From: Aromatoleum bremense
Lineage (GTDB): Bacteria; Pseudomonadota; Gammaproteobacteria; Burkholderiales; Rhodocyclaceae
NCBI RefSeq assembly: GCF_017894365.1
Contig: NZ_CP059467.1
Coordinates: forward strand, 868,001 to 932,000
Length of the DNA stretch: 64,000 nt
Direction of reading: 5' to 3'
Within the stretch, counting starts at the first letter, position 1. Every line of letters begins with the position of its first letter. Made by a program: the position numbers and the translations under genes. Of the stretch, positions 1-64,000 are shown one piece after another. The notes beneath the pieces were generated by a model. That model saw only the letters and a list, made by a program, of their open reading frames with translations. It was not told the DNA's origin and searched no databases.

Positions 1-95
1 ATGCTGCGGTGTTCCTGCTCCGCGGCGGTGCGGAGAGCTTCTTTCAGGCCGGGTTCGATGCGAAAGCTCAGCGTGGCGGTCTTGGCGTTGGCCAT
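1..95 (-). CDS. Ribbon-helix-helix protein, N-terminal fragment (runs off the left edge)
   Basis: Only the first 31 codons are inside the window. The start ATG at 95-93 follows a good ribosome-binding site (GAGGAAA). The visible protein begins MANAKTATLSFRIEPGLKEA and continues with an amphipathic helix ending in EQEHRS. A short beta strand (ATLSFRIE) followed by a helix is the pattern of CopG/Arc/MetJ-type ribbon-helix-helix DNA-binding domains, common in antitoxins and plasmid regulators. A toxin partner would lie beyond base 1, so an antitoxin role is only inference. Confidence 0.6.
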   Translation of the reverse strand, partial: MANAKTATLSFRIEPGLKEALRTAAEQEHRS

Positions 96-740
96 TTTTT
101 CCTCAAGGGCGCTTGTACTGCGGAAGTGTGGCAATGTACCGGAACGTCCGGCATAATCCAAACGAAATAGTCCACCTACCCAAGAGTGGGCAAGCATGCC
201 CAGTCAGCAGGCGGGTTAGGGTCGAGCCGCCGGTGGCTCGCAACAACCGAATAGCACCCGCCCATTCTTGCCCGTTACTTCTGTTGTTTTCTGCCACGTA
301 GTCGGCCGGTGCCGAAAATCTGACGCGATCATCTTCTGCCGGCGACAGCAAGCAGTTCTTTACCGGCCACTCAATGCTGGTGATGTTGCGGCAGCAATGG
401 CCGATCAGGAGGCGAGGGTCTCGATGGCATCCCCGGCAGGTGACAGAGTTGAGCGGTCGTTCAGTTGACCGCTTCGGCCAGCAGGTCAACGGCTGTTGAT
501 GGCCGTTATGGATAGCTGTTCAAGGCCGTAAACAGCCAGTCCGCCGCGATCGCCCTCGCGTTCTTTCCTGCATCACCTTACCGATCAAAAGGCCTTTCGC
601 ACCCAGTGGAAAACTCTGCTGCTACTGGCTCCAAAAACCAAGGAAACCAATAGCATCAGCAAAATCAACACCGTCCGACGGACTCGCACCTCCATCCGGT
701 GACGCCAGCCTCGCCCGGGCGAAAGTGCAGAAAGCGCGAT
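96..740. other. Region with no convincing gene
   Basis: About 645 bases separate the RHH gene from the PLP enzyme. Several open frames exist on both strands; the longest is about 128 codons on the minus strand at 103-489. None has a credible ribosome-binding site, a recognisable domain or codon use like its neighbours. The base composition is less G+C-rich than in the flanking genes, which fits a decayed gene or intergenic debris. Confidence 0.5.
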
Positions 741-1955
741 TCACGGCCGGGTGAATGCCTGGCTGAAATCGGCCTTGAGGTCTTCCAGGTGCTCGAGGCC
801 GATCGATAGCCGGACGAAGTTCGGGGCGATGCCGGCGGCTTTCATCTGCGCTTCGTTCATCGTGCCGGACCACATCGCGGCGGTGTGCACGACCAGCGAC
901 TCGACGCCGCCGAGGCTCACGCCGTGAGTCGCGAGTTCGAGCGCGGCGACGAACTGGCGGGTCGCGTCGAATCCGCCCTTGACTGCGAATGCGATGACGG
1001 CGCCGTAGCCTTTCATCTGCTTTTTTGCCAGCGCGTGCTGCGGATGGCTCTCGAGGCCGGGGTAGAACACTTGCTCGACCTGCGGCTGCGCTTCGAGCCA
1101 GCCGGCAAACGCGAGCGCCGTCGCGTTGATCCGCTCCATGCGCACGGGCAAGGTCCGCAGGCCGCGCAGCAGCAGCCACGCGTCCATCGGCGACAGCACC
1201 GCGCCGAGCGTGACGTGCATGCGCCAGATGCGCTCGGCGAGCACCTCCGAGCAGCACACGACGCCGGCCATCAGGTCGTGGTGCCCGCCAAGATACTTGG
1301 TCGCGCTGTGCACGACGATGTCGATGCCCAGTGCGTGCGGCTTCTGGTTCAGCGGCGAAGCGAAGGTGTTGTCGGCGACGGTGAGGATGCCGCGGCTGCG
1401 TCCGAGGGCGGCGACGGCTTCGAGGTCCGTCAGCACCAGCGTCGGGTTCGCCGGCGTTTCGAACATCATCAGGCGCGTGTTCGGCCGGATCGCGGCTTCG
1501 ATCGCCGCGAGATCGCTCTGCTCGACGAACGTGACGCTGACGCCGAACTTCGGCAGCACTTCGTCGAACAGCTTCGCGGTGCTCATGTAGTGGCGCTGCT
1601 GCGCGATCACGTGGTCGCCGGCCGCGACCAGCGCCAGCACCGTCGTGCTGATCGCCCCCATGCCCGAGGCGGTCAGCAGTGCGGACTCGGTGCCTTCGAG
1701 CTCGGCCAGGATGGCCTCGACGCGCTGGTGCGTCGGGTTGCCGTAGCGCGTGTAGAAGCCGGGGTGGCGCGGTGTGTTCGCGCGCTCGGCGAAGTCATGG
1801 GCGTCGGACGCCCTGAAGGTGGCGGTGTAGTAGATCGGCGCGACGATCGCGGCATCGTCGGAGAGATGCGCATCGCCGTGCAGCACGCGCGTCTCGTCGT
1901 GCCACGCGGGATTGGCGGAATCATTCGCTCTGGTCGGTGTGTTTGCCATGTCCAT
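741..1955 (-). CDS. Cys/Met-metabolism PLP-dependent enzyme (trans-sulfuration family)
   Basis: A 404-residue cytosolic enzyme of the cystathionine gamma-synthase / cystathionine lyase / methionine gamma-lyase family. Visible family marks are the YGNPT motif at about 71-75, the PLP-phosphate loop ALLTASGMGA near 92-101, the cofactor aspartate in TVADNTFASP, and the Schiff-base lysine K220 in VHSATKYLGG. Length and domain order are those of a complete family member. These marks do not decide between lyase and synthase. The start at 1955 (MDMANTP) was chosen because the frame upstream reads as non-protein; the ribosome-binding site is weak, and the ATG at 1949 is an alternative. No sulfur-assimilation gene is adjacent. 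Confidence 0.9.
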   Translation of the reverse strand: MDMANTPTRANDSANPAWHDETRVLHGDAHLSDDAAIVAPIYYTATFRASDAHDFAERANTPRHPGFYTRYGNPTHQRVEAILAELEGTESALLTASGMGAISTTVLALVAAGDHVIAQQRHYMSTAKLFDEVLPKFGVSVTFVEQSDLAAIEAAIRPNTRLMMFETPANPTLVLTDLEAVAALGRSRGILTVADNTFASPLNQKPHALGIDIVVHSATKYLGGHHDLMAGVVCCSEVLAERIWRMHVTLGAVLSPMDAWLLLRGLRTLPVRMERINATALAFAGWLEAQPQVEQVFYPGLESHPQHALAKKQMKGYGAVIAFAVKGGFDATRQFVAALELATHGVSLGGVESLVVHTAAMWSGTMNEAQMKAAGIAPNFVRLSIGLEHLEDLKADFSQAFTRP

Positions 1956-2004
1956 CCGGGGGTCTGTGGTTTCTCTGTGCGTTTTGTCGGTTGTCGGCCG
2001 GCCT

Positions 2005-2538
2005 CTACATCCGGCCCAGATCCTCGATCGCATCGACGACCATCCCGGTGCCGATCGCGATCAGCAGGATGTCGGCCGCGACCCGCACGTAGCGGTGGCC
2101 GGGCGGCGGCACGCCGAGTTCGACGACGATCGCCGGCGGGAGATCGTAAAAGATCACGTCCCGCGGCAGCGGCCTGCCCATCGACCATTTTTTCGCTTGG
2201 CCGGGCGGCATGCAGCCGTTGCCTTTCTTCGCCAGGCCGGGCGGGCAGCGGCCGGTGCGGACCCGCTCGGAATAATATTCACGGATGACGATGCGTTCCC
2301 GGTCGCCGAAATGGATGTTCACGCGCGGCCGGTCGCTGTCGCGATGGCGGGAAACCCGGTCGTCACCGCGCCGCTCACGGTAGTCATTGTCGCCGCGCCG
2401 CTCGTTCTGCTGGTGCTTGTCCGGCTTGCCGCCGCCTGCCCATTCCGGCTTGTCGGCGAGCGCCGAGCCGGCCGCAAACGTCGCGATCAATGCGACGCCC
2501 ATCAGAAAACTGCTCCTGCGCCTGCTCCCGTGTTGCAT
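2005..2538 (-). CDS. RcnB-like secreted protein
   Basis: A 177-residue exported protein. The signal peptide (two arginines, a hydrophobic stretch MGVALIATFAAGSALA, probable cleavage after ALA at about 29) is followed by a very hydrophilic His/Arg/Asp-rich linker (about 30-75) and a C-terminal domain with PPGLAKKGNGCMPPGQAKKW. That proline/glycine/lysine signature and the overall layout match the RcnB family of periplasmic proteins, first described as nickel/cobalt homeostasis factors. Many family members have no proven metal role, and no rcnA efflux gene is beside it, so the metal link is inference. The last 25 residues are hydrophobic. It stands 49 bases upstream of the PLP enzyme on the same strand. 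Confidence 0.7.
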   Translation of the reverse strand: MQHGSRRRSSFLMGVALIATFAAGSALADKPEWAGGGKPDKHQQNERRGDNDYRERRGDDRVSRHRDSDRPRVNIHFGDRERIVIREYYSERVRTGRCPPGLAKKGNGCMPPGQAKKWSMGRPLPRDVIFYDLPPAIVVELGVPPPGHRYVRVAADILLIAIGTGMVVDAIEDLGRM

Positions 2539-2590
2539 GGCCGATCTCCCTAAAAGTTTGTCGCGTCCGGCGAAGAGCCTCGCGGCCGAT

Positions 2591-3664
2591 TCAGTCCACG
2601 ACCTGGAACCGCAGCGCGCCGATCATCTGGCCGGCCTCCGTCAATACCCGCACCTGCCAGCGGCCAACCGCATTATCGGGAAAATTCCTTTTATGCGTCC
2701 AAGATCGGTAGCCTCGTTCCCGGCCGCCCGTGATGTCGAGCGCGATGCGATCGACCTCGATTCCATCGTGCTGCCACACATGGTAGACCCGCTCGTCCAG
2801 CCCGCGCGGGGCGCGGATCGCGGTGTAGGCAAAGAGCCCCGTCGAGCGCAGCTGCGCGCCCGTCACCGTCCCCAGGCTCTCGGCCGGCGTGCGGTCGTCG
2901 TCGAGGCTCGCGGTAACCGCGACATCGGTGAGCCACAGCGTGGCCGGAGGTATCCACGAGCGCGCCAGCCAGCCGGTCGCGCCCAGCGCCAGCGACAACG
3001 CGCCGAGCGCGGCCCACCGCCCCCACCCGTCGAACGGCACGTTGCGCGAGAGGCTGGGCAATGACAGCACCACCGCGACGGCGATCGCCAGCTTGTAGCT
3101 TTCGGGAGTCGTCAGGTGAAAGAGGATCGGCAGCGCGGTGAGCAGCACGGCGAACAGCGTCAGCGTGTGGTACGCGAGGTAGGTCCAGCGCCGCGGCGCG
3201 AGCCATTTGTAATAGACGGGGTCGATGATCGCGACGAGCGCCGCGCCGAGCAGCAGCGCGGAAAAGAATGCCTGGCCGCTGTTCCACGCGGTCGTCACGA
3301 AAAAGAACGGCAGGACGAAGAACAGGCTCTCCTGGTGGATCATCTGCGTCGCGTAGCGCAGCACGCCCGCCGGCAGCTCATGCCCGAAGCGGCGCGACAA
3401 GCTGCGGCTCAGGACGTTCTCCAGCACCAGCCAGGCCCAGCTCAGCAGCATCAACAGCGGGATGACGCGAGCGAATTCCTCCTGCCGGTCGACGAGCACG
3501 AAGCTGGCGATGCCGGAGACGAATCCGAACAGAGCGAGGATTCTCGGGTGACGCTGAACCAGCCCGACGATGCGAAGAAGACGCTCTTTCCAGATTGACC
3601 CGGCAATCGGCGCCGCGGCCTTTGCCCCCGGGGCCGCGCGTTCCTTCAGCAGATCCGCTCCCAC
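2591..3664 (-). CDS. DUF5924/DUF2914 integral membrane protein
   Basis: A 357-residue protein. After a charged N-terminus of about 35 residues come roughly seven hydrophobic segments between residues 40 and 235 (for example FVSGIASFVLV, VIPLLMLLSWAWLVLEN, SLFFVLPFFFVTTAW). A soluble C-terminal domain from about 240 begins WLTDVAVTASLDDD and contains conserved Trp/His positions (VYHVWQHDGIEVDRI, YRSWTHKRNFP, GRWQVRVLTE). This order, polytopic membrane part then DUF2914-like beta domain, is that of the DUF5924 family. Function is unknown; the outer domain probably faces the periplasm. The start overlaps the CBS gene upstream by 19 bases, so the two are probably co-translated. Confidence 0.75.
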   Translation of the reverse strand: MGADLLKERAAPGAKAAAPIAGSIWKERLLRIVGLVQRHPRILALFGFVSGIASFVLVDRQEEFARVIPLLMLLSWAWLVLENVLSRSLSRRFGHELPAGVLRYATQMIHQESLFFVLPFFFVTTAWNSGQAFFSALLLGAALVAIIDPVYYKWLAPRRWTYLAYHTLTLFAVLLTALPILFHLTTPESYKLAIAVAVVLSLPSLSRNVPFDGWGRWAALGALSLALGATGWLARSWIPPATLWLTDVAVTASLDDDRTPAESLGTVTGAQLRSTGLFAYTAIRAPRGLDERVYHVWQHDGIEVDRIALDITGGRERGYRSWTHKRNFPDNAVGRWQVRVLTEAGQMIGALRFQVVD

Positions 3665-4062
3665 AGGCCGGTTTCTTCTTCGAGCCGGTCCAGTTCCAGG
3701 CCTTTGAAATCGCCGCGCGAGACGACGCCGACGATGGTGCCGTCATCGACGATCGGCAGGTGGCGATAGCCGCCATCGCTCATCATGCGCAGCGCCTCGA
3801 TCGCGGTGCATTCGCCGGCGATCGTGTCCGGGTCGGGCGTCATCACCATCGCAAGCGGAGTGCCGGGATCCTGGCCTTCGGCGATCGCCCTGACCACGTC
3901 ACGCCCGGTCAGAATACCGGCAAGCCGCCCTTCCTCCACGATGAGCACCGCACCGACGCTACGTTCCCGCATCGCCTCGCAAGCGCTCCGGATGGTATCG
4001 GCAGGCGCGAGCGTTACAGGGCTGTGATCCTTCACAATCAGGTCAAGGCAACGATTTGTCAT
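3646..4062 (-). CDS. CBS-pair protein
   Basis: A 138-residue soluble protein consisting almost wholly of two CBS motifs: residues about 14-65 (TLAPADTIRSACEAMRE through GILTGRDVVRAI) and about 75-128 (MTPDPDTIAGECTAIEALRMM through VGVVSRGDF). Stand-alone CBS pairs bind adenosine nucleotides or related ligands and regulate partner proteins. The only partner suggested by context is the membrane protein whose start overlaps its 3' end. The tail (DRLEEETGLWERIC) is acidic and ends in Cys. Confidence 0.9.
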   Translation of the reverse strand: MTNRCLDLIVKDHSPVTLAPADTIRSACEAMRERSVGAVLIVEEGRLAGILTGRDVVRAIAEGQDPGTPLAMVMTPDPDTIAGECTAIEALRMMSDGGYRHLPIVDDGTIVGVVSRGDFKGLELDRLEEETGLWERIC

Positions 4063-4348
4063 GATTCTCTCCGCATGGTCAAGAGTTGCTCGAGGTTCAC
4101 TTCAAATGTAGTCGACAGGGGCGGTGAAGACAGCCCGCCGGCAGCTTACGCTGACGCAGGTCAACCCGGCCGCCGGCCCGTCGGCTGCCGCTGGCGCGCA
4201 ATGAGAAACGCAGCCGAAGTCCGGCGCCGGCGAGGGTCGTCCCGGCTGTCGCCTGTACGAGCTTGTGACCGGCGGCCGGCGCTGGATCGAGATGAATCAG
4301 GGGCTGCTTGGCGCCGCAGCACGCCCGGAAGCGCGCTGCGGCCGGTGC

Positions 4349-5404
4349 TTACCTGAGCAGCGCGTTCAGCGCGTCGAGCGCCTTGCTGCCCGGGCAAAGA
4401 TAGGCATCGCCGAGCTGGTTCAGCGGCTTTTCGACCGTGTTCAGGTGGCTGTGCATGTCCTGCGCGCTGCTGTCGACATACAGCAGGCCGGTGACGATCT
4501 CGCCCAGCGCCTGGCGTTCCTGCAGGTGGTTGATCGCGCCGATGCGGTCCGACGGGTCGTAGTCGATGTCGAGCTTGCGCAGGTGCAGGATCGAGCCGTC
4601 GTGCTGCACGACGCGGCGCAGCGAACCGGGCGGATACGAGGTCTCGATCGGGTCGCGCGGCAGGATCACTTCGACGCGGTTGACCGCTTCATTGTGCTGG
4701 CGCACGTAGTCGTAGCTGCGCGTCGAGCCGCCGTGGTTGTTGAAGGTCACGCACGGGCTCAGCACGTCGATCAGCGCCGGACCGTTGTGGCACAGCGCGC
4801 CCTTGATCAGCGGCACCAGCTGTTCCTTGTCGCCGGAGAAACTGCGTGCCACATAGGTGGCGCCCAACTGCAGCGCGAGCGCGGCCAGATCGATCGGGTT
4901 GTCGCTGTTGATGACGCCTTTCTTGCTCTTCGAACCCTTGTCGGCGGTCGCCGAGAACTGGCCTTTGGTGAGGCCATACACGCCGTTGTTCTCGACGATG
5001 TAGGTCATGTTCACGCCGCGGCGCATCGCGTGTGCGAACTGGCCGATGCCGATCGACGCCGAGTCGCCGTCGCCGGACACGCCCAGGTAGATCAGGTTGC
5101 GGTTGGCGAGCGCGGCGCCCGTGAGCACCGACGGCATGCGCCCATGCACGCTGTTGAAGCCGTGCGAGTTGCCGAGGAAATAGTCGGGCGTCTTCGACGA
5201 GCAGCCGATGCCGGAGAGCTTGGCGACACGGTGCGGTTCGATGTCGAGGTCGAAGCACGCCTGCACGATCGACGCGCTGATCGAGTCGTGGCCGCAGCCG
5301 GCGCACAGCGTCGAGATGGCGCCTTCATAGTCGCGGCGCGTGTAGCCGAGCGCGTTCTTCGGCGCATCCGCGCTGAGGAGTTTCGGTTTGGCGAGATAGG
5401 TCAT
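4349..5404 (-). CDS. korB: 2-oxoacid:acceptor oxidoreductase, beta (TPP) subunit, KorB-type
   Basis: A 351-residue beta subunit that binds thiamine diphosphate and an iron-sulfur cluster. CAGCGH at 34-39 is the conserved N-terminal motif of KorB/PorB proteins. The TPP-Mg motif starts at GDGDSASIGIGQ and closes about 30 residues later at ENNGVYGLTKGQ. The ATG at 5404 overlaps the korA stop (ATGA), showing translational coupling. With korA and korC it would form an enzyme that oxidatively decarboxylates a 2-oxoacid to its CoA ester. The operon layout resembles the three-subunit 2-oxoglutarate:NADP+ oxidoreductase of the denitrifier Azoarcus evansii. Substrate is inferred; pyruvate or aryl-2-oxoacids cannot be excluded. 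Confidence 0.85.
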   Translation of the reverse strand: MTYLAKPKLLSADAPKNALGYTRRDYEGAISTLCAGCGHDSISASIVQACFDLDIEPHRVAKLSGIGCSSKTPDYFLGNSHGFNSVHGRMPSVLTGAALANRNLIYLGVSGDGDSASIGIGQFAHAMRRGVNMTYIVENNGVYGLTKGQFSATADKGSKSKKGVINSDNPIDLAALALQLGATYVARSFSGDKEQLVPLIKGALCHNGPALIDVLSPCVTFNNHGGSTRSYDYVRQHNEAVNRVEVILPRDPIETSYPPGSLRRVVQHDGSILHLRKLDIDYDPSDRIGAINHLQERQALGEIVTGLLYVDSSAQDMHSHLNTVEKPLNQLGDAYLCPGSKALDALNALLR

Positions 5405-7248
5405 GAGGCCACCTTGCGGATCGGACTGATTTTGCGGTCGGACAGGGCATCGGCGATCCTGCCGCTGATGAATCGCGCAGTGATCGGCGAGCCGTCGTAA
5501 TGCAGCACGCGGACGAGCTTCTTCGGATCGATCTCGCCTTCGTTGATCAGCAGCGAGCGTAGTTGCCCGCTCTCGTTCTGCTCGACGACGAACACCTGCT
5601 CGTGGTCGGCGATGAACTGCATGATCTCGTCGCAGAACGGGAAGCCGCACACGCGCAAGGTGTCGACGTGGATGCCGTCGGCTTCGAGCAGCGCGCCGGC
5701 CTCGGCCATCGCCGGACTCGTCGAACCGTAGTAGATCACGCCGATGCGGGTCGGCTGGGCAGCCTTCTTCAGGATTGGCGCCGGCACGAGCGCCTTCGCG
5801 GTGTCGAACTTCCTCCGCAGCCGCTCCATGTTGTAGACGTAGTCGGTGCCGGCCTCGCTGTACTTGGCATACGCATTGCGGGTCGTGCCGCGCGTGAAGT
5901 AGGCACCTTTCGTCGGATGCGTGCCGGGAATCGTGCGATACGGGATGCCGTCGCCGTCGACGTCGAGATAGCGGCCGAAGTCCTTGCCGGCTTCGAGGTC
6001 TTCGTAGGTCATCAGCTTGCCGCGGTCGTAGCGGCGGCTGTCATCCCAGTCGAACGGCTTGCACAGCGATTCGTTCATGCCCATGTCGAGGTCGGACAGC
6101 ACGAACACCGGCGTCTGCAGGCGGTCGGCGAGATCGAAGGCCAGCGCGCCGAACGTGAAGCATTCGTACGGGTTTTCCGGGAACAGCAGGACGTGCCGCG
6201 TGTCGCCGTGCGACGCGTAGGCGCAGGCCAAGAGATCGGACTGCTGCGTGCGCGTCGGCATGCCGGTCGAGGGGCTGCCGCGCTGCACGTCGAAGATCAC
6301 CGCCGGAATCTCGGCGAAATACGCCAGGCCGAAGAATTCCTGCATCAGCGAGATGCCGGGGCCGGACGTCGCGGTGAAGGCGCGCGCGCCGTTCCACGCC
6401 GCGCCGATGACCATGCCGATCGAGGCGAGCTCGTCTTCGGCCTGCACCGCGGCGTAGCGCGCATGCCCGCTGTCGGGGTCGGTGCGGAATTTGCGGCAGT
6501 AGCTCGTGAAGGATTCGATGACCGACGTCGACGGCGTGATCGGGTACCAGCCCGCCACGGTCGCCCCGCCATACACCGCGCCCAGGCCGCAGGCGCTGTT
6601 GCCGTCGATGAAGATGCGGTCACCCACGGCGTCGGCGCGCCTGACGGTGAGGCCGATCGGACACGGCAGGTGCGCCCGCACATAGTCGTAGCCGAGGCGC
6701 AGCGCATGCACGTTGGCCTGGATCAGCGGATCCTTGCCGCGGTAGCGATCGACGATCAGCGCTTCGGCAACGCTGAACTCCATGTCGAGCAGCGCGATCA
6801 GGGCGCCGACGTACATGACGTTCTTGAACAGCTGGCGCTGGCGCGGATCGGTGTATTCGCGGTTGCACATCGCTGTCAGCGGCACGCCGAGCACGGTGAT
6901 GTCGTCGCGGAACTTCGACGCCGGCATCGGCTTCGTCGAGTCGTAGAAAAGGTAACCGCCGGCATCGACGGCGGCGACGTCGCGATCCCAGGTCTGCGGG
7001 TTCATCGCGATCATCATGTCGCAGCCGCCGCGCGCGCCGAGCCAGCCGGCTTCGGACACGCGCACCTCGTACCAGGTCGGCAGGCCCTGGATGTTCGACG
7101 GGAAGATGTTGCGCGGCGCGACCGGCACGCCCATGCGCATCACCGCACGCGCGAAGAGCTCGTTCGCGGACGACGAGCCCGAACCGTTGACGTTCGCGAA
7201 TTTGATGACGAAGTCGTTGCTGCTTTCGATCGATTGTGCGCTTGTCAT
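5401..7248 (-). CDS. korA: 2-oxoacid:acceptor oxidoreductase, fused gamma-alpha subunit, KorA-type
   Basis: A 615-residue subunit. The N-terminal gamma domain (about 10-190, with FANVNGSGSSSANELFARA and EAGWLGARGGCDMM) is fused to the alpha domain, which opens GNSACGLGAVYGGA and carries the hallmark GWYPITPSTSVIE, then GPGISLMQEF and the C-terminal domain II ending in a helix. The gamma-alpha fusion is typical of KorA/VorA-type enzymes. The ATG at 7248 overlaps the korC stop by four bases (ATGA), and its own stop overlaps korB the same way. The longer upstream frame is only korC read out of register. In anaerobic aromatic degraders this enzyme type supplies low-potential electrons from the TCA cycle for benzoyl-CoA reduction. 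Confidence 0.88.
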   Translation of the reverse strand: MTSAQSIESSNDFVIKFANVNGSGSSSANELFARAVMRMGVPVAPRNIFPSNIQGLPTWYEVRVSEAGWLGARGGCDMMIAMNPQTWDRDVAAVDAGGYLFYDSTKPMPASKFRDDITVLGVPLTAMCNREYTDPRQRQLFKNVMYVGALIALLDMEFSVAEALIVDRYRGKDPLIQANVHALRLGYDYVRAHLPCPIGLTVRRADAVGDRIFIDGNSACGLGAVYGGATVAGWYPITPSTSVIESFTSYCRKFRTDPDSGHARYAAVQAEDELASIGMVIGAAWNGARAFTATSGPGISLMQEFFGLAYFAEIPAVIFDVQRGSPSTGMPTRTQQSDLLACAYASHGDTRHVLLFPENPYECFTFGALAFDLADRLQTPVFVLSDLDMGMNESLCKPFDWDDSRRYDRGKLMTYEDLEAGKDFGRYLDVDGDGIPYRTIPGTHPTKGAYFTRGTTRNAYAKYSEAGTDYVYNMERLRRKFDTAKALVPAPILKKAAQPTRIGVIYYGSTSPAMAEAGALLEADGIHVDTLRVCGFPFCDEIMQFIADHEQVFVVEQNESGQLRSLLINEGEIDPKKLVRVLHYDGSPITARFISGRIADALSDRKISPIRKVAS

Positions 7249-9032
7249 GACCTGGGCGCCTCCGCTCCGGCTTGTGCTACGTCGATAGTGAATTTCTGCA
7301 TGTCCCATGCGCCGGTCGGGCAGCGCTCGGCGCACATGCCGCAGTGCAGGCAGACGTTCTCGTCCTTGACCATCACCCGCCCGGTCTTGAGCCCTTCGGC
7401 CAGATACAGCGACTGCTCCGCGTTGCGCGACGGGGCTTTGAGCCGTCCGCGCAGCGCTTCCTCTTCGCCGTTGGCGGTGAAAGTGATGCATTCGGTCGGA
7501 CAGATGTCGACACAGGCATCGCACTCGATGCACAGCTTCGGCGTGAAGATCGTCGCGACGTCGCAGTTCAGGCAGCGTTCGGTTTCGCCGCACGCGAGCT
7601 TGAGGTCGTAGCCGAGTTCGAATTCGAGCTTGATGTCCTTCAAGGCATCCTCGAGCGTCTTCACCGGCACCTTGCGCCGCGCTTCCTCGGACACCTTGTT
7701 GTCGTAGCTCCACTCGTGGATGCCCATCTTCTGGCTGACGAGATTGACGAGCGGCCCGGGCCGGTTCGTCAGCGGTTCATTGCGGCAGAACAGATCGATC
7801 GAGATCGCCGCATCGTGCCCCTGCGCGACCGCGGTGATGATGTTCTTCGGCCCGAGCGCCGCATCGCCGCCGAAGAACACGCGCGGCAGCGTCGACTGCA
7901 GCGTCGTGCGGTCGAGCACCGGCATGCCCCAGCGGTCGAACTCGACGCCGATGTCGCGCTCGATCCACGTAAAGGCGTTTTCCTGGCCGATCGCGAGCAG
8001 CACCTCGTCGCATTCCATGTGCACGTCGGGCTCGCCGGTCGGCACCAGCGAGCGCCGCCCGGCGGCGTCGTATTCGGCCTGCACCTTCTCGAACAGCACG
8101 CCGGTCAGACGCCCGTTGTCGTGCGTGAATTCCTTCTGCACGAGGTAGTTGTGGATCGGGATGCCTTCGTGCAGCGCGTCCTCCTTCTCCCACGGCGAGG
8201 CTTTCATCTCGTCGAAGCCGCTTCGCACGACGACATGCACGTCTTCGCCGCCGAGGCGACGCGCCGAGCGGCAGCAGTCCATCGCGGTGTTGCCGCCGCC
8301 GAGCACGATGACGCGCCTGGCGATGCTCGTCACGTGGCCGAACGCGACGTTCGACAGCCAGTCGATGCCGACGTGGATGTTCGCCGCGGCCTCCTGGCGT
8401 CCCGGCAGCTCGGCGTCGCGCCCGCGCGGCGCGCCGGTGCCGACGAAAACGGCGTCCCAGTTGTCGGCGAGCAGGTCGCGCAGGCTGCCGATCCACTCGC
8501 CCTGGCGCAGCTCGACGTCGAGGCCGGCGATATAGCCGCACTCCTCGTCGATGACGCTGTCGGGCAGGCGGAATTTCGGGATCTGGCTGCGCATCATGCC
8601 GCCGGCCGACTTGCCGCTGTCGAACACGGTGACGCTGTAGCCCTGCACCGCCAGATCGCGCGCGACCGTCAGCGAAGCGGGACCGGCGCCGACGCAGGCG
8701 ATGCGCTTGCCGTTCTTCACGGTCGGCGCTTTCGGCAGCCGCTCGTGGATGTCTTCCTTGAAATCGGCGGCGACGCGCTTGAGGCGGCAGATCGCGACCG
8801 GTTCCTTGTCGACGCGCCCGCGCCGACAGGCCGGCTCACAGGGACGGTCGCACACGCGGCCCAGGATGCCGGGGAACACGTTGGAGCGCCAGTTGAGCAT
8901 GTACGCGGCGGCGAAATCGCCCGCCGCGATCTGGCGAATGTATTCGGGGACGGGGGTATGGGCCGGACAGGCCCACTGGCAGTCGACGACCTTGTGCAGG
9001 TAGTCGGGCGCGCTGATGTCGGTCGGTTTCAA
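7245..9032 (-). CDS. korC: GltD-like FAD/NAD(P) subunit with C-terminal ferredoxin domain, partner of KorAB
   Basis: A 595-residue protein. The N-terminal cysteine domain of glutamate-synthase small subunits (DCQWACPAHTPVPEY; RVCDRPCEPACRRGRV) precedes an FAD Rossmann motif (CVGAGPASLTVARDLA), an NAD(P) motif (VLGGGNTAMDCCRSARRLG) and the second FAD motif (FFGGDAALGPKNI). A C-terminal extension adds two 4Fe-4S motifs (CIECDACVDICPTEC and CLHCGMCAERCPTG) plus further cysteines. It probably passes electrons from KorAB to NADP+, or back towards ferredoxin. I chose the TTG at 9032 because AGGAAGG lies just upstream and protein-like sequence begins there; the open frame runs on to 9254 but reads as junk. 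The symbol follows the functional analogy and is provisional. Confidence 0.8.
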   Translation of the reverse strand: MKPTDISAPDYLHKVVDCQWACPAHTPVPEYIRQIAAGDFAAAYMLNWRSNVFPGILGRVCDRPCEPACRRGRVDKEPVAICRLKRVAADFKEDIHERLPKAPTVKNGKRIACVGAGPASLTVARDLAVQGYSVTVFDSGKSAGGMMRSQIPKFRLPDSVIDEECGYIAGLDVELRQGEWIGSLRDLLADNWDAVFVGTGAPRGRDAELPGRQEAAANIHVGIDWLSNVAFGHVTSIARRVIVLGGGNTAMDCCRSARRLGGEDVHVVVRSGFDEMKASPWEKEDALHEGIPIHNYLVQKEFTHDNGRLTGVLFEKVQAEYDAAGRRSLVPTGEPDVHMECDEVLLAIGQENAFTWIERDIGVEFDRWGMPVLDRTTLQSTLPRVFFGGDAALGPKNIITAVAQGHDAAISIDLFCRNEPLTNRPGPLVNLVSQKMGIHEWSYDNKVSEEARRKVPVKTLEDALKDIKLEFELGYDLKLACGETERCLNCDVATIFTPKLCIECDACVDICPTECITFTANGEEEALRGRLKAPSRNAEQSLYLAEGLKTGRVMVKDENVCLHCGMCAERCPTGAWDMQKFTIDVAQAGAEAPRS

Positions 9033-9357
9033 GTCTGTCCTTCCTGTCCGAAAGATTGCGGACGCCCGCCGGGATTGCGGGAGTTCTTCTTCTCGCCGGT
9101 CGCCGCGGCCGTGGAGGCGCAGCGGGGCGTTGACGTCGCCCCTGCCAGTGATTACTGAGCAGTATAATTCAGAAAACGCACTATGGTGCATTCCGATCAC
9201 GGTTATCGGATCGTGCATTACATTCAACGACGCGTTCGCCGAATATGGCCCCAACCCGAGGTTTCGATGCCGATGCCGAGACTCGGTTGCGAGGGCATTT
9301 CCGATATTTGCACCTGCGTGCTCATCACATTTGCGCCCTACTGCAGCGACAGCGTCG
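9033..9357. other. korCAB upstream region
   Basis: No gene is seen between the korC start and the end of the norF-like gene. On the minus strand a good -10-like TATACT (9161-9166) sits about 130 bases upstream of korC, but no matching -35 lies 16-18 bases above it. The sequence just upstream, TGCACCATAGTGCG (9177-9190), is a partial dyad. That would suit an activator-dependent promoter; this is inference. Confidence 0.35.
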
Positions 9358-9642
9358 TCAGCCGCCGAGCCACGCCGTAAGGATCAAGGCGACCGGCACG
9401 CAAAGAACGAAAACCCGGACGACCACCGCGATGAAAGGATGGGCGAGGTGAGACTCAATGAAATACCTGGCGACGATCCAGCCCTTGAGCCAGACGATGG
9501 CGGCGACGGGAAGCTGCAACCAGGCAGCGCTTCCCGACCGTTGCGCGAGCCACAGGCTGAGCAGCGTCAGCATCACGAGACCGAGCCAGGAAAGGAACAG
9601 CGGGAACAGCGCCGCCGACCGGGTCGTTTCGATCGTTTTCAT
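9358..9642 (-). CDS. norF: NorF-like / cytochrome c oxidase subunit IV family small membrane protein
   Basis: A 94-residue protein with three hydrophobic segments (LFPLFLSWLGLVMLTLLSLWLA; LQLPVAAIVWLKGWIVARYF; PFIAVVVRVFVLCVPVALIL). Size and the motif KGWIVARYFIE fit the prokaryotic oxidase subunit IV / NorF family. It starts three bases after the norE-like stop, so the two are a pair. NorEF proteins accompany nitric-oxide reductase and denitrification genes, but none of norCBQD lies here, so the symbol is provisional. Confidence 0.65.
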   Translation of the reverse strand: MKTIETTRSAALFPLFLSWLGLVMLTLLSLWLAQRSGSAAWLQLPVAAIVWLKGWIVARYFIESHLAHPFIAVVVRVFVLCVPVALILTAWLGG

Positions 9643-9645
9643 GAT

Positions 9646-10251
9646 TCAGGCCAGCACGTAGAAGAGCGGAAAGATGATCAGCCAGATGATGTCCGTGGCG
9701 TGCCAGTAGCTGGCCAGTGCTTCCAGACCGCTGTGATCCTCGGCGGTGTAGCCGCCGGCCAGGTGGCGCGCCAGGACCCACAGGATGCCGAGGATCCCCC
9801 AGAAGCCGTGCACCAGGTGGGTGAAGGTCAGGTAGTAATAAACGGTAAAGAAGATTCCGGATTCGCCGTTGATGCCGTGCGCGAGGTTCCACCGGATCTC
9901 GATGTATTTCGCCAGCGGATAACCGAGCGCGACGATCAGCGCGGCGATCAGCCACCCGAGCGATTCGCGACGACGCCCTGCCCGCATCCTCGCAACGGAG
10001 CAGGCAATGAAGAAACTGCTCGTGACCATCAGCAGGGTGATGACGGTGCCGGCGACAGTCGACAGGCGCCCGGCTCCTTCCTCGAACATCCCGGGGAAGT
10101 GGGCGCGGGCCACGAAGTAGACCGTGAAGAGCACGAGGAACTCGACGAACTCGCAGGTGATGCCGACCCAGATTCCGTGGTTTCCCGGAATACGTGCGCG
10201 GGTTTCCTGCTTGCCGCCGATGTCGAATGCGGGAATCGCCGCTGCGGTCAT
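9646..10251 (-). CDS. norE: NorE-like, cytochrome c oxidase subunit III family
   Basis: A 201-residue, five-helix membrane protein of the heme-copper oxidase subunit III fold. Family motifs are WVGITCEFVEFLVLF near the N-terminus, a central FFTVYYYLTFTHLVHGFWG, and the terminal ASYWHATDIIWLIIFPLFYV. Such short subunit III proteins beside denitrification genes are called NorE. The ATG at 10251 has AGGACGA five bases upstream and is preferred to a GTG nine codons earlier. Its neighbour on the 5' side is nosZ, 276 bases away on the same strand, so it could belong to the same denitrification transcript. Confidence 0.8.
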   Translation of the reverse strand: MTAAAIPAFDIGGKQETRARIPGNHGIWVGITCEFVEFLVLFTVYFVARAHFPGMFEEGAGRLSTVAGTVITLLMVTSSFFIACSVARMRAGRRRESLGWLIAALIVALGYPLAKYIEIRWNLAHGINGESGIFFTVYYYLTFTHLVHGFWGILGILWVLARHLAGGYTAEDHSGLEALASYWHATDIIWLIIFPLFYVLA

Positions 10252-10527
10252 TTTTCGTCCTGCCGGTTGATGAGGCACGGCCCCTATTCTTTCAAGCTGC
10301 AGCCGGGAAGCATAGATACAGGAGCATACGTTTCCGATCGGTACAGCCGGGGGCCGTTCGCGCTGCGTTCCGAACCGTCCCGGCTTGATGCCGCTGCGAC
10401 CTTGCCAGGGACAAGCTGCAACGACACCGACCCCTCGCCGTCCGTTTGTCCGGCATCCCCATCCCGCTTTCCGGCGTGATGGCGTGCCGGATGCTTCGAG
10501 TGCGGGCGAGACATGCTGGAATGCCGT

Positions 10528-12471
10528 TCAGGCCTCGACGATCATGCGTGTGCGCATTTCCATGTGCAGCGCATGGCAGAAGTGCGTGCAGTAGCACCAG
10601 TAGATTCCGGGTCTGTCGACTTTGAAGGTCACGGACTTGGTTTCCTGCGGATTCACAATGAAATTGATGTTGTGCCGCTGGATTGCGAAGCCGTGGGTCA
10701 GATCTTCGACCTTGTCGAGGTTCGTGAGGATGATCGTGACTTCATCCCCTTTCTTCACCCTGAATTCGCGCAGACTGAAAGCGGGGGCCTGGCTGACAAG
10801 CTTCACGGTGACCTTCCTGCCGTCCCGGAAGACGCCGGATTCCTTGGCGTCCCGCACCGCGTTCGGAAAGTCATCGAGGTTATAGATCTGCAGCGGCTTG
10901 ATGATGTCGCGCCGGATGATGATCGAGTCGTGCGGTTCGGACGCCACCGGGTTGTCGTGCACGAGCGTCATCTTGGCGCCGCTGATGTCGATCAGCTGGG
11001 ACGTTTCGGGATGCAGCGGGCCGACCGGAAGGAACCGGTCCTTCGAGAACTTGTTGTCCGACACCAGGAATCTGCCGTCGCACTCGCGCGTTTCGCCCAT
11101 CGACGTGAAGCCGTGGCCGGGCTGGTAATGTACGTCGAGGCGGTCGAGCACGACGGGGGCGTTCTTGTCGCCCTGGTAAGCCTTGATCGCGCCCTCGATG
11201 CTCCATTTCACCATCTGGCTATCGAGGAACAGCGTCGTGTAGGCATTACCGCGGTTGTCGAACGCGGTATGCAGCGGGCCGAGGCCGATTTCCGGTTCGG
11301 CCACGACGGCCTCGCGCGGCTCCTTCAGCTCGCCGTCGAACCACTTCAACACGAGTTCGTGCGCGATCAGACTTGCCGACGGCGAGAGCTTGCCTGCGCA
11401 GGCGTAGTACTTGCCGTCCGGACTGATGTTGACGCCGTGCGGGTTTTTCGGGATCGGCACGTAGCAGGTCAGCGCCGACTTCGGCTCCGCGTTGGCGGCC
11501 TTCGTGCCATCGACGACCGGCACCTTCGAGTCGCCGTAATAGCGCACTTTGCCCGCCTTCACCGCCTCTTCGATGCGGGCGACGTTGAAGAACAGGCACG
11601 TGTCCCATTCGAGCGACATCATCTCCTCGTACTTCGTCGCCATCTCGGTGTTGTACTGGGTTGTGGCGGCCAGCTTTCCGTCGTACGAAGTCGCCACCAG
11701 CTCGCAGTTCCCGTCGATCAGCACTTGCCAGCGCACTTCCATCGATTCCGCATCGACGCAGGTGAAGAGCGAGCGGTACGCGGCTTCGTCATCGAGCCCT
11801 TTGCCGAGATTGGGCAGCGGAATCGAGAATTCCGAGCCGCAGAACACGCGGGTGGTGTGGTTGATCGAACTGTCGACCGGATCGCGCTTGTCCGGGAAGG
11901 TGCCGTGGAAGCCCTGAATGTTCGGCAGCTGCGTAATCCGGTCGCATTCCATGGTGTCCAGGCGGACACGCGCAAGGCGGCAGTTGATCTTGTCGTTTAC
12001 GAACAGGTATTTGCCATCGTAGGTGCCGTCGGTGTAGGACGGGTGCAGGTGGTGGGTGTCGCCGGTGTCGTACTTCACGGAACCATCCGGGTTCGTGCCG
12101 ATGATCGCCTTCGACTCGTTCGTTATTCCCCAGCCGACCATACAGTCGGTGTTGAACACCGGGATGCGCTTGAACTCGCGGCCCGACGGCAGGCCGAAGA
12201 CACGCACGTCGCCGGCATGGCCGGCGCTGGAAAACATGTAATAGGTGTCGAGTTGTCCAGGGGCGACGGTGTACTCCCCGCCGTGGGCGGCAGGGGTCGC
12301 GGCTGCCGGTGTCGCGGCCGGCGCCGCCGTTGCCGCCCCGTCCTGCTTGCACGCCGCCAGGCCGACCGACAGGCCTGCGCCCGCCAGACCGGCAAAGGCG
12401 GCCCTGTTCAGAAATCGCCGACGACCGGCATGGGGCTGATCGTCGAGCGGTATTGTGTAGTCCTGAATCAT
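10528..12471 (-). CDS. nosZ: Nitrous-oxide reductase NosZ, Tat-exported
   Basis: A 647-residue periplasmic copper enzyme reducing N2O to N2, the last step of denitrification. The N-terminus has a twin-arginine signal (RRRFLNRAAF, residues 17-26) followed by AGLSVGLAAC and an Ala/Pro-rich linker. The seven-bladed propeller carries CuZ histidine motifs (DTHHLHPSYTDG, GFHGTFPDK, NPHGVNISPDGKY, EPHDSI), and the C-terminal cupredoxin domain holds the CuA site CYCTHFCHALHMEM. A Tat signal and this layout mark clade I NosZ. The ATG at 12471 follows GGAGCCAGG; the open frame further upstream is not protein-like. None of nosR, nosD, nosF, nosY or nosL is adjacent, which is unusual. Confidence 0.96.
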   Translation of the reverse strand: MIQDYTIPLDDQPHAGRRRFLNRAAFAGLAGAGLSVGLAACKQDGAATAAPAATPAAATPAAHGGEYTVAPGQLDTYYMFSSAGHAGDVRVFGLPSGREFKRIPVFNTDCMVGWGITNESKAIIGTNPDGSVKYDTGDTHHLHPSYTDGTYDGKYLFVNDKINCRLARVRLDTMECDRITQLPNIQGFHGTFPDKRDPVDSSINHTTRVFCGSEFSIPLPNLGKGLDDEAAYRSLFTCVDAESMEVRWQVLIDGNCELVATSYDGKLAATTQYNTEMATKYEEMMSLEWDTCLFFNVARIEEAVKAGKVRYYGDSKVPVVDGTKAANAEPKSALTCYVPIPKNPHGVNISPDGKYYACAGKLSPSASLIAHELVLKWFDGELKEPREAVVAEPEIGLGPLHTAFDNRGNAYTTLFLDSQMVKWSIEGAIKAYQGDKNAPVVLDRLDVHYQPGHGFTSMGETRECDGRFLVSDNKFSKDRFLPVGPLHPETSQLIDISGAKMTLVHDNPVASEPHDSIIIRRDIIKPLQIYNLDDFPNAVRDAKESGVFRDGRKVTVKLVSQAPAFSLREFRVKKGDEVTIILTNLDKVEDLTHGFAIQRHNINFIVNPQETKSVTFKVDRPGIYWCYCTHFCHALHMEMRTRMIVEA

Positions 12472-12881
12472 GTTGCCTGGCTCCGTTCTCAAGAGTGATC
12501 GGTATTTGTCGACCGGCTGCGCGGGCGAAACTGCGGGAGGCGGCGCTGCATGGCTCGGCTGCTGCGAAGGCAGTCGATCGGCCCTTTCGGCGGGAGGAAA
12601 GCCGCAGCGACCGAAGACCGGCGGCCGTGATTTTCCTTTCCACCATGCCTTGGTGGCGGTTACAGAAGGGAACATATTCGTGCGGCACAGCGTGATCGCG
12701 GCCTCACCCGACACAGCGCGCCGGGGAAAGCCGATCGACGCCAGCCGACGCACGATCTTCAGACCGGATGAACACGAGCCAAGTCAAGGCGCGCGCGATC
12801 CTGGACCGGTAGATTGCAATGCCGTCGGACCGGTGCCGGAATCGGACACATGAGCGGGCACGGAGAAGACGATGGATCGCG
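12472..12881. other. nosZ / mocR-type divergent intergenic region
   Basis: About 410 bases between the nosZ start and the divergent regulator gene. I see no gene. A short hairpin (CCACC-N7-GGTGG, about 12640-12656) lies upstream of nosZ. I looked for an FNR/DNR box (TTGAT-N4-ATCAA) and found no good match, so the control of nosZ cannot be read here. Confidence 0.4.
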
Positions 12882-14294
12882 ATGAATCTTTATGACCGCC
12901 TGACGCTGGACATCGAACAGCGTATCCGCGACGGCGTGCTGCGCGCCGGGGAGCGGCTGCCTTCGGTGCGCCAGGCGTGCCGGTCGCAACACCTGAGCCC
13001 CTCGACAGTGCTGAAGGCCTATTACCAGCTCGAGAGCCGCGGGCTGATCGAGGCGCGGCCGAAGTCCGGCTATTTCGTGCGTCCGCGCCTGCGCCAGCCG
13101 CTGCCCGAGCCGCAGCTCACGCGCCCCGTCGGCCACGCGACCGAACTGAATGTCAGCGACTTCATTTTCGAGATCCTCGAATCGGTGAAGGACCCGGCAG
13201 TGGTCCCGTTCGGATCGAGCTTCGCGAGCCCTCATCTGTACCCGTTGGCGAAGCTGGGGCGCTATCTCGCCGCCGCCGCGCGCCACATGGACCCGTTGTC
13301 GACGGTCACCGACCTGCCGCCGGGCAACGAGGAATTGCTGCGCCAGATCGCGCTGCGCTACCTGACCAGCGGTGTTCCGGTGCAACCGAGCGAGATCGTC
13401 ATCACATCGGGCGCGATGGAGGCGCTGAACCTGTGCCTGCAGGCGGTCACGCGTCCGGGCGACCTCGTCGCGGTCGAATCGCCGACCTTCTACGCCGGGC
13501 TGCAGGCGATCGAGCGGCTCGGGCTGCGCGTCATCGAGATCCCGACGCATCCGCGCGAAGGCGTCAGCCTCGCCGCGCTCGCCGACGCACTGCGCCACCA
13601 CCCGGTCAAAGCCTGCCTGCTGATGCTGAACTTCCAGAATCCGCTGGGCGCGCTGGCGCAGGACGACACCCGTCGCGCACTGGTCGAACTGTTGCGCCGG
13701 CACGACGTGCCGCTGATCGAGGACGACACCTACGCGGAACTGTACTTCGGCAAGCAGGCGCCGCTCGCGGCGAAATCGCTCGACACCAGTGGGCTCGTGC
13801 TCCACGTGTCGAGTTTCTCGAAGAGCCTCGCGCCCGGCTACCGTGTCGGCTGGGTCGCCGCCGGGCGATTCGCGCAGAAGATCCAGCGACTGAAGATTTC
13901 GACCAGCCTCGCGACGACGATTCCGGTACAGATCGCGCTCGCGGATTTCCTGCGGCGCGGCGCCTTCGACACGCATCTGCGCCGGCTGCGCTCGACGCTC
14001 GAAGGGCAGGAGACGAAGATGACTGCGGCGATCGAACGCCACTTCCCGGCCGGCACGCGGCTCGCCCGGCCACGCGGCGGCTATTTCGTGTGGGTCGAAC
14101 TGCCGCCGCAGGCCGACTCGCTCGCGCTGCACCGGATGGCGCAGGAGCACGGAATCAGCATCGCTCCAGGGCCGATCTTCTCGGCCAAGCGCGAATACCG
14201 CAACTGCATCCGGCTGAACTTCGGCCATCCGTGGTCCGACGAGCACGAGAACGCGATGGCGACGCTCGGCAGGATGATCACCGGACTGACCTGA
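12882..14294 (+). CDS. MocR-type regulator: GntR HTH fused to aminotransferase domain
   Basis: A 470-residue two-domain protein. Residues about 1-68 form a GntR winged helix (LYDRLTLDIEQRIRDGVLRAGERLPS, then SPSTVLKAYYQLESRGLIEARPKSGYFV). The rest is a fold-type I aminotransferase domain with LPPGNEELLRQIALRYL, the cofactor region LMLNFQNPLG, EDDTYAELYF and the PLP lysine in SSFSKSLAPGYRVGW. MocR proteins sense PLP or amino-acid metabolites and usually control a divergent gene, which here would be nosZ, although that is an unexpected target. The ATG at 12882 was taken because the HTH begins there; the ribosome-binding site is modest. Confidence 0.88.
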   Translation: MNLYDRLTLDIEQRIRDGVLRAGERLPSVRQACRSQHLSPSTVLKAYYQLESRGLIEARPKSGYFVRPRLRQPLPEPQLTRPVGHATELNVSDFIFEILESVKDPAVVPFGSSFASPHLYPLAKLGRYLAAAARHMDPLSTVTDLPPGNEELLRQIALRYLTSGVPVQPSEIVITSGAMEALNLCLQAVTRPGDLVAVESPTFYAGLQAIERLGLRVIEIPTHPREGVSLAALADALRHHPVKACLLMLNFQNPLGALAQDDTRRALVELLRRHDVPLIEDDTYAELYFGKQAPLAAKSLDTSGLVLHVSSFSKSLAPGYRVGWVAAGRFAQKIQRLKISTSLATTIPVQIALADFLRRGAFDTHLRRLRSTLEGQETKMTAAIERHFPAGTRLARPRGGYFVWVELPPQADSLALHRMAQEHGISIAPGPIFSAKREYRNCIRLNFGHPWSDEHENAMATLGRMITGLT

Positions 14295-14385
14295 GCCGAC
14301 CCTGCTGCGCGCCTCGAAACCGGGCTTGGTGCGCAGCGGGCGGGGACAGCCCGTTTCACGCCCGGGAACAGCGGGCGCGCCAGTT

Positions 14386-14976
14386 TCATTCGAGGCAGCA
14401 CGCCTTCTCGGTGAGGTCAGCGCATCCGCAGCCGACCTGGCCGGCGATCTGCCGCTGGATCGCCCTGAACCGTTCCTGCACGGCGTCGCCAAAGAGCGGA
14501 TCGGCGCTGAAATGGATCGCCGAATCGACGAGGAACCAGTCTTTCTTTTGCAGGGAAGCGGCGAGCCGGGGGAAAATCTCGCGCTCCTCCTTGTCCATGT
14601 GGCTGCGCAGGAACGCGACGTAGCGACACACGTCGCCGACGAGCGTGGCGCGCGACATCATCGCTCCGGCAGCCGCAGCGGCCAGATCCGCAGCCAGCGT
14701 CGCACCGCTTGCCTCGATTTGCCGGTGCTGGCCGGCCAGTTCGTCAACGACGTCCCGGGCGGACGGATCGTGGGCAAGGAGCATCCCGAACGCGACGTCC
14801 TCGCGCGGATGATGGAAGCGGTCGGGGTACTGCGTGATGTAGTAGACGACGTCCGACATGAGCTCGTAATCCGGCTGCTCGCCGCGGGCGAACAGTTCGG
14901 TCTGGGTTTCAAGCAGGTCGAGCAGCTTGCGGTAATTCGCGTGCTCGGCTTTCCACTTCGTGATATGTGCGGGCAT
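14386..14976 (-). CDS. Hemerythrin-like HHE-domain protein with Cys-rich tail
   Basis: A 196-residue cytosolic four-helix protein. Candidate di-iron ligands are visible as H in WKAEHANYRKLLD, FHHPRED, LAGQHRQIEA and LRSHMDKEEREIFP, the arrangement of hemerythrin HHE domains. The C-terminus adds an uncommon CGCADLTEKACC motif, possibly a redox or metal site. HHE proteins act in oxygen, iron or NO handling, and NO stress would suit a denitrifier. Start at 14976 with GGAGG upstream. It is divergent from fdxA, and the intergenic region holds a perfect dyad. Confidence 0.85.
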   Translation of the reverse strand: MPAHITKWKAEHANYRKLLDLLETQTELFARGEQPDYELMSDVVYYITQYPDRFHHPREDVAFGMLLAHDPSARDVVDELAGQHRQIEASGATLAADLAAAAAGAMMSRATLVGDVCRYVAFLRSHMDKEEREIFPRLAASLQKKDWFLVDSAIHFSADPLFGDAVQERFRAIQRQIAGQVGCGCADLTEKACCLE

Positions 14977-15082
14977 GACAGCCTCCGATGTTGGGTTCGT
15001 TCTCGACATCCCGCCTGCCCTCACTGCCGGGGACGGGACTCCACTGCACGATTTCATGCTAAGCACGCGTCCGCACCGCCGA

Positions 15083-15098
15083 AATGACTTTTGTCATT
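15083..15098. promoter_or_regulatory. Perfect FNR/DNR-type palindrome AATGAC-TTTT-GTCATT
   Basis: A 16-base perfect inverted repeat with a TGAC-N4-GTCA core, 107 bases upstream of the hemerythrin start and 107 bases upstream of fdxA. Half-site and spacing match Crp/Fnr-superfamily boxes (FNR TTGAT-N4-ATCAA; NNR/DNR variants with GTCAA). The Crp/Fnr gene at 15558-16304 keeps the Glu and Arg contacts that read TGA/TCA half-sites, so it is the natural candidate to bind here. Confidence 0.65.
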
Positions 15099-15205
15099 CA
15101 GCCGGGTGCCGCCCTGCCCTAATCTGCGCTTGTGCCGAACCCCCGGCATCTTTCGGCCACTGCCCGCGTTGCGGCGGGCCGGCCCCCAACGAGAGGAGAA
15201 AAATC

Positions 15206-15529
15206 ATGACTTACGTGGTCACCGAGGCCTGCATCAAGTGCAAACACACCGATTGCGTCGACGTCTGCCCGACCGACGCTTTCCGCGAAGGCCCCAATTT
15301 CCTCGTCATCGACCCGGAGGAATGCATCGACTGCACGCTGTGCGTGGCCGAATGCCCGGTGGACGCGATCTATGCCGACGACGACGTGCCGGACGACCAG
15401 CGGCAGTTCATCGCGCTGAACGAAGAGCTGGCGAAGGAGTGGAAGCCGATCGTCGAGGTCAAGCCCGCGCCGGCGGACGCGGGGATGTGGGCGACGGTGA
15501 AGGACAAGCTCAAGTTCCTGGAACGCTGA
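15206..15529 (+). CDS. fdxA: FdxA-type 7Fe ferredoxin ([3Fe-4S][4Fe-4S])
   Basis: A 107-residue ferredoxin. Cysteines C9, C17 and C50 would hold the 3Fe-4S cluster, and C21, C40, C43 and C46 the 4Fe-4S cluster; C12 is extra, as in other FdxA proteins. The conserved tail ends in KDKLKFLER. The ATG at 15206 follows a strong GAGAGGAGA. FdxA is a soluble low-potential electron carrier and a possible partner of the kor enzyme, though it is not in that operon. Confidence 0.95.
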   Translation: MTYVVTEACIKCKHTDCVDVCPTDAFREGPNFLVIDPEECIDCTLCVAECPVDAIYADDDVPDDQRQFIALNEELAKEWKPIVEVKPAPADAGMWATVKDKLKFLER

Positions 15530-15557
15530 CCGGCCCCGGCTGCGCGGTGGATTGCCG

Positions 15558-16304
15558 CTACGTGTCGAGGATCCGCCGCAGCATGTCGGCGCGCGTGATC
15601 TCCATCCCGCCAGGCCGGCTCGTCAGCCAGCCGGCTTTCTGCCACCGGCTGAGGATGCGGATGACGGTCTCGACCCGCGCGCTCACGAGCTGGCTGATTT
15701 CCTCGCGGGTCAGATTCACCTCGACCGCGACAGCGTCCGAGCCCGAGCCCGCTGGCCGGCCGAAGCGCTCGATCAGGTAGATCATCAATGCCGCCAGGCG
15801 CCGCGGCACCGAGCCCGCGCTGACGATGTCGATCTTCGCACGCAGCGCGGCCGTATGCTGGAGCAGCGCCCGGTTGACGGCGAGGCCGACCGCGACCGAA
15901 GTCTCGAGGGCCTCCCGCAGCACGTCTGCACGGATCGACAGGACATCGACCGCGCCGCCGATCGCGATCGCGTCGGCGGGAAACAGGCCGTGTTCGAGCG
16001 CCGCGGCGAGCCCGACCGCCTCACCCGTGCGGAACAGGCCGACGACGACGCCGTCCCCGGTCGGCGTCGTCTGCCGGATCTGGACGATCCCCGCTTCGAT
16101 GACCGCGAAATGTGCGGCGCGCTCACCAGTGAGCCACAGCGGCTCGCCGGACGCGAGGCGACGATGGCGCGCGCCCCGGGCGAGGCGCGCGAGATCGCCG
16201 GGCTCCAGGGTCGAGAACAGCTCCATCGCAGCCATCCGGTCGGCCGGAGCGCGGGCGTCTCCCGGTCTCGGCTGCGGCGTGGCCAGTGGCGGTGCGTGAC
16301 CCAT
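15558..16304 (-). CDS. Crp/Fnr-superfamily regulator without cysteines
   Basis: A 248-residue regulator: cyclic-nucleotide-binding-like barrel at about 28-145 (ELFSTLEPGDLARLARGARHRRLASGE onward), a dimer helix, and a C-terminal winged helix with TREEISQLVSARVETVIRIL. In that recognition helix the Glu and Arg (VETVIR) match the FNR residues that read TGA and TCA. No cysteine occurs anywhere, so it cannot be a 4Fe-4S FNR; a heme, NO (DNR/NNR-like) or other signal is possible. Of two adjacent ATGs, the second (16304) has better spacing from AGGAG. It is convergent with fdxA. Confidence 0.88.
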   Translation of the reverse strand: MGHAPPLATPQPRPGDARAPADRMAAMELFSTLEPGDLARLARGARHRRLASGEPLWLTGERAAHFAVIEAGIVQIRQTTPTGDGVVVGLFRTGEAVGLAAALEHGLFPADAIAIGGAVDVLSIRADVLREALETSVAVGLAVNRALLQHTAALRAKIDIVSAGSVPRRLAALMIYLIERFGRPAGSGSDAVAVEVNLTREEISQLVSARVETVIRILSRWQKAGWLTSRPGGMEITRADMLRRILDT

Positions 16305-16339
16305 CATGCTCCTGCGAACAGCAACGAACGGGCGTCGGT

Positions 16340-17035
16340 TCAGGACGATTCGCGCACCAGCGCGAGCCGGATGCGCTCGATCGCGTGCGACGGGCTGAGG
16401 CCTTTCGGGCAGACCTCGGTGCAATTCATGATCGTGCGGCAGCGGTACAGGCGGTACACGTCATCCAGATAGGCCAGCCGCTCGGCGGTCGCCGTGTCGC
16501 GGCTGTCGGAGATGAAGCGGTAAGCCTGCAGCAGCCCTGCGGGACCGATGAACTTGTCCGGGTTCCACCAGTACGACGGACAGAACGCGCTGCAGCAGGC
16601 GCACAGGATGCATTCGTAGAGCCCGTTCAGACGGTCGCGCTCTGCGGGCGTCTGCAGGCGCTCGCGCTCGGGCGCCAGTTCGTTGTTGATCAGGTAGGGC
16701 TTGATTGCGTGGTAGTGCGCGAAGAACTGCGTCATATCGACGATCAGGTCGCGAATCACCGGAAAACCCGGCAGCGGGCGCAGCACCACCGGCTCCTTCA
16801 ACCCGGCCAGCGACGTCAGGCACGCCAGGCCGTTGCGGCCGTTGATGTTCATCGCGTCCGAACCGCACACGCCTTCACGGCACGAACGCCGGAACGACAG
16901 GCTGTCGTCGATCGTCTTGAGCCGCATCAGCGCATCGAGCAGCTTCTTGTCGCCCGCTTCCGGCGTGACGTCGTAGTCCTGCATGCGCGGCTTCGCGTCG
17001 GTTTCGGGGTTGAAGCGGTAGATGCTGATTCGCAT
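16340..17035 (-). CDS. sdhB: Succinate dehydrogenase iron-sulfur subunit
   Basis: A 231-residue SdhB of full length. The N-terminal 2Fe-2S motif SCREGVCGSDAMNINGRNGL, the 4Fe-4S motif CILCACCSAFCPSYWW and the 3Fe-4S plus third motif CRTIMNCTEVCPKGLSP are intact. It carries electrons from the flavoprotein SdhA to quinone at SdhCD. The ATG at 17035 follows GAGGAGG. The gene sits 23 bases after sdhD, exactly where sdhA is normally found. Confidence 0.95.
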   Translation of the reverse strand: MRISIYRFNPETDAKPRMQDYDVTPEAGDKKLLDALMRLKTIDDSLSFRRSCREGVCGSDAMNINGRNGLACLTSLAGLKEPVVLRPLPGFPVIRDLIVDMTQFFAHYHAIKPYLINNELAPERERLQTPAERDRLNGLYECILCACCSAFCPSYWWNPDKFIGPAGLLQAYRFISDSRDTATAERLAYLDDVYRLYRCRTIMNCTEVCPKGLSPSHAIERIRLALVRESS

Positions 17036-17058
17036 GTCTTCCTCCTCGCCGCCGGCGC

Positions 17059-17403
17059 TCATCCGGGGGTGGTGAAATGCGCGGCCATCGTCAGCGCGAC
17101 GCGGATCACGATCGCGATCAGGACCAGTGCGATCAACCCCAGCAGCGGCAGGCGCACGGCCGGCGAGTGAATGTAGTCGAGCACGATGTCGCGGATGCCG
17201 ATCCAGCCGTGCAGGGCCAGCGCCGCGAAAAGCACGACGATCAGCACCGCGCCGTGCGGACTTGTCGCCAGTTCGTGCCAGCGTTCATAGCTGAGCGGCG
17301 GACCGACCAGCAGCATCGCCGCAGCCGCCGCGAGAAAGACCAGCAGCACGACCGCCGTCGCGCGCTGCAGCATCCACGCCCTTTGCCCGAGGAACAGTCT
17401 CAT
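17059..17403 (-). CDS. sdhD: Succinate dehydrogenase membrane anchor SdhD
   Basis: A 114-residue protein with three membrane helices (TAVVLLVFLAAAAAMLLVG; GAVLIVVLFAALALHGWIG; LPLLGLIALVLIAIVIRVAL). The motif ALHGWIGIRDIVLDY supplies the histidine and arginine/aspartate expected near the heme and quinone site. The ATG at 17403 overlaps the sdhC stop by four bases (ATGA). Confidence 0.9.
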   Translation of the reverse strand: MRLFLGQRAWMLQRATAVVLLVFLAAAAAMLLVGPPLSYERWHELATSPHGAVLIVVLFAALALHGWIGIRDIVLDYIHSPAVRLPLLGLIALVLIAIVIRVALTMAAHFTTPG

Positions 17404-17786
17404 GACAGCCACCTCGCCGCGACGGCGAGCGCGATCAGCGCCGCCGCGACGATCGCGGCCCACGCGCTGCTCCGCGCCTGGTCGAGACGGCTGCCGATGC
17501 CGACATCCATCAGCAGGTGGCGCAGGCCTGCGAGCACGTGATGCGACGCGGCCCACACGACCACGACGAGGAGCAGCGCGCGCCCCGGCGCCGACACCAG
17601 ATCGCGCAGCGCTTCGAATTCGGCTTCGCTGCGCAGCGACCGGTCGAGCGCGAGCGCGAGAAGCGGCAGCGTGATGAGCAGCAGCACGCCCGAGATGCGG
17701 TGCCCGATCGACGCGATCGCGCCGATCGGAAAGCGGATCTGCGACAGGTTGAGGAACTTCGTGGCGCTTCCGGGCGGTGTTCGCAT
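17400..17786 (-). CDS. sdhC: Succinate dehydrogenase cytochrome b556 subunit SdhC
   Basis: A 128-residue, three-helix membrane subunit. SIGHRISG at 26-33 is the conserved SdhC quinone-site motif, and SHHVLAGLRHLLMD contains the heme-ligand histidine. The start at 17786 has GGAGG eight bases upstream. It heads the operon sdhC-sdhD-sdhB, with a good sigma-70-type promoter about 110 bases upstream. Confidence 0.92.
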   Translation of the reverse strand: MRTPPGSATKFLNLSQIRFPIGAIASIGHRISGVLLLITLPLLALALDRSLRSEAEFEALRDLVSAPGRALLLVVVVWAASHHVLAGLRHLLMDVGIGSRLDQARSSAWAAIVAAALIALAVAARWLS

Positions 17787-17893
17787 ATTCGCCTCCGCAG
17801 GGGGCTGAGTGGACTCGTCCTCACAACCGCAGTTCGCCTCGGCGGCGACCCGCACCTCCACGAATGCAGCGCAAATGCGCACGGTCACAACGA

Positions 17894-17921
17894 ATAGTAG
17901 GCTCTGGTTTTAAAGAGTCAA
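17894..17921 (-). promoter_or_regulatory. Sigma-70-type promoter for sdhCDB
   Basis: Read on the minus strand: TTGACT (-35), a 16-base spacer, TACTAT (-10), ending about 108 bases before the sdhC ATG. A separate TATAAT (17951-17956) points the other way towards the HPP-CBS gene. Confidence 0.5.
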
Positions 17922-18068
17922 CAAAGATGCACCTTTAACCACTCTTCCCTATAATGAATGCTGCACCAGTCACCCAACGTGGGCGGGTGCTCCCGGGCAG
18001 GTCGCATGAAGCCGCGCCAGTCGGCCGAAAAACAGCCCAGAACGGGCGGGAACAAAAGGGGACGCATC

Positions 18069-19211
18069 TTGAATTTCGGTTTTAAGCAGCTGGGCCGGCT
18101 GCGCTCATGGCTACGCGCCTTCATTCCCGACGCGCATCACGTCAGCAGGCGCGAGCGGATCTTCGGCTGCATCGGCGCCCTGCTCGGCCTGATGTGCACC
18201 GAGTGGATCAGCCGGCAGATGCTCGGCGAGACGAACCCGTGGTTCATCGCCCCGATGGGGGCATCGGCAGTGCTGCTGTTCGCGATGCCGTCGAGTCCGC
18301 TCGCGCAGCCGTGGTCGGTGATCGGCGGAAACGTGATCTCGGCGCTCGTCGGCATCACCTGCGCCAAACTGATCGGCAATCCCGGATTCGCCGCGGCGGT
18401 CGCCGTCGGGCTGGCGCTGGTCATCATGTTCCAGCTGCGGTGCCTGCACCCGCCCGGCGGCGCGGTCGCGCTGACCGCGGTACTCGGCGGCCCGGCGGTC
18501 GTGGACCTGGGCTACCAATTCGCGTTCTGGCCGGTCGCGGTGGATTCGCTGTGCCTCGCGCTGTTCGCGGTCGCCTTCAACGTCGCCCTCGGACGCCGTT
18601 ACCCGCATCGCTCGCAGGAGCAGGCGAACCCTCACCTCACGGCGGACCCGCTGCCGAGCGCCCGGGTCGGCGTCACCCTCGCGGACCTGAACGAAGCGCT
18701 CGATGCGCGCGGCGAACTGCTCGATATCAGCAGCAAGGATCTCGGCGAAATCCTCGCTGCAGCCGAAGCACGCGCTTTCCGCCGCCGCTTCGGCGAGGTC
18801 CGCTGCGGCGACATCATGTCCGAGGACGTCGTCACCGTCGGGACGCAGGCATCGATCGGCGAGACCTGGGCGCTGCTGGCGAGACACAAGATCAAGGCGA
18901 TTCCGGTTGTCGCCGGCGAGCAGCGGCTGCTGGTCGGCATCGTCTCGCTGCACGATTTCTTCATTCGCCGCGAACTGGTCGGCACCATGTTCATTGGCGA
19001 GCTGATGTCGCGCGACGTCGTCACGGCCCGCCCGGACCAGCCGATCCTCGAACTGGCAAAGCTCTTTTCCGATGGCGGCCTGCATCACGTGCCGGTGGTC
19101 GATGAACACCGCAACGTGGTCGGCATGTTGACGCAGTCCGATCTCGTCGCCGCACTCGTCCGGACCCGCCTCGACGAGCCCGAGAAAACCGACCTCGCGC
19201 TGGCCGCCTGA
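18069..19211 (+). CDS. HPP-family membrane protein fused to a CBS pair
   Basis: A 380-residue protein. Four hydrophobic segments in residues about 30-165 include the family signature LHPPGGAVALTAVLGG. After a linker come two CBS motifs (about 240-300 and 310-370: MSEDVVTVGTQASIGETWAL and MSRDVVTARPDQPILELAKL). HPP proteins are poorly known; some plant and cyanobacterial members carry nitrite. The TTG at 18069 is preferred because AAGGGGA lies seven bases upstream. ATGs at 17958 and 18006 are in frame, but the first is so close to TATAAT (17951-17956) that it would precede the transcript start. Confidence 0.78.
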   Translation: MNFGFKQLGRLRSWLRAFIPDAHHVSRRERIFGCIGALLGLMCTEWISRQMLGETNPWFIAPMGASAVLLFAMPSSPLAQPWSVIGGNVISALVGITCAKLIGNPGFAAAVAVGLALVIMFQLRCLHPPGGAVALTAVLGGPAVVDLGYQFAFWPVAVDSLCLALFAVAFNVALGRRYPHRSQEQANPHLTADPLPSARVGVTLADLNEALDARGELLDISSKDLGEILAAAEARAFRRRFGEVRCGDIMSEDVVTVGTQASIGETWALLARHKIKAIPVVAGEQRLLVGIVSLHDFFIRRELVGTMFIGELMSRDVVTARPDQPILELAKLFSDGGLHHVPVVDEHRNVVGMLTQSDLVAALVRTRLDEPEKTDLALAA

Positions 19212-19235
19212 ACCGCTCCCCACGGCGCGGATCAG

Positions 19236-19964
19236 TCAGTGGTGCAGGATCTTCGCGAGGAAGGTCTGCGCGCGCTCGGAGCGCGGCTGGCCGAAGAAGT
19301 CATCCTTGGCCGCGTCCTCGACGATCGCGCCGCGATCCATGAAGATCACGCGGTGCGCCACCTTGCGCGCGAAGCCCATCTCGTGCGTGACGCACATCAT
19401 CGTCATGCCTTCGTGCGCGAGCTGGACCATCACGTCGAGCACCTCGTTGATCATCTCCGGGTCGAGGGCCGAAGTCGGCTCGTCGAACAGCATGCAGATC
19501 GGATCCATCGCGAGCGCCCGTGCGATCGCGACGCGCTGCTGCTGGCCGCCCGAGAGCTGGCCGGGATACTTCGTCGCCTGCGCCTTCAGGCCGACGCGAT
19601 CGAGCAGCCTCAGCCCCTTGTCGACGGCCTCATCGCGACTGCGGCCGAGCACCTTGATCTGCGCGATCGTCAGGTTGTCGGTGATCGTCATGTGCGGGAA
19701 CAGCTCGAAGTTCTGGAACACCATGCCGACCTGCGCGCGCAGCTTCGGCAGATTCGTCTTCGGATTCTCGACGGCGACGCCATTGACGACGATGCTGCCT
19801 TTCTGGAACGGTTCGAGCGCGTTCACGCACTTGATCAGCGTCGACTTGCCCGAGCCCGACGGGCCGCACACGACGACCACTTCGCTCTTCTTCACGTTCG
19901 TCGTGCAGTCCGTCAGCACCTGGAAGCTGCCGTACCATTTTGAGACGTTCTTGATCTCGATCAC
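19236..19964 (-). CDS. gltL: Polar amino-acid ABC transporter ATPase, GltL-type
   Basis: A 242-residue ATPase with Walker A GPSGSGKST, Q-loop FQNFELFPH, signature LSGGQQQR, Walker B CMLFDEPTSALDPE and the switch histidine in VTHEMGFA. These are the motifs of GlnQ/GltL importer ATPases energising glutamate/aspartate uptake at the inner membrane. It starts with GTG (19964), with CCGGAG upstream, 18 bases after gltK. Glutamate/aspartate specificity is inferred from the binding protein. Confidence 0.9.
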   Translation of the reverse strand: MIEIKNVSKWYGSFQVLTDCTTNVKKSEVVVVCGPSGSGKSTLIKCVNALEPFQKGSIVVNGVAVENPKTNLPKLRAQVGMVFQNFELFPHMTITDNLTIAQIKVLGRSRDEAVDKGLRLLDRVGLKAQATKYPGQLSGGQQQRVAIARALAMDPICMLFDEPTSALDPEMINEVLDVMVQLAHEGMTMMCVTHEMGFARKVAHRVIFMDRGAIVEDAAKDDFFGQPRSERAQTFLAKILHH

Positions 19965-19982
19965 GTTCGAAACTCCGGAGGG

Positions 19983-20663
19983 TCAACGAATGATGGCGAT
20001 GCGCGACTGCAGCAACTTCACGAGGCGCGAAAGGGTGAAGCAGATGACGAAATAGACCACCGCGACGGTGGTGTACATCTCCACCGGACGCAGGTCGCGC
20101 TGCGTGATCTTGTCGGCCGCGCCGAAGAAATCGGTCGCGCCGATCGCATACACGAGCGATACGTCCTGGAACAGGATGATCGTCTGCGTCAGCAGCACCG
20201 GCAGCATGTTGCGGAAAGCCTGCGGCAGCACCACCAGCCGCATCGTCTGGCCGTACGTGAAGCCCATCGCATAGCCCGCCGCAACCTGCCCGCGCGGCAC
20301 CGACTGGATGCCCGAACGCATGATCTCGGAGTAATACGCGGCCTCGAACACGGTGAAGGTGAAATAGGCCGAATTCGCCGCTCCGATCGGCATCTGTTTT
20401 CCAGTGATCATCTGCAGCACCATCGGCAGGATCAGGTAGAACGCGAGGATCACCTGCACCAGCGGCACGCTGCGGAAGATGTTCACGTAGCCGGCGGCGA
20501 ACCACTGCAACGGCGGGAGCGACGACAGGCGCATCAGCGCCAGCACCGTGCCGATCAGGATGCCGCCGAGCATCGCCGTGATAGTGACCTGCACGGTATA
20601 GCGCAGCCCCTGGGCGAGAAAACCCCAGTTCTCGAGGATGACCGAAAAGTCGAAATCGCTCAT
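19983..20663 (-). CDS. gltK: Polar amino-acid ABC transporter permease, GltK-type
   Basis: A 226-residue permease with about five membrane helices, the N-terminal ITAMLGGILIGTVLALMRLS and FRSVPLVQVILAFY of the HisMQ family, and the coupling-helix motif (GYAMGFTYGQTMRLVVLPQAF) that docks on the ATPase. Its ATG lies one base after the gltJ stop, so the two permeases are coupled. Confidence 0.9.
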   Translation of the reverse strand: MSDFDFSVILENWGFLAQGLRYTVQVTITAMLGGILIGTVLALMRLSSLPPLQWFAAGYVNIFRSVPLVQVILAFYLILPMVLQMITGKQMPIGAANSAYFTFTVFEAAYYSEIMRSGIQSVPRGQVAAGYAMGFTYGQTMRLVVLPQAFRNMLPVLLTQTIILFQDVSLVYAIGATDFFGAADKITQRDLRPVEMYTTVAVVYFVICFTLSRLVKLLQSRIAIIR

Positions 20664-20664
20664 C

Positions 20665-21402
20665 TCAGTTGCTCCCCTTGCCGCCGACGATCAGCCCCGG
20701 TACCCGGGTACGCCGCTCGATGAACGCGAGGAGGCGGTTCATCAGGAACGCGAGCGCGAAATACGCCAGCGTCACGACGATCGTGATCTCGAGCACCTGC
20801 GAGGTCTTCTCGATGATCTGCTTGTACTGGAAGTACAGCTCCAGGATGCCGACGGCGTAGGTCACGGCGGAATTCTTGAAGATGTTCATCGCCTCCGAGG
20901 TCATCGCCGGCAACACGATGCGGTAGGCCATCGGCAGGCGCACATGGCGGTAGGTCTGCCATTCGGTCAGGCCGAGCGCGAGCCCGGCATTACGCTGCCC
21001 GCGGGACAACGAGTTGATGCCCGCCTTGACCTGCTCGGCGATGCGCGCGGCGGTGTACAAACCGAGGCCAACGACCGCGATCACGACATACGGCAGGTCC
21101 TGCTTCATCCACATCCCGAGCCTGTCCGGCACCAGCTCGGGGACGACGAAGAACCACATGAAAAGCTGGACGATCAGCGGAATGTTGCGGAACACATCGA
21201 CGTAGGCATCGCCGATCGCGACGAGCCAGCGCTTCGGCGTCGTGCGCATGACCCCGAGGGCCGAGCCGAGCGCCAGCGCCAGCGCGAGCGAGGCCAGCGA
21301 CACCAGCGTCGTCCAGCCCAGCCCGGACAGTATCCAGTCGTAGTACTTGAGACCGTCGTCGGTCTCGCGGAAGAAGAACAGCCAGTCCCAGTGATAGTCC
21401 AT
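20665..21402 (-). CDS. gltJ: Polar amino-acid ABC transporter permease, GltJ-type
   Basis: A 245-residue permease. The N-terminus MDYHWDWLFFF, the segment FRNIPLIVQLFMWFFVVPEL and the coupling region LALGLTEWQTYRHVRLPMAY are GltJ-like. It has about five helices. The ATG at 21402 is 92 bases downstream of the gltI stop. It forms the heteromeric channel with GltK. Confidence 0.9.
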   Translation of the reverse strand: MDYHWDWLFFFRETDDGLKYYDWILSGLGWTTLVSLASLALALALGSALGVMRTTPKRWLVAIGDAYVDVFRNIPLIVQLFMWFFVVPELVPDRLGMWMKQDLPYVVIAVVGLGLYTAARIAEQVKAGINSLSRGQRNAGLALGLTEWQTYRHVRLPMAYRIVLPAMTSEAMNIFKNSAVTYAVGILELYFQYKQIIEKTSQVLEITIVVTLAYFALAFLMNRLLAFIERRTRVPGLIVGGKGSN

Positions 21403-21493
21403 CGCAATTCCCCCGATTTGCCGCGACGGCAGGCGGCGAAGCCCGACGAAAAGGGAAGCAGCCGGGCGCGACGCCACCCGGCTGCCCTGCAGC

Positions 21494-22390
21494 TTATTCG
21501 ACGCCCTTGTCCGTCGGCGTCTCGAACGCGGCCTTGAGCACCGGGCTCATCTGGAAGTTCAGGTTCACGTTGCGCGGCGGAATCGGGTTCATGAACCATT
21601 TGGTGTAGAGCTTTTCGGCCTCGCCCGACTTCATCAGGCCGACCAGCGTCTTGTCGACGATCGCCTTGAACGGCGCGTCGTCCTTGCGCACCATCACGCC
21701 GTACGGCTCATCACGCAGCGATGGTCCGACGATCTCGAACGCGGCCGGATTCTTCGAACTGGCGATCAGGCCGGCGAGCAGGATGTCGTCCATGACGAAC
21801 GCCGCGGCGCGCCCGCTCTCGACCATCAGGAACGAGTCGGCGTGGTCCTTGCCGTAGATGTTGCGCACGTTGATCGTCTTGCCTTTCTCGTTCTGCTTGA
21901 TCAGCTGGTCGGACGTCGTGCCCGTCGTCGTCACGACCGGCTTGCCGTCGAGGTCGCCGATGTCCTTGACGCCGGAATCCTTGCGCACCCCCATGCGCAC
22001 ACTGGTGATGAAATACGCGACGCTGAAGCCCACCTGCTGCTGGCGCGCGACGCTGTTCGTCGTCGAGCCGCACTCGATGTCGATCGTGCCGTTCTGCATC
22101 AGCGGAATGCGATTCTGCGAGGTCACCGCCTGGTAATTGACCTGCAGGTTCGGCATCTTCAGTTCGGTCTTGACGGCGTCGACGACCTTTGCACACAGGT
22201 CCATCGCATAACCGATCGGCTTCTGGTTGGCATCGAGGTAGGAAAACGGCACCGACGACTCGCGGTGTCCGACGGTGATGGTGCCCGTATCCTTGATCTT
22301 CTGCAGCGTGCCGCTCGACTGTGCGTGAGCGGGCGCGACCATACCGGCCGCAGACAGACATAGCGCAATGACGGTGAGGGACTTGTGCAT
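21494..22390 (-). CDS. gltI: Periplasmic glutamate/aspartate-binding protein, GltI-type
   Basis: A 298-residue binding protein with a signal peptide (MHKSLTVIALCLSAAGM, cleavage after AHA at about 23). Family features are GTITVGHRESSVPFSYLD, the domain-2 entry NGTIDIECGSTTNSVARQ and the C-terminal WFMNPIPPRNVNLNF. The STTN segment probably contacts the ligand amino group. It heads the operon gltI-J-K-L; the ATG at 22390 has GGAGG upstream. Confidence 0.92.
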   Translation of the reverse strand: MHKSLTVIALCLSAAGMVAPAHAQSSGTLQKIKDTGTITVGHRESSVPFSYLDANQKPIGYAMDLCAKVVDAVKTELKMPNLQVNYQAVTSQNRIPLMQNGTIDIECGSTTNSVARQQQVGFSVAYFITSVRMGVRKDSGVKDIGDLDGKPVVTTTGTTSDQLIKQNEKGKTINVRNIYGKDHADSFLMVESGRAAAFVMDDILLAGLIASSKNPAAFEIVGPSLRDEPYGVMVRKDDAPFKAIVDKTLVGLMKSGEAEKLYTKWFMNPIPPRNVNLNFQMSPVLKAAFETPTDKGVE

Positions 22391-22711
22391 GAATACCTCC
22401 AGTCTTGGTTCGGGATCGACGAATTCTCGCCGCGTAAGGCAACGGAAGCGCACGGACGTGACATTTCCTGTTGCCATCCTAGACCAACGGTCCCGCACGA
22501 GATATCCCGGTGTACTCGACCCACTCGTTTGCAAGTATGCATGCGGGCCCGGCCGGCCAGCGGGACTGCGCCGCAGGCCGACGCCAACAAGGTCTGACGC
22601 GGCCAGCGGACTCCCGAAAGGACGGTGTTCCCCCTGCGGGACAGCGGCGCGGCACCACAGAAAGCGGGGCTTCCGGCCGCATCGCTTTCTGCTACAATGC
22701 GCGCCTTCCAC
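22391..22711. other. gltI upstream region
   Basis: No gene. It should hold the gltI promoter on the minus strand, but I could not pick a convincing -35/-10 pair or GG-N10-GC site. On the plus strand TACAAT (22693-22698), about 14 bases before the mature tRNA start, is a likely -10 for tRNA-Ser. Confidence 0.4.
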
Positions 22712-22804
<93 letters not shown>

Positions 22805-22835
22805 ATTCGAAATGGCCATCATTGGCCCGTAAGAA

Positions 22836-22889
22836 CCCTCAGCGGTTCGCAGGTATCCGAAGGAACCAGCGAAGCGACTGAGGGTTTTT
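22836..22889 (+). terminator. Rho-independent terminator after tRNA-Ser
   Basis: CCCTCAG (22836-22842) pairs with CTGAGGG (22878-22884). An inner TTCGC/GCGAA pair extends the stem, and TTTTT follows at 22885-22889. The hairpin lies 34 bases after the tRNA. It also faces the 3' end of the AlpA-like gene. Confidence 0.75.
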
Positions 22890-22893
22890 CATA

Positions 22894-23112
22894 TCAGCGC
22901 TGCTTGCCGCTGGCTACGTATGGTTCCGACGTGCTCTTGCGGAGAGCTTCCTGTTCAAAGGCAAGGATATCGGATAGCCGATATCGCACCTGGCCCTGCA
23001 TCTTCAGGAAAATTGGTCCGATGCCTTCGCTGCGCCACCGTTCTAACGTGTGCATTGATATTTGCCAGTGTTCAGACAGTTGTTTTTGGGTCCAGAATTC
23101 AGGCTCGCTCAT
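22894..23112 (-). CDS. AlpA/excisionase-like helix-turn-helix protein
   Basis: A 72-residue MerR/AlpA-type HTH: FWTQKQLSEHWQISMHTLERWRSEGIGP, followed by the beta wing VRYRLSDILAFEQEA. Such proteins are excisionases or transcription factors of integrative elements. The ATG at 23112 has ATGGAGG upstream. Its place right beside a tRNA suggests a leftover of an island, but no integrase is present. Confidence 0.8.
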   Translation of the reverse strand: MSEPEFWTQKQLSEHWQISMHTLERWRSEGIGPIFLKMQGQVRYRLSDILAFEQEALRKSTSEPYVASGKQR

Positions 23113-23240
23113 GGTTTCCTCCATAGGTTGAACCGTCGAAGGCGACGGCAGATAAACCTTGAAGTGAGGAAGTAGGTCTGCGCTGCCGCAACTGAAAGTG
23201 TCATAGAATGTCAAAAACTGACATTCATTCGGAGCCTGCC

Positions 23241-23513
23241 ATGTCCTTGAACGTTTCTCTTCCCCCAGAACTGGAAAACCGCGTTCGCCAACACGTCGAG
23301 TCTGGTCTCTACAGCTCCGCCAGTGAGGTCATCCGCGAAGCCCTGCGCCTGTTCGAGGCCTACCAAGGCGTCCAGGCCGCCAGCCTGGCCGCTTTGAAGA
23401 CGGACATCGCCCAAGGTGTCAGCGACATCGAAGCGGGGCGGGTGCGCGGGGTCAGCATGGCCGAAATCAAGGAACGGGGACGCGCTGTGTTGGCCGCCCG
23501 GAAATCGGTGTAG
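23241..23513 (+). CDS. parD: ParD-type antitoxin, without partner
   Basis: A 90-residue protein. The N-terminus MSLNVSLPPELENRVRQHVE followed by YSSASEVIREALRLFE is the ribbon-helix-helix of ParD/CC2985 antitoxins; the C-terminal helix (DIEAGRVRGVSMAEIKERG) would bind the toxin. The ATG at 23241 follows GGAGCC; an ATG at 23208 is less likely. No ParE-type frame follows, so it is an orphan antitoxin, which may act as anti-addiction or be a remnant. Confidence 0.82.
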   Translation: MSLNVSLPPELENRVRQHVESGLYSSASEVIREALRLFEAYQGVQAASLAALKTDIAQGVSDIEAGRVRGVSMAEIKERGRAVLAARKSV

Positions 23514-23757
23514 TGGGTTCTCCCCCATCGGCAAGGGGTCGGATTTCAAATTGCACCCTTGTGGCGGCGACGCCGCGCAGCGCCTGAAAGACGAGATCGA
23601 GGCCAAGGCCGCTCTGTCACCACTCAAACGAGTTTGATGATGGCGGCAACGGCGGCCATGCCGGCGAAGATTGCGCCCATGGTCCAGCGCTGCATTTCGG
23701 TGATCGCCTTCAAGCAATGAACGTAAGCCATGCATGGATGAGGAGGTCCCGCCTCCC

Positions 23758-23855
23758 CGTAGCCCGGATGAAGGCCGCAGGCCGGAATCCGGGGAAGCCC
23801 TCGGCGCACCGATGTCGGCCGTTCCCGGATTCCGCTGCGCTGCATCCGGGCTACG
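23758..23855. repeat. REP-like inverted repeat
   Basis: The outer arms CGTAGCCCGGATG (23758-23770) and CATCCGGGCTACG (23843-23855) are exact complements. Inside them CCGGAATCCGGGGAA faces TTCCCGGATTCCG. Such 'GTAGCCCGGATGAAG' palindromes are a common dispersed intergenic element in G+C-rich proteobacteria. No other copy was seen in this window. Confidence 0.7.
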
Positions 23856-23934
23856 CGGCTGCGGAACGGCGGTCGTGGACGGCCTGTGTCGAACATCCAG
23901 CCATCGCGTCCACTCCGACCTAATTTCGGCATAT

Positions 23935-23960
23935 TGCAAAAAAGTCGCGACTTTTATGCA
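23935..23960. promoter_or_regulatory. Operator-like palindrome upstream of the DUF4143 ATPase
   Basis: AAAAGTCGCGACTTTT (23940-23955) is a perfect 16-base palindrome. With one mismatched pair it extends to TGCA on both sides (23935-23960). It ends 22 bases before the ATPase ATG, where a repressor would block transcription or where a cruciform could form. The binding protein is unknown. Confidence 0.6.
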
Positions 23961-23981
23961 TCAGTCGATAAGATGGTCGCC

Positions 23982-25115
23982 ATGAAGCGCTATCTCGATG
24001 AACAGGTTTCCAAAGATCTGCAAAGCAAGGCGGTCGTGCTTACCGGTCCCCGGCAGGTGGGCAAGACGACCCTCGCGCGTCAGTTGATGCAGACCTTCCC
24101 GTCCGCTCAGTATCTGAACTGGGACGTCGCCGCTGACCGGGCCATCCTGCAGCGGCAAAGCTGGAGCCCACGTGCGCGCCTGCTGGTACTTGACGAAATC
24201 CACAAGATGCCCGACTGGAAGAACTGGCTGAAAGGCATCGTCGATGGCAAGCCGCCGGAACAAGCCCTCCTCGTCACCGGCAGCGCCCGCATGGAAACCT
24301 TCCGCCAGAGTGGAGAATCGCTCGCTGGCCGCTACTTCGCGCTACGCCTGCACCCGATTTCGGTACGCGAGTGGTGCGAGATGTGCGGTGACTCCCCCGA
24401 CGCGGCCCTCGACCGCCTGATCGCGCGCGGCGGCTTTCCGGAACCCTGCCTCGCGGACGATCCGGTGGATGCCAACCGCTGGCGACAGCAGTACTTCACC
24501 GACCTCATCCGCGAAGACGTGGTGGAGTTCTCCCGCATCCACGAAATCAACACCATGCGCATCTTCGTCGAGTTGCTGCGCGAGCGCGTCGCCTCACCGC
24601 TCTCGCTGGCGTCGATCGCGCGCGACCTGGCGGTCTCGCCTGCCACCCTCAAGCGTTACCTCGATATCCTCCAGGCCCTCTTCATCGTCTTCACCGTCCA
24701 GCCGTGGCACCACAATGTCGCCCGCGCCATCCTGCAAACGCCCAAGGTCTACTTCTTCGACACCGGCCTCGTCCGTGGCGACGACGGCGTGCGCTACGAG
24801 AACGCCGTCGCCACGATGCTGCGCAAGCACGTCGACTTCCTCCACGACACGCAGGGCATGAACGTCGGGCTGCATTACATTCGAACGAAGGACGGCGCCG
24901 AAGTCGACTTCGCCCTGTCGGAGGAGAATCGCCTGACCCAACTCATCGAATGCAAGCTCGCCGACACCACGCCCCATCGCGCGCTTGTCGGCTTCGCCGA
25001 GCGTTTTCCCGACGCCCGGGCGGTGCAACTGGTGCGCGAACTCAGGCAGGAGGAACTGCGCGGGCGCACCGAGGTGGTCCGGGCTGCGCCCTGGCTGGCT
25101 GGACTGGCTGCCTGA
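23982..25115 (+). CDS. AAA+ ATPase with DUF4143 domain
   Basis: A 377-residue ATPase. Walker A GPRQVGKTT lies at 22-30, Walker B LLVLDEIHKMPDW near 66-78, and sensor region LLVTGSARMETF follows. A winged-helix stretch (LSLASIARDLAVSPATLKRYLDIL) precedes the C-terminal DUF4143 part, which contains nuclease-like VDFALSEENRLTQLIECK. These widespread ATPases are found in mobile and defence-rich regions; their function is not established. The ATG at 23982 was chosen over an ATG at 23973 because the conserved domain begins MKRYLDEQV. Directly after it lies a possible 25-residue tail of another gene (to 25198), too short to name. Confidence 0.88.
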   Translation: MKRYLDEQVSKDLQSKAVVLTGPRQVGKTTLARQLMQTFPSAQYLNWDVAADRAILQRQSWSPRARLLVLDEIHKMPDWKNWLKGIVDGKPPEQALLVTGSARMETFRQSGESLAGRYFALRLHPISVREWCEMCGDSPDAALDRLIARGGFPEPCLADDPVDANRWRQQYFTDLIREDVVEFSRIHEINTMRIFVELLRERVASPLSLASIARDLAVSPATLKRYLDILQALFIVFTVQPWHHNVARAILQTPKVYFFDTGLVRGDDGVRYENAVATMLRKHVDFLHDTQGMNVGLHYIRTKDGAEVDFALSEENRLTQLIECKLADTTPHRALVGFAERFPDARAVQLVRELRQEELRGRTEVVRAAPWLAGLAA

Positions 25116-25229
25116 ACACTGCGGTGGTCCGCCTGCAGCACGAACTCATCCGCACATACTTCCCCGCCGGCGACAAGAAGATCCTGTTTTGCCATTAACA
25201 TATTCGGCTCCTTCCCCCGGAGCCTTGCG

Positions 25230-26195
25230 ATGGCCTCCCCCGCCGACGACTACGACAGCCCGTGGAAAAGCGCCGTCGAACACGCTTTTCCCGAATTCAT
25301 CGCTTTCTACTTTCCCGACGCCGACCGCCGCATCGACTGGTCGCGCGGCCACGACTTTCTCGACCAGGAACTGCGCCAGGTCGTGCGCGACGCCGAACTC
25401 GGCCGCCGCCATGCCGACAAGCTCGTGCGCGTGCACGACCACGACGGCCGCGAGGACTGGGTCTATATCCACATCGAGATCCAGGGCCGCCGCGACAGCG
25501 GTTTTGAAAAGCGCATGTTCGTCTACAACTACCGCATCTTCGACCGCTACGACCGCCCCGTCGCGAGCCTCGCCGTGCTCGCCGACGACGACCCGCACTG
25601 GCGCCCGGCGCGCTACGGCTTCGAGCTCTTCGGCTGCCGCCACGCGCTCGATTTCCCCGTCGCCAAGCTCACCGATTTCGATTCCCGCGCCGACGCGCTC
25701 CTCGCCGACCCGAACCCTTTCGCCCTCGTCACCGCCGCCCACCTCCACACCGCCCGCACGCGCCACGACCCGCAAAACCGCTTCGAGGCCAAGCGCCGCC
25801 TCGTCCGGCTGCTCTACGAGCGCGACTGGAACAAGCAGCGCATCCTCGAATTCTTCGGCGTGCTCGACTGGATGATGCGCCTACCCAAAGAGCTCGAAAC
25901 CAAACTGTGGCACGATATCGAAACCATTGAAGGAGAACGCAAAGTGAAATACGTCACCAGCGTCGAACGCCTCGCCCTCGAACGCGGCAAGCGGCAAGGG
26001 CTGGAGGAAGGATTGGAGGAAGGGCTGATCAAAGGCGAGCGGGGGGCGCTCGAACGTCTCCTCACTCGCCGCTTCGGGCCGCTGCCGCCGGCCGTTGCGG
26101 AGCGTCTCGAGAAGGCAACGGGCGAGCAGCTCGAACTGTGGCTGGATCGACTGCTCGACGCGCGCACGCTCGACGATTTGTTCGTCGGGAATTGA
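25230..26195 (+). CDS. rpnA1: Rpn family PD-(D/E)xK nuclease, copy A
   Basis: A 321-residue protein of the recombination-promoting nuclease / transposase_31 (YhgA-like) family. N-terminal domain: FPEFIAFYFPDADRRIDW, HDFLDQELRQV, catalytic D in HADKLVRVH, then YIHIEIQG, which provides the E-x-Q variant of the PD-(D/E)xK core usual in Rpn. The C-terminal part (from about 239) is a KYVTSVERL start, an EEG-rich helix and a DUF4351 domain (LLTRRFGPLPPAVAERL to DARTLDDLFVGN). Rpn proteins in E. coli are DNA endonucleases, toxic when unrestrained, and linked to phage defence. Symbol is descriptive only. Confidence 0.88.
   Translation: MASPADDYDSPWKSAVEHAFPEFIAFYFPDADRRIDWSRGHDFLDQELRQVVRDAELGRRHADKLVRVHDHDGREDWVYIHIEIQGRRDSGFEKRMFVYNYRIFDRYDRPVASLAVLADDDPHWRPARYGFELFGCRHALDFPVAKLTDFDSRADALLADPNPFALVTAAHLHTARTRHDPQNRFEAKRRLVRLLYERDWNKQRILEFFGVLDWMMRLPKELETKLWHDIETIEGERKVKYVTSVERLALERGKRQGLEEGLEEGLIKGERGALERLLTRRFGPLPPAVAERLEKATGEQLELWLDRLLDARTLDDLFVGN
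25944..26195 (+). CDS. Internal small Rpn protein (RpnS-like), copy A
   Basis: Inside rpnA1 and in the same frame, AAGGAG (25930-25935) stands eight bases before GTG (25944), giving an 83-residue product VKYVTSVERLALERGK...DDLFVGN. E. coli rpn genes are reported to encode such internally initiated C-terminal antitoxins. Support from this window: an almost identical 83-codon sequence (one residue different) exists as a separate gene at 29377-29628 with the same ribosome-binding site and GTG. Confidence 0.7.
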   Translation: MKYVTSVERLALERGKRQGLEEGLEEGLIKGERGALERLLTRRFGPLPPAVAERLEKATGEQLELWLDRLLDARTLDDLFVGN

Positions 26196-26265
26196 CAGCG
26201 AGATCACGTCGTTCGCGGCCTGCTCGGGAGCAGCACGACATTCCCGACCATCGAAGGACAACCCC

Positions 26266-26787
26266 ATGGCGAAGTACATCACCAGCATTGAGCGCATCGG
26301 GCGCGTCGAAGGCAAGCGGGAAGCGATCCAGTATCTCCTTACTCGCCGCTTCGGGCCGCTGCCGCCGGCTGCTGCGGAGCGTGTCGCGCAGGCGAAGCGC
26401 GAGCAACTCGAACTCTGGCTGGATCGGTTGTTCGATGCGCGCACGCTCGATGATTTGTTGGACCCGGATTCGCTGGATTACGGAGAAATGAGGTACACCA
26501 CCAGCGTCGAGCGCCTCTCCTTCAATCGGGTGCTGCAAGAAGGATTTCAGGAAGAACTTCTGAAATCGCATCGGGAGGGATTTCGGAAAGGGTTCCTGGA
26601 CGGGTTTCACCAGGGCCGGACCGAAGGCACCCGCAGCGTCCTCAGCCGCCTGCTCACTCGCGGTTTCGGGCCGCTCCCGACGGAGGTCGCTGAACGTCTG
26701 GGAAATGCCCCGGTCGAGCAACTCGAATGGTGGGCGGAGCAGATCGACAACGCCCGCAAGCTCGACGACGTGTTCGTCGGAAGGTGA
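26266..26787 (+). CDS. Two-module DUF4351 protein without nuclease domain, copy A
   Basis: A 173-residue protein made of two RpnS-like modules. Module 1 (1-74): AKYITSIERIGRVEGK, then LLTRRFGPLPPAAAERV and DARTLDDLL. Module 2 (75-173): MRYTTSVERLSFNR, a Gly/Glu/Phe-rich helix (EGFRKGFLDGFHQGRTEG), then LLTRGFGPLPTEVAERL and NARKLDDVFVGR. ATG at 26266 with AAGGAC upstream. Module 2 begins at an in-frame ATG (26488) behind CGGAG, but the spacing is short. No PD-(D/E)xK residues are present; a role as inhibitor of Rpn is inference from its resemblance to RpnS. Confidence 0.75.
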   Translation: MAKYITSIERIGRVEGKREAIQYLLTRRFGPLPPAAAERVAQAKREQLELWLDRLFDARTLDDLLDPDSLDYGEMRYTTSVERLSFNRVLQEGFQEELLKSHREGFRKGFLDGFHQGRTEGTRSVLSRLLTRGFGPLPTEVAERLGNAPVEQLEWWAEQIDNARKLDDVFVGR

Positions 26788-26813
26788 AGCGCCGCCTTCG
26801 AAGCCGGGGGGGA

Positions 26814-26930
26814 TACTCCGGCTTCCGCCGCCTGCGAAATGTTGATGTTCAACGACTTCGCTTCGGCCAGCAGCGATTCGCCGAGCGTCACGTTCGTGCC
26901 CTGGCGCGCCGATCCCTTCGTTGTCGGAAC
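26814..26930 (-). pseudogene. ccdA: Truncated ccdA antitoxin, copy A
   Basis: On the minus strand the sequence reads TTKGSARQGTNVTLGESLL then AEAKSLNINISQAAEAG, the DNA-binding N-terminus of CcdA antitoxins, after which similarity stops. The toxin-binding half and ccdB are missing. There is no start here because the upstream part is separated by the prlF-yhaV insertion (see 28191-28231). Confidence 0.65.
26896..26923. repeat. 28-bp direct repeat, left copy
   Basis: GTGCCCTGGCGCGCCGATCC followed by CTTCGTTG. It matches 28191-28218 in 27 of 28 bases. The two copies flank the prlF-yhaV module and lie inside ccdA coding sequence. Confidence 0.85.
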
Positions 26931-27062
26931 GCCAGCGTCGCAAGGTTTTCAGGCCGACCTTCCATCGGCCGGCAACCTGCTTCCGGTCATCACGGGGTAG
27001 CGCCTCTTCTTCTCCAAGACTGATGACCCCATGACAACGCTGCTCGCCGCAGAAGCCAAGCC

Positions 27063-27569
27063 TTACGGCGTGACGCCAGCGGCGAACCGCTGCAAGCGCT
27101 CCCCCTCGGCCCGGGCCTCGGCCAGCAACTGGTTCCAGTCATCCGGCGGATGGCCGCTTTCCAGCATCTTGCGAAACACCCGGTAGGCGTCGTCGCTGCT
27201 CTCATAGGCGCGCTTGGTATCCTCGTCGTTGACCCACGCGAACACGATCACCTTGCTGGGCGCGTGGTACCGGAAGAAGAGCCGGTACTGCTGGAAGAAT
27301 TTCGCCCGGAACCAGTGCTTGTGATCGTCGCCAAGGGTGCCGCCTTGGCGGTATTCAGGACGGGCCGGGTCTTGCGGGACGACGTCGAAAGCGAGCTTGG
27401 TGATCGCCGCAAGGCGCTTGCTGGCGTTCTTCTTGTTGTACCCGGTCGGATCTTTCTGTTTCAAGGCCTCGACCTGATGCGCCAGCGCTTCAATCTGTGC
27501 GAGGAATAGCGGGTGGGCAAAGATCGTCCAGCCGTGAATGACCAGGGGCGCGTGCTTGCCCGTGCTCAT
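27063..27569 (-). CDS. yhaV: YhaV-type toxin (ribosome-dependent RNase of the RelE superfamily)
   Basis: A 168-residue toxin. N-terminus NGW-type motif appears as VIHGWTIFAHPLFLAQIEAL; the RelE-like core contains KRLAAITKLAFDVVPQDP, FRAKFFQQYRLFFRYH and VIVFAWVNDEDTKRAYES, all typical of YhaV. It cleaves RNA and is neutralised by PrlF. The ATG at 27569 overlaps the prlF stop (ATGA), the usual antitoxin-first arrangement. Length matches the family, so it is probably intact. Confidence 0.92.
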   Translation of the reverse strand: MSTGKHAPLVIHGWTIFAHPLFLAQIEALAHQVEALKQKDPTGYNKKNASKRLAAITKLAFDVVPQDPARPEYRQGGTLGDDHKHWFRAKFFQQYRLFFRYHAPSKVIVFAWVNDEDTKRAYESSDDAYRVFRKMLESGHPPDDWNQLLAEARAEGERLQRFAAGVTP

Positions 27570-27895
27570 TCATCGTCTGCTGACAGGGCAGCATCAAGAT
27601 CGACCTCGATGCCACCGACCAGCGACTGGAGCCGTTGGACAAGGCCCGCATCCACCGCCTGCAGGCGCTCGGGATGGCTGGCAATGTCGCGGGCCAGAAA
27701 GCCCAGGAACTGCCCGAGCACCGGGTCGTCACCTTCGTGGCTTGCAGCGCGGGTCAGCACCACCTCGCCACTGGGGCGGATGCTGTAGTGAATCTTGTCG
27801 CGCTTGCCCAGCCGCAGGGCGCGACGCACGGTTTCCGGCACCGTGGTTTGATAACGGTCGGTCAACGTGGATTCGACGTCGAGGGTGGCAGGCAT
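27566..27895 (-). CDS. prlF: PrlF-type antitoxin
   Basis: A 109-residue protein with an AbrB/MazE-like swapped-hairpin domain at the N-terminus (ESTLTDRYQTTVPETVRRAL, then KRDKIHYSIRPSGEVVLTRA) and an acidic helical C-terminus (FLARDIASHPERLQAVDAGL, then ALSADDE) that would bind YhaV. It represses its own promoter in known systems; the promoter here carries two matching palindromes. ATG at 27895, preceded by GGAGAG. Confidence 0.92.
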   Translation of the reverse strand: MPATLDVESTLTDRYQTTVPETVRRALRLGKRDKIHYSIRPSGEVVLTRAASHEGDDPVLGQFLGFLARDIASHPERLQAVDAGLVQRLQSLVGGIEVDLDAALSADDE

Positions 27896-27923
27896 GGCGC
27901 TCTCCGGTCAAAGGATGGATGCC

Positions 27924-27969
27924 TTGCATGGTAATGCAACCACCTTGTCTGGTCAATGCATATGCATTG
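27924..27969 (-). promoter_or_regulatory. prlF-yhaV promoter with two palindromic operators
   Basis: On the minus strand TTGACC and TACCAT are 17 bases apart. The -10 lies inside the dyad TTGCAT-N4-ATGCAA (27924-27939), and the -35 overlaps the end of the perfect 16-base palindrome CAATGCATATGCATTG (27954-27969). Both dyads share the half-site TGCAT, so one protein, probably PrlF or PrlF-YhaV, could cover both promoter elements. Confidence 0.65.
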
Positions 27970-28190
27970 TCTGCGGTTGCTGCCATCCTGTTCGGAGTTT
28001 CGGAGGGCGACTGGCTACCAGGGGGCGTATCGAACGCTGACCACCAGGTCCGACCGATGTCCGCCGAACCTCCGCCCTCAACCTCTTCGTCATGTCTGCC
28101 CTCCATGCAACTGTTTGTGTCGGGAACAGGGAACATGACGTCGCTGAGAATGGGAAGTCAAATTGATTATGGAAGCGTGCTCGGAACCCG

Positions 28191-28218
28191 GTGCCCTTGC
28201 GCGCCGATCCCTTCGTTG
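28191..28218. repeat. 28-bp direct repeat, right copy
   Basis: GTGCCCTTGCGCGCCGATCC followed by CTTCGTTG, one base different from 26896-26923. It is codons 5-14 or so of the ccdA start on the minus strand. Confidence 0.85.
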
Positions 28219-28231
28219 CGATCGTTCTCAT
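28191..28231 (-). pseudogene. ccdA: 5' end of ccdA antitoxin
   Basis: The ATG at 28231 opens MRTIATKGSARKGT, after which CcdA similarity stops at the repeat border. Joining this to the copy A fragment through the 28-bp repeat gives one frame: MRTIATKGSARKGTNVTLGE and onward, the normal CcdA N-terminus. Confidence 0.6.
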
Positions 28232-28362
28232 GGCAATTCTCTGATGAGAGATGTACGAATGTTGGCTTACATGTGCATGAATCGCACCAGCAGCGCGTTA
28301 CATCGTGGCGACGCTTTCTGTCTATTGGTTTAACATAATCGCCTTTCATCGCGAAAGCCCCC

Positions 28363-29352
28363 ATGGCCCTCCCCGCCGACGACTACGACAGCCCGTGGAA
28401 AAGCGCCGTCGAACACGCTTTTCCCGAATTCATCGCTTTCTACTTTCCCGACGCCGGCCGCCGCATTGACTGGTCGCGCGGGCACGACTTTCTCGACCAG
28501 GAACTGCGCCAGGTCGTGCGCGACGCCGAACTCGGCCGCCGCCATGTCGACAAGCTCGTGCGCGTGCACGACCAGGACGGCCGCGAGGACTGGGTCTATA
28601 TCCACATCGAGATCCAGGGCCGCCGCGACAGCGGTTTTGAAAAGCGCATGTTCGTCTACAACTACCGCATCTTCGACCGCTACGACCGCCCCGTCGCGAG
28701 CCTCGCCGTGCTCGCCGACGACGATCCGCGCTGGCGCCCGGCGCGCTACGGCTTCGAGCTCTTCGGCTGCCGCCACGCGCTCGACTTCCCCGTCGCCAAG
28801 CTCACCGATTTCGATTCCCGCGCCGACGCGCTCCTCGCCGACCCGAACCCTTTCGCCCTCGTCACCGCCGCCCACCTCCACACCGCCCGCACGCGCCACG
28901 ACCCGCAAAACCGCTTCGAGGCCAAGCGCCGCTTGGTCCGGCTGCTCTACGAGCGCGACTGGAACAAGCAGCGCATCCTCGAATTCTTCGGCGTGCTCGA
29001 CTGGATGATGCGCCTACCCAAAGAGCTCGAAACCAAACTGTGGCACGATATCGAAACCATTGAAGGAGAACGCAAAGTGAAATACGTCACCAGCGTCGAA
29101 CGCCTCGCCCTCGAACGCGGCAAGCGGGAAGGGCTAGAGGAAGGTCGTGAGGAAGGTCGTGAGGAAGGTCGTGAGAAAGGCCGCGCCGAAGGCGGAAGCG
29201 CGCTGCTCGGCCGCCTGCTCGCACGCCGCTTCGGGCCGCTGCCGAAACCCGTCACCGAGCGCCTTGCCCGTGCCACGACGGATCAGCTCGAAGTATGGGC
29301 CGAGCGCGTGCTCGATGCGCGCACGCTTGAGGACGTCTTCGTGGAGAACTGA
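28363..29352 (+). CDS. rpnA2: Rpn family PD-(D/E)xK nuclease, copy B
   Basis: A 329-residue protein, nearly identical to copy A over the first 250 residues (visible changes D to G in PDAGRRIDW, A to V in HVDKL, H to Q in HDQDG, H to R in DDPRW), with the same catalytic D and EIQ. The C-terminus differs: an EEGREEGREEGREKG repeat leads into LLARRFGPLPKPVTERLARA and ends LEDVFVEN. The break in identity lies just after the KYVTSVERLALERGK start of the C-terminal module, so only the regulatory module has been exchanged. Confidence 0.88.
   Translation: MALPADDYDSPWKSAVEHAFPEFIAFYFPDAGRRIDWSRGHDFLDQELRQVVRDAELGRRHVDKLVRVHDQDGREDWVYIHIEIQGRRDSGFEKRMFVYNYRIFDRYDRPVASLAVLADDDPRWRPARYGFELFGCRHALDFPVAKLTDFDSRADALLADPNPFALVTAAHLHTARTRHDPQNRFEAKRRLVRLLYERDWNKQRILEFFGVLDWMMRLPKELETKLWHDIETIEGERKVKYVTSVERLALERGKREGLEEGREEGREEGREKGRAEGGSALLGRLLARRFGPLPKPVTERLARATTDQLEVWAERVLDARTLEDVFVEN
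29077..29352 (+). CDS. Internal small Rpn protein (RpnS-like), copy B
   Basis: The same AAGGAG plus GTG (29077) as in copy A occurs inside rpnA2, giving a 91-residue C-terminal product with the new DUF4351 sequence. The prediction rests on the conserved ribosome-binding site and spacing; no expression evidence is possible from sequence. Confidence 0.6.
   Translation: MKYVTSVERLALERGKREGLEEGREEGREEGREKGRAEGGSALLGRLLARRFGPLPKPVTERLARATTDQLEVWAERVLDARTLEDVFVEN
29137..29184 (+). repeat. 12-bp tandem repeat inside rpnA2
   Basis: GAGGAAGGTCGT occurs three times exactly (29137-29172) with a fourth degenerate unit, coding for EEGR repeats. Gain or loss of units keeps the frame and would change the length of the linker helix in both the full-length and the internal protein. 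Confidence 0.9.
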
Positions 29353-29376
29353 TTCCCGCGGGAAGGAGAACGCAAA

Positions 29377-29628
29377 GTGAAATACGTCACCAGCGTCGAA
29401 CGCCTCGCCCTCGAACGCGGCAAGCGGGAAGGGCTGGAGGAAGGATTGGAGGAAGGGCTGATCAAAGGCGAGCGGGGGGCGCTCGAACGTCTCCTTACTC
29501 GCCGCTTCGGGCCGCTGCCGCCGGCCGTTGCGGAGCGTCTCGAGAAGGCAACGGGCGAGCAGCTCGAACTGTGGCTGGATCGACTGCTCGACGCGCGCAC
29601 GCTCGACGATTTGTTCGTCGGGAATTGA
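29377..29628 (+). CDS. Free-standing RpnS-like protein (displaced C-terminus)
   Basis: An 83-residue protein, MKYVTSVERLALERGK to DDLFVGN, identical to the internal product of rpn copy A except for one Q-to-E change near residue 18. It starts with GTG and its own AAGGAG, 24 bases after the rpnA2 stop. The DNA identity with the internal gene begins exactly at the ribosome-binding site. The simplest reading is that this is the former C-terminus of rpnA2, now separated by an acquired module. Confidence 0.8.
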   Translation: MKYVTSVERLALERGKREGLEEGLEEGLIKGERGALERLLTRRFGPLPPAVAERLEKATGEQLELWLDRLLDARTLDDLFVGN

Positions 29629-29705
29629 CAGCGAGATCACGCGAGCTCACGTCGTTCGCGGCCTGCTCGGAAGCAGCGCTACATTCCCGGCTATCGAAGG
29701 ACCCC

Positions 29706-30227
29706 ATGGCGAAGTACATCACCAGCATTGAGCGCATCGGGCGCGTCGAAGGCAAGCGGGAAGCGATCCAGTATCTCCTTACTCGCCGTTTCGGGCCGCT
29801 CCCGCCGGCTGCTGCGGAGCGTGTCGCGCAGGCGAAGCGCGAGCAACTCGAACTCTGGCTGGATCGGTTGTTCGATGCGCGCACGCTCGATGATTTGTTG
29901 GACCCGGATGCGCTGGATTACGGAGAAGTGGGGTACACCACCAGCGTCGAGCGCCTCCCTTTCAATCGGGTGCCGCAAGAAGGATTTCAGGAAGAACTTC
30001 TGAAGTCGCATAGGGAGGGATTTCGGAAAGGGTTCCGGGACGGGTTTCACCAGGGCCGGACCGAAGGCACCCGCAGCGTCCTCAGCCGCCTGCTCACTCG
30101 CGGTTTCGGGCCGATCCCGACGGAGGTCGCTGAACGTCTGGGAAATGCCCCGGTCGAGCAACTCGAATGGTGGGCGGAGCAGATCGACAACGCCCGCAAG
30201 CTCGACGACGTGTTCGTCGGAAGGTGA
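29706..30227 (+). CDS. Two-module DUF4351 protein, copy B
   Basis: 173 residues, nearly identical to the gene at 26266-26787 (a few changes such as RVPQEG for RVLQEG and FGPIPTE for FGPLPTE). The second module begins at GTG (29928) here rather than ATG, with CGGAG in front, so an alternative start is possible in both copies. ATG at 29706 behind AAGGACC. Confidence 0.75.
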   Translation: MAKYITSIERIGRVEGKREAIQYLLTRRFGPLPPAAAERVAQAKREQLELWLDRLFDARTLDDLLDPDALDYGEVGYTTSVERLPFNRVPQEGFQEELLKSHREGFRKGFRDGFHQGRTEGTRSVLSRLLTRGFGPIPTEVAERLGNAPVEQLEWWAEQIDNARKLDDVFVGR

Positions 30228-30253
30228 AGCGCCGCCTTCGAAGCCGGGGGGTG

Positions 30254-30364
30254 TACTCCGGCTTCCGCCGCCTGCGAAATGTTGATGTTCAACGACTTCG
30301 CTTCGGCCAGCAGCGATTTGCCGAGCGTCACGTTCGTGGCCTTGTGTCCCCCATTTCTCCCCAT
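30254..30364 (-). pseudogene. ccdA: Truncated ccdA antitoxin, copy B
   Basis: The ATG at 30364 opens MGRNGGHKATNVTLGKSLL, then AEAKSLNINISQAAEAG, a CcdA N-terminus. It breaks at the same base as the copy A fragment and runs into unrelated sequence. The first residues differ from the other two ccdA starts. No ccdB is present. Confidence 0.6.
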
Positions 30365-30393
30365 TTTCCACCTTAAGCCTCAAAAGGTACTCA

Positions 30394-31023
30394 ATGCGAA
30401 ACGTAATAACTCAACGACGCTATGGTTACTGGCGTGAACTTCTTGAACAGTGGGTATTCCTCGTAGAGCGAATCCACCGAGTCACTGTAGAGAAACACTC
30501 CGTCTATTCGTACAAAGAGAGAACCAATGTCGGTCTTCTCGCAGCGGCAGCGACGGCCAATGGCTGGATCGCTCTGGAAGAATGCCGCTCTGAGAAGTAT
30601 TCGTCAAAGGACAGCGAAGAGGTTTACCAAGGTCGATCCGATTTACGAATATGGCGAGACAAACGGCACCACGAGATCGAGGCGAAGTTTCTTCGCATAG
30701 CCCTCACGTCTACTTCCACAACCCGCTTGACCAAAGCCGCTGAGAAGTCAGTTGCCGATGCTGCCCGTTCCGTTGAGTCAGGTGACAGATTCGATCGGAA
30801 GATTGCCGTCACGTTCGTAGTGCCAACGTTGACCAATTCCCAAGCGGACAAGTTAAGCGAGAAGATGCAATCGGAACATCAAGAACGGCTGATTAATTTC
30901 ATTCAGGAGAAGAAACCGAGCTTCATGGCTTACGCATTTCCCGGCCGCGCTCCCGTTGCCGGTTCACTAAATCGGCAAGCACTCGGGGTCATTCTTTTCG
31001 GGACCGAGCCAAGTGAAGCCTGA
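30394..31023 (+). CDS. Hypothetical protein with a possible PD-(D/E)xK motif
   Basis: A 209-residue soluble protein not recognised as a named family. G+C is visibly lower than in the flanking genes and codons are unlike the flagellar genes, suggesting transfer. Around residues 80-98 it has GRSDLRIWRDKRHHEIEAK: D83 followed by E96-x-K98, a spacing compatible with a PD-(D/E)xK nuclease core. ATG at 30394 with AAAGGTAC upstream. It is the last gene of the islet. Confidence 0.6.
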   Translation: MRNVITQRRYGYWRELLEQWVFLVERIHRVTVEKHSVYSYKERTNVGLLAAAATANGWIALEECRSEKYSSKDSEEVYQGRSDLRIWRDKRHHEIEAKFLRIALTSTSTTRLTKAAEKSVADAARSVESGDRFDRKIAVTFVVPTLTNSQADKLSEKMQSEHQERLINFIQEKKPSFMAYAFPGRAPVAGSLNRQALGVILFGTEPSEA

Positions 31024-31545
31024 CCCGAAAAGAGCCTTTGAGATTGCCCGTCCAGCCTCTGCGTCCGGCTCCGATCGGCGGCGTTTTGGCGCCTGCGCCA
31101 CGCTGTTTGCCAAGGTGCCTGCGTGAGGGATGCCATGGTGGCGACGCTGGCACACGCAGCACCTGCTCGAAGCGCACCAAGAGCAGGCCGGCCACGCATT
31201 CCGCAGTGAGCGATTTCGCGGCAAGCGCCATTGCAGGAGATGAGTGCCTGCATTGCTCCTGAGCAGCCGCCCTGGCTACTTTACCCACAGCACGCACATC
31301 GCCCGGCCGGCGCCGGAAGGTAGCCACACAGAACCCTCGGCCTCTAGCCGCTCGTCCCACAGGCGGAATCCGGCCCGGCCCGCGACAGCTGGTTTGAGCC
31401 TGTCACGCGCCGTCGATAAAGAGGGGCCGCGTGTTGCCGAACGGTTTACGGCCCGCCCGCCCTCTACTCGCACCTTCTGTCTTCGCTCGTCTGGCGGCGG
31501 GTTGGAGCCTGACGGCCGCGCAGAAGCAACCGCCTCCAAATCTCC
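31024..31545. other. Islet / flagellar cluster junction, no gene
   Basis: About 520 bases without a convincing gene before the fliC promoter. Short frames on both strands lack ribosome-binding sites and recognisable domains. No second copy of the tRNA-Ser 3' end was seen here, so an attachment site cannot be marked. Confidence 0.5.
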
Positions 31546-31572
31546 TAAAGTTTCACAGCGGCCCTCCGTTAA
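31546..31572 (+). promoter_or_regulatory. Sigma-28 (FliA) promoter of fliC
   Basis: TAAAGTTT, 11 bases, TCCGTTAA. The -35 matches the FliA consensus fully, and the -10 matches GCCGATAA in six of eight positions. It leaves a leader of about 80 bases before fliC. Confidence 0.8.
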
Positions 31573-31661
31573 TGGCTTCAACGGCACACGAACCGCCCCG
31601 ACCAGGATGCAATCAGGGCACGACGCCGGGATAACCGAAGTCCTCTCTTAGGAGTCTCATC

Positions 31662-33770
31662 ATGGCCCAGATGATCAACACCAACATCGCGTCGCTGAAT
31701 TCGCAGAACAGCCTAACCAAGTCACAGTCGTCGCTGACCACGTCGCTGCAGCGCCTGTCTTCCGGCTTGCGCATCAACAGCGCCAAGGACGACGCCGCCG
31801 GCCTCGCGATTTCCGAGCGCATGAACGGGCAGATCAAGGGCATGAACCAGGCCGTGCGCAATGCCAACGACGCGGTGTCGATGTCGCAGACGGCCGAAGG
31901 CGGCATGCAGGAAGTCAGCAACATCCTGCTGCGCATGCGGGAACTCGCCGTGCAGTCGGCCAACGACACCAACAGCGCCAGCGACCGCTCCGCGATCCAG
32001 GATGAAGTCAATCAGCTCACCTCAGAAATCGACCGCATTTCCGGCGCGGCCGAGTTCAACGGCATCAAGCTGCTCGATGGCAGCGCGGGCAAGCGTACCT
32101 TTCAGGTCGGCGCCAACGCGGACCAGAACATCTCCTTCTCGCTGGGCGAAGTGTCGACTTCGTCGCTACGCCTGGGCGGCAGCTCCACCGGCGTCGGCGG
32201 GCTCACCAGCGGTCGGATCACCGCCGATGGTGCTTATGACAGTCAGTTGAAAATCAACGGAACTAGCATCGATTTCAACGACGCAGGGACCGATGACAGC
32301 ATCGGAGAATACGTCACCGCCATCAACAAGAAGACTGCCGAAACCGGCGTCACGGCCACTGCGTTTAACCGCGTCGAGGGCACCAAGGGAGCAACGGGGG
32401 CCGTCACCGGCATGACCATCACGGTCGAAACAGCCGACGGCTCTGCCACTGCAACCTCCGCTGCCATAACCGCCAAAGACATGAACGATCTGGTTGAAAA
32501 GATCAATTCGCAAGCCATTGGCGTTACGGCTTCCCTTGGGAAAGACGGACAGCTTGTCCTTTCCAACGAAACCGGCGGAAAGATCACAGTCGCCAATAGT
32601 GATAAATCCGGCATCGACGCGGAAGACTATGAAGGCTATCTCAGCCTGACCAGCAACGACGGCTCGAAGATCTCGGTGTCAGGTTCAGTCAGCTCTCTTG
32701 CAGCCGACGATACGAATCCCTTGTCGAAGTTCGGTTTCAATGAGACTGCGGGAACGAATTCCGTCAAGGCGATGGGCGAACTGTTGATCACCGCCGATGC
32801 GGCTAATGCAGGGGCCGGCATGACGTCGGCGACCACTGATCTGAACACCGCCCAAGGATCCTATGATCCTGACACAGTGGCCGTTGATGATCGACTGACA
32901 ATCAATGGGGTGGAGATCGGCAAAACCGCCAGCGGGACGGCGATGGACAAGGCAGCCGCGATCAACGCGCTCACCGATCAGACGGGCGTAAGCGCGACCG
33001 CGAGAACCGAACTCAAGCTTGAACTGAACTTCGCAGGCACGGGCACCCCCCGCGGCACAATCAACATCAATGGGGTGGACGCCGATATTTCGGGCGCGAA
33101 TATTGGAGCGGTCGTCACCGAGATCAACACCAATTCGGGGGTTCAAACATTAGGGATCACCGCCTCGGCCGACGAGAACGGCATGCTAGTGCTGACCTCT
33201 GAAAGCGGACAGGACATCTTCGTCGCCAACAATGACATTGCTGGAACCGGAGCCGCGGGCATTCTGAATGCATTTCTGCCGAATGGCACGAAAGTCGAAG
33301 TGGATGATGGCGGCGGGGTTCCCAACACTGGCACCATTGCCGCGCGCGGCGTCCTGACCCTGGAAGCAACCAGTGCATCGGCGATCACGATTGCAGGAGA
33401 CAAGACGACGGCGCTGGACCTTTTCGGCTTCACCGCCCAGGGCGGCGCCGAAGCCGCCAACAACGGCAAACTCTCCGTCGCCACCCAGGCCGACGCCAAC
33501 GAAGCGATCAAGCGGATCGACGACGCCATCGGCAAGGTCACGACGATGCGTGCGCAGATGGGTGCGGTGCAGAACCGCTTCTCCTCGGTGGTCTCCAGCC
33601 TGCAGACCTCGTCGGAGAACATCACCGCCGCGCGCTCGCGGATCGTCGATGCCGACTTCGCGGCCGAAACGGCGAACATGACCCGCGCCCAGATCCTGCA
33701 GCAGGCCGGCACCGCGATGCTCGCCCAAGCCAACCAGCTGCCCAACGGCGTGCTGTCGCTGCTGCGTTAA
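31662..33770 (+). CDS. fliC: Flagellin FliC with large variable central domain
   Basis: A 702-residue filament protein. The conserved N-terminal D0/D1 (MAQMINTNIASLNSQNSLTK; LSSGLRINSAKDDAAGLAIS; residues 1-160) and C-terminal D1/D0 (AQMGAVQNRFSSVVSSLQ; RAQILQQAGTAMLAQANQLP) enclose about 420 variable residues. That centre contains flagellin_IN-like repeats (LKINGTSIDF, LTINGVEIGK, ININGVDADI, each followed by an AINxxTxxTGV or EINTNSGV helix). The start has TAGGAG upstream. Export is by the type III apparatus; FliS and FliD are the downstream chaperone and cap. Many betaproteobacterial flagellins are shorter. Confidence 0.97.
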   Translation: MAQMINTNIASLNSQNSLTKSQSSLTTSLQRLSSGLRINSAKDDAAGLAISERMNGQIKGMNQAVRNANDAVSMSQTAEGGMQEVSNILLRMRELAVQSANDTNSASDRSAIQDEVNQLTSEIDRISGAAEFNGIKLLDGSAGKRTFQVGANADQNISFSLGEVSTSSLRLGGSSTGVGGLTSGRITADGAYDSQLKINGTSIDFNDAGTDDSIGEYVTAINKKTAETGVTATAFNRVEGTKGATGAVTGMTITVETADGSATATSAAITAKDMNDLVEKINSQAIGVTASLGKDGQLVLSNETGGKITVANSDKSGIDAEDYEGYLSLTSNDGSKISVSGSVSSLAADDTNPLSKFGFNETAGTNSVKAMGELLITADAANAGAGMTSATTDLNTAQGSYDPDTVAVDDRLTINGVEIGKTASGTAMDKAAAINALTDQTGVSATARTELKLELNFAGTGTPRGTININGVDADISGANIGAVVTEINTNSGVQTLGITASADENGMLVLTSESGQDIFVANNDIAGTGAAGILNAFLPNGTKVEVDDGGGVPNTGTIAARGVLTLEATSASAITIAGDKTTALDLFGFTAQGGAEAANNGKLSVATQADANEAIKRIDDAIGKVTTMRAQMGAVQNRFSSVVSSLQTSSENITAARSRIVDADFAAETANMTRAQILQQAGTAMLAQANQLPNGVLSLLR

Positions 33771-33797
33771 ACCCCGCCGGCCTCTGAGCCGTTACTG

Positions 33798-33826
33798 CCC
33801 GGCCGGTGCACACTGGCCGGGTTTTT
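33798..33826 (+). terminator. Rho-independent terminator of fliC
   Basis: CCCGGCC (33798-33804) pairs with GGCCGGG (33815-33821) across a ten-base loop and is followed by TTTTT. It lies 28 bases after the fliC stop and would let fliC be expressed far above flaG-fliD. Confidence 0.85.
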
Positions 33827-33844
33827 CGCCTTCGGGAGACAGGA

Positions 33845-34219
33845 ATGGATCTGCAGGCAGTCAATACCAACCCGCTGCTCGCCCAAGCGGCAACGCTCGC
33901 CGGCCCGCGGCCGGAAAGAACTCCGCCCCCAGCCGAAACGCCGGCCGTGCGCGCCGTGGCGGCCGTACCCCAGGCGCAGGCCGCTACGAGTGTGGGCGCG
34001 GATGAGCTGCGCGAGGCGCTCGACACCATCAACGAGGTCGTGCACGTGCACGCAGCGAACCTGAGCTTTTCCGTGGACGAAGACACCCGTATCACGGTGG
34101 TGAAGCTCATCGACAGCGAAACCGACGAGGTTCTCCGCCAGATCCCGTCGGAAGAAGCATTGCAGATCGCCAAGGCGCTCGACAGGCTGCAGGGCCTGCT
34201 GGTGCGCGACAAGGCATGA
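33845..34219 (+). CDS. flaG: FlaG family protein
   Basis: A 124-residue protein with a Pro/Ala-rich N-terminal half and the conserved FlaG domain (about 55-120: LSFSVDEDTRITVVKLIDSE, then EVLRQIPSEEALQIAKALD). FlaG proteins affect filament length. It lies between fliC and fliD as in many polar flagellates; GGAGACAGG precedes the ATG at 33845. Confidence 0.9.
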   Translation: MDLQAVNTNPLLAQAATLAGPRPERTPPPAETPAVRAVAAVPQAQAATSVGADELREALDTINEVVHVHAANLSFSVDEDTRITVVKLIDSETDEVLRQIPSEEALQIAKALDRLQGLLVRDKA

Positions 34220-34251
34220 AGCGGGCGCAAGGGAGATAAGGGAGGACAGCC

Positions 34252-35943
34252 ATGGCAACCATCACGGCGCAGGGCGTCGGGTCCAACCTCGACGTCGATG
34301 GCATCGTCACCAAGCTGATGGCGATCGAGCGGCAGCCGCTCACCGCCATCAACAAGAAGGAAGCTTCCTACCAAGCGAAAATTTCCGCCTACGGCAACCT
34401 CAAGTCGTCGCTGTCATCGTTCCAGTCGTCGCTGAGCGGCCTGGCCAGCTTCTCGAGCTTCCAGGTGGTCAAGGCCACGCCGGGCGACAGCAACGTGCTT
34501 ACCGCCTCGGCCACTACGGCGGCGGTGGCGGGCAGCTATACGGTCGAGGTGCAGCAGTTGGCAGTGGCGCAAAAGCTCGCCACCGCCGGCCAAGCCGCGC
34601 TGAACACCGCGATCGGCACCGGCACGCTCACTTTCGAGTTCGGCACCGTCGGCGACGACGGCGCCACGCCGCGCGTACTCGGTGCCGACGGCAAATACAC
34701 CGGCGCCTCGTTCATGCCCGGCGCGGACGCGCCGAAGACCGTGACCATCGACGCCGGCCACAACACGCTCGAAGGCGTCCGCGACGCGATCAACGAGGCC
34801 GCCATCGGCGTGCGCGCCAGCATCATCAACGACGGCAGCGGCACTCCCTACCGCCTGGTGCTGAGCGGGGAGGGGACCGGCTCGACAAACAGCATGCGCA
34901 TCTCCGGCGGCGACGCCGGCCTGCAGGCCTTGCTCGGCCACAATCCCGACGACGATGCCGGCCAGGGCCTGAGCGAAACCGTCACCGCGCAGGACGCGAG
35001 GCTGAAGGTCGACGGCCTGCAGGTGGTCAAGAACTCCAACAGCATTTCGGACATCATTTCCGGCGTCACCCTCAACCTCGCCAAGGTCGGCTCGAGCACG
35101 CTGAGCGTGGCCAAGGACACTTCCAGCGTCAAGTCGGCCGTGACCGGCTTCGCCAAGGCGTACAACGATCTGCAGGCCACTTTCAAGGAGCTTTCCTCCT
35201 ATTCGGCAGGCCAGGCCAGCGGCGTGCTGTTCGGCGACACCGCGCTGCTCACCGTCCAGCGCAACCTGCGCACGGCGCTGGCGACGCCCATCCCGCATCT
35301 CACCGGCGCTTACAAGAACCTCAGTCAGGTGGGCATCACCATCGGCCGCGACGGCAACATGAGCGTGGATGAAGGCAAGCTGCAGAAGGCGATCGCCGAC
35401 AACTTCACCGACGTAGGCCTGCTCTTCGCCGCCGGCGGCAAGGCGAGCGACCCGCAGATCGCGTTCGCCGGCTCGTCATCCAAGACCAAGCCCGGCGTTT
35501 ATGAGGTAAGCGTGTCGACCCTCCCGGCTTCGGGGACCAACGCCGGTGGCCTGATCGGCGGCGCGGTGGCAAGCGGCGCCGGCGCACGGCTGTCCGGCGC
35601 CAGCGGCACGAACATGGAAGGCCTGAGCGTGCAGGTCAACGGCGGCAGCACCGGCGCCCGCGGCACGGTCAGCTTCTCCCACGGCTATGCCTTTCAGCTC
35701 AAGGAGTTGATCACCGGCCTGGTGGGCGAGAAGGGGGTCGTCAGCTCGCGCACCGGCGGCCTGCAAACCTCCATTGCGGATCTCGGGAAACAGCGCATTT
35801 CGCTCGATCGCAAGCTCGAAATGACCGAGAAGCGCTACCGCGCCCAGTTCGCCGCCCTCGACACGCTGATGGGACGGATGTCGCAGACCAGCAGTTTCCT
35901 GACGCAGCAGCTGGCCAATCTGTCGAACATGTCGAATTCATAA
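34252..35943 (+). CDS. fliD: Flagellar cap protein FliD (HAP2)
   Basis: A 563-residue cap that helps flagellin polymerise at the filament tip. The N-terminal FliD_N region (GVGSNLDVDGIVTKLMAIER, then KISAYGNLKSSLSSFQSSLS), the central domain and the C-terminal coiled coil (ISLDRKLEMTEKRYRAQFAA, then LDTLMGRMSQTSSFLTQQL) are all visible. Length is normal. ATG at 34252, with GGGAGGACAGCC upstream. Confidence 0.96.
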   Translation: MATITAQGVGSNLDVDGIVTKLMAIERQPLTAINKKEASYQAKISAYGNLKSSLSSFQSSLSGLASFSSFQVVKATPGDSNVLTASATTAAVAGSYTVEVQQLAVAQKLATAGQAALNTAIGTGTLTFEFGTVGDDGATPRVLGADGKYTGASFMPGADAPKTVTIDAGHNTLEGVRDAINEAAIGVRASIINDGSGTPYRLVLSGEGTGSTNSMRISGGDAGLQALLGHNPDDDAGQGLSETVTAQDARLKVDGLQVVKNSNSISDIISGVTLNLAKVGSSTLSVAKDTSSVKSAVTGFAKAYNDLQATFKELSSYSAGQASGVLFGDTALLTVQRNLRTALATPIPHLTGAYKNLSQVGITIGRDGNMSVDEGKLQKAIADNFTDVGLLFAAGGKASDPQIAFAGSSSKTKPGVYEVSVSTLPASGTNAGGLIGGAVASGAGARLSGASGTNMEGLSVQVNGGSTGARGTVSFSHGYAFQLKELITGLVGEKGVVSSRTGGLQTSIADLGKQRISLDRKLEMTEKRYRAQFAALDTLMGRMSQTSSFLTQQLANLSNMSNS

Positions 35944-35958
35944 GAACGGAGCAGGTTC

Positions 35959-36261
35959 ATGGCTCAAGACCTGCTGGATGACATCGTTGCGCTCGCCGAA
36001 GCCATGCTGACTGCAGCGGGCGAGGGCGAGTGGGGCGTACTCGTGGCGCTGGAAGCGAGACGTGCCGAGCTTCTGGCAGCGCTGGATCTTTCCGGCAAGG
36101 AAGGGACCGAGGCGGTGCATGCCACCAAGCGCATTCGGCGCATCCTCGAACTGGATCGCCAGGCCGGCGAACTGGCACAACAGCACCTCCATGAACTCGC
36201 CGGGCTGCTGAACAACACCGGCAACCAGAAAAAACTGCTCGCCGCCTACGGCGGGGTTTGA
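35959..36261 (+). CDS. fliT: FliT-like flagellar chaperone, first copy
   Basis: A 100-residue helical protein (GEWGVLVALEARRAELLAAL; ILELDRQAGELAQQHLHELA) located right after fliD, where the FliD chaperone FliT is usually found. Size and all-helical pattern fit; sequence conservation in this family is low, so the call rests partly on position. ATG at 35959, 15 bases after fliD. Confidence 0.65.
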   Translation: MAQDLLDDIVALAEAMLTAAGEGEWGVLVALEARRAELLAALDLSGKEGTEAVHATKRIRRILELDRQAGELAQQHLHELAGLLNNTGNQKKLLAAYGGV

Positions 36262-36309
36262 CGCGGCTGGCTGCACCGGCTTCGCAGCGTCCACCACCCC
36301 CCACGAACC

Positions 36310-36336
36310 TAAAGAAGACAGCACCCGGGTCGTAAA
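36310..36336 (+). promoter_or_regulatory. Possible sigma-28 promoter of fliS
   Basis: TAAAGAAG, 11 bases, GTCGTAAA: spacing is right, and each half matches the FliA consensus at five of eight positions. It lies 78 bases before fliS, in a 150-base gap that otherwise has no role. Confidence 0.4.
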
Positions 36337-36413
36337 CCAATGACAAGCGGGGCGCAGTTTGCGACCGCTACTTCGGTCAATTCGAATCACGCGACAAGAA
36401 AAGGAACTCGATC

Positions 36414-36839
36414 ATGTTCGCATCTCTCGGCAACCGTGCTTCCGCCTACGCCAGGGTGGGCGTCGAAACGGGCGTCCTGACAGCCAGCCCGCACAAGCTG
36501 ATCCTGATGCTGTTCGACGGCGCGATCCTGTCGATTGCCACCGCCGCCGCCGCGATGGACGGCAAGGACATTCCCGCCAAGGGACAGGCCGTGTCGAAAG
36601 CGATCGACATCATCCTCAACGGCCTGAAGGCGAGCCTCGACGCGAAAGCCGGGGGCGAGCTCGCGGACCGCCTCGCGGCGCTGTACGACTACATGGGCGA
36701 GCGCCTGCTCTACGCGAACCTGAACAACAGCCGCGCCGCGCTCGACGAAGTCAGCGGCCTGTTGCACACCTTGCGCGAAGCGTGGGAAGGCATCGCGCCG
36801 GGGGCGGGGGCGCGGGCGCCGGACACGGTCGCGGCCTGA
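36414..36839 (+). CDS. fliS: Flagellin export chaperone FliS
   Basis: A 141-residue helical chaperone of flagellin. Family marks are YARVGVETGVLTASPHKLIL, LMLFDGAILSIATAAAAM and the helix LYDYMGERLLYANLNNSRAA. It prevents premature flagellin polymerisation before export. The Ala/Pro-rich tail is slightly long. ATG at 36414, with AAAAGGAA upstream. Confidence 0.95.
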   Translation: MFASLGNRASAYARVGVETGVLTASPHKLILMLFDGAILSIATAAAAMDGKDIPAKGQAVSKAIDIILNGLKASLDAKAGGELADRLAALYDYMGERLLYANLNNSRAALDEVSGLLHTLREAWEGIAPGAGARAPDTVAA

Positions 36840-36847
36840 GCGGTACC

Positions 36848-37183
36848 GTGAGCACGCTTGCGCTGTTCGAATCGATGAGCATTTTGTCAGCCGGCATGGT
36901 CGAGGCCGCGCAGGCCAACGACTGGGAGCGGCTGGTGGTGCTGGAGCACGAGATGGCGGACATCCGGGCTGAACTGATGCGCATCGAACCGGACGGTCGC
37001 CAGGCTGCCGACCAGAGCGAAGCGGACGCGGCGCGCAAGGCGTCGCTGATCACCGCGATGCTGCGCAACGACGAGGAGATCCGCCGCCACGTCGAGCCGT
37101 GGCTCGCCAGCACGCGCAAGCTGCTCGGCGGTGCGCAACGTGACCGCGCGGTGCGCAGCGCCTACGGCGCCTTCGGCCCGTAA
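36848..37183 (+). CDS. FliT-like flagellar protein, second copy
   Basis: A 111-residue helical protein starting at GTG (36848) nine bases after the fliS stop. It has the same plan as FliT: helix 1 LFESMSILSAGMVEAAQAND, then WERLVVLEHEMADIRAELM, then LITAMLRNDEEIRRHVEPWL. Flagellar export chaperones of this size often pair with fliS. It is not clearly homologous along its length to the protein at 35959-36261, and either could be the functional FliT. Confidence 0.6.
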   Translation: MSTLALFESMSILSAGMVEAAQANDWERLVVLEHEMADIRAELMRIEPDGRQAADQSEADAARKASLITAMLRNDEEIRRHVEPWLASTRKLLGGAQRDRAVRSAYGAFGP

Positions 37184-37231
37184 GGCCGCGGCGCTTTCCG
37201 CGGACGGTTTCACGCCCCAGGAGCGACCCCG

Positions 37232-38431
37232 ATGATTCCGTCCGATCTCGCCGCCCGGCTGCGCATGCTCACCGAAGCGAGTTTTTTCGACAGCGAGCCG
37301 CCGGTCAGCGGGCCGGCGCGGGTGCGCGAAATCCAGGCGCGGCTGCCGGAGATCGTGCCGGGCCAGCGATTCACCGCGACCCTGGAGCGCGCGCTGCCGG
37401 ACGGGACGTTCCAGGCGATCGTCGCCGGCAAGCACTACACGCTGGCGCTGAACCATGCGGCGAAATCCGGCGACACGCTCGAACTGATTGCGACGCAGAA
37501 CACGCCGAAGGCGGTGTTTGCGCAGCTTGCGAACGTCGCGACCGCCCAAACCGGCGCGGACGCCGCCACCCGCCCGACGCTCAGCGCGACCGGGCGGCTG
37601 ATCGGCTTCCTGCTGACCGGACAACCCGCGTCCACGCCGGCCGCCCTCGCCGGCGGCAAGCCGCTGCTCGATGCGCCGCCGGCCAACGGCGCCGCCACGC
37701 TCGCCCCCGCGCTGCGCCAGGCATTGACGCAAAGCGGGCTGTTCTACGAATCCCATCAGCGGCAGTGGCTCGGCGGCAAGATCGACACCGCGGCGCTGCA
37801 GCTGGAGCCGCAGGGCCAGCATGCGCCGGCACGCGGCCCTGCCGGGAACGCGCCGGCGGCGCAGCAGACCGCTGCAGCCGGCGAACCGTCGTCGACGGCC
37901 GACTCCGGGGGTGCCACGGCCGGGGCCATGCGTGCGGCTTCCGGCACGGTGTCGAACGCCCAGGGGATCGCGGCGGGCGCCGCCGCTGAAATCGATGAAC
38001 AGGCGGACATCCGCGGCACCGCAGCGGCACCGAACCCGGCCCGCGCCGCCGCGATACCCGAGCGGCTGATGCCGGTCGTGCACCAGCAGCTCGACGCGAT
38101 GGCGACGCAGAATTATGTCTGGCACGGCCAGGTGTGGCCGGGCCAGAACGTCGAATGGGAGATCGAGGATCCGCAGCGCGACCAGCGCGGCGACAGCGAC
38201 GAGGTGGCGGAAAACTGGAACACCACACTGCGCCTGACGCTGCCGCGGCTCGGCGGCATGGAGGCGCATCTCGTCGTGTCGCCGGCCGGTGTCGCGTTGC
38301 GCCTCTTGGCCGACGACCCCGGCACGGTCGCGGCGCTCGACGCTGCGCGCGCCCGGCTCGACGATGCGCTGGCCGCGGCGAACCTGCCGCTCACCGGCTT
38401 TGTCGCGGAGCGTCGCAATGACGAGGGATGA
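37232..38431 (+). CDS. FliK-like hook-length-control-domain protein
   Basis: A 399-residue protein with a long Ala/Pro/Gly-rich low-complexity middle (about 170-275) and a C-terminal domain (RLTLPRLGGMEAHLVVSPAG, then VALRLLADDPGTVAALDAAR) like the C-terminal domain of FliK. A true fliK lies at 49159-50520, so this is a second FliK-like protein. Its place before an FlhB-tail gene suggests the two act together in substrate switching. The 3' end overlaps that gene by 14 bases. Confidence 0.7.
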   Translation: MIPSDLAARLRMLTEASFFDSEPPVSGPARVREIQARLPEIVPGQRFTATLERALPDGTFQAIVAGKHYTLALNHAAKSGDTLELIATQNTPKAVFAQLANVATAQTGADAATRPTLSATGRLIGFLLTGQPASTPAALAGGKPLLDAPPANGAATLAPALRQALTQSGLFYESHQRQWLGGKIDTAALQLEPQGQHAPARGPAGNAPAAQQTAAAGEPSSTADSGGATAGAMRAASGTVSNAQGIAAGAAAEIDEQADIRGTAAAPNPARAAAIPERLMPVVHQQLDAMATQNYVWHGQVWPGQNVEWEIEDPQRDQRGDSDEVAENWNTTLRLTLPRLGGMEAHLVVSPAGVALRLLADDPGTVAALDAARARLDDALAAANLPLTGFVAERRNDEG

Positions 38432-38768
38432 GTCGCCGCAGGGGCCGCCGCAGCTGCCAACGCACCTGTCACACCAGGAAGCGGTCGCGCTGACCTACAG
38501 CGCCCATGACGCCGCGCCGCGCGTCGTCGCCAAGGGGCGCGGCCTGATCGCCCGCGAGATCATCGAACGTGCGCGCGAAGCGGGCGTGTTCGTGCACGAA
38601 TCGCCCGAACTCGTCGGCCTGCTGATGCAAGTCGACCTCGACGCGCGCATCCCGCCCGAACTCTACGTCGCGATCGCCGAGCTGCTGGCATGGCTGTACG
38701 CCATCGAGCAGGGGACGAACGCCGGGGTGCGTCCCGCGGAGACCGGCGCACACCGGTCCGTGCTATAA
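38418..38768 (+). CDS. FlhB C-terminal-domain-like protein
   Basis: A 116-residue soluble protein resembling the cytoplasmic tail of FlhB/YscU (EAVALTYSAHDAAPRVVAKG, then LIAREIIERAREAGVFVHES and LYVAIAELLAWLY). The NPTH autocleavage motif of true FlhB is absent. Stand-alone FlhB-tail proteins (FhlX-type) can influence export specificity. Translationally coupled to the FliK-like gene. Confidence 0.82.
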   Translation: MTRDESPQGPPQLPTHLSHQEAVALTYSAHDAAPRVVAKGRGLIAREIIERAREAGVFVHESPELVGLLMQVDLDARIPPELYVAIAELLAWLYAIEQGTNAGVRPAETGAHRSVL

Positions 38769-38796
38769 GAGCCGCTTTCGATTCGACACATTCTGC

Positions 38797-39573
38797 ATGA
38801 GCGACCCGAACGAAGGCGCGACCCGCCCCCGCCCGTTGAACCCCGAGGCCTTCTCGCGCTTCGCCGTGCGCGATCCGCGCGAAATCGTCCAGCTGCTCCG
38901 GGCGCTGTCCGAAAAGCGCGCGCTGATCACCGGCCATCTCGACGAGCGCACGTCGTTCATCACGGTGATGCTCGCATTGGACGCGAGCGGCGCGGCCGTC
39001 GTCCTCGATGCAGCGCCCGAGGCCGGCATCAACCAGCGTGTCGCGGCCGCCCCGGAGCTGATCTGCATGACCCGGCTCGACAACGTCCGCGTGCAGTTTT
39101 CGCTCTCCGCGATCGAAGCGGTCCGCCACGACGGCCAGGCTGCGCTGCGTGCGAACCTGCCGACCAGCGTCCTTCGCCTGCAACGCCGCGAGTTTTTCCG
39201 GCTCGCCGTGCCCAGATCGGCGCCACCGGTCTGCACGATCGCGCAAAACCAGCTGGACGGACGCAAGAAGATGGTCTCGGTGCGGATACTCGACATCAGC
39301 GGCGGCGGGCTCGCGATCCTCGTGCCCCCGCAAGAGCTGCACTTCGAACCCGGCATGGACTTCAACCACTGCACCCTGGTCCTGCCGGAAGGCGAACCCC
39401 TTCCGGTCCGGCTCACGGTGCGCAACCTGTTCAACATCAAGCAGCCGAACGGCACCCGGGCGCGCCGCGCCGGCTGCCAGTTCGTCGGCCTGTCGAACAG
39501 CGTCATGGCGCGCCTGCAGCGCTACCTCTTCAAGCTGGAACGCGAGCGCCACGCTCAGGACGCGGGGTGCTAA
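38797..39573 (+). CDS. ycgR: Flagellar brake protein YcgR (PilZ domain)
   Basis: A 258-residue c-di-GMP effector. The YcgR N-terminal domain (about 15-120) is followed by a PilZ domain with both ligand motifs: RREFFRL (130-136, giving R-x-x-x-R) and DISGGG (166-171). On binding c-di-GMP it slows the motor by contact with FliG/FliM/MotA. Both motifs are intact, so it should bind the messenger. It is the last flagellar gene before the higBA insertion. Confidence 0.92.
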   Translation: MSDPNEGATRPRPLNPEAFSRFAVRDPREIVQLLRALSEKRALITGHLDERTSFITVMLALDASGAAVVLDAAPEAGINQRVAAAPELICMTRLDNVRVQFSLSAIEAVRHDGQAALRANLPTSVLRLQRREFFRLAVPRSAPPVCTIAQNQLDGRKKMVSVRILDISGGGLAILVPPQELHFEPGMDFNHCTLVLPEGEPLPVRLTVRNLFNIKQPNGTRARRAGCQFVGLSNSVMARLQRYLFKLERERHAQDAGC

Positions 39574-39700
39574 GCCGGTGCGCGGCCAGCCTCGGCCTTC
39601 AGGCTTGGGAAGGGTAGCGCGCGCCGCAGCCTGACTTCCTTGGCCGCCGCCTGCCCAAGTCGCCCCGCTCTCGTATGGGGTTTGCCTCAAGCCCTTGTTG

Positions 39701-39718
39701 TGTATAAAATTTTGTACA
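39701..39718 (+). promoter_or_regulatory. Operator-like dyad and -10 upstream of higBA
   Basis: TGTATAAAATTTTGTACA is a nearly perfect 18-base dyad containing the -10-like TATAAA, ending nine bases before the higB ATG. HTH antitoxins normally bind such sites to repress their own operon. Confidence 0.6.
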
Positions 39719-39727
39719 GCCACAGAA

Positions 39728-40072
39728 ATGAATGGCGAAAAAGAGATCCGGTGGGTAGGCTCCGCTTACGACGACTTGCTGGGATTTCCGGACGAGATTC
39801 GTCGCTCCGCCGGTTTCCAGTTGGGCAAGATTCAGGTTGGCTTGGACCCGGACGACTGGAAGCCCTTCGATGATGTAGGCGCCGGAACTCGCGAAATCCG
39901 CATTCGGGAAACAAGCGGCATCTACCGGGTGATGTATGTCGCCAAGTTTGAGGAAGCGGTGTATGTCCTGCACTGCTTCCAGAAGAAGACCCAAGCGACC
40001 AGCAAACAGGACAAGAGCATTGCCGCGGCGCGCTACCGCGCCGTCGTCAACGCGAGGAAGACACACAAATGA
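39728..40072 (+). CDS. higB: HigB-type toxin (phage Gp49-like, RelE superfamily)
   Basis: A 114-residue toxin: EIRWVGSAYDDLLGFPDEIR, GTREIRIRETSGIYRVMYVA and the terminal YVLHCFQKKTQATSKQDKSI are the motifs of Gp49/HigB-like mRNA-cleaving toxins. Toxin-first order with a four-base overlap (ATGA) to the antitoxin is characteristic of HigBA. It lies between ycgR and fliE and is clearly unrelated to flagella. Confidence 0.9.
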   Translation: MNGEKEIRWVGSAYDDLLGFPDEIRRSAGFQLGKIQVGLDPDDWKPFDDVGAGTREIRIRETSGIYRVMYVAKFEEAVYVLHCFQKKTQATSKQDKSIAAARYRAVVNARKTHK

Positions 40073-40401
40073 AGATCGACACCGAAATCCGCCATGTGAC
40101 GAAGCCGGGAGCGAACCTCTTCCTGGAGCTTGGCTTTGCGCCCGAAGAGGCCGAACGCATGCAAGTGGCCTCCCGTAAGCAGATCAGCGACACCCAGTTG
40201 CTGAAGCAGCAGTTGATGAACGAACTGTCGACCTGGATCGCCAATCATCACCTAAAACAGGCCGATGCCGCCGAGATCCTGATGGTTTCGCGTCCGCGCG
40301 TGTCCGACGTAGTGAACAAGAAGACGGCCAAATTCACTATCGACACCCTAGTGGAAATGCTCAGCCGGATCGGCAAGCCGGTCAAGCTGGTGATCGGTTG
40401 A
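40069..40401 (+). CDS. higA: HigA-type HTH antitoxin
   Basis: A 110-residue XRE-family antitoxin. The HTH is at about 58-90 (HHLKQADAAEILMVSRPRVS, then DVVNKKTAKFTIDTLVEML). It should neutralise HigB and repress the operon through the upstream dyad. Size and coupling to higB match the family. Confidence 0.92.
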   Translation: MKIDTEIRHVTKPGANLFLELGFAPEEAERMQVASRKQISDTQLLKQQLMNELSTWIANHHLKQADAAEILMVSRPRVSDVVNKKTAKFTIDTLVEMLSRIGKPVKLVIG

Positions 40402-40495
40402 CGTCGGGACTCGCCATTCTCTATGAACAGTGCTGAAACTCAAGTTCCTTTCTTTTCCTGAACTTGGCCGAACCGTGAGACCGCTTGAGACGCCG

Positions 40496-40816
40496 TTAAA
40501 CCGGCATGTTCATGATGTCCTGATACGCGGTGACAAGCCGGTTGCGCACCTGCACCATCTGCTGGAACGACAGGCTCGCTTTCTGCAGGTTCACCATCAC
40601 GTCCTGCAGGTTGACGTTCGGGTCGCCGGTGGAGAATTCCTGCGCCATGCCGCGCGCTTCCTGTTGCGCGGCGCTGACGTCCTTGAGCGCCCCTTGCAGC
40701 ACTTCGGCGAAGTCGACGCCGCCGGCCGCCTGCGCGCCCTGTGCCGGCTTGCCGGCCGCGGTCTGCGCCGTGGAGCGCAGCTCGCCGATCATCTGTTCAA
40801 TTCCGCGCGTATCCAT
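40496..40816 (-). CDS. fliE: Flagellar hook-basal body protein FliE
   Basis: A 106-residue junction protein between MS ring and rod, and an early substrate of the export apparatus. The C-terminal family motif VNLQDVMVNLQKASLSFQQM and VRNRLVTAYQDIMNMPV is complete. Unlike in many genomes it is not at the head of fliFGHIJ but on the opposite strand next to flrBC, with its own sigma-54 site. Confidence 0.95.
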   Translation of the reverse strand: MDTRGIEQMIGELRSTAQTAAGKPAQGAQAAGGVDFAEVLQGALKDVSAAQQEARGMAQEFSTGDPNVNLQDVMVNLQKASLSFQQMVQVRNRLVTAYQDIMNMPV

Positions 40817-40862
40817 GATCTCGACCCCGGAGAGCGAGTGATTGTTGCTCGCAGTCTAGCAG

Positions 40863-40878
40863 AGCAATCGTCATGCCA
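40863..40878 (-). promoter_or_regulatory. Sigma-54 promoter of fliE
   Basis: On the minus strand TGGCATGACGATTGCT: GG and GC are exactly ten bases apart, and the consensus TGGCAC-N5-TTGC is matched at all but one position. It lies about 47 bases before the fliE ATG. FlrC, encoded next door, is the expected activator. Confidence 0.8.
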
Positions 40879-40904
40879 ACAGGGCCGAATCCGGCCCCCC
40901 CCTG

Positions 40905-42326
40905 TCATACCTCGTGCCCGTCGTCCCGGTATTGCTGCAGCTTGTATCGCAAGGTCCGTTCCGAGATCCCGAGCCTCTCGACCGCCCGCTTGCGCGAGCC
41001 GCCCTGCTCGCGCAGCGTCGCGAGGATGTGCTCGCGTTCCAGGTCCTTCATGTTTACGGGGCGCGGCGGTTCGACCGGGACCCGCGCAGCGGTGCTGGCA
41101 AGGCTTCCGATGACCGGGGAAAGACCCGCCGGCAGGAAGGCGGGCGCTGGGCAGGACGCACTGTCCGGCCGGCTTTCCGCGACGCCGGGTGCCGCGGCCC
41201 AGTGCGGCAGGCAAAGATGCACGATGTCGGCGCCGATCGTGTCGCGGCTGGCAAGGATCAGCGCGCGCTGCATCGTGTTTTCCAGTTCGCGCACGTTGCC
41301 CGGCCAAGCGTGGCGCACGAGCAGGGATTCGGCGTCGGCGAGCAGATGCGCGCTGCGCTTGAGCCGCTCGGCGTGGCGCGCGAGGAAGTGCCGGGCCAGC
41401 GGCAGGATGTCGGCGGGCCGTTCGCGCAGGCCGGGGATTGCGAGCGGGAACACGTTGAGGCGGTAATACAGGTCTTCCCTGAAGCGCCCCGCCGCGACCT
41501 CCGCCGCCATGTCGCGGTTGCTCGTCGCCACGACGCGGATGTCGAGTTCGACCGGCTTCCTGCCGCCGACGCGCTCGACTTCGCGCTCCTGCAGCACGCG
41601 CAGCAGCTTGGCCTGCAGCGCGAGCGGCATCTCGGAGATCTCGTCGAGCAGGATCGTGCCGCCCTGCGCCTGCTCGAACTTGCCCGGCTGCGCCGTCTGG
41701 GCACCGGTGAAAGCGCCTTTTTCATAGCCGAACAGCGTCGCTTCGAGGAGGTTCTCGGGAATCGCCGCGCAGTTGATCGCGACGAACGGGCCGTCGCTGC
41801 GCGCGGAACGGGCGTGGATGTAGCGCGCGAACACTTCCTTGCCGGTGCCCGATTCGCCGGTCAGCAGCACCGTCGCGTCGGTGTCCGCGACGCGCGCGGC
41901 GAGCGCCAGCAGGTTGCGGGTGCGGCAGTCCTCGGCGATCGTGTCGTCGGCCGACGGCGGCATCGCGGCGTAGCGGCGCACATGCGCCAGCAGCACGTCC
42001 GGCTCGAACGGCTTCATGAGGAAATCGCACGCCCCGCCGCGCATCGCGGCCACCGCCTTGTCGACGTCGCCGTACGCGGTCATCAGCAGCACCGGCAGCT
42101 GCGGCAGGCGGGCGCGCAGTTCGGCGAGCAGCTGCAGGCCGTCCATCGGCTGCATGCGCAGATCGCTGACGACGAGGTGGAACGCCTGGCAGCCGATTTC
42201 CTGCAGCGCGCCGGCGCCGCCGTCGACGCCGGTGACGCGGTGGCCGCCGATCTCGAGCGTGAGACAGACAGCGTCGCGCAGCGCGGCATCGTCCTCGACG
42301 ACGAGGATGTTGATCTGTTCGATCAT
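40905..42326 (-). CDS. flrC: Sigma-54-dependent flagellar response regulator FlrC (FleR)
   Basis: A 473-residue activator with three domains. The receiver (1-120) has acidic pocket E11-D12-D13, phosphoacceptor D55 in VVSDLRMQP and K105 in FLMKPF. The AAA+ domain has Walker A GESGTGKE (157-164), the sigma-54 contact GAFTGA (204-209), intact, and GGTILLDEISEMP. A Fis-type HTH (RAVERLGISERTLRYKLQQY) ends the protein. It activates class III flagellar genes such as those behind the sigma-54 sites in this window. Its ATG overlaps the flrB stop (ATGA). Confidence 0.93.
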   Translation of the reverse strand: MIEQINILVVEDDAALRDAVCLTLEIGGHRVTGVDGGAGALQEIGCQAFHLVVSDLRMQPMDGLQLLAELRARLPQLPVLLMTAYGDVDKAVAAMRGGACDFLMKPFEPDVLLAHVRRYAAMPPSADDTIAEDCRTRNLLALAARVADTDATVLLTGESGTGKEVFARYIHARSARSDGPFVAINCAAIPENLLEATLFGYEKGAFTGAQTAQPGKFEQAQGGTILLDEISEMPLALQAKLLRVLQEREVERVGGRKPVELDIRVVATSNRDMAAEVAAGRFREDLYYRLNVFPLAIPGLRERPADILPLARHFLARHAERLKRSAHLLADAESLLVRHAWPGNVRELENTMQRALILASRDTIGADIVHLCLPHWAAAPGVAESRPDSASCPAPAFLPAGLSPVIGSLASTAARVPVEPPRPVNMKDLEREHILATLREQGGSRKRAVERLGISERTLRYKLQQYRDDGHEV

Positions 42327-43489
42327 GAGGTTTCCTTCGATGCCGCTCCCGCAGCGCTGTCATCCGCGCGCAGCAGCGGCAGGCTGAGCGTGAACAGCGA
42401 GCCCTTGCCCGGCGTCGATTCGAACGCGATGTCGCCGCCGTGACCCCGCGCGACGCCGCGCGCGATCGCCAGCCCCAATCCGGTGCCTTCGGCGCGCGTC
42501 GTGAAGAACGGCTCGAACACCCGGCCCTGCCGTGCCGGTTCGATGCCGCGCCCGTTGTCGGCGACATGGAAAGTCACGAATTCGCCGTTACGCACCGCGC
42601 TCACCGACACCTCGCCCGCGGCGCCGGTCGCCTGGATCGCGTTCTCGATGAGGTTCGTCAGCGCCCCGCCCAGCGCCTTGCGATCGCCGAGCAGCGTCAG
42701 ATCGCCGCAGTCGCAGCGCGATACGAACGACAGCTGCCGCGCCCGCGCGAGCGGCTCCAGCGTGTGCACGATTTCGCCGACCAGCTCGCAGATGCCGAAA
42801 CGCTCGCGGCCGAGGCTGTCGCCGCGGGCGAACAGCAACATGTCGCGGATGAGCCGCTCCAGGTAGCGCAGGCGCTCGATCGCACGGTCGGCGACTTTCG
42901 CGCGATCGGCTGGCCCCAGCTCCGGCTGGCGCAGGTTGCCGGTGTAGAGCAAAGCGGCGGCGAGCGGCGTGCGCAATTGGTGCGCGAGCCCGGCGACCAT
43001 CTCGCCCATCGCTGCGAGCCGCTCGTTTCGCTCGGCCTGCAGGCGCATGCGGTGGGTGTCGGTGACGTCGTGGAGCAGCACGATGCGGCCTTCGCCGGAT
43101 TCGAGGGCAGTATCGGACAGCGACACGCGGCGCGCGCCCGGTTCGTTGCCGACGCTCAGCTCGCCCGGCGTCCCGGTGTCGCCGAAGCGGCGCGCGACCG
43201 CGTCCCAGCGCTCGCCCGCGAGCCCGCTACCGAGCAGGCTTTCGGCTGCACGGTTGAACTGTACGATGCGCCCTGCCCGATCGAGCATCACGACGCCGGC
43301 CGGCAACGCGCCGAGCAGCACGTCGAGCCGCTCGGTGAGCTGCGACACCTGCCCCTGCAGCGCGTTGTAGGCCGTCGACAGTTCTTCCGAGGCGCGCGAA
43401 AACAGCGCGAACGCCTCGGCGAGCTGCGCCGCGTCGAGGCGCTGGCCGGCGGTCGGCGGCTCGGGCGCGCCGGATTCGGCTGACATCAT
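42323..43489 (-). CDS. flrB: Flagellar sensor histidine kinase FlrB (FleS)
   Basis: A 388-residue kinase without membrane segments: an N-terminal helical part, a PAS domain (about 50-145, GVVMLDRAGRIVQFNRAAES), the H-box LAHQLRTPLAA with H170, then N box LTNLIENAIQATG, G1 DNGRGIEP and G2 GTGLGLAIA. It phosphorylates FlrC when the MS ring-rotor stage is complete in related systems. The start is uncertain: the ATG at 43489 lacks a clear ribosome-binding site, and a GTG at about 43507 is possible. Confidence 0.9.
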   Translation of the reverse strand: MMSAESGAPEPPTAGQRLDAAQLAEAFALFSRASEELSTAYNALQGQVSQLTERLDVLLGALPAGVVMLDRAGRIVQFNRAAESLLGSGLAGERWDAVARRFGDTGTPGELSVGNEPGARRVSLSDTALESGEGRIVLLHDVTDTHRMRLQAERNERLAAMGEMVAGLAHQLRTPLAAALLYTGNLRQPELGPADRAKVADRAIERLRYLERLIRDMLLFARGDSLGRERFGICELVGEIVHTLEPLARARQLSFVSRCDCGDLTLLGDRKALGGALTNLIENAIQATGAAGEVSVSAVRNGEFVTFHVADNGRGIEPARQGRVFEPFFTTRAEGTGLGLAIARGVARGHGGDIAFESTPGKGSLFTLSLPLLRADDSAAGAASKETS

Positions 43490-43543
43490 GACGGAATCGG
43501 TTTTCACGACGGGCAGATTAGCCGCCCGGCGGCACCGCGCAAC

Positions 43544-43559
43544 CGGCAAATAGGCGGCA
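43544..43559 (+). promoter_or_regulatory. Weak sigma-54-like site upstream of fliF
   Basis: CGGCAAATAGGCGGCA keeps GG-N10-GC spacing but has C for T at the first base and a poor -12 half. It overlaps a perfect hairpin GCGGCA-N5-TGCCGC (43554-43570). The site is about 90 bases before fliF, the gene expected to be FlrC-dependent. Confidence 0.3.
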
Positions 43560-43647
43560 AAAACTGCCGCTTATCCCGCCGGGAAAGTTGCATCCGCGAG
43601 CGGACAATGCATCACCCGAAAAAGTCGGACGATTGAAGGACTCGACC

Positions 43648-45312
43648 ATGTCTACCGACGTCACCGCCGTCGTGCGGGAAACGCTGCCGGCACCGCAGCA
43701 GGTGTTGCAGCGCTTCAACGAACTCGGTCAGCGCCAGAAGCTCGCGGCGGCCGCGGCCGTCGCGTTTGCGATCGCGGTCGTGGTCGGCGTGTGGCTGTGG
43801 AGCCGTGCCCCCGAGTACGCGGTGCTGTTCTCGAATCTCGAGGAACGCGACGGCGGCGCGATCGTCGCCGCGCTGCAGCAGCAGAACGTGCCGTACCGGT
43901 TTTCCCCGGGCGGCGGCGCGATCCTGATCCCGTCGCAGATGGTCCATGACGTGCGACTGCGACTCGCGGCGCAGGGGTTGCCCAAAGGCGGCCTGGTGGG
44001 TTTCGAGCTGATGGAAAACCAGAAGCTCGGCGTGTCGCAGTTCCACGAACAGGTGAATTTCCAGCGCGCGCTCGAAGGCGAACTGGCGCGCACGATCCAG
44101 TCGATCGCGTCGGTCGCGTCGGCGCGGGTGCACCTGGCGATTCCGAAACAGTCCGGCTTCCTGCGCGACGAGCAGAAGCCGACCGCTTCGGTGATGGTGA
44201 ACCTGCACCCGGGGCGCACGATGGACGCGGCGCAGATCGCCGGCGTCGTTCACCTGATCGCGTCGAGCGTGCCGCAGCTCGCGAACGAACGCGTCAGCGT
44301 CATCGACCAGAGCGGCACGCTGCTGACGACGCGTGCCGACCCGCTGCGCAACGCCGGGCTCGACGCGACGCAGTTGAGCTACGTGCGCGAAGTCGAGGCG
44401 AGCTATATCCGCCGCATCGAGGCGATCCTGACGCCGATCGTCGGCGCCGCCAACTTCAAGGCGCAGGTCACCGCCGACGTCGATTTCAACCAGGTCGAAC
44501 AGACCGCCGAAACGTACAAGCCGAACCCGTCGCCCGACCAGGCGATCCGCAGCCAGCAGAGCAGCGAACAGGAGACGCGCCAGACAGGTCCGCAGGGGGT
44601 GCCCGGCGCGCTGACGAACCAGCCCCCCGCCCCGGCCACCGCCCCGATCACGAATCCCGCGCTGCCGGGCGCGGCAAACGCCGGCGCCGGAGCGCCGCTG
44701 AACAGCAACCGTTCCTCGACGCTGAACTACGAGCTCGACCGCACGATCCAGCACACGCGCCAGGCGCTCGGCCAGGTCCGGCGGCTGTCGGTCGCGGTCG
44801 TCGTCAATCACCGCGGCGAGACTCTGCCGAACGGCCAGACGCGCGCCGTGGCGCTGACGGACGAGGAGGTCGCGCGGCTCACGAACCTCGTGCGCGAAGC
44901 GATGGGCTACAGCCAGGCACGCGGCGACAGCCTGAACGTGTCGAACGCGCCGTTCGCCGCGCCGCAGGAAGAAGCCGAAGCGGCCCTGCCGATGTGGAAG
45001 GATCCCGCCATGATCGAACTCGGCAAGGAGTTGCTGAAATACCTCGCGCTCTTCGCCGCGCTCGCCTTCGTGTATTTCGGCGTGATCCGGCCGCTGTTGC
45101 GCAGCGTCGCGCCCCCTCCCAAAGAGATCGAGGCGACCGTGGAAGAAGGGGACGACGACGAGCACGCGCTGCTCGGCGTGTCGGCAGCCCCGCGGATCGA
45201 GACCTTCGACGAGAAGCTCGTCCGCGCAAAAGAGCTCGCGCAGTCCGACCCGAAGGTGGTCGCGAACCTGATCAAGGAATGGATGGGTGCGAACGATGAG
45301 ACCAAGAAATGA
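43648..45312 (+). CDS. fliF: Flagellar MS-ring protein FliF
   Basis: A 554-residue ring protein with membrane helices near residues 30-52 (AVAFAIAVVVGVWLW) and 455-475 (LALFAALAFVYFGVIRPLL). The periplasmic ring-building motifs (LVGFELMENQKLGVSQFHEQ; NFQRALEGELARTIQSI; RVHLAIPKQSGFLRDEQKP) lie between them. The C-terminal tail (ETFDEKLVRAKELAQSDPKV) binds FliG. The start at 43648 (MSTDVTA), with GAAGGA upstream, was chosen over an ATG 20 codons earlier that is not protein-like. Confidence 0.96.
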   Translation: MSTDVTAVVRETLPAPQQVLQRFNELGQRQKLAAAAAVAFAIAVVVGVWLWSRAPEYAVLFSNLEERDGGAIVAALQQQNVPYRFSPGGGAILIPSQMVHDVRLRLAAQGLPKGGLVGFELMENQKLGVSQFHEQVNFQRALEGELARTIQSIASVASARVHLAIPKQSGFLRDEQKPTASVMVNLHPGRTMDAAQIAGVVHLIASSVPQLANERVSVIDQSGTLLTTRADPLRNAGLDATQLSYVREVEASYIRRIEAILTPIVGAANFKAQVTADVDFNQVEQTAETYKPNPSPDQAIRSQQSSEQETRQTGPQGVPGALTNQPPAPATAPITNPALPGAANAGAGAPLNSNRSSTLNYELDRTIQHTRQALGQVRRLSVAVVVNHRGETLPNGQTRAVALTDEEVARLTNLVREAMGYSQARGDSLNVSNAPFAAPQEEAEAALPMWKDPAMIELGKELLKYLALFAALAFVYFGVIRPLLRSVAPPPKEIEATVEEGDDDEHALLGVSAAPRIETFDEKLVRAKELAQSDPKVVANLIKEWMGANDETKK

Positions 45313-46310
45313 ACACCCCTGACGAAGGACTCGCAAAAAGTGCCACGCTGTTGCTCGCGCTGGGTGCGGACCACGCCGCCGAAGTGCTCAAGCTGCTCGG
45401 GCCGAAGGAAGTGCAGAAGCTCGGCACCGCGATGGCCGGCCTGCCGTCGCAACAGCGCACGCGCGTCGAAGCGGTGCTGGACGAACTCGACGAGCACCGG
45501 CTCAAGGGCGCGCCGGTCGAAGCCGACGAAGAGCAGATCCGCGCGATGCTGACCAAGGCGCTGGGCGACGAACGTGCCGGCCACATCATCGCGCGCGTGC
45601 TGCAGGGGTCGGACACCGCCGGCATCGAGAGCCTCAAATGGATGGACCCGCTCACCGCCGCCGACCTGATCAAGAACGAGCATCCGCAGATCATCGCGAC
45701 GATCCTCGTGCACCTCGAATTCGACCAGGCGGGCGAGATCCTGAAGCAGTTTCCAGACCGCCTGCGCAATGACGTGATCCTGCGCATCGCGACGCTCGAT
45801 GGCGTCCAGCCGACGGCGCTGAAGGAACTCAACGAAGCGCTCGGCCGCATGCTGTCGGGCGCTTCGGCGGTCAAGAAGGCGTCGATGGGCGGCGTGCGCC
45901 ATGCGGCCGAGATCCTGAACTTCGTCGGCGTCGGCGCGGAAACCGCGGTGCTCGACAACGTGCGCGAATACGATCCGGACCTCGCGCAGAAGATCCTCGA
46001 CGAGATGTTCGTCTTCGAGAACATCATGGACATCGACGACCGCGGCGTGCAGGCGCTGCTGCGCGAAGTGCAGTCGGACTCGCTGATCACCGCATTGAAG
46101 GGCGCAGCGCCCGAGCTGCGCGAGAAAGTCTTCAGGAACATGTCCCAGCGCGCGGCCGAAATGCTGCGCGAAGACCTCGAATCGAAAGGTCCGGTGCGCT
46201 TGTCCGAAGTCGAGGCCGAGCAGAAGGAGATCCTCAAGGTCGTCCGTCGCCTCGCCGAGGAAGGCCAGATCGTGCTCGGCGGCAAGGGAGGCGACGATGC
46301 GTTCGTGTAG
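45309..46310 (+). CDS. fliG: Flagellar motor switch protein FliG
   Basis: A 333-residue rotor protein. N domain (LAKSATLLLALGADHAAEVL), middle domain with EHPQIIATILVHLE and the C-terminal torque domain (FVFENIMDIDDRGVQALLRE) with charged residues facing MotA. Its ATG overlaps the fliF stop. The stop codon lies in a short tandem repeat, TTCGTGTAG-TTCGTGTAG-TTCGTG (46302-46325). Confidence 0.97.
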   Translation: MNTPDEGLAKSATLLLALGADHAAEVLKLLGPKEVQKLGTAMAGLPSQQRTRVEAVLDELDEHRLKGAPVEADEEQIRAMLTKALGDERAGHIIARVLQGSDTAGIESLKWMDPLTAADLIKNEHPQIIATILVHLEFDQAGEILKQFPDRLRNDVILRIATLDGVQPTALKELNEALGRMLSGASAVKKASMGGVRHAAEILNFVGVGAETAVLDNVREYDPDLAQKILDEMFVFENIMDIDDRGVQALLREVQSDSLITALKGAAPELREKVFRNMSQRAAEMLREDLESKGPVRLSEVEAEQKEILKVVRRLAEEGQIVLGGKGGDDAFV

Positions 46311-46367
46311 TTCGTGTAGTTCGTGCAACCCGTGCAGCGGTTGCCCCGGGCACCGCCGGAGCCGTCG

Positions 46368-47075
46368 ATGAGCATTTCGCGCCACCAGGCCGTCGGGGCG
46401 TACCGTCGCTGGGAGCCGCCTGCCTTCGGCGGCGAGCCCGAGGCTGACGCGCCGCGCGCCGCCGACCCCGCCCCCCCGCCGCCTGCGCCGCCGCAACCCG
46501 AACCCGCGCCCCGGCCCGAACCCGATCTGCCGCCGGACCCCGAACCGCCGGTCCGCCTGCCGACCGCCGCCGACATCGAGTCGATGTTCGAGGACGCGCG
46601 CCGCGACGGACACGAGGCCGGCTACCGCGAAGGCGCCGAACAGGCGCAGCAGGAAGCGATGCGGATCGCCGCGCTCGCCGACGCCCTCGACGAGGCGCTC
46701 GCCCGCCTCGATCGCGACGTCGCCGAGGAGCTCGTCGGGCTGGCGATGGAAGTGGCGCGGCGCATGGTCCGGAACGCGCTCGCGGAGCAGCCGGAGGCAG
46801 TCATCGAGACGGTGCGCATGGCATTGAACCAGTTGCCGCAGGCGCAGGCCCGCATCCACCTGCATCCCGACGATGTCGCGCTGGTGCGCGCCTACCTCGC
46901 CGAGCAGTCCGGGCACGGCCACCCGACGCTGATCGACGACGACGCGATCAGCCGCGGCGGCTGCCTCGTGCAGACCGCCGGCAGCCAGCTCGACGCGACG
47001 CTCGAAACCCGCTGGCGGCGCGTCCTCGAAACCCTCGGCCGCCCGGACACCGGCTGGCAGGAGTGCGGACGGTAA
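46368..47075 (+). CDS. fliH: Flagellar assembly protein FliH
   Basis: A 235-residue regulator of the FliI ATPase. A very Pro/Glu/Ala-rich N-terminus (about 20-65) is followed by the Gly-repeat helix region ([20 protein letters not shown]) and the C-terminal domain ([20 protein letters not shown], then [20 protein letters not shown]). The ATG at 46368 has GGAG upstream, better than the ATG at 46323. The TAATG overlap shows coupling to fliI. Confidence 0.92.
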
Positions 47076-48472
47076 TGCGTCACGCCGACGCGTGGAGCGC
47101 CTACCTGGCCGAGCACCGCGACCTGGCGGCGTCGGCAGCGCCGTTCGAAGTGTCCGGCCGCCTGACCCGCATCAACGGGCTCGTCATGGAAGCGTCCGGC
47201 CTCAAGCTGCCGCTGGGCGCCGACTGCCGCATCGTCGCGAGCGGCGGCGGCACTGTCGAGGCCGAAGTGGTCGGCTTCAACGGCGACCGGCTCTACCTGA
47301 TGCCGACCGACGACGTGTTCGGGCTCGCGCCCGGCGCGCCGGTGCTGCCGCTCGAAGTCCACCCGTCGCGCCCGGCGCTCGGGACCACGTCGCCGCCGCG
47401 CCGGCGCACGTCCGACCGCGCCAAGCACCTGCCAGTCGGCGAGAAGCTGCTCGGGCGGGTGCTCGACGGCGCCGGCCGCCCGCTCGACGGGCTCGGCCCG
47501 CTCGGCACGACGGACGCCCGCTCCCTGCAGAGCCGCCCATTCAACCCGCTGACGCGCGCGCCGATCGACACCCCGCTCGACGTCGGCATCCGCGCAATCA
47601 ACGCGCTGCTGACGGTCGGCCGCGGGCAGCGCCTCGGCCTCTTCGCCGGCTCCGGCGTCGGCAAGTCGGTGCTGATCGGCATGATGGCGCGCTACACCTC
47701 GGCCGACGTCATCGTCGTCGGGCTGATCGGCGAGCGGGGGCGCGAAGTCAAGGAGTTCATCGAGCACAACCTCGGCGCCGAAGGCCGCGCGCGCTCCGTC
47801 GTCGTCGCCGCGCCCGCCGACACCAGCCCGCTGATGCGGCTGCAGGGCGCCGCGTACGCGACGACGATCGCCGAATATTTCCGCGACCAGGGCAGGCAGG
47901 TGCTGCTGGTCATGGACTCGCTGACACGCTACGCGATGGCGCAGCGCGAGATCGCCTTGGCGATCGGCGAACCGCCTGTCACGCGCGGCTACCCGCCAAG
48001 CGTGTTCGCACGCCTGCCGGCGCTCGTCGAGCGGGCCGGCAACGGGCTCGAAGGCAGCGGCTCGATCACCGCGTTCTACACCGTGCTCGCCGAAGGCGAC
48101 GACCAGCAGGACCCGATCGCCGATTCGGCGCGCGCGATTCTCGACGGCCACTTCGTGCTGTCGCGCTCGCTCGCCGACCAGGGCCACTACCCGGCGATCG
48201 ACATCGAACAGTCGATCTCGCGTGCGATGCACGGGCTCGTCACGCCTGAACATTTCGACCTCGTGCGGCGCTTCAAGCAGATGTTCTCGCGCTACCAGCG
48301 TGCGCGCGACCTGATCGCGGTCGGCGCCTACCAGGCCGGCTCGGACCCGATGCTCGACCGCGCGGTGGCGATCTACCCGAAACTCGAAAGCTTCCTGCAG
48401 CAGCGCATCGACGAACAGGAAACCTGGACGCAGGCGACCGCGAATCTGCGCACTTTGTTCTCCGGCGGGTGA
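47075..48472 (+). CDS. fliI: Flagellar export ATPase FliI
   Basis: A 465-residue F1-beta-like ATPase powering export. Walker [10 protein letters not shown] is in [18 protein letters not shown], catalytic Glu in [13 protein letters not shown], Walker [17 protein letters not shown], and [15 protein letters not shown] follows. Start taken at the ATG 47075 overlapping the fliH stop; a GTG four codons upstream is equally placed relative to GGAG. Confidence 0.96.
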
Positions 48473-48585
48473 CAAGTGGCACGGTTGCGCGCGCCTCCAG
48501 GCCGTAGAATGGCGACCCCTCTTCAACCCCGGCCGGGCATGCAAACCCCATTCGCGGCGCCTGATCCGCGTCGCAAACCAATCCG

Positions 48586-49047
48586 ATGAGCCAACCTTTT
48601 CCGCTGCAGCCTCTGCTGGACCTCACGCAAAACCGCATGGACGACGCGGCGCGCCGGCTCGGCGAGCTGGTCGCCAGCGAGCAGGAAGGCAGCCGCAAGC
48701 TCGAGCTGCTGCAGAACTATCGCGCCGAGTATGAATCGCGCTTCCAGGAAACCGCGCGCAACGGCATCAGCCCCGACGCGTGGCGCAACTACAGTGCGTT
48801 CATCGGCCGCATCGACGAGGCGATCGCGCTGCAGACGGCGAATGTCGCCAACGCGCACCGTCAGACCGCCGCCGGCCAGCACGCGTGGATGGCGCAGCGA
48901 AACAAGGTCAAGGCTTTCGGCACGCTGCAGAAACGCCACGAAACCGATGAGGCCCGCAAAGCCGCGCGCCAGGACCAACGCCAGTCCGACGAGCACGCGG
49001 CGAAGCGTTTTCGCGACCGCGACCAGGACGAGACCGCCGGTATTTGA
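48586..49047 (+). CDS. fliJ: Flagellar export chaperone FliJ
   Basis: A 153-residue, highly charged coiled-coil protein, F1-gamma-like, which works with FliI and FlhA. Start PFPLQPLLDLTQNRMDDAAR is typical, and the rest is helical with Glu, Lys, Arg and Gln throughout. It begins 113 bases after fliI and ends eight bases before the fliK sigma-54 site. Confidence 0.9.
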   Translation: MSQPFPLQPLLDLTQNRMDDAARRLGELVASEQEGSRKLELLQNYRAEYESRFQETARNGISPDAWRNYSAFIGRIDEAIALQTANVANAHRQTAAGQHAWMAQRNKVKAFGTLQKRHETDEARKAARQDQRQSDEHAAKRFRDRDQDETAGI

Positions 49048-49054
49048 GCCGCGG

Positions 49055-49070
49055 TGGCACAAGGCTTGCT
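49055..49070 (+). promoter_or_regulatory. Sigma-54 promoter of fliKLMNOPQR
   Basis: TGGCACAAGGCTTGCT: a full match to TGGCAC-N5-TTGC with GG and GC ten bases apart, right after the fliJ stop. It leaves a leader of about 75 bases to fliK. This is the best sigma-54 site in the window. Confidence 0.88.
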
Positions 49071-49089
49071 GAATCCCGACCAATCGCCC

Positions 49090-49131
49090 CCATTCACCAC
49101 GTCCCATTCGCCACGTCCCATTCGCCACGTC
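49090..49131 (+). repeat. 14-bp tandem repeat in the fliK leader
   Basis: Three head-to-tail copies of CCATTCRCCACGTC followed by a partial fourth, lying between the sigma-54 site and the fliK ribosome-binding site. Changes in copy number would alter leader length. Confidence 0.85.
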
Positions 49132-49158
49132 CCCATTCGCCGCGGAAGAGAACCCGAC

Positions 49159-50520
49159 ATGCCGGATCCCCTGTTGAACAAGCTGCTCCTGACGCGCGCA
49201 CCTGCTGCCGCGGCAAATTCCGGCCGGCCCTCCCCCGCTGCGGGCGCCTCCGGGAGCACGTTCGGCGACAGCTTTTCGAACGCGCTCGAACGGCGGATGA
49301 GTGCGGCCGAGCGCGAGCCTGCAGGCACACGACCCGTCGCCACCGGACGTTCGCCCCAGCGCCCGGAAGCACCGCCACCCCGGGACCGGAGCCGGGACCA
49401 GGGCCGGGAACTCCGCCGGGAGGAGGATGCGGCGACCGCGGACCGGGCGCAGGAGGTTCCGCACGGCATCGGCCGCGACGCGCCCGCCGAAGCCGCGAGT
49501 GCCACATCCGGCGACGACAGCAAAGCAGGCTGCGAGGATCGGGCGAGCGCTGCGGATGTCCAGCAGCCGGCCTCGTCGCTCGCGCCCGCAGCCGAAAGCA
49601 TCGTCACAGGCGAAAGCATTGTCACAGGCGAAAGCGCAGCCCCGCCGGCCGACGCAGCACTCACGGCAAGCTTTGCCGGGCTCGTGCCCGGTCCTGCCGC
49701 CGTGACCGCCGGGGTTGCCGCCGGGGTTGCCGCCGCGGCCGGCGACAAGGCCGTTTCGGCGCCCGTGCTGCAGGACGGCACCGAACGCGGCTCTGCAGCG
49801 CCGCTGCTTGAAAAACTGATTGCCGAAGCCACCGCCGCGACGGGCGAGGCGCATGCCGGAGCCGGCGAGCGCCTCAAAGTTGCCGGCCGATCCCCGCAAG
49901 GAGATGCGAATCCCGGTTTGGCCGCTGTACTGCCGGGGCGCGTCGAAGTGCAACTTCCCGACCCTGCCGGAGCAATTCCCGGCCCACCGGCCGACGCGCC
50001 CGCCACCGGTGGCCCCGCCACCGGTGTGCCCGGCGCCGGCTTCAACGCGGCCGTGCGCAGCGAACCCGTGTCGCAGCTGCCGGTACACACGCCCGCCGGC
50101 CAGCAGCGCGCGTGGGCCGAGGAGATCGGAAATCGCGTGGTGTGGCTCGTCGGACGCAACGAGTCGAAGGCCGAGCTCGTCCTCACACCGCCGCAGATGG
50201 GCAAACTCGAAGTCTCCATTCACGTCAGCGGCGACCAGACAGTCGCCCATTTCGTCGCCGCGACGTCCGCGGCACGCGACGCCCTCGAACAGGCGATGCC
50301 GCGCCTGCGCGAGATGATGCAGCAGGCCGGCATCAGCCTCGGCGAGACCAGCGTCGGCACGTCGGGCGGGCAGCAAGCCGGCCAGGAAAGCTCGTCCGGG
50401 CGCCACGCGCGAGGCCCTGCATCCGGCACCGCGTCCGGCGCAGGGGAGACCGGTGCGACGGCGCCGATATCCGTCGACTGGTCGCGCGTCGGCACGGGAA
50501 GGGTCGATACCTTTGCTTGA
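49159..50520 (+). CDS. fliK: Flagellar hook-length control protein FliK
   Basis: A 453-residue molecular ruler. A long Ala/Pro/Gly/Glu-rich, poorly conserved N-terminal ruler is followed by the C-terminal switch domain (WLVGRNESKAELVLTPPQMG, then KLEVSIHVSGDQTVAHFVAA and LREMMQQAGISLGETSV). The ruler contains an exact 18-base tandem repeat (49594-49629, one changed base) coding for ESIVTG twice, and a GVAA repeat, so its length can change by slippage. The ATG at 49159 has GGAAGAG upstream. Confidence 0.9.
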   Translation: MPDPLLNKLLLTRAPAAAANSGRPSPAAGASGSTFGDSFSNALERRMSAAEREPAGTRPVATGRSPQRPEAPPPRDRSRDQGRELRREEDAATADRAQEVPHGIGRDAPAEAASATSGDDSKAGCEDRASAADVQQPASSLAPAAESIVTGESIVTGESAAPPADAALTASFAGLVPGPAAVTAGVAAGVAAAAGDKAVSAPVLQDGTERGSAAPLLEKLIAEATAATGEAHAGAGERLKVAGRSPQGDANPGLAAVLPGRVEVQLPDPAGAIPGPPADAPATGGPATGVPGAGFNAAVRSEPVSQLPVHTPAGQQRAWAEEIGNRVVWLVGRNESKAELVLTPPQMGKLEVSIHVSGDQTVAHFVAATSAARDALEQAMPRLREMMQQAGISLGETSVGTSGGQQAGQESSSGRHARGPASGTASGAGETGATAPISVDWSRVGTGRVDTFA

Positions 50521-50617
50521 ATCGTCTGAATTGCGGGCGCTGTACCCCACTTTTCGGCCCTTCGCGGGACGTCCGCCGCGCACATACTCTCAATTGTCGA
50601 CACTGGAGAAATGATTC

Positions 50618-51178
50618 ATGGCCAAGGCTCCCCCTGCCGCCCCGGCAGATGCAGCAGCAGAACCTGCACAGGTGCGCAGACGACCGAAGAAGCTCGTGAT
50701 CATTGTCGTTGTGCTGGCCGTGATCCTCCTCTTGCTGGCTGCAGGAGTCGTCGGCCTGCTGATGCTGAAGAAAAATAACGCCGGGGCTGACGAACACGCC
50801 GAGGAGCACGTCGCCGCCCCGGTCTTCGACCTGAGCAAGCCGCCGACTTTCATCGCGCTCGAACCGTTCACCGTCAACCTTTCCCCCGAAGAGGGCGAGC
50901 GCTATCTCCAGGTCGTGCTGGCGTTGCGGATCGCGGACGCGAAAACCGGCGAAAGCCTGAAGGGCTTCATGCCCTCGATACGGCACGAGATCAACCTGTT
51001 GCTCACCGGCAAGCTGCCGTCCGAACTTTCGACACCCGAAGGTCGCGAAGCGCTTGCCGACGAGATCGTCGAACGCACCAACAGCACGCTCGGCGCCCCG
51101 CCGTCCAAAGGCGGCCGCGGGAACGGACCGGCCGGCCCGATTCAGGCTGTGCTCTTCGACTCGTTCATCATCCAGTAG
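50618..51178 (+). CDS. fliL: Flagellar basal body-associated protein FliL
   Basis: A 186-residue single-pass protein: short Ala-rich cytosolic part, membrane helix at about 27-52 (KLVIIVVVLAVILLLLAAGV), then a periplasmic domain starting PTFIALEPFTVNLSPEEGER and ending AVLFDSFIIQ. It supports stator function. GGAGAAATG precedes the start. Confidence 0.94.
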   Translation: MAKAPPAAPADAAAEPAQVRRRPKKLVIIVVVLAVILLLLAAGVVGLLMLKKNNAGADEHAEEHVAAPVFDLSKPPTFIALEPFTVNLSPEEGERYLQVVLALRIADAKTGESLKGFMPSIRHEINLLLTGKLPSELSTPEGREALADEIVERTNSTLGAPPSKGGRGNGPAGPIQAVLFDSFIIQ

Positions 51179-51192
51179 GAGAAACGGCGGCG

Positions 51193-52200
51193 ATGTCTTC
51201 CGATTTTCTGTCCCAGGATGAAGTCGACGCCCTGCTGAAAGGCGTCGCCGGGGAACCGGAGGAACTCGAAGAGGATACCGTCGAGCCGGGAGGCGTGCGA
51301 CCGTACAACCTCGCGACGCAGGAACGCATCGTCCGCGGGCGCATGCCGACGATGGAGCTGATCCACGAGCGCTTCGCCCGCTACCTGCGCATCGGGTTGT
51401 TCAACTACATGCACCGCAACGCCGAAGTCTCGGTCGGGCCGGTGAAGGTGCAGAAATACGGCGAATTCGTCCGCAACCTCGTCGTGCCGACGAACCTCAA
51501 CCTGGTGCTGGCGAAACCGCTGCGCGGCACCGGACTTGTGGTGTTCGACCCGAACCTGGTGTTCCTCGTCGTCGACAACATGTTCGGCGGCGACGGCCGC
51601 TTCCATTCGCGCGTCGAAGGGCGCGATTTCACGCCGACCGAGCAGCGCATCATCCAGGGCATGCTCGGCGTCGTGTTCGCCGAATACTCGCGCGCGTGGG
51701 CACCGGTGTTCAAGCTCGAGATGGAATACGTGCGCTCGGAGATGAACTCCCAGTTCGCGAACATCGCGACGCCGTCCGAGATCGTCATCTCGGCGAGCTT
51801 CTCGCTGGAGTTCGGCGGCTCGCAGGCGGACATGCACGTGTGCTTCCCGTACTCGATGGTCGAACCGATTCGCGACCTGCTGTACTCGACGATGCAGAGC
51901 GACCACCTGACCCAGGACAACCGCTGGATCAAACTGCTGACACGGCAGCTGCAGGCGGCCGACGTCGAACTCGTCTGCAACCTCGGCAACGCGCGAATCT
52001 CGCTGCGCGACATCGTCAACATGCGCGTCGGCGACGTGATCCCGATCGAGATCCCGGAACACGTGCACGGCGAGGTCGACGGCACGCCGATCCTCGCACT
52101 GAGCTACGGCCGGCAGGGCGCCAAGTACGCCGTGAAGGTCGAACGCTTCCTCGCCAGCGACAATGCCGACAACCCACCACCCGGAGGCCACCATGGCTGA
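51193..52200 (+). CDS. fliM: Flagellar motor switch protein FliM
   Basis: A 335-residue switch protein. The N-terminus MSSDFLSQDEVDALLKGV is the CheY-P-binding EIDALL-type motif. The middle domain contains RYLRIGLFNYMHRNAEVSVG and NNMFGGDGRFHSRVEGRDFT; the C-terminal domain is FliN-like (SLRDIVNMRVGDVIPIEIPE). It overlaps fliN by eight bases. Confidence 0.97.
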   Translation: MSSDFLSQDEVDALLKGVAGEPEELEEDTVEPGGVRPYNLATQERIVRGRMPTMELIHERFARYLRIGLFNYMHRNAEVSVGPVKVQKYGEFVRNLVVPTNLNLVLAKPLRGTGLVVFDPNLVFLVVDNMFGGDGRFHSRVEGRDFTPTEQRIIQGMLGVVFAEYSRAWAPVFKLEMEYVRSEMNSQFANIATPSEIVISASFSLEFGGSQADMHVCFPYSMVEPIRDLLYSTMQSDHLTQDNRWIKLLTRQLQAADVELVCNLGNARISLRDIVNMRVGDVIPIEIPEHVHGEVDGTPILALSYGRQGAKYAVKVERFLASDNADNPPPGGHHG

Positions 52201-52669
52201 GAACGACAACGATGGCCAAATTACCGAGGACGACTGGGCCGCGGCGATGATGGAGCAGTCCGCGACGGAAAACGGCGCGGACGCCGAAGCGCGGCGCGTG
52301 GCCGCCGACCTCGCGGCCGCAGCGGCGGCTGACTCGCCCTACCAGGCAAAGCCGGCCAGCCACCTGTTCCCCGATTTCGGCGCACCCGGCCCGCGCTCCG
52401 GCGCGCTCAACGATTTCGACATGATCCTCGACATTCCGGTCCAGCTGACCGTCGAACTCGGGCGCACGAAGATCTCGATCCGCAACCTGCTGCAGCTCGC
52501 GCACGGGTCGGTCGTCGAGCTCGACGGCCTCGCCGGGGAACCGATGGACGTGCTGGTCAACGGCACGCTGATCGCCCAGGGCGAAGTCGTCGTCGTCAAC
52601 GACAAGTTCGGCATCCGCCTGACGGACATCATCACGCCGGCCGAACGGATGCGGAAAATCCGCGGCTGA
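52193..52669 (+). CDS. fliN: Flagellar motor switch protein FliN
   Basis: A 158-residue C-ring protein: acidic, Ala-rich N-terminal extension (to about 75), then the SpoA domain LDIPVQLTVELGRTKISIRN, LLQLAHGSVVELDGLAGEPM and GEVVVVNDKFGIRLTDI. The ATG at 52193 has CGGAGG upstream and overlaps the end of fliM. Confidence 0.95.
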   Translation: MAENDNDGQITEDDWAAAMMEQSATENGADAEARRVAADLAAAAAADSPYQAKPASHLFPDFGAPGPRSGALNDFDMILDIPVQLTVELGRTKISIRNLLQLAHGSVVELDGLAGEPMDVLVNGTLIAQGEVVVVNDKFGIRLTDIITPAERMRKIRG

Positions 52670-52848
52670 CGGCAGCGGCAAAACGCACTCGCATCACGAC
52701 CCTGCGCCCGGCCGTTTCGCCCGGCGGCGCCTCAGCCACGGGCGCAGGCGAAGCGCCGAATAATCACCTTTTTGCCCGTCTTATCGCAGGCTGGCGGCGA
52801 CGCGGCGGCGCTTAAAGTTCATCCATCCGCACAGCCGTCGAGCAGGTC

Positions 52849-53271
52849 GTGAACGCACGCAGCATCCTTCCCCTTTTCCTGTCGACCGCCGCCCCTGCGC
52901 TGCGCGCCGCCGACGCGAGCCCCGACTTTGCCGGCAGCCTCGGACAGACCCTCTTCGGGCTGGCGATCGTCATCGGGCTGCTGCTCGCCAGCCTGTGGCT
53001 GCTCAAGCGCCTGTCGGCACCGCGGGGTGCCGCGGCCGGCCTGAAGGTGCTCGGCGCGGTTGCGGTGGGACCGCGCGAACGCGTCGTCCTGGTCGAGATC
53101 GCGGGGCAGGTGCTGGTGCTCGGCGTGACGGCGTCGAACGTTCGCACGCTGCATACCGTCGCGGCCGCCGACCTCGCCGACGCAGCGCTTGCCGAGCCGC
53201 CGGCGCAGGCCGCCGGCGACTTTCCGGGCTGGCTCCGGCGGGCGATGGAGCGCCGCAACGATGCGCGCTGA
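52849..53271 (+). CDS. fliO: Flagellar biosynthetic protein FliO
   Basis: A 140-residue protein with an N-terminal signal-like segment, a membrane helix ([20 protein letters not shown]) and a cytosolic FliO domain ([20 protein letters not shown], then [17 protein letters not shown]). It stabilises FliP during assembly of the export gate. It starts at GTG (52849), 179 bases after fliN. That gap contains a hairpin pairing CCTGCGCCC (about 52701) with GGGCGCAGG, which may attenuate transcription. Confidence 0.88.
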
Positions 53272-54025
53272 GCGCCCGATGTTCGCCCGCGCCCTCTCCC
53301 GTGCCCTCGCCGCGCTGCTGCTGCTCGCGCCGCTGTCCGCCGCGGCGCAGGGCCTGCCCGCGATCACCGGCACGCCCGCCCCGGGCGGCGGCACGACCTA
53401 CAGCCTGAGCGTGCAGACGCTGCTGCTGCTGACTTCACTGAGCTTCCTGCCCGCGGTCGTGCTGATGATGACGAGCTTCACGCGCATCATCATCGTGTTT
53501 GCGCTGCTGCGCACCGCGATGGGAACGCAGACCTCGCCGCCGAACCAGGTGCTGCTCGGCCTCGCGCTGTTCCTGACTTTCTTCGTCATGTCGCCGGTCG
53601 TCGAGCGCGTCTATGCCGACGCCTACCTGCCGATGTCGCAGGGCACGATCGGCTTCGACCAGGCACTGGAGCGCGGCACGGTGCCGGTCAAGGCGTTCAT
53701 GCTGAAACAGGTGCGCGAGCCCGACCTCGCGCTGTTCGCCCGGCTGTCGAAGACCCCGCCGGTCGAAAAGGCCGAGGACCTGCCGATGCGCGTCGTCGTG
53801 CCGGCCTTCGTCACGTCGGAACTCAAGACCGCGTTCCAGATCGGCTTCGTCGTCTTCATTCCGTTCCTGATCATCGACATGGTCGTCGCCTCGGTGCTGA
53901 TGTCGATGGGCATGATGATGATGTCGCCGGTGATCGTGTCGCTGCCGTTCAAGATCATGCTGTTCGTGCTGGTCGACGGCTGGACGCTGCTGATCGGCTC
54001 GCTGGTCCAGAGTTTCGCTCCCTAA
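53261..54025 (+). CDS. fliP: Flagellar export gate protein FliP
   Basis: A 254-residue export-gate subunit with signal peptide ([17 protein letters not shown]) and helices typical of Fli[61 protein letters not shown] and the Met-rich [10 protein letters not shown]. The ATG at 53261 overlaps the end of fliO; an ATG at 53279 is the alternative. Confidence 0.96.
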
Positions 54026-54041
54026 CCCCCAAAGGCAAGCC

Positions 54042-54311
54042 ATGACCCCGGGCATCGTCGTCGATATCGGCCGCCAGGCCGTCGAAATCACGCTGCTGAT
54101 GGCGGCGCCGCTGTTTCTCGCCGCGCTGGTCACCGGCCTCATCGTCAGCGTCTTCCAGGCTGCGACGCAGATCAACGAAATGACGCTGACCTTCGTACCG
54201 AAGCTCGTCGCCGTGTTTGCGACGATGGTCGTGGCCGGGCACTGGATGATCGCGCTGATCACCGATTTCACCCGCCGCCTGTTCGAATCGATCCCGACGC
54301 TGATCGGCTGA
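54042..54311 (+). CDS. fliQ: Flagellar export gate protein FliQ
   Basis: An 89-residue protein with two membrane helices (ITLLMAAPLFLAALVTGLIV; LVAVFATMVVAGHWMIALI) and the conserved loop VFQAATQINEMTLTFVPK. It packs around the FliP-FliR core. It begins 16 bases after fliP. Confidence 0.96.
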   Translation: MTPGIVVDIGRQAVEITLLMAAPLFLAALVTGLIVSVFQAATQINEMTLTFVPKLVAVFATMVVAGHWMIALITDFTRRLFESIPTLIG

Positions 54312-54338
54312 ACCCATCGCGCAACACTCGCGGCGACG

Positions 54339-55118
54339 ATGATCAGCCTGACTTCCGCCCAGCTCGATGCGTGGATCGCGGCGCTGATGTTCCCGCTCGC
54401 GCGCCTGCTCGGGCTGGTGTCGGCGGCGCCGCTGTTCGGCAACCGCATGGTGCCGGTGCGGGTCCGCCTGGCCGTCGGCCTGGCGATCGCGATGGCTGTG
54501 CTGCCGGCGCTGCCGCCGATGCCCCCCGTGCCGGGAGGCTCCATGGAGCAGCTGGCGATATTCGCGCAGCAGGCGTTCATCGGCATCGCGATGGGTTTCG
54601 TGATGCGGCTGGTGTTCGCGGCGGTCGACGTCGCCGGCGAGATGATCGGCCTGCAGATGGGCCTGTCGTTCGCCGTGTTCTTCAGCCCACAGACCGGCGG
54701 GCAGACCTCGGTGATCGCCGAATTCCTCGGCCTGGTCGCGCTGCTGGTGTTCGTCGCGCTCGACGGCCACCTGATGCTGGTCCAGGGGCTCGTCGCGAGC
54801 TTCGAGTGGCTGCCGGTCGGGGCGGTGCCGGGTGCGGAGGGCTGGCTGCTGATCGTGCGCTACGCCGCGGTGATGTTCGCGTCCGGCCTGATGATGGCGC
54901 TGCCGATGGTCGCGGCGCTGTTGATCACGAACACCGCGCTCGGCGTGCTGACGCGCGCCGCACCGCAGCTCAACCTGTTCGCCGTCGGCTTCCCGGTCAC
55001 GCTGTCGGTCGGATTCCTGGTGCTGCTGCTGAGCCTCGACACGCTCGCGCCGGTGCTGCAGAGCCTTTTCGAACGCGGCTTCGGGGCGATCGATGAATTG
55101 TTCCGCGCGTTCGGCTGA
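54339..55118 (+). CDS. fliR: Flagellar export gate protein FliR
   Basis: A 259-residue membrane protein, the last gene of the fli block. About six helices; motifs MFPLARLLGLVSAAPLFGNR, AFIGIAMGFVMRLVFAAVDV and AGEMIGLQMGLSFAVFFSPQ are FliR-typical. flhB does not follow, so it must be elsewhere. Confidence 0.95.
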   Translation: MISLTSAQLDAWIAALMFPLARLLGLVSAAPLFGNRMVPVRVRLAVGLAIAMAVLPALPPMPPVPGGSMEQLAIFAQQAFIGIAMGFVMRLVFAAVDVAGEMIGLQMGLSFAVFFSPQTGGQTSVIAEFLGLVALLVFVALDGHLMLVQGLVASFEWLPVGAVPGAEGWLLIVRYAAVMFASGLMMALPMVAALLITNTALGVLTRAAPQLNLFAVGFPVTLSVGFLVLLLSLDTLAPVLQSLFERGFGAIDELFRAFG

Positions 55119-55131
55119 ACGGCCGGCGCCG

Positions 55132-55578
55132 CTACATCCCCGGCCAGATGTGCGAGCGCACGAGACGCACTTCGCCGACCGCGATGCGCTGGGCGAACGG
55201 CCAGCTCGATTCGACGCTCTCCTCGAAGCGCACCACCTCGAACCCGGCAAACCCTCCGGCGTCCGCGAACCGCTGCGCAGCGCGAGCGAACACCTGCCGC
55301 GCTTCGCCTTCGCCGCCGGTGACGAGCGACTTCATGCGCAGGTCGAAGCGCACGCGCTCGGCGTCGAGCCGCACGATGCCCAGGTCCCACGCGGGCGACT
55401 GCGGGTCGTGGGGCAGATACGCGACCGGAGGCGGCGTGGGGTAATCGGCGTCGTTCAGGCGCGGCGCCGCGGCGCTTTCCCCCGCTGCGCCCGCGCCGGC
55501 ATAACGCGGCAGCGGCAACGCGAGGCAGCCGCCGGCGAGCGGGAAAATCAGGCACAGCGCAACACGGCGGACCGTCAC
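55132..55578 (-). CDS. Putative lipoprotein in the flagellar cluster
   Basis: A 148-residue protein. The N-terminus MTVRRVALCLIFPLAGGC looks like a lipoprotein signal with C18 as acylation site, though the box is not ideal. The rest is soluble with no family I recognise (LGIVRLDAERVRFDLRMKSL; VVRFEESVESSWPFAQRIAV). It begins seven bases upstream of... flgL's 3' end on the same strand, so it is probably transcribed as the last gene after flgL. A role in flagella is inferred from position only. Confidence 0.6.
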   Translation of the reverse strand: MTVRRVALCLIFPLAGGCLALPLPRYAGAGAAGESAAAPRLNDADYPTPPPVAYLPHDPQSPAWDLGIVRLDAERVRFDLRMKSLVTGGEGEARQVFARAAQRFADAGGFAGFEVVRFEESVESSWPFAQRIAVGEVRLVRSHIWPGM

Positions 55579-55584
55579 TGTCGC

Positions 55585-56496
55585 TCAGCGCAGCAGATCG
55601 AACAGCGACAAACCGGTCGTGCGGACATACGACTGCTGCGCAGCCTCGAGGATCGCCTGCTGCTTCGAGAAACGCGAGATCGCCTCCGCATAGTCGAGGT
55701 CCTGCAGCCGCGACAGCGTCTCGGCATATTGCACATCCTGCGTCGCCGACATGTCCGCGAGCGCGTCGAGTTCGACCATCCGCGAGCCGACCGACGAGCG
55801 GATCGTGTTCACCTTGTCGAGCGCGGCATCCATGCCGCCGATCGCGCTCTCGACAACCGCGGCAACACCCTCCGCCGGCGGATTGCGCAACCCGTCGATG
55901 AACCCGGAGATCGAAGCGAACATTCGGGATTCGCCATTCTCGTCGACCATGAACACATCGCTGCCCGGCACCCCGACCGGCATCGTCCGCGACTCGGCGA
56001 CCTGTATGCCGCGCACCCCGGCATCGCCGGTGTAGGCGATCCCGTCGAGGTCGCCGGAAAACGGCGCCTGCCCCGACTGGTAACCGGCAAAGCGGTATTC
56101 GCCGGTGCCGTCCTTGCTGTTCGCGATACCGACCAGCGCGTTGAACTGCGCCTCGATATCGACCGCGATCGCCTCGTGCTCGGTCGGCGACAGCGCCGCG
56201 TTGCCGGCCTGGATCGCCCGCGTGCGGATGTAGGTGAGGATGTCGCCGATGCTGCCGAGGCTGCTTTCAAGCGACGCGAGGGCGTCGTTCGCATAGCCCT
56301 GGTTCGTCTGGAACTGCTCGTTGATGCTTCGGGTCTGTGAAACTTCGAGCGCGCGCGCCGCCGCGATCGGATCGTCCGACGGCGCCAGCACGCGCTTGCC
56401 GGTCGAGAGCTGCTGCTGGGTATGCAGCAAATCCGCGCTTTGTCGCAGCATCGCGTCGCGGCCGGAGTCGAAGATCATGCTGGTGGAGATTCTCAT
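55585..56496 (-). CDS. flgL: Hook-filament junction protein FlgL (HAP3)
   Basis: A 303-residue junction protein. The flagellin-like N-terminus (MRISTSMIFDSGRDAMLRQS, then LLHTQQQLSTGKRVLAPSDD) and C-terminus (LSRLQDLDYAEAISRFSKQQ, then AILEAAQQSYVRTTGLSLFD) are complete. It follows flgK by 14 bases. Confidence 0.95.
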   Translation of the reverse strand: MRISTSMIFDSGRDAMLRQSADLLHTQQQLSTGKRVLAPSDDPIAAARALEVSQTRSINEQFQTNQGYANDALASLESSLGSIGDILTYIRTRAIQAGNAALSPTEHEAIAVDIEAQFNALVGIANSKDGTGEYRFAGYQSGQAPFSGDLDGIAYTGDAGVRGIQVAESRTMPVGVPGSDVFMVDENGESRMFASISGFIDGLRNPPAEGVAAVVESAIGGMDAALDKVNTIRSSVGSRMVELDALADMSATQDVQYAETLSRLQDLDYAEAISRFSKQQAILEAAQQSYVRTTGLSLFDLLR

Positions 56497-56510
56497 GGTG
56501 TCACCCCGGC

Positions 56511-57932
56511 TCAGCGCGCGATCGAGAGGATTTCGTCGAACAGCGTGCCCGCGACCGACATCACGCGCGCCGCCGCCTGGTAGGACTGCTGGTAACGGAT
56601 CAGATTGGCCGCCTCTTCGTCGAGATTGACGCCGGAAAGCGCTTCCTGCGCGGCAGTCGCCTGATCGAGCTGCGCTTCTTGGGCCTTCAAGCCGATCTGG
56701 ACTTCGCGCGCCTTGTTGCCGACCGAGCTGACCAATTGTGAATACGCCGAACCGATGGCCGCCTTACCGGACCCGACCGCTACAACCGACTTGTCTGTCT
56801 GCAGCGCCGCCAGTGCCAGCGCATTCCGGTTGTCCGAAGGGCCGACGGGCCCGGGGTCTGAAGCGTCGGCGGCAGCGGCAACGGCCTGCGGATCGGACAC
56901 CGCGATCCGGATCCCGGCGGCGGCCCCGGCCGCCGTCGTGCCGATCGAGAAAAAGTCCCCCCCCAACTGGCCGTTCAGCGCGAGGCCGCTGCGGTGCTGC
57001 TCGTTGAAGCGCGTCGCGAAATCGAAAGCGATCTGGTCGAGTTGGCCGCGCGTAGTGTCCAGCACCTCGCTGCGGAACTTCAGCAGTCCGCCGAGTTGCC
57101 CGCCGGTAAACAGCGAATCCGGCAGCGGCACCGCGCCGCCGCCGGCCGTCCTGAGCTCGATCGTGCCGTGCAGCGGGTCGGACGGATCGGGCTTGACGGC
57201 GAGCTCCGAAGCGGTGGCGCCGACAACGAGCGCCTGGCCGCTGCCGACGAACACGCTGAGCGAGCCGTCCCGCTCGGTCACCGTGCTGACCTTCACGAGC
57301 TTGTTGAGCTCGGCGACGAGAGTGTCGCGCTGGTCGAGCAGATCGTTGGCCTGGACGGAGGGCCCGGCGACCTGCACCGTGCCGATCTGCTGGTTCATTT
57401 CGGCGATCTGGCGCGCGTACGTGTCGATCGACTCGACCGCGCTGGCGATCTGACCTTCGGTGAGGCTGCTGATCTCGTCGAGGCGGGCATCGAGGCCGTT
57501 GAAGCGCGATGCGAGCGATTCGGCCTTGGAAATCAGCGCCTGGCGCCCCGGGATGCTCGCCGGGTTGGTGGCGACGTCCTGCACGCCCTTGAAGAAATCG
57601 GACAGCGCCGGCGCGAGGCCCGCCGACGGATCGGCGAGCAGGTTGTCGAGCTGCCCGAGTTGCGCGTCATATGCGGAAAGCTCTTCCTTGCGCGCCGACG
57701 CACTGAGCACCTGCTGGCCGAGGAACTGGTCGTACTGGCGACGCACGGCGTCGACCCTCGAGCCCTGACCGAAGAAACCCGCGCCGCTGAACTGGGGATC
57801 GTTCGTCGTGATGATCGCCGTCTGCCGGTGGTACCCGGGCGTGTTGGCGTTAGTGATGTTGTGACTGGTCGTCAACAGGTTCGCTTGCGAACTGTTGATG
57901 CCTGTCAGGCCAATGCTGAGGAGTCCGGCCAT
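56511..57932 (-). CDS. flgK: Hook-filament junction protein FlgK (HAP1)
   Basis: A 473-residue protein. N-terminal rod-like motif (GLTGINSSQANLLTTSHNIT, NANTPGYHRQTAII), central domain, and C-terminal ANLIRYQQSYQAAARVMSVA, GTLFDEILSIAR. Length is at the short end of the family. It has its own sigma-54 site and would be co-transcribed with flgL. Confidence 0.96.
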   Translation of the reverse strand: MAGLLSIGLTGINSSQANLLTTSHNITNANTPGYHRQTAIITTNDPQFSGAGFFGQGSRVDAVRRQYDQFLGQQVLSASARKEELSAYDAQLGQLDNLLADPSAGLAPALSDFFKGVQDVATNPASIPGRQALISKAESLASRFNGLDARLDEISSLTEGQIASAVESIDTYARQIAEMNQQIGTVQVAGPSVQANDLLDQRDTLVAELNKLVKVSTVTERDGSLSVFVGSGQALVVGATASELAVKPDPSDPLHGTIELRTAGGGAVPLPDSLFTGGQLGGLLKFRSEVLDTTRGQLDQIAFDFATRFNEQHRSGLALNGQLGGDFFSIGTTAAGAAAGIRIAVSDPQAVAAAADASDPGPVGPSDNRNALALAALQTDKSVVAVGSGKAAIGSAYSQLVSSVGNKAREVQIGLKAQEAQLDQATAAQEALSGVNLDEEAANLIRYQQSYQAAARVMSVAGTLFDEILSIAR

Positions 57933-57971
57933 GCTCGTTTCCTTTTTCCTGCTGCGCTCGATGCATCTCTA

Positions 57972-57987
57972 AGCAAGACTTTTGCCA
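57972..57987 (-). promoter_or_regulatory. Sigma-54 promoter of flgKL
   Basis: On the minus strand TGGCAAAAGTCTTGCT: GG and GC ten bases apart, one mismatch to TGGCAC and a full TTGC. It lies between the flgJ stop and the flgK ATG, about 40 bases upstream of flgK. Confidence 0.82.
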
Positions 57988-58007
57988 GACTGCGCGGCCG
58001 CCGGGAT

Positions 58008-59000
58008 TCAGCCGGCGAGCGCTGTGCGCAGCGTGTTGCCGCCGATGATCCGCGTCAGCTTGTCGGCATACATCGGGTCGGTCGCGTAGCCGGCGTGCTG
58101 CAGGCTGCGGGCGAACCTGGCGGCGTCGGTCTGGCCCAGCACTTCGGCGTAGCGCGGACTGTTGCGCAGCAGGTTGGCGTAGTCGCGGAAGGCGTCGGCG
58201 TAGGAGCCGTAGGCGCGAAAGCGCGCGTTTTCGGTGTACGCCCGGCCGTTTGCATACTCGGTGACCGGCACTTCGACGACCGCACCCTGCCAGTCCGGTC
58301 CGGCCTTGATGTTGAACAGGTTGAAGCTCGGCGTGCCGTCGGCACGGAGCAGTTCGCCCCGCCCCCAGCCGGTTTCGAGCGCCGCCTGCGCGACCATGAA
58401 ATGCGCCGGGATGCCGGTGGTGCGGCTCGCGCTGCCGGCGTGCGGCCACACGCGGTCGACGAACTCGCGGGCGCCGTTCGGCACGTTGCGCGCACCGGGT
58501 GCGGCAAGAGCCTGCGCCGCCCTGGGTGGGGTGGGCAACTCGGCGGGCACGTCGCCTGCTGAGGGCGGGCCGGCGTCGGCGACGCCAGGCGCGGCGGCGT
58601 TTGCCGGCGAGTGGGCGCGTGCGGCAAAGATTGCCGTGCGCGGCGGCACGGGCGGCGCGCCCGCGGCGGCAGCGTCGTGCGTCGCTGCCGGTTTTTCCAG
58701 CGCTTCACCGCCCAGCTGGCGAAAGATCACGTCGGCAAGCCCCGTGCCGCGGCCCTGGGCCATGTTCATCGCCGTCTGCTGGTCCTGCATCGCCTGGAAA
58801 AGCCGCGTCTGGTCGCTGTCGAGCATCCCTTCGGACGGCACCGCGTCGCGCATCGACTTCAACACCATCTGCAGGAACAGCGCCTCGAACTGCTTCGCCG
58901 TCGCGCGCAGCGCCGCCGGCGAGTCGCCGTCGCGCGACAGGCGCTTCAGGTCGGCGAGCGCGTTCGGGTCGATGGCGTTGATCTGCGCGGGGACGGTCAT
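58008..59000 (-). CDS. flgJ: Rod cap / peptidoglycan hydrolase FlgJ
   Basis: A 330-residue bifunctional protein. The N-terminal rod-binding domain (LRATAKQFEALFLQMVLKSM, then MLDSDQTRLFQAMQDQQTA) and the C-terminal glucosaminidase domain (AHFMVAQAALETGWGRGE, with the catalytic Glu; DGTPSFNLFNIKAGPDW) are joined by a Pro/Ala linker. It caps the growing rod and opens the cell wall. It begins two bases after flgI. Confidence 0.95.
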   Translation of the reverse strand: MTVPAQINAIDPNALADLKRLSRDGDSPAALRATAKQFEALFLQMVLKSMRDAVPSEGMLDSDQTRLFQAMQDQQTAMNMAQGRGTGLADVIFRQLGGEALEKPAATHDAAAAGAPPVPPRTAIFAARAHSPANAAAPGVADAGPPSAGDVPAELPTPPRAAQALAAPGARNVPNGAREFVDRVWPHAGSASRTTGIPAHFMVAQAALETGWGRGELLRADGTPSFNLFNIKAGPDWQGAVVEVPVTEYANGRAYTENARFRAYGSYADAFRDYANLLRNSPRYAEVLGQTDAARFARSLQHAGYATDPMYADKLTRIIGGNTLRTALAG

Positions 59001-59002
59001 CC

Positions 59003-60139
59003 TCAGATCACCTCGAGTTCGGCGCGCAGCGATCCCGCCGCCTTCATCGCCTGCAGGATGCTGACGAGGTCCATCGGCGTCGCGCCGAGCGCATTGAGCG
59101 CCTTGACGACGTCGGCGAGGTTCGCGCTGGCGCGCACGTTGTGCAGGCTGCCCTGATCCTGCTGGATGTCGACCGAGCCGCGCTGCGTGATGACGGTTTC
59201 GCCGCGCGAGAACGGCTGCGGCTGGCTGACCGCGGTATCCACGCCGACCGTCACCGTGAGGTTGCCATGGGCCACCGCGACGTTCTGCAGCGTCACGCCC
59301 TGGTTCATGACGACCGAGCCGGTGCGCGAATTGACGATGACCTTCGCCGCCTGCTGCACCGGGGTGACATCGAGGTTCTCGAGCTTGCCGAGGAAGCCGA
59401 CGCGATCCGAGACATCAAGCGGCGCGCGCACCTGGATGCTGCGCCCGTCGAGCGCCTGCGCGGTGCCGGCGGAGGTTGCGAGGTTGATCGCATCGACGAC
59501 GCGCCGCGCGGTGCCGAAGTCGTTGTCGTTGAGTTCGAACAGCACGAATTCGCCCTGTCCGAGCATCGTCGGCACCGCGCGTTCGACGGTGGCGCCGCCC
59601 GGCACGCGGCCCGCCGACAGGTGGTTGATCGTCTGCGACGAGCCGGCCGCCGACGCGCCGGCGCCGCCGACCAGCATGTTGCCCTGCGCCATCGCATAGA
59701 CCTGGCCATCGGCCCCTTTCAAGGGCGTCATCACCAGCGTGCCGCCACGCAGGCTCTTCGCGTTGCCGACCGACGAAACCGTGATGTCGAGTTGCTGGCC
59801 CGGACGCGCGAACGGCGGCAGGCTCGCGGTCACCATCACCGCGGCGACGTTCTTGAGCTGCAGGTTCGTGCCGGGCGGCAGCGTGACGCCCATGTTGCCG
59901 AGCATGTTGATGATGCTCTGCACCGTGAAAGGCGTCTGCGTCGTCTGGTCGCCGCTGCCGTCGAGGCCGACGACGAGGCCGTAGCCGACGAGCTGGTTGT
60001 CGCGCACGCCGGCGACCGACGCGAGATCCTTCAGCCGCTCCGCGCCCGCCCCGCCGCAGCCGAGCATCAGCCCGAGCGCGCAGGCAGCGGCGCGAAAGAG
60101 CTTGCCCGGAGTCTTCTGCGCGTCATTGCGAAACATCAT
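59003..60139 (-). CDS. flgI: Flagellar P-ring protein FlgI
   Basis: A 378-residue periplasmic ring protein with signal peptide ([20 protein letters not shown]). Family motifs [40 protein letters not shown] and the C-terminal [20 protein letters not shown] are intact. A second ATG one codon in is equally possible. Confidence 0.97.
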
Positions 60140-60164
60140 TCACTCCCCGATCAGCAGCGGCCAG

Positions 60165-60857
60165 TCAGAACGGCAGCACGATGTTGAAGAAGCGCTGCAT
60201 CCACCCCATCGTGTTCGCCTCGTCGATATAGCCGCTGCCCTTGTATTCGATCCGCGCATCGGCGACCTGCGTCGACTGCACGGTGTTGGCGGCAGTCACC
60301 GTGGTCGGGTTGACGACGCCGGAAAAGCGGATGAACTCGTTCCCCTGGTTGATCGCGACCTGTTTTTCGCCCGACACCAGCAGGTTGCCGTTCGGATACA
60401 CCTCGATGACGGTGACGGTGATCGTGCCGTTGAACTGGTTGTTCGCCTTCGACGCGCCTTCGCCGGAGAACTCGGACTCGACGCCCGCTTCGACATTCAT
60501 CCCCGCGAGCCCGGCGAAAGGCACACGCGACGCCGCCGTGATGCCGCCTTTGACGTCCGAGTCGCGCGTCGCGCTGCTGTTCGCGGCCTTCTGCGCGGCG
60601 TTGCGTTCGACGAGGTTGATCGTCAGCGTGTCGCCGACGAGCCGCGCTCGCCTGTCCTCGAACAGCGGCCTCGCCTGCCCCGGCTGGAAGATCGCGCCGG
60701 TTACCGGAACGCTCTGCGCCCGCCCTTCCGGCCGCGCGGTCATCGGCTGATGCACGGCCGTCGGCGGCGTGGAATAGATCGACGCGCAGCCGGGCAGCAG
60801 CGCGGCAACGAGTGCCGGAAGGACAGCCCGCCCCGCCTTCGTCGCGCGAGCGCTCAC
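60165..60857 (-). CDS. flgH: Flagellar L-ring lipoprotein FlgH
   Basis: A 230-residue outer-membrane ring lipoprotein. Signal ending LVAALLPGC gives the acylated cysteine near 24. Body motifs [40 protein letters not shown] and [17 protein letters not shown] are typical. Its ATG overlaps the flgG stop (ATGA). Confidence 0.96.
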
Positions 60858-61636
60858 AGCTGCGTCAGCCTGCCGAGCATCTGGTCGGAAGTCTGGATCG
60901 CGCGCGAATTGAGTTCGTAGGCGCGCTGCGTCGCGATCATGCTGACGAGCTCCTCGGCGACGTTGACGTTCGAGGTTTCGACATACTGCTGATTGATGAC
61001 GCCGGCGCCGTTCGTGCCCGGCGCATTCGGCGTCGCGACGCCGCTCGATGCAGTCTCACGGAACAGGTTCTCGCCGGCGCTCGCGAGCCCGCCCGGGTTG
61101 ACGAAAGTCGCGAGCTGGATGTTGCCGACGACCGTAGGCGCCGCCTGTCCGGCCTGCAGCACGCTGACCGTGCCGTCCTTGCCGATCGTCACCGACTGCG
61201 CGTCGTTCGGGATGATGATCGCCGGTTCGAGCGGATAGCCGCTGGCGGTGACCATCTGTCCCTGCGCGTCGAGCTGGAACGCGCCGTCGCGCGTGTAGCC
61301 CGACGTGCCGTCGGGCAGCGTCACCTGGAAGAAACCGGCGCCCTGCACCCCCATGTCCATCGCATTGCCGGTCTGCTGCAGGTTGCCCTGGGTGTGGATG
61401 CGCTCGGTCGCGACCGGACGCACGCCGGTGCCCAGCTGCAGGCCGCTGCCGATCTGGTTCTGCTGCGTGTTCTGCGCGCCGGGCTGGCGGATCGTCTGGT
61501 ACAGCAGATCCTCGAAGATCGCGCGCGAGCGCTTGAAGCCGTTCGTCGAGACATTCGCGAGGTTGTTCGAGATCACGTCCAGCTGCGTCTGCTGGGCCTC
61601 GAGGCCCGTCCGGGCGATCCACAATGAACGAATCAT
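60854..61636 (-). CDS. flgG: Distal rod protein FlgG
   Basis: A 260-residue rod protein. N-terminus [20 protein letters not shown] and [20 protein letters not shown], the FlgG-specific [20 protein letters not shown], and C-terminus [20 protein letters not shown] are complete. A hairpin with eight-base arms (61658-61678) lies just upstream. Confidence 0.97.
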
Positions 61637-61775
61637 GATGCTGGCTCCCTTTCCTGGGCAGGCAGGCGATCTGCCTGCAAGTGTCGTGGCCAGTCTAGGC
61701 GGCGGCCGGCCGCTTCAATCGCCGGAACACCCGCCCAAAAGGCCCGTTAATTCCGTCGCCGGACGACGCCGCCGG

Positions 61776-62516
61776 CTAGCGGGCCGCGAGCACCTGCGCC
61801 GCCGCCTGGTCGTTCGACTGCGCGGTCTGCAGCATCTTGGTCTGCATGTCGAACTGGCGCGCCAGCCCGATCATCGACACCATCTGGTCGACGACGCTGA
61901 CGTTGCTGCCTTCGAGGTAGCCGCCGGCGACCTGCACGGCCTCGTCACGGGGCGCGGCCCCACCGTCGCGCAGCCGGAACAGCCCGTCGTCGCCGCGCAC
62001 GAGCGAAGTCTCCGGCGGATTGACGAGCTTCAGCTGGCCGAGGTTGTTCACGACGTTCTGCGCGCCGCCGCCGCGCATCGCCGAGATCGTGCCGTCCTTG
62101 CCGATCAGCACTTCGTTGTCGGGCGGAATCGTGATCGGCCCGCCGTCGCCCAGCACCGGCAGTCCGTTGCGCGTCTGCAGCACGCCGTTCGGGCTGACTT
62201 CGAGGCTGCCGTTGCGCGTATAGCCTTCGGAGCCGTCGGGCAACTGCACCGTGAGCCAGCCCTTGCCCTCGACGGCGACATCGAACGCACGCCCCGTCTG
62301 CTGCAGCGGTCCGGTCTCGAAGTTCGTCGCGATGCTCGCATCGACGACGAACGCGCGCGTCGGCAACCCCTCGCCCTGCACCGGCACTGCGCGCAGCTTG
62401 TGCATCTCGGCGCGAAAGCCGGTGGTGGTCGCGTTCGCGAGGTTGTGCGACACCGCGGCCTGCTGGCCCATGGTGTGCTTCGCCCCGGTCATCGCGGTGT
62501 AGATCAGACGGTCCAT
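61776..62516 (-). CDS. flgF: Proximal rod protein FlgF
   Basis: A 246-residue rod protein: MDRLIYTAMTGAKHTMGQQA, AVSHNLANATTTGFRAEMHK, GRAFDVAVEGKGWLTVQLPD, and C-terminal YLEGSNVSVVDQMVSMIGLA. The ATG at 62516 is preceded by AAGGGAG; the longer frame upstream is only the 12-base repeat read through. Confidence 0.96.
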   Translation of the reverse strand: MDRLIYTAMTGAKHTMGQQAAVSHNLANATTTGFRAEMHKLRAVPVQGEGLPTRAFVVDASIATNFETGPLQQTGRAFDVAVEGKGWLTVQLPDGSEGYTRNGSLEVSPNGVLQTRNGLPVLGDGGPITIPPDNEVLIGKDGTISAMRGGGAQNVVNNLGQLKLVNPPETSLVRGDDGLFRLRDGGAAPRDEAVQVAGGYLEGSNVSVVDQMVSMIGLARQFDMQTKMLQTAQSNDQAAAQVLAAR

Positions 62517-62544
62517 GGCCCGCTCCCTTTTTTCTTTCCCTCTC

Positions 62545-62580
62545 CCTGCCCGCCACCCCGCCCGCCACCCTGCCCGCCAC
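62545..62580. repeat. 12-bp tandem repeat between flgE and flgF
   Basis: Three units of CCYGCCCGCCAC in the 98-base gap between flgE and flgF. No coding role; it may reflect slippage in a GC-rich spacer. Confidence 0.85.
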
Positions 62581-62614
62581 CCGGCACGACACCGGGGAGT
62601 CATTCAGGCGGTAT

Positions 62615-63943
62615 TTATCCGAGATTGACGATGGTCTGCAGGATGGTGTTCTGGGCCTGCACGGATTGTGCGTTCGCCTGGTAGTTGCGCTGCTGGACGA
62701 TGAGCTGCACAAGCTCCGCGGTGAGATCGACGTTGGCTTCCTCGACCGCGCCCGCGTTGAGCAGCCCCAGGTTGGCACTGCCGGGCACGCCGACGCTGGA
62801 CGGCCCCGAGGCCGGCGACTGGGCCCACATGTTGCCCCCCAGCGACACCAGGCCGTTCGGACTGCGGAAGTTCGCCAGGACAACTTGCCCCAGATCGCGG
62901 GACTGGCCATTGCTGTAGCGACCTTCAATGACTCCGTCATCGCCGACGGAGACGCCCGTCAGCCGGCCCGGTGCGAATCCGTCCTGGTCCGAGGGGACAT
63001 TGATCCCGAACTCGCCGCCATACTGGGTCGTACCGCTGAAGTCGATCCGCAAAGCGGGGGTTTCGAGGCCGGGTACAAGGTTGTCGCCGAAGAGATCCTT
63101 AAAAGCGGGACCGGTCACGGGCAATGACGTAGTCAACACGCCGCCAGTATTGAACGACAGCGTGTGGTTGAACGTCGGGTTCCCGATGTCCTTGCCATCG
63201 AGTTGATAATGGACAGTCCAGTCGTTCTTCACCTCTTCGAGCTTCGGCGGGCTGGCCGCCGGATCCGCCCGTGTGCCGTTGCGGACGAAATACATCGTCA
63301 ACGTCTTGGGGTTGCCGAGGCTGTCGTACAGGGTCGCCGACGTGGCGTTGTTGTATGACTTGGGGTCCGCGGCCGAAAACTTCGGCTTCTCGGGCAAGTG
63401 TTGTCTGGAGTCGAGATTGACCCCGAGGCTAAGCCCCGCCGTGTTGTCAGGGAGGGGGCGCTGCGAGACGCCGGTTTGTTGTGGCGCCCCTCCCGCCAGC
63501 GACGGGTTCACGACGATGTCACTGACGACGCCCGTCAGGATGTCCCCATTGACGTCCGCGCCATAGCCGGACAGCCGATATCCTTGAGCATTGACGATGA
63601 ACCCGTCCTTGCTGATGTCGAACTGGCCGTTTCGCGTGAAAGCTTCCGTTCCATCCGGCGCGCTGACGCGAAAGAAGCCGTTGCCGTTGATCGCCAGGTC
63701 CAGCGGGTTGTTCGTGACGGTCACGTTGCCCTGGGAGAAGTTCTGGCTTACGGCAGCAATCGTCGTCCCGATTCCGACTTGCGAATTGCCCCCCGTACCA
63801 TTGAAAGAAGCAGCGAAAACATCCGCGAACTCCGCACGCCCGGCCTTGAAGCCGATGGTATTCGAGTTCGCGACGTTGTTGCTGATGACGTCGAGGGCTT
63901 TCGACGCCGAAGCGAGGCCGCTCAATCCTTGCTGGAATGCCAT
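62615..63943 (-). CDS. flgE: Flagellar hook protein FlgE
   Basis: A 442-residue hook subunit. N-terminus MAFQQGLSGLASASKALDVI and SNNVANSNTIGFKAGRAEFA, the central hook domain (ATLYDSLGNPKTLTMYFVRN), and C-terminal GAVEEANVDLTAELVQLIVQ plus QRNYQANAQSVQAQNTILQT. AAGGGACAGG precedes the ATG at 63943. Confidence 0.97.
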   Translation of the reverse strand: MAFQQGLSGLASASKALDVISNNVANSNTIGFKAGRAEFADVFAASFNGTGGNSQVGIGTTIAAVSQNFSQGNVTVTNNPLDLAINGNGFFRVSAPDGTEAFTRNGQFDISKDGFIVNAQGYRLSGYGADVNGDILTGVVSDIVVNPSLAGGAPQQTGVSQRPLPDNTAGLSLGVNLDSRQHLPEKPKFSAADPKSYNNATSATLYDSLGNPKTLTMYFVRNGTRADPAASPPKLEEVKNDWTVHYQLDGKDIGNPTFNHTLSFNTGGVLTTSLPVTGPAFKDLFGDNLVPGLETPALRIDFSGTTQYGGEFGINVPSDQDGFAPGRLTGVSVGDDGVIEGRYSNGQSRDLGQVVLANFRSPNGLVSLGGNMWAQSPASGPSSVGVPGSANLGLLNAGAVEEANVDLTAELVQLIVQQRNYQANAQSVQAQNTILQTIVNLG

Positions 63944-63968
63944 GATCCTGTCCCTTGGAGTTCGGTAA

Positions 63969-64000
63969 TCAGAGAATCTGCCGGATCTCGGACATCTTGA
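63969..64000 (-). CDS. flgD: Flagellar hook cap protein FlgD, C-terminal fragment
   Basis: The last ten codons of the gene upstream of flgE, reading KMSEIRQIL and stop. The ending, the orientation and the 25-base distance to flgE fit flgD, which normally precedes flgE. The rest is outside the window. Confidence 0.7.
   Translation of the reverse strand, partial: KMSEIRQIL

Follow-up and report, generated by a model that had tools for sequence, protein, structure and literature searches.

Two copies of a duplicated block, each consisting of an Rpn toxin-antitoxin gene with its nuclease core and a row of DUF4351 modules, were found in Aromatoleum bremense, and comparison with related genomes indicates that copy A probably lost its front module, M0, after the block had been duplicated, which fused its core to the next module, M1. 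The window, meaning the whole stretch of DNA analysed, covers 64,000 nt (GCF_017894365.1, NZ_CP059467.1 868,001-932,000, forward strand), and all coordinates refer to it (Table 1). Copy A is arranged as core-M1 followed by an M2-M3 gene, and copy B as core-M0, a free M1, and an M2-M3 gene. An earlier note on this DNA had described two nearly identical rpn genes, and across the 238 codons common to both cores, 12 of 714 nt are changed, 7 of these nonsynonymously; its description of the locus was correct but incomplete, since the M2-M3 gene and the exact unit separating the copies had been overlooked. A recent duplication could also be mimicked if A and B had exchanged sequence by gene conversion. 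The separately assembled genome of Aromatoleum anaerobium carries the identical A and B array layout (99.0% over 5.9 kb), so that both chance and misassembly are unlikely, and an assembly artefact was rejected. Promoter and terminator scans gave no clear signal above shuffled sequences.

Table 1. Features of the two rpn arrays and their setting in the window
Feature	Position	Strand	Remark
300-bp unit carrying M0, absent from copy A	29062..29361	+	edge at ribosome-binding site
rpn gene, copy A	25230-26195	+	
rpn gene, copy B	28363-29352	+	
Copy A Rpn-type PD-(D/E)XK nuclease core, 238 codons	25230..25943	+	catalytic pattern aligned to E. coli RpnA, profile-profile
Copy B Rpn-type nuclease core	28363..29076	+	
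PrlF-YhaV toxin-antitoxin pair between copies A and B	27063..27895	-	context, outside rpn unit
Copy A internal GAAGGAG ribosome-binding site and GTG start of M1	25929..25946	+	AAGGAG 25930-25935, GTG 25944
Copy A fused C-terminal DUF4351 module M1, 83 aa	25944..26195	+	
Copy A free gene, two DUF4351 modules (M2-M3), 173 aa	26266..26787	+	
Copy B fused module M0, 91 aa	29077..29352	+	AAGGAG 29063-29068, GTG 29077
Free M1 ribosome-binding site and GTG start	29362..29379	+	DNA identity with fused modules starts here
Copy B free-standing module gene M1, 83 aa	29377..29628	+	one residue off A's fused module
Copy B free gene, two DUF4351 modules (M2-M3), 173 aa	29706..30227	+	

Rpn systems are characterised, among other traits, by a nuclease whose toxicity the RpnS of the same gene neutralises, and by phage protection. 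The window core is related only remotely to its E. coli counterpart. It gave no match with RpnE by pairwise BLASTP and none by Pfam, the NCBIfam model TIGR01784 stayed below its cut-off on the rpn genes, and PADLOC and NCBIfam returned weak or sub-threshold matches only. No Rpn relative turned up when solved-structure sequences were searched with a profile. A profile-profile comparison with E. coli RpnA/RpnE aligned 72 columns (probability 96%, E 3.9e-9), and placed D63, E83-x-Q85 and R95, invariant in 36 aligned proteins, on the RpnA catalytic residues known from RpnA mutants (D63, E82, Q84 and R94 in RpnA numbering; PMC5350276). Judged by this alignment, the window core can be assigned to the Rpn PD-(D/E)XK cores of COG5464 and the RpnL-RpnS systems.

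In known Rpn systems (RpnL/RpnS), the nuclease carries an internally initiated C-terminal part, RpnS, which acts as antitoxin, and 4-residue repeats set the specificity (Zhong et al. 2023, PMC10327210). Both fused modules of the window scored above the cut-off of PF14261 (Pfam, DUF4351), and each opens, as the earlier note had pointed out, with AAGGAG and an in-frame GTG. Its further observations also held: the module of copy B is a different one, M0 being 67% identical to M1 when counted over the longer of the two, and the free gene behind it matches A's fused module at 99% with one residue changed, and the DNA identity of free M1 with the fused modules sets in at GAAGGAG, 15 nt before the GTG. 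Across 84 distinct fused modules, an ATG or GTG stood at the module start in all 84, and a Shine-Dalgarno (SD)-like 4-mer was present in 82 (125 of 1010 control codons) and an SD-like 5-mer in 69 (29 of 1010). This conservation supports, at the sequence level, an internal initiation site giving an RpnS-type product. M0 is 8 residues longer than M1, and the extra length lies in the repeat helix; in this first helix of the C-terminal module, the EEGR-type 4-residue repeats differ among the M0s of the window, A. buckelii, and a further genome, G009. A long helix is predicted at residues 244-290, partly with low confidence. In G009 the initial portion of the core is missing, and M1 is absent.

When the two blocks were aligned and their breakpoints mapped, as the earlier note had proposed, the sole large difference was one exact 300-bp unit with its edge at the ribosome-binding site. 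The first 95 bp of this unit are repeated, at 95% identity, at the start of the next one. Because M0 and M1 have these first ~95 bp in common, including the ribosome-binding site, recombination or slippage between them would remove exactly one unit and keep the frame. Such a single-unit loss between direct repeats would account for copy A, and the exchange of a cassette, which the earlier note had put forward, is more than the locus needs.

Free modules were then surveyed in other genomes through partly overlapping searches of at least 17, 297 and 300 genomes, with matches in at least 7, 52 and 16, respectively; arrays were read in the fetched stretches, and the survey therefore gives no rate. 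We kept 77 distinct loci from at least 129 relatives, the reading covering neither L001-L010 and L088-L107 (for most of which larger stretches were fetched separately, leaving the weak matches L092, L093 and L096 unread) nor L167-L194. A module lay outside the core frame in 48 of 135 scanned loci, many of these being other long proteins or duplicates. Comparison was confined to free modules reaching profile position 1 (19 raw, 15 distinct), one fused frame being excluded likewise. Six of the 15 distinct modules were at least 83% identical to the fused tail of another rpn gene, above any own upstream tail; three of these had no intact upstream rpn in the stretch, and two (L062 and L155) lay behind a decayed core. 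Two, both from L036, were closest to their own upstream tail, and seven had no close partner (at most 79%). A free module of Methylobacter was 96% identical to a fused tail of another genome and 71% to its own upstream tail. Loss of one unit does not convert one of the two Methylobacter arrays into the other. Free DUF4351 frames matching another rpn tail, for which the earlier note had suggested searching, thus occurred in the window, at a second A. anaerobium locus, in Methylobacter, and at E. coli rpnE.

The free modules might be by-products of tandem-repeat slippage and rpn decay, functionless as free proteins, a reading compatible with the deletion history and one that we regard as possible, though not the likelier. 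The M2-M3 genes appear weakly constrained between copies (dN/dS 0.24-0.44 in four comparisons, with few changes), the free piece of A. buckelii is truncated, and the decayed cores at L062 and L155 point the same way, as do the five of 15 distinct free modules without an SD 4-mer, one of which (L155 at 8) lacks it because the contig ends there. Against this, the open frame, ribosome-binding site and start of M1 are kept in two genomes, the other 10 of the 15 do have the SD 4-mer, and YpaA, a free module of E. coli, has been detected as a protein (Zhong et al., PMC10327210).

The direction of change was read from related genomes. In A. buckelii and G009, the core at this locus is fused to M0, a tail on which dN/dS of 0.05 and 0.12 points to purifying selection, and in A. 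buckelii the truncated free piece behind it is closest to M1; copy A therefore most likely lost M0. An IQ-TREE maximum-likelihood tree of the cores did not settle the branching order of A, B, A. buckelii and G009, so we relied on counts of shared derived sites: those common to A and B and absent from A. buckelii numbered 5 against at most 1 for other groupings with G009 as outgroup, and 9 against at most 3 with Thauera. Taken together, it is most likely from these sequences that the core of copy A was fused to the free M1 behind it, and that copy B displaced no old tail.

The opposite course, in which the locus began as core-M1 and a cassette carrying M0 was inserted before M1 in copy B, leaving the old module as an orphan, appears unlikely. 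The A and B sequences alone fit insertion and deletion equally well, and insertion may occur in E. coli and Methylobacter. For the window, however, it has to contend with M0 being fused in both other species found to keep rpn at the locus, with the M1-like remnant of A. buckelii, and with the derived sites that set A and B apart from that species; it would need to have preceded the separation of the species, with A keeping the older state and leaving no trace of it elsewhere. Of the cassette proposal, the part stating that ribosome-binding site, start and DUF4351 act as a unit stood, whereas the displacement of an old cassette that was then kept was rejected as the history of this locus on the unit mapping, the outgroup tails and the derived sites.

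Rhs/CDI polymorphic toxins store alternative C-terminal tips behind the gene in use, together with orphan immunity genes, and their defining feature is that the displaced tip and its immunity gene are kept downstream after a new tip has been inserted. The window layout of a core, a tail in use and a spare behind is similar. Unlike in Rhs/CDI, the stored unit would combine the roles of nuclease tail and, if it acts as RpnS does, antitoxin; the window shows no toxin half that was displaced and kept, and the outgroups favour loss of a front unit over insertion.

A comparable arrangement was examined at E. coli rpnE-ypaA (rpnES), for which 21 loci were retrieved, drawn from 60 records spread over a total of 5371 and supplemented by MG1655. 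Fifteen had two units (10 distinct sequence pairs), five had one, and one, interrupted by an IS, was dropped. As in the window, core, fused unit and free unit meet at a boundary at the ribosome-binding site, and strains without the first unit carry the second one fused: the ypaA tail was joined to the core in all five one-unit loci. A matched one-unit and two-unit pair differed by one 243-bp unit, plus scattered substitutions, and across genomes the first tail was present in 3099 of 5426 and the second in 5363. The E. coli locus differs from the window in having at most two units in the 20 intact loci and no adjoining rpnE copy with a matching tail. On these sequences, a similar tail switch is polymorphic at rpnE, while we infer a direction for the Aromatoleum locus only.

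Repeat numbers of the fused and free modules were equal in 0 of the 10 distinct E. coli pairs (7 distinct number combinations); the count used 11 rows, including the truncated duplicate L205, which cover 9 of the pairs, and the tenth, L210, was read separately. Since random pairing predicts 0.64 matches over the 11 rows, below one, the result means an absence of tuning, not avoidance. Together with the published specificity rule, it argues against protection by the free module from the nuclease directly upstream. That the free module serves as an extra antitoxin dose for that nuclease is thus very unlikely: downstream copies have been described as second copies of the same RpnS, with RpnC- and RpnE-type ones clustering with their own upstream gene (PMC10327210), and the L036 modules fit this, but one added repeat abolished RpnC neutralisation (Zhong et al., PMC10327210), and the free M1 of the window reaches 67% identity with the tail just upstream of it, which is 8 residues longer, against 99% with that of the paralogue.

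Separate rpnS (DUF4351) genes downstream of rpn have already been reported (PMC10327210), as have rpnS insertion, deletion and N-domain/rpnS fusion among E. coli strains (PMC10327210, text and Fig. 2I legend). The window loci share with the Rpn systems described there the nuclease, a putative internal C-terminal start, downstream DUF4351 genes and 4-residue repeats. Relative to the portions of that article used here, they differ in that copy B has three further modules behind the fused one, that the free M1 matches the tail of a paralogue and not its own upstream tail, and that the missing unit has been located and a probable direction of the change assigned. Set against the same portions, our analysis adds longer arrays, polarity, an exact unit, matches to the tail of another copy, and repeat numbers unmatched in 10 of 10 E. 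coli pairs.

We propose that each locus is an Rpn toxin-antitoxin gene with a PD-(D/E)XK nuclease, whose C-terminal DUF4351 module would also be made alone, as an antitoxin of the RpnS type, by translation from the GTG and ribosome-binding site within the gene, and that each row of further modules behind the fused one may be expressed from its own start sites. The block would have been duplicated first, after which copy A would have lost M0 and joined its core to the formerly free M1. If the module sets pairing as in E. coli, the new A protein would have gained a new pairing with its own antitoxin supplied along with it, and the free M1 of copy B would pair with the product of A and not with B's nuclease. 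The proposal presumes that the internal starts are translated in this organism, that the modules act as antitoxins with the specificity described, and that there may be a benefit. More tentatively, Rpn loci may widely keep rows of alternative modules, in which the shared start would be a recombination handle and loss of the front module would switch pairing in one step, always with its own antitoxin; free modules would then often be cognate to an alternative state or a sister copy, and the switch could be a selected step in the arms race of a defence gene, possibly driven by the nuclease itself or by antagonists from phages. These results suggest that a gene-within-gene toxin-antitoxin system could acquire a different pairing specificity through one deletion and with no unprotected state, and natural pairs such as A and B, or one-unit and two-unit E. 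coli rpnE, could help to tell apart what the core, the fused module and the free module each do.

The genome that holds the window is a single contig of 4.38 Mb and belongs to the genus of Aromatoleum anaerobium and A. buckelii; positions 25195–30364 of the window contain one rpn block in two copies, A and B. In each copy the Rpn-type nuclease core carries an in-frame ("fused") DUF4351 module as its tail and is followed by "free" DUF4351 modules in genes of their own. There are 12 differences between the two cores (714 nt) and 2 between the M1 modules of A and B (249 nt). In a global alignment, the sole large gap inside the block was an exact 300-bp unit (29062–29361) present only in B; the first 95 bp of this unit recur, 95% identical, where the next unit starts. 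The cores and modules, when re-read, were as the earlier note had described them, including the free M1 of copy B, but that note had overlooked that the arrays behind the two cores otherwise match.

Coordinates of the duplicated rpn block in the window
Copy	Feature	Start	End
A	core	25230	25943
A	fused module M1		26195
A	free two-module gene M2-M3	26266	26787
B	core	28363	29076
B	fused module M0		29352
B	free M1	29377	29628
B	free M2-M3	29706	30227

Copy A is preceded by a ParD-type antitoxin gene (Pfam) and an AAA_14/DUF4143 ATPase (23208–25115), placing the rpn block in a toxin-antitoxin-rich stretch upstream of a flagellin gene (31662, Pfam). Between the copies (26897–28219), a PrlF-YhaV pair is flanked by a 28-bp near-repeat with two mismatches (26897 and 28192), and the pair appears to have been inserted in the spacer. 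The sequence holding the near-repeat presumably resembles a ccdA-type antitoxin gene, and is apparently unbroken in another Aromatoleum genome, G009 (stretch L112, about 7240–7380). Downstream of copy B, an open frame of 209 aa (30394–31023) had no match in Pfam, NCBIfam, or PADLOC.

The earlier note had proposed that copy B gained M0 as a new tail and kept its old tail, M1, as an orphan. The relatives argue against this direction. The corresponding locus upstream of flagellin holds both copies in A. anaerobium, whereas A. buckelii and G009 have one rpn each there, with M0 fused to the core in both; the A. buckelii M0 has one EEGR repeat fewer than that of copy B, and the G009 gene lacks the first part of its core and has no M1. 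Such an rpn was not seen in the remaining searched genomes of the genus (any match in 7 of 17 genomes). With G009 as outgroup, five derived sites were common to A and B and absent from A. buckelii, against at most one for any other grouping; with Thauera as outgroup, nine sites grouped A with B, against at most three. This pattern could be mimicked by gene conversion between A and B, and a maximum-likelihood tree did not resolve the forks among A, B, A. buckelii, and G009. The simplest history is an array core-M0-M1-M2-M3, followed by duplication of the block and afterwards by the loss of a single unit from A, under which the tail of A would be a recruited spare and the free M1 of B no discarded tail.

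Behind the rpn stop codon of A. buckelii lies a truncated free piece (L012:5001–5126) that scored 64 against M1, its top match (best of 200 shuffles, 37), 48 against M0 (shuffle 25), and 40 against M2 (shuffle 26). Its 5′ part is best covered by M2, its middle by M1, and its 3′ part by M0; it looks like a mosaic of modules, a sign of recombination among them. Upstream of copy A, at a distance of about 3.5 kb, A. anaerobium has a detached M0-tail fragment (L118:4363–4455). In another rpn of the window's genome (L115:5552–6163, minus strand; genome about 2374551–2375162), the second half of the core has been lost, and the rest runs in frame into a module exactly at ACATTGAAGGAG, again the module boundary.

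In E. coli, two-unit rpnE loci (15 read) had core-X followed by a free Y (ypaA), and Y was fused to the core in 5 of 5 one-unit loci. Across 5,426 genomes, the X tail with its junction was found in 3,099 and the Y tail in 5,363, so that roughly two in five genomes would carry Y without X, assuming that the loci read are typical. The matched pair L203 and L206 differs by one 243-bp unit, with its boundary at AAAAGGAG, and by scattered substitutions. None of 10 distinct fused/free pairs had equal repeat numbers; as random pairing predicts only 0.64 equal pairs (11 rows counted), this mismatch shows an absence of tuning, not avoidance.

Free DUF4351 frames matching the tail of another rpn, which the earlier note had suggested looking for in relatives, were indeed found: in the loci read, 6 of 15 distinct free modules were at least 83% identical to another rpn's tail, above any own upstream tail. 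The own upstream tail was best for two, and seven had no close partner. The first free module of Methylobacter L052 matched the fused tail of Methylobacter L056 at 96% and its own upstream tail at 71%, the two arrays not being related by loss of a single unit; at a second A. anaerobium locus, a free module matched the next rpn's tail at 87% and its own at 74%. In the window, E. coli, and stretch L036, the homology edge coincided with the ribosome-binding site, 13–15 nt before the start codon, as the earlier note had observed for the window. It lay farther upstream in L108 (26 nt) and in Methylobacter (40 nt), and L034, L085, and L087 showed no clear edge. The edge position can be explained by the need for an intact start site, without a site-specific enzyme.

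Start sites were compared in 84 distinct fused modules, drawn from 130, with one fused frame left out. ATG was the first codon of 73 modules and GTG that of the other 11; this result is somewhat biased because the module profile itself starts with M. A Shine-Dalgarno-like 5-mer lay upstream in 69 of 84 and a 4-mer in 82, against 29 and 125 of 1,010 in-frame ATG, GTG, or TTG codons within the same cores. The residues encoded there vary (EGERK, ERNVT, EEQQT, EESKK) while the Shine-Dalgarno letters are retained, which points to selection on RNA.

Neither Pfam nor pairwise BLASTP against E. coli RpnE matched the core. Profile-profile alignment with E. coli RpnA/RpnE (probability 96%, E 3.9e-9, 72 columns) placed core D63, E83, Q85, and R95 over RpnA D63, E82, Q84, and R94. 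In the accessible part of PMC5350276, RpnA D63A, E82A, and Q84K lose all three tested phenotypes, and Q84A and R94A lose recombination and keep toxicity. The predicted structure gave middling scores against PD-(D/E)XK nucleases, equalled by unrelated helical proteins elsewhere on the model. By sequence, the core thus falls within the Rpn family, on a remote branch.

The accessible part of Zhong et al. (2023, PMC10327210) describes separate downstream rpnS genes, both insertion and deletion of these among strains, N-domains fused to rpnS, and tandem rpn arrays. Among the papers listed by a literature search with subscription journals largely outside its reach, there was no later one on this system. 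Apparently added here are one rpn followed by a row of several free modules, a match between a free module and the adjacent paralogue's tail, a mapped unit with a direction, and the fused/free repeat-number mismatch, though other parts of Zhong et al. may show some of these.

According to the same accessible text, the gene's internal product RpnS blocks RpnL; there is no cross-protection between the RpnA and RpnB antitoxins; and RpnC neutralisation fails once a single 4-residue repeat is added. The lengths of M0 and M1 differ by eight residues, and much of the tail differs as well, so by this specificity rule the free M1 of B should serve the nuclease of A, not that of B. The free copies may be kept for a pairing switch or may be by-products, M2-M3 showing a dN/dS of 0.24–0.44 on few changes. 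On losing its front unit, an array would yield a nuclease with a changed pairing, supplied with its own antitoxin as soon as it exists.
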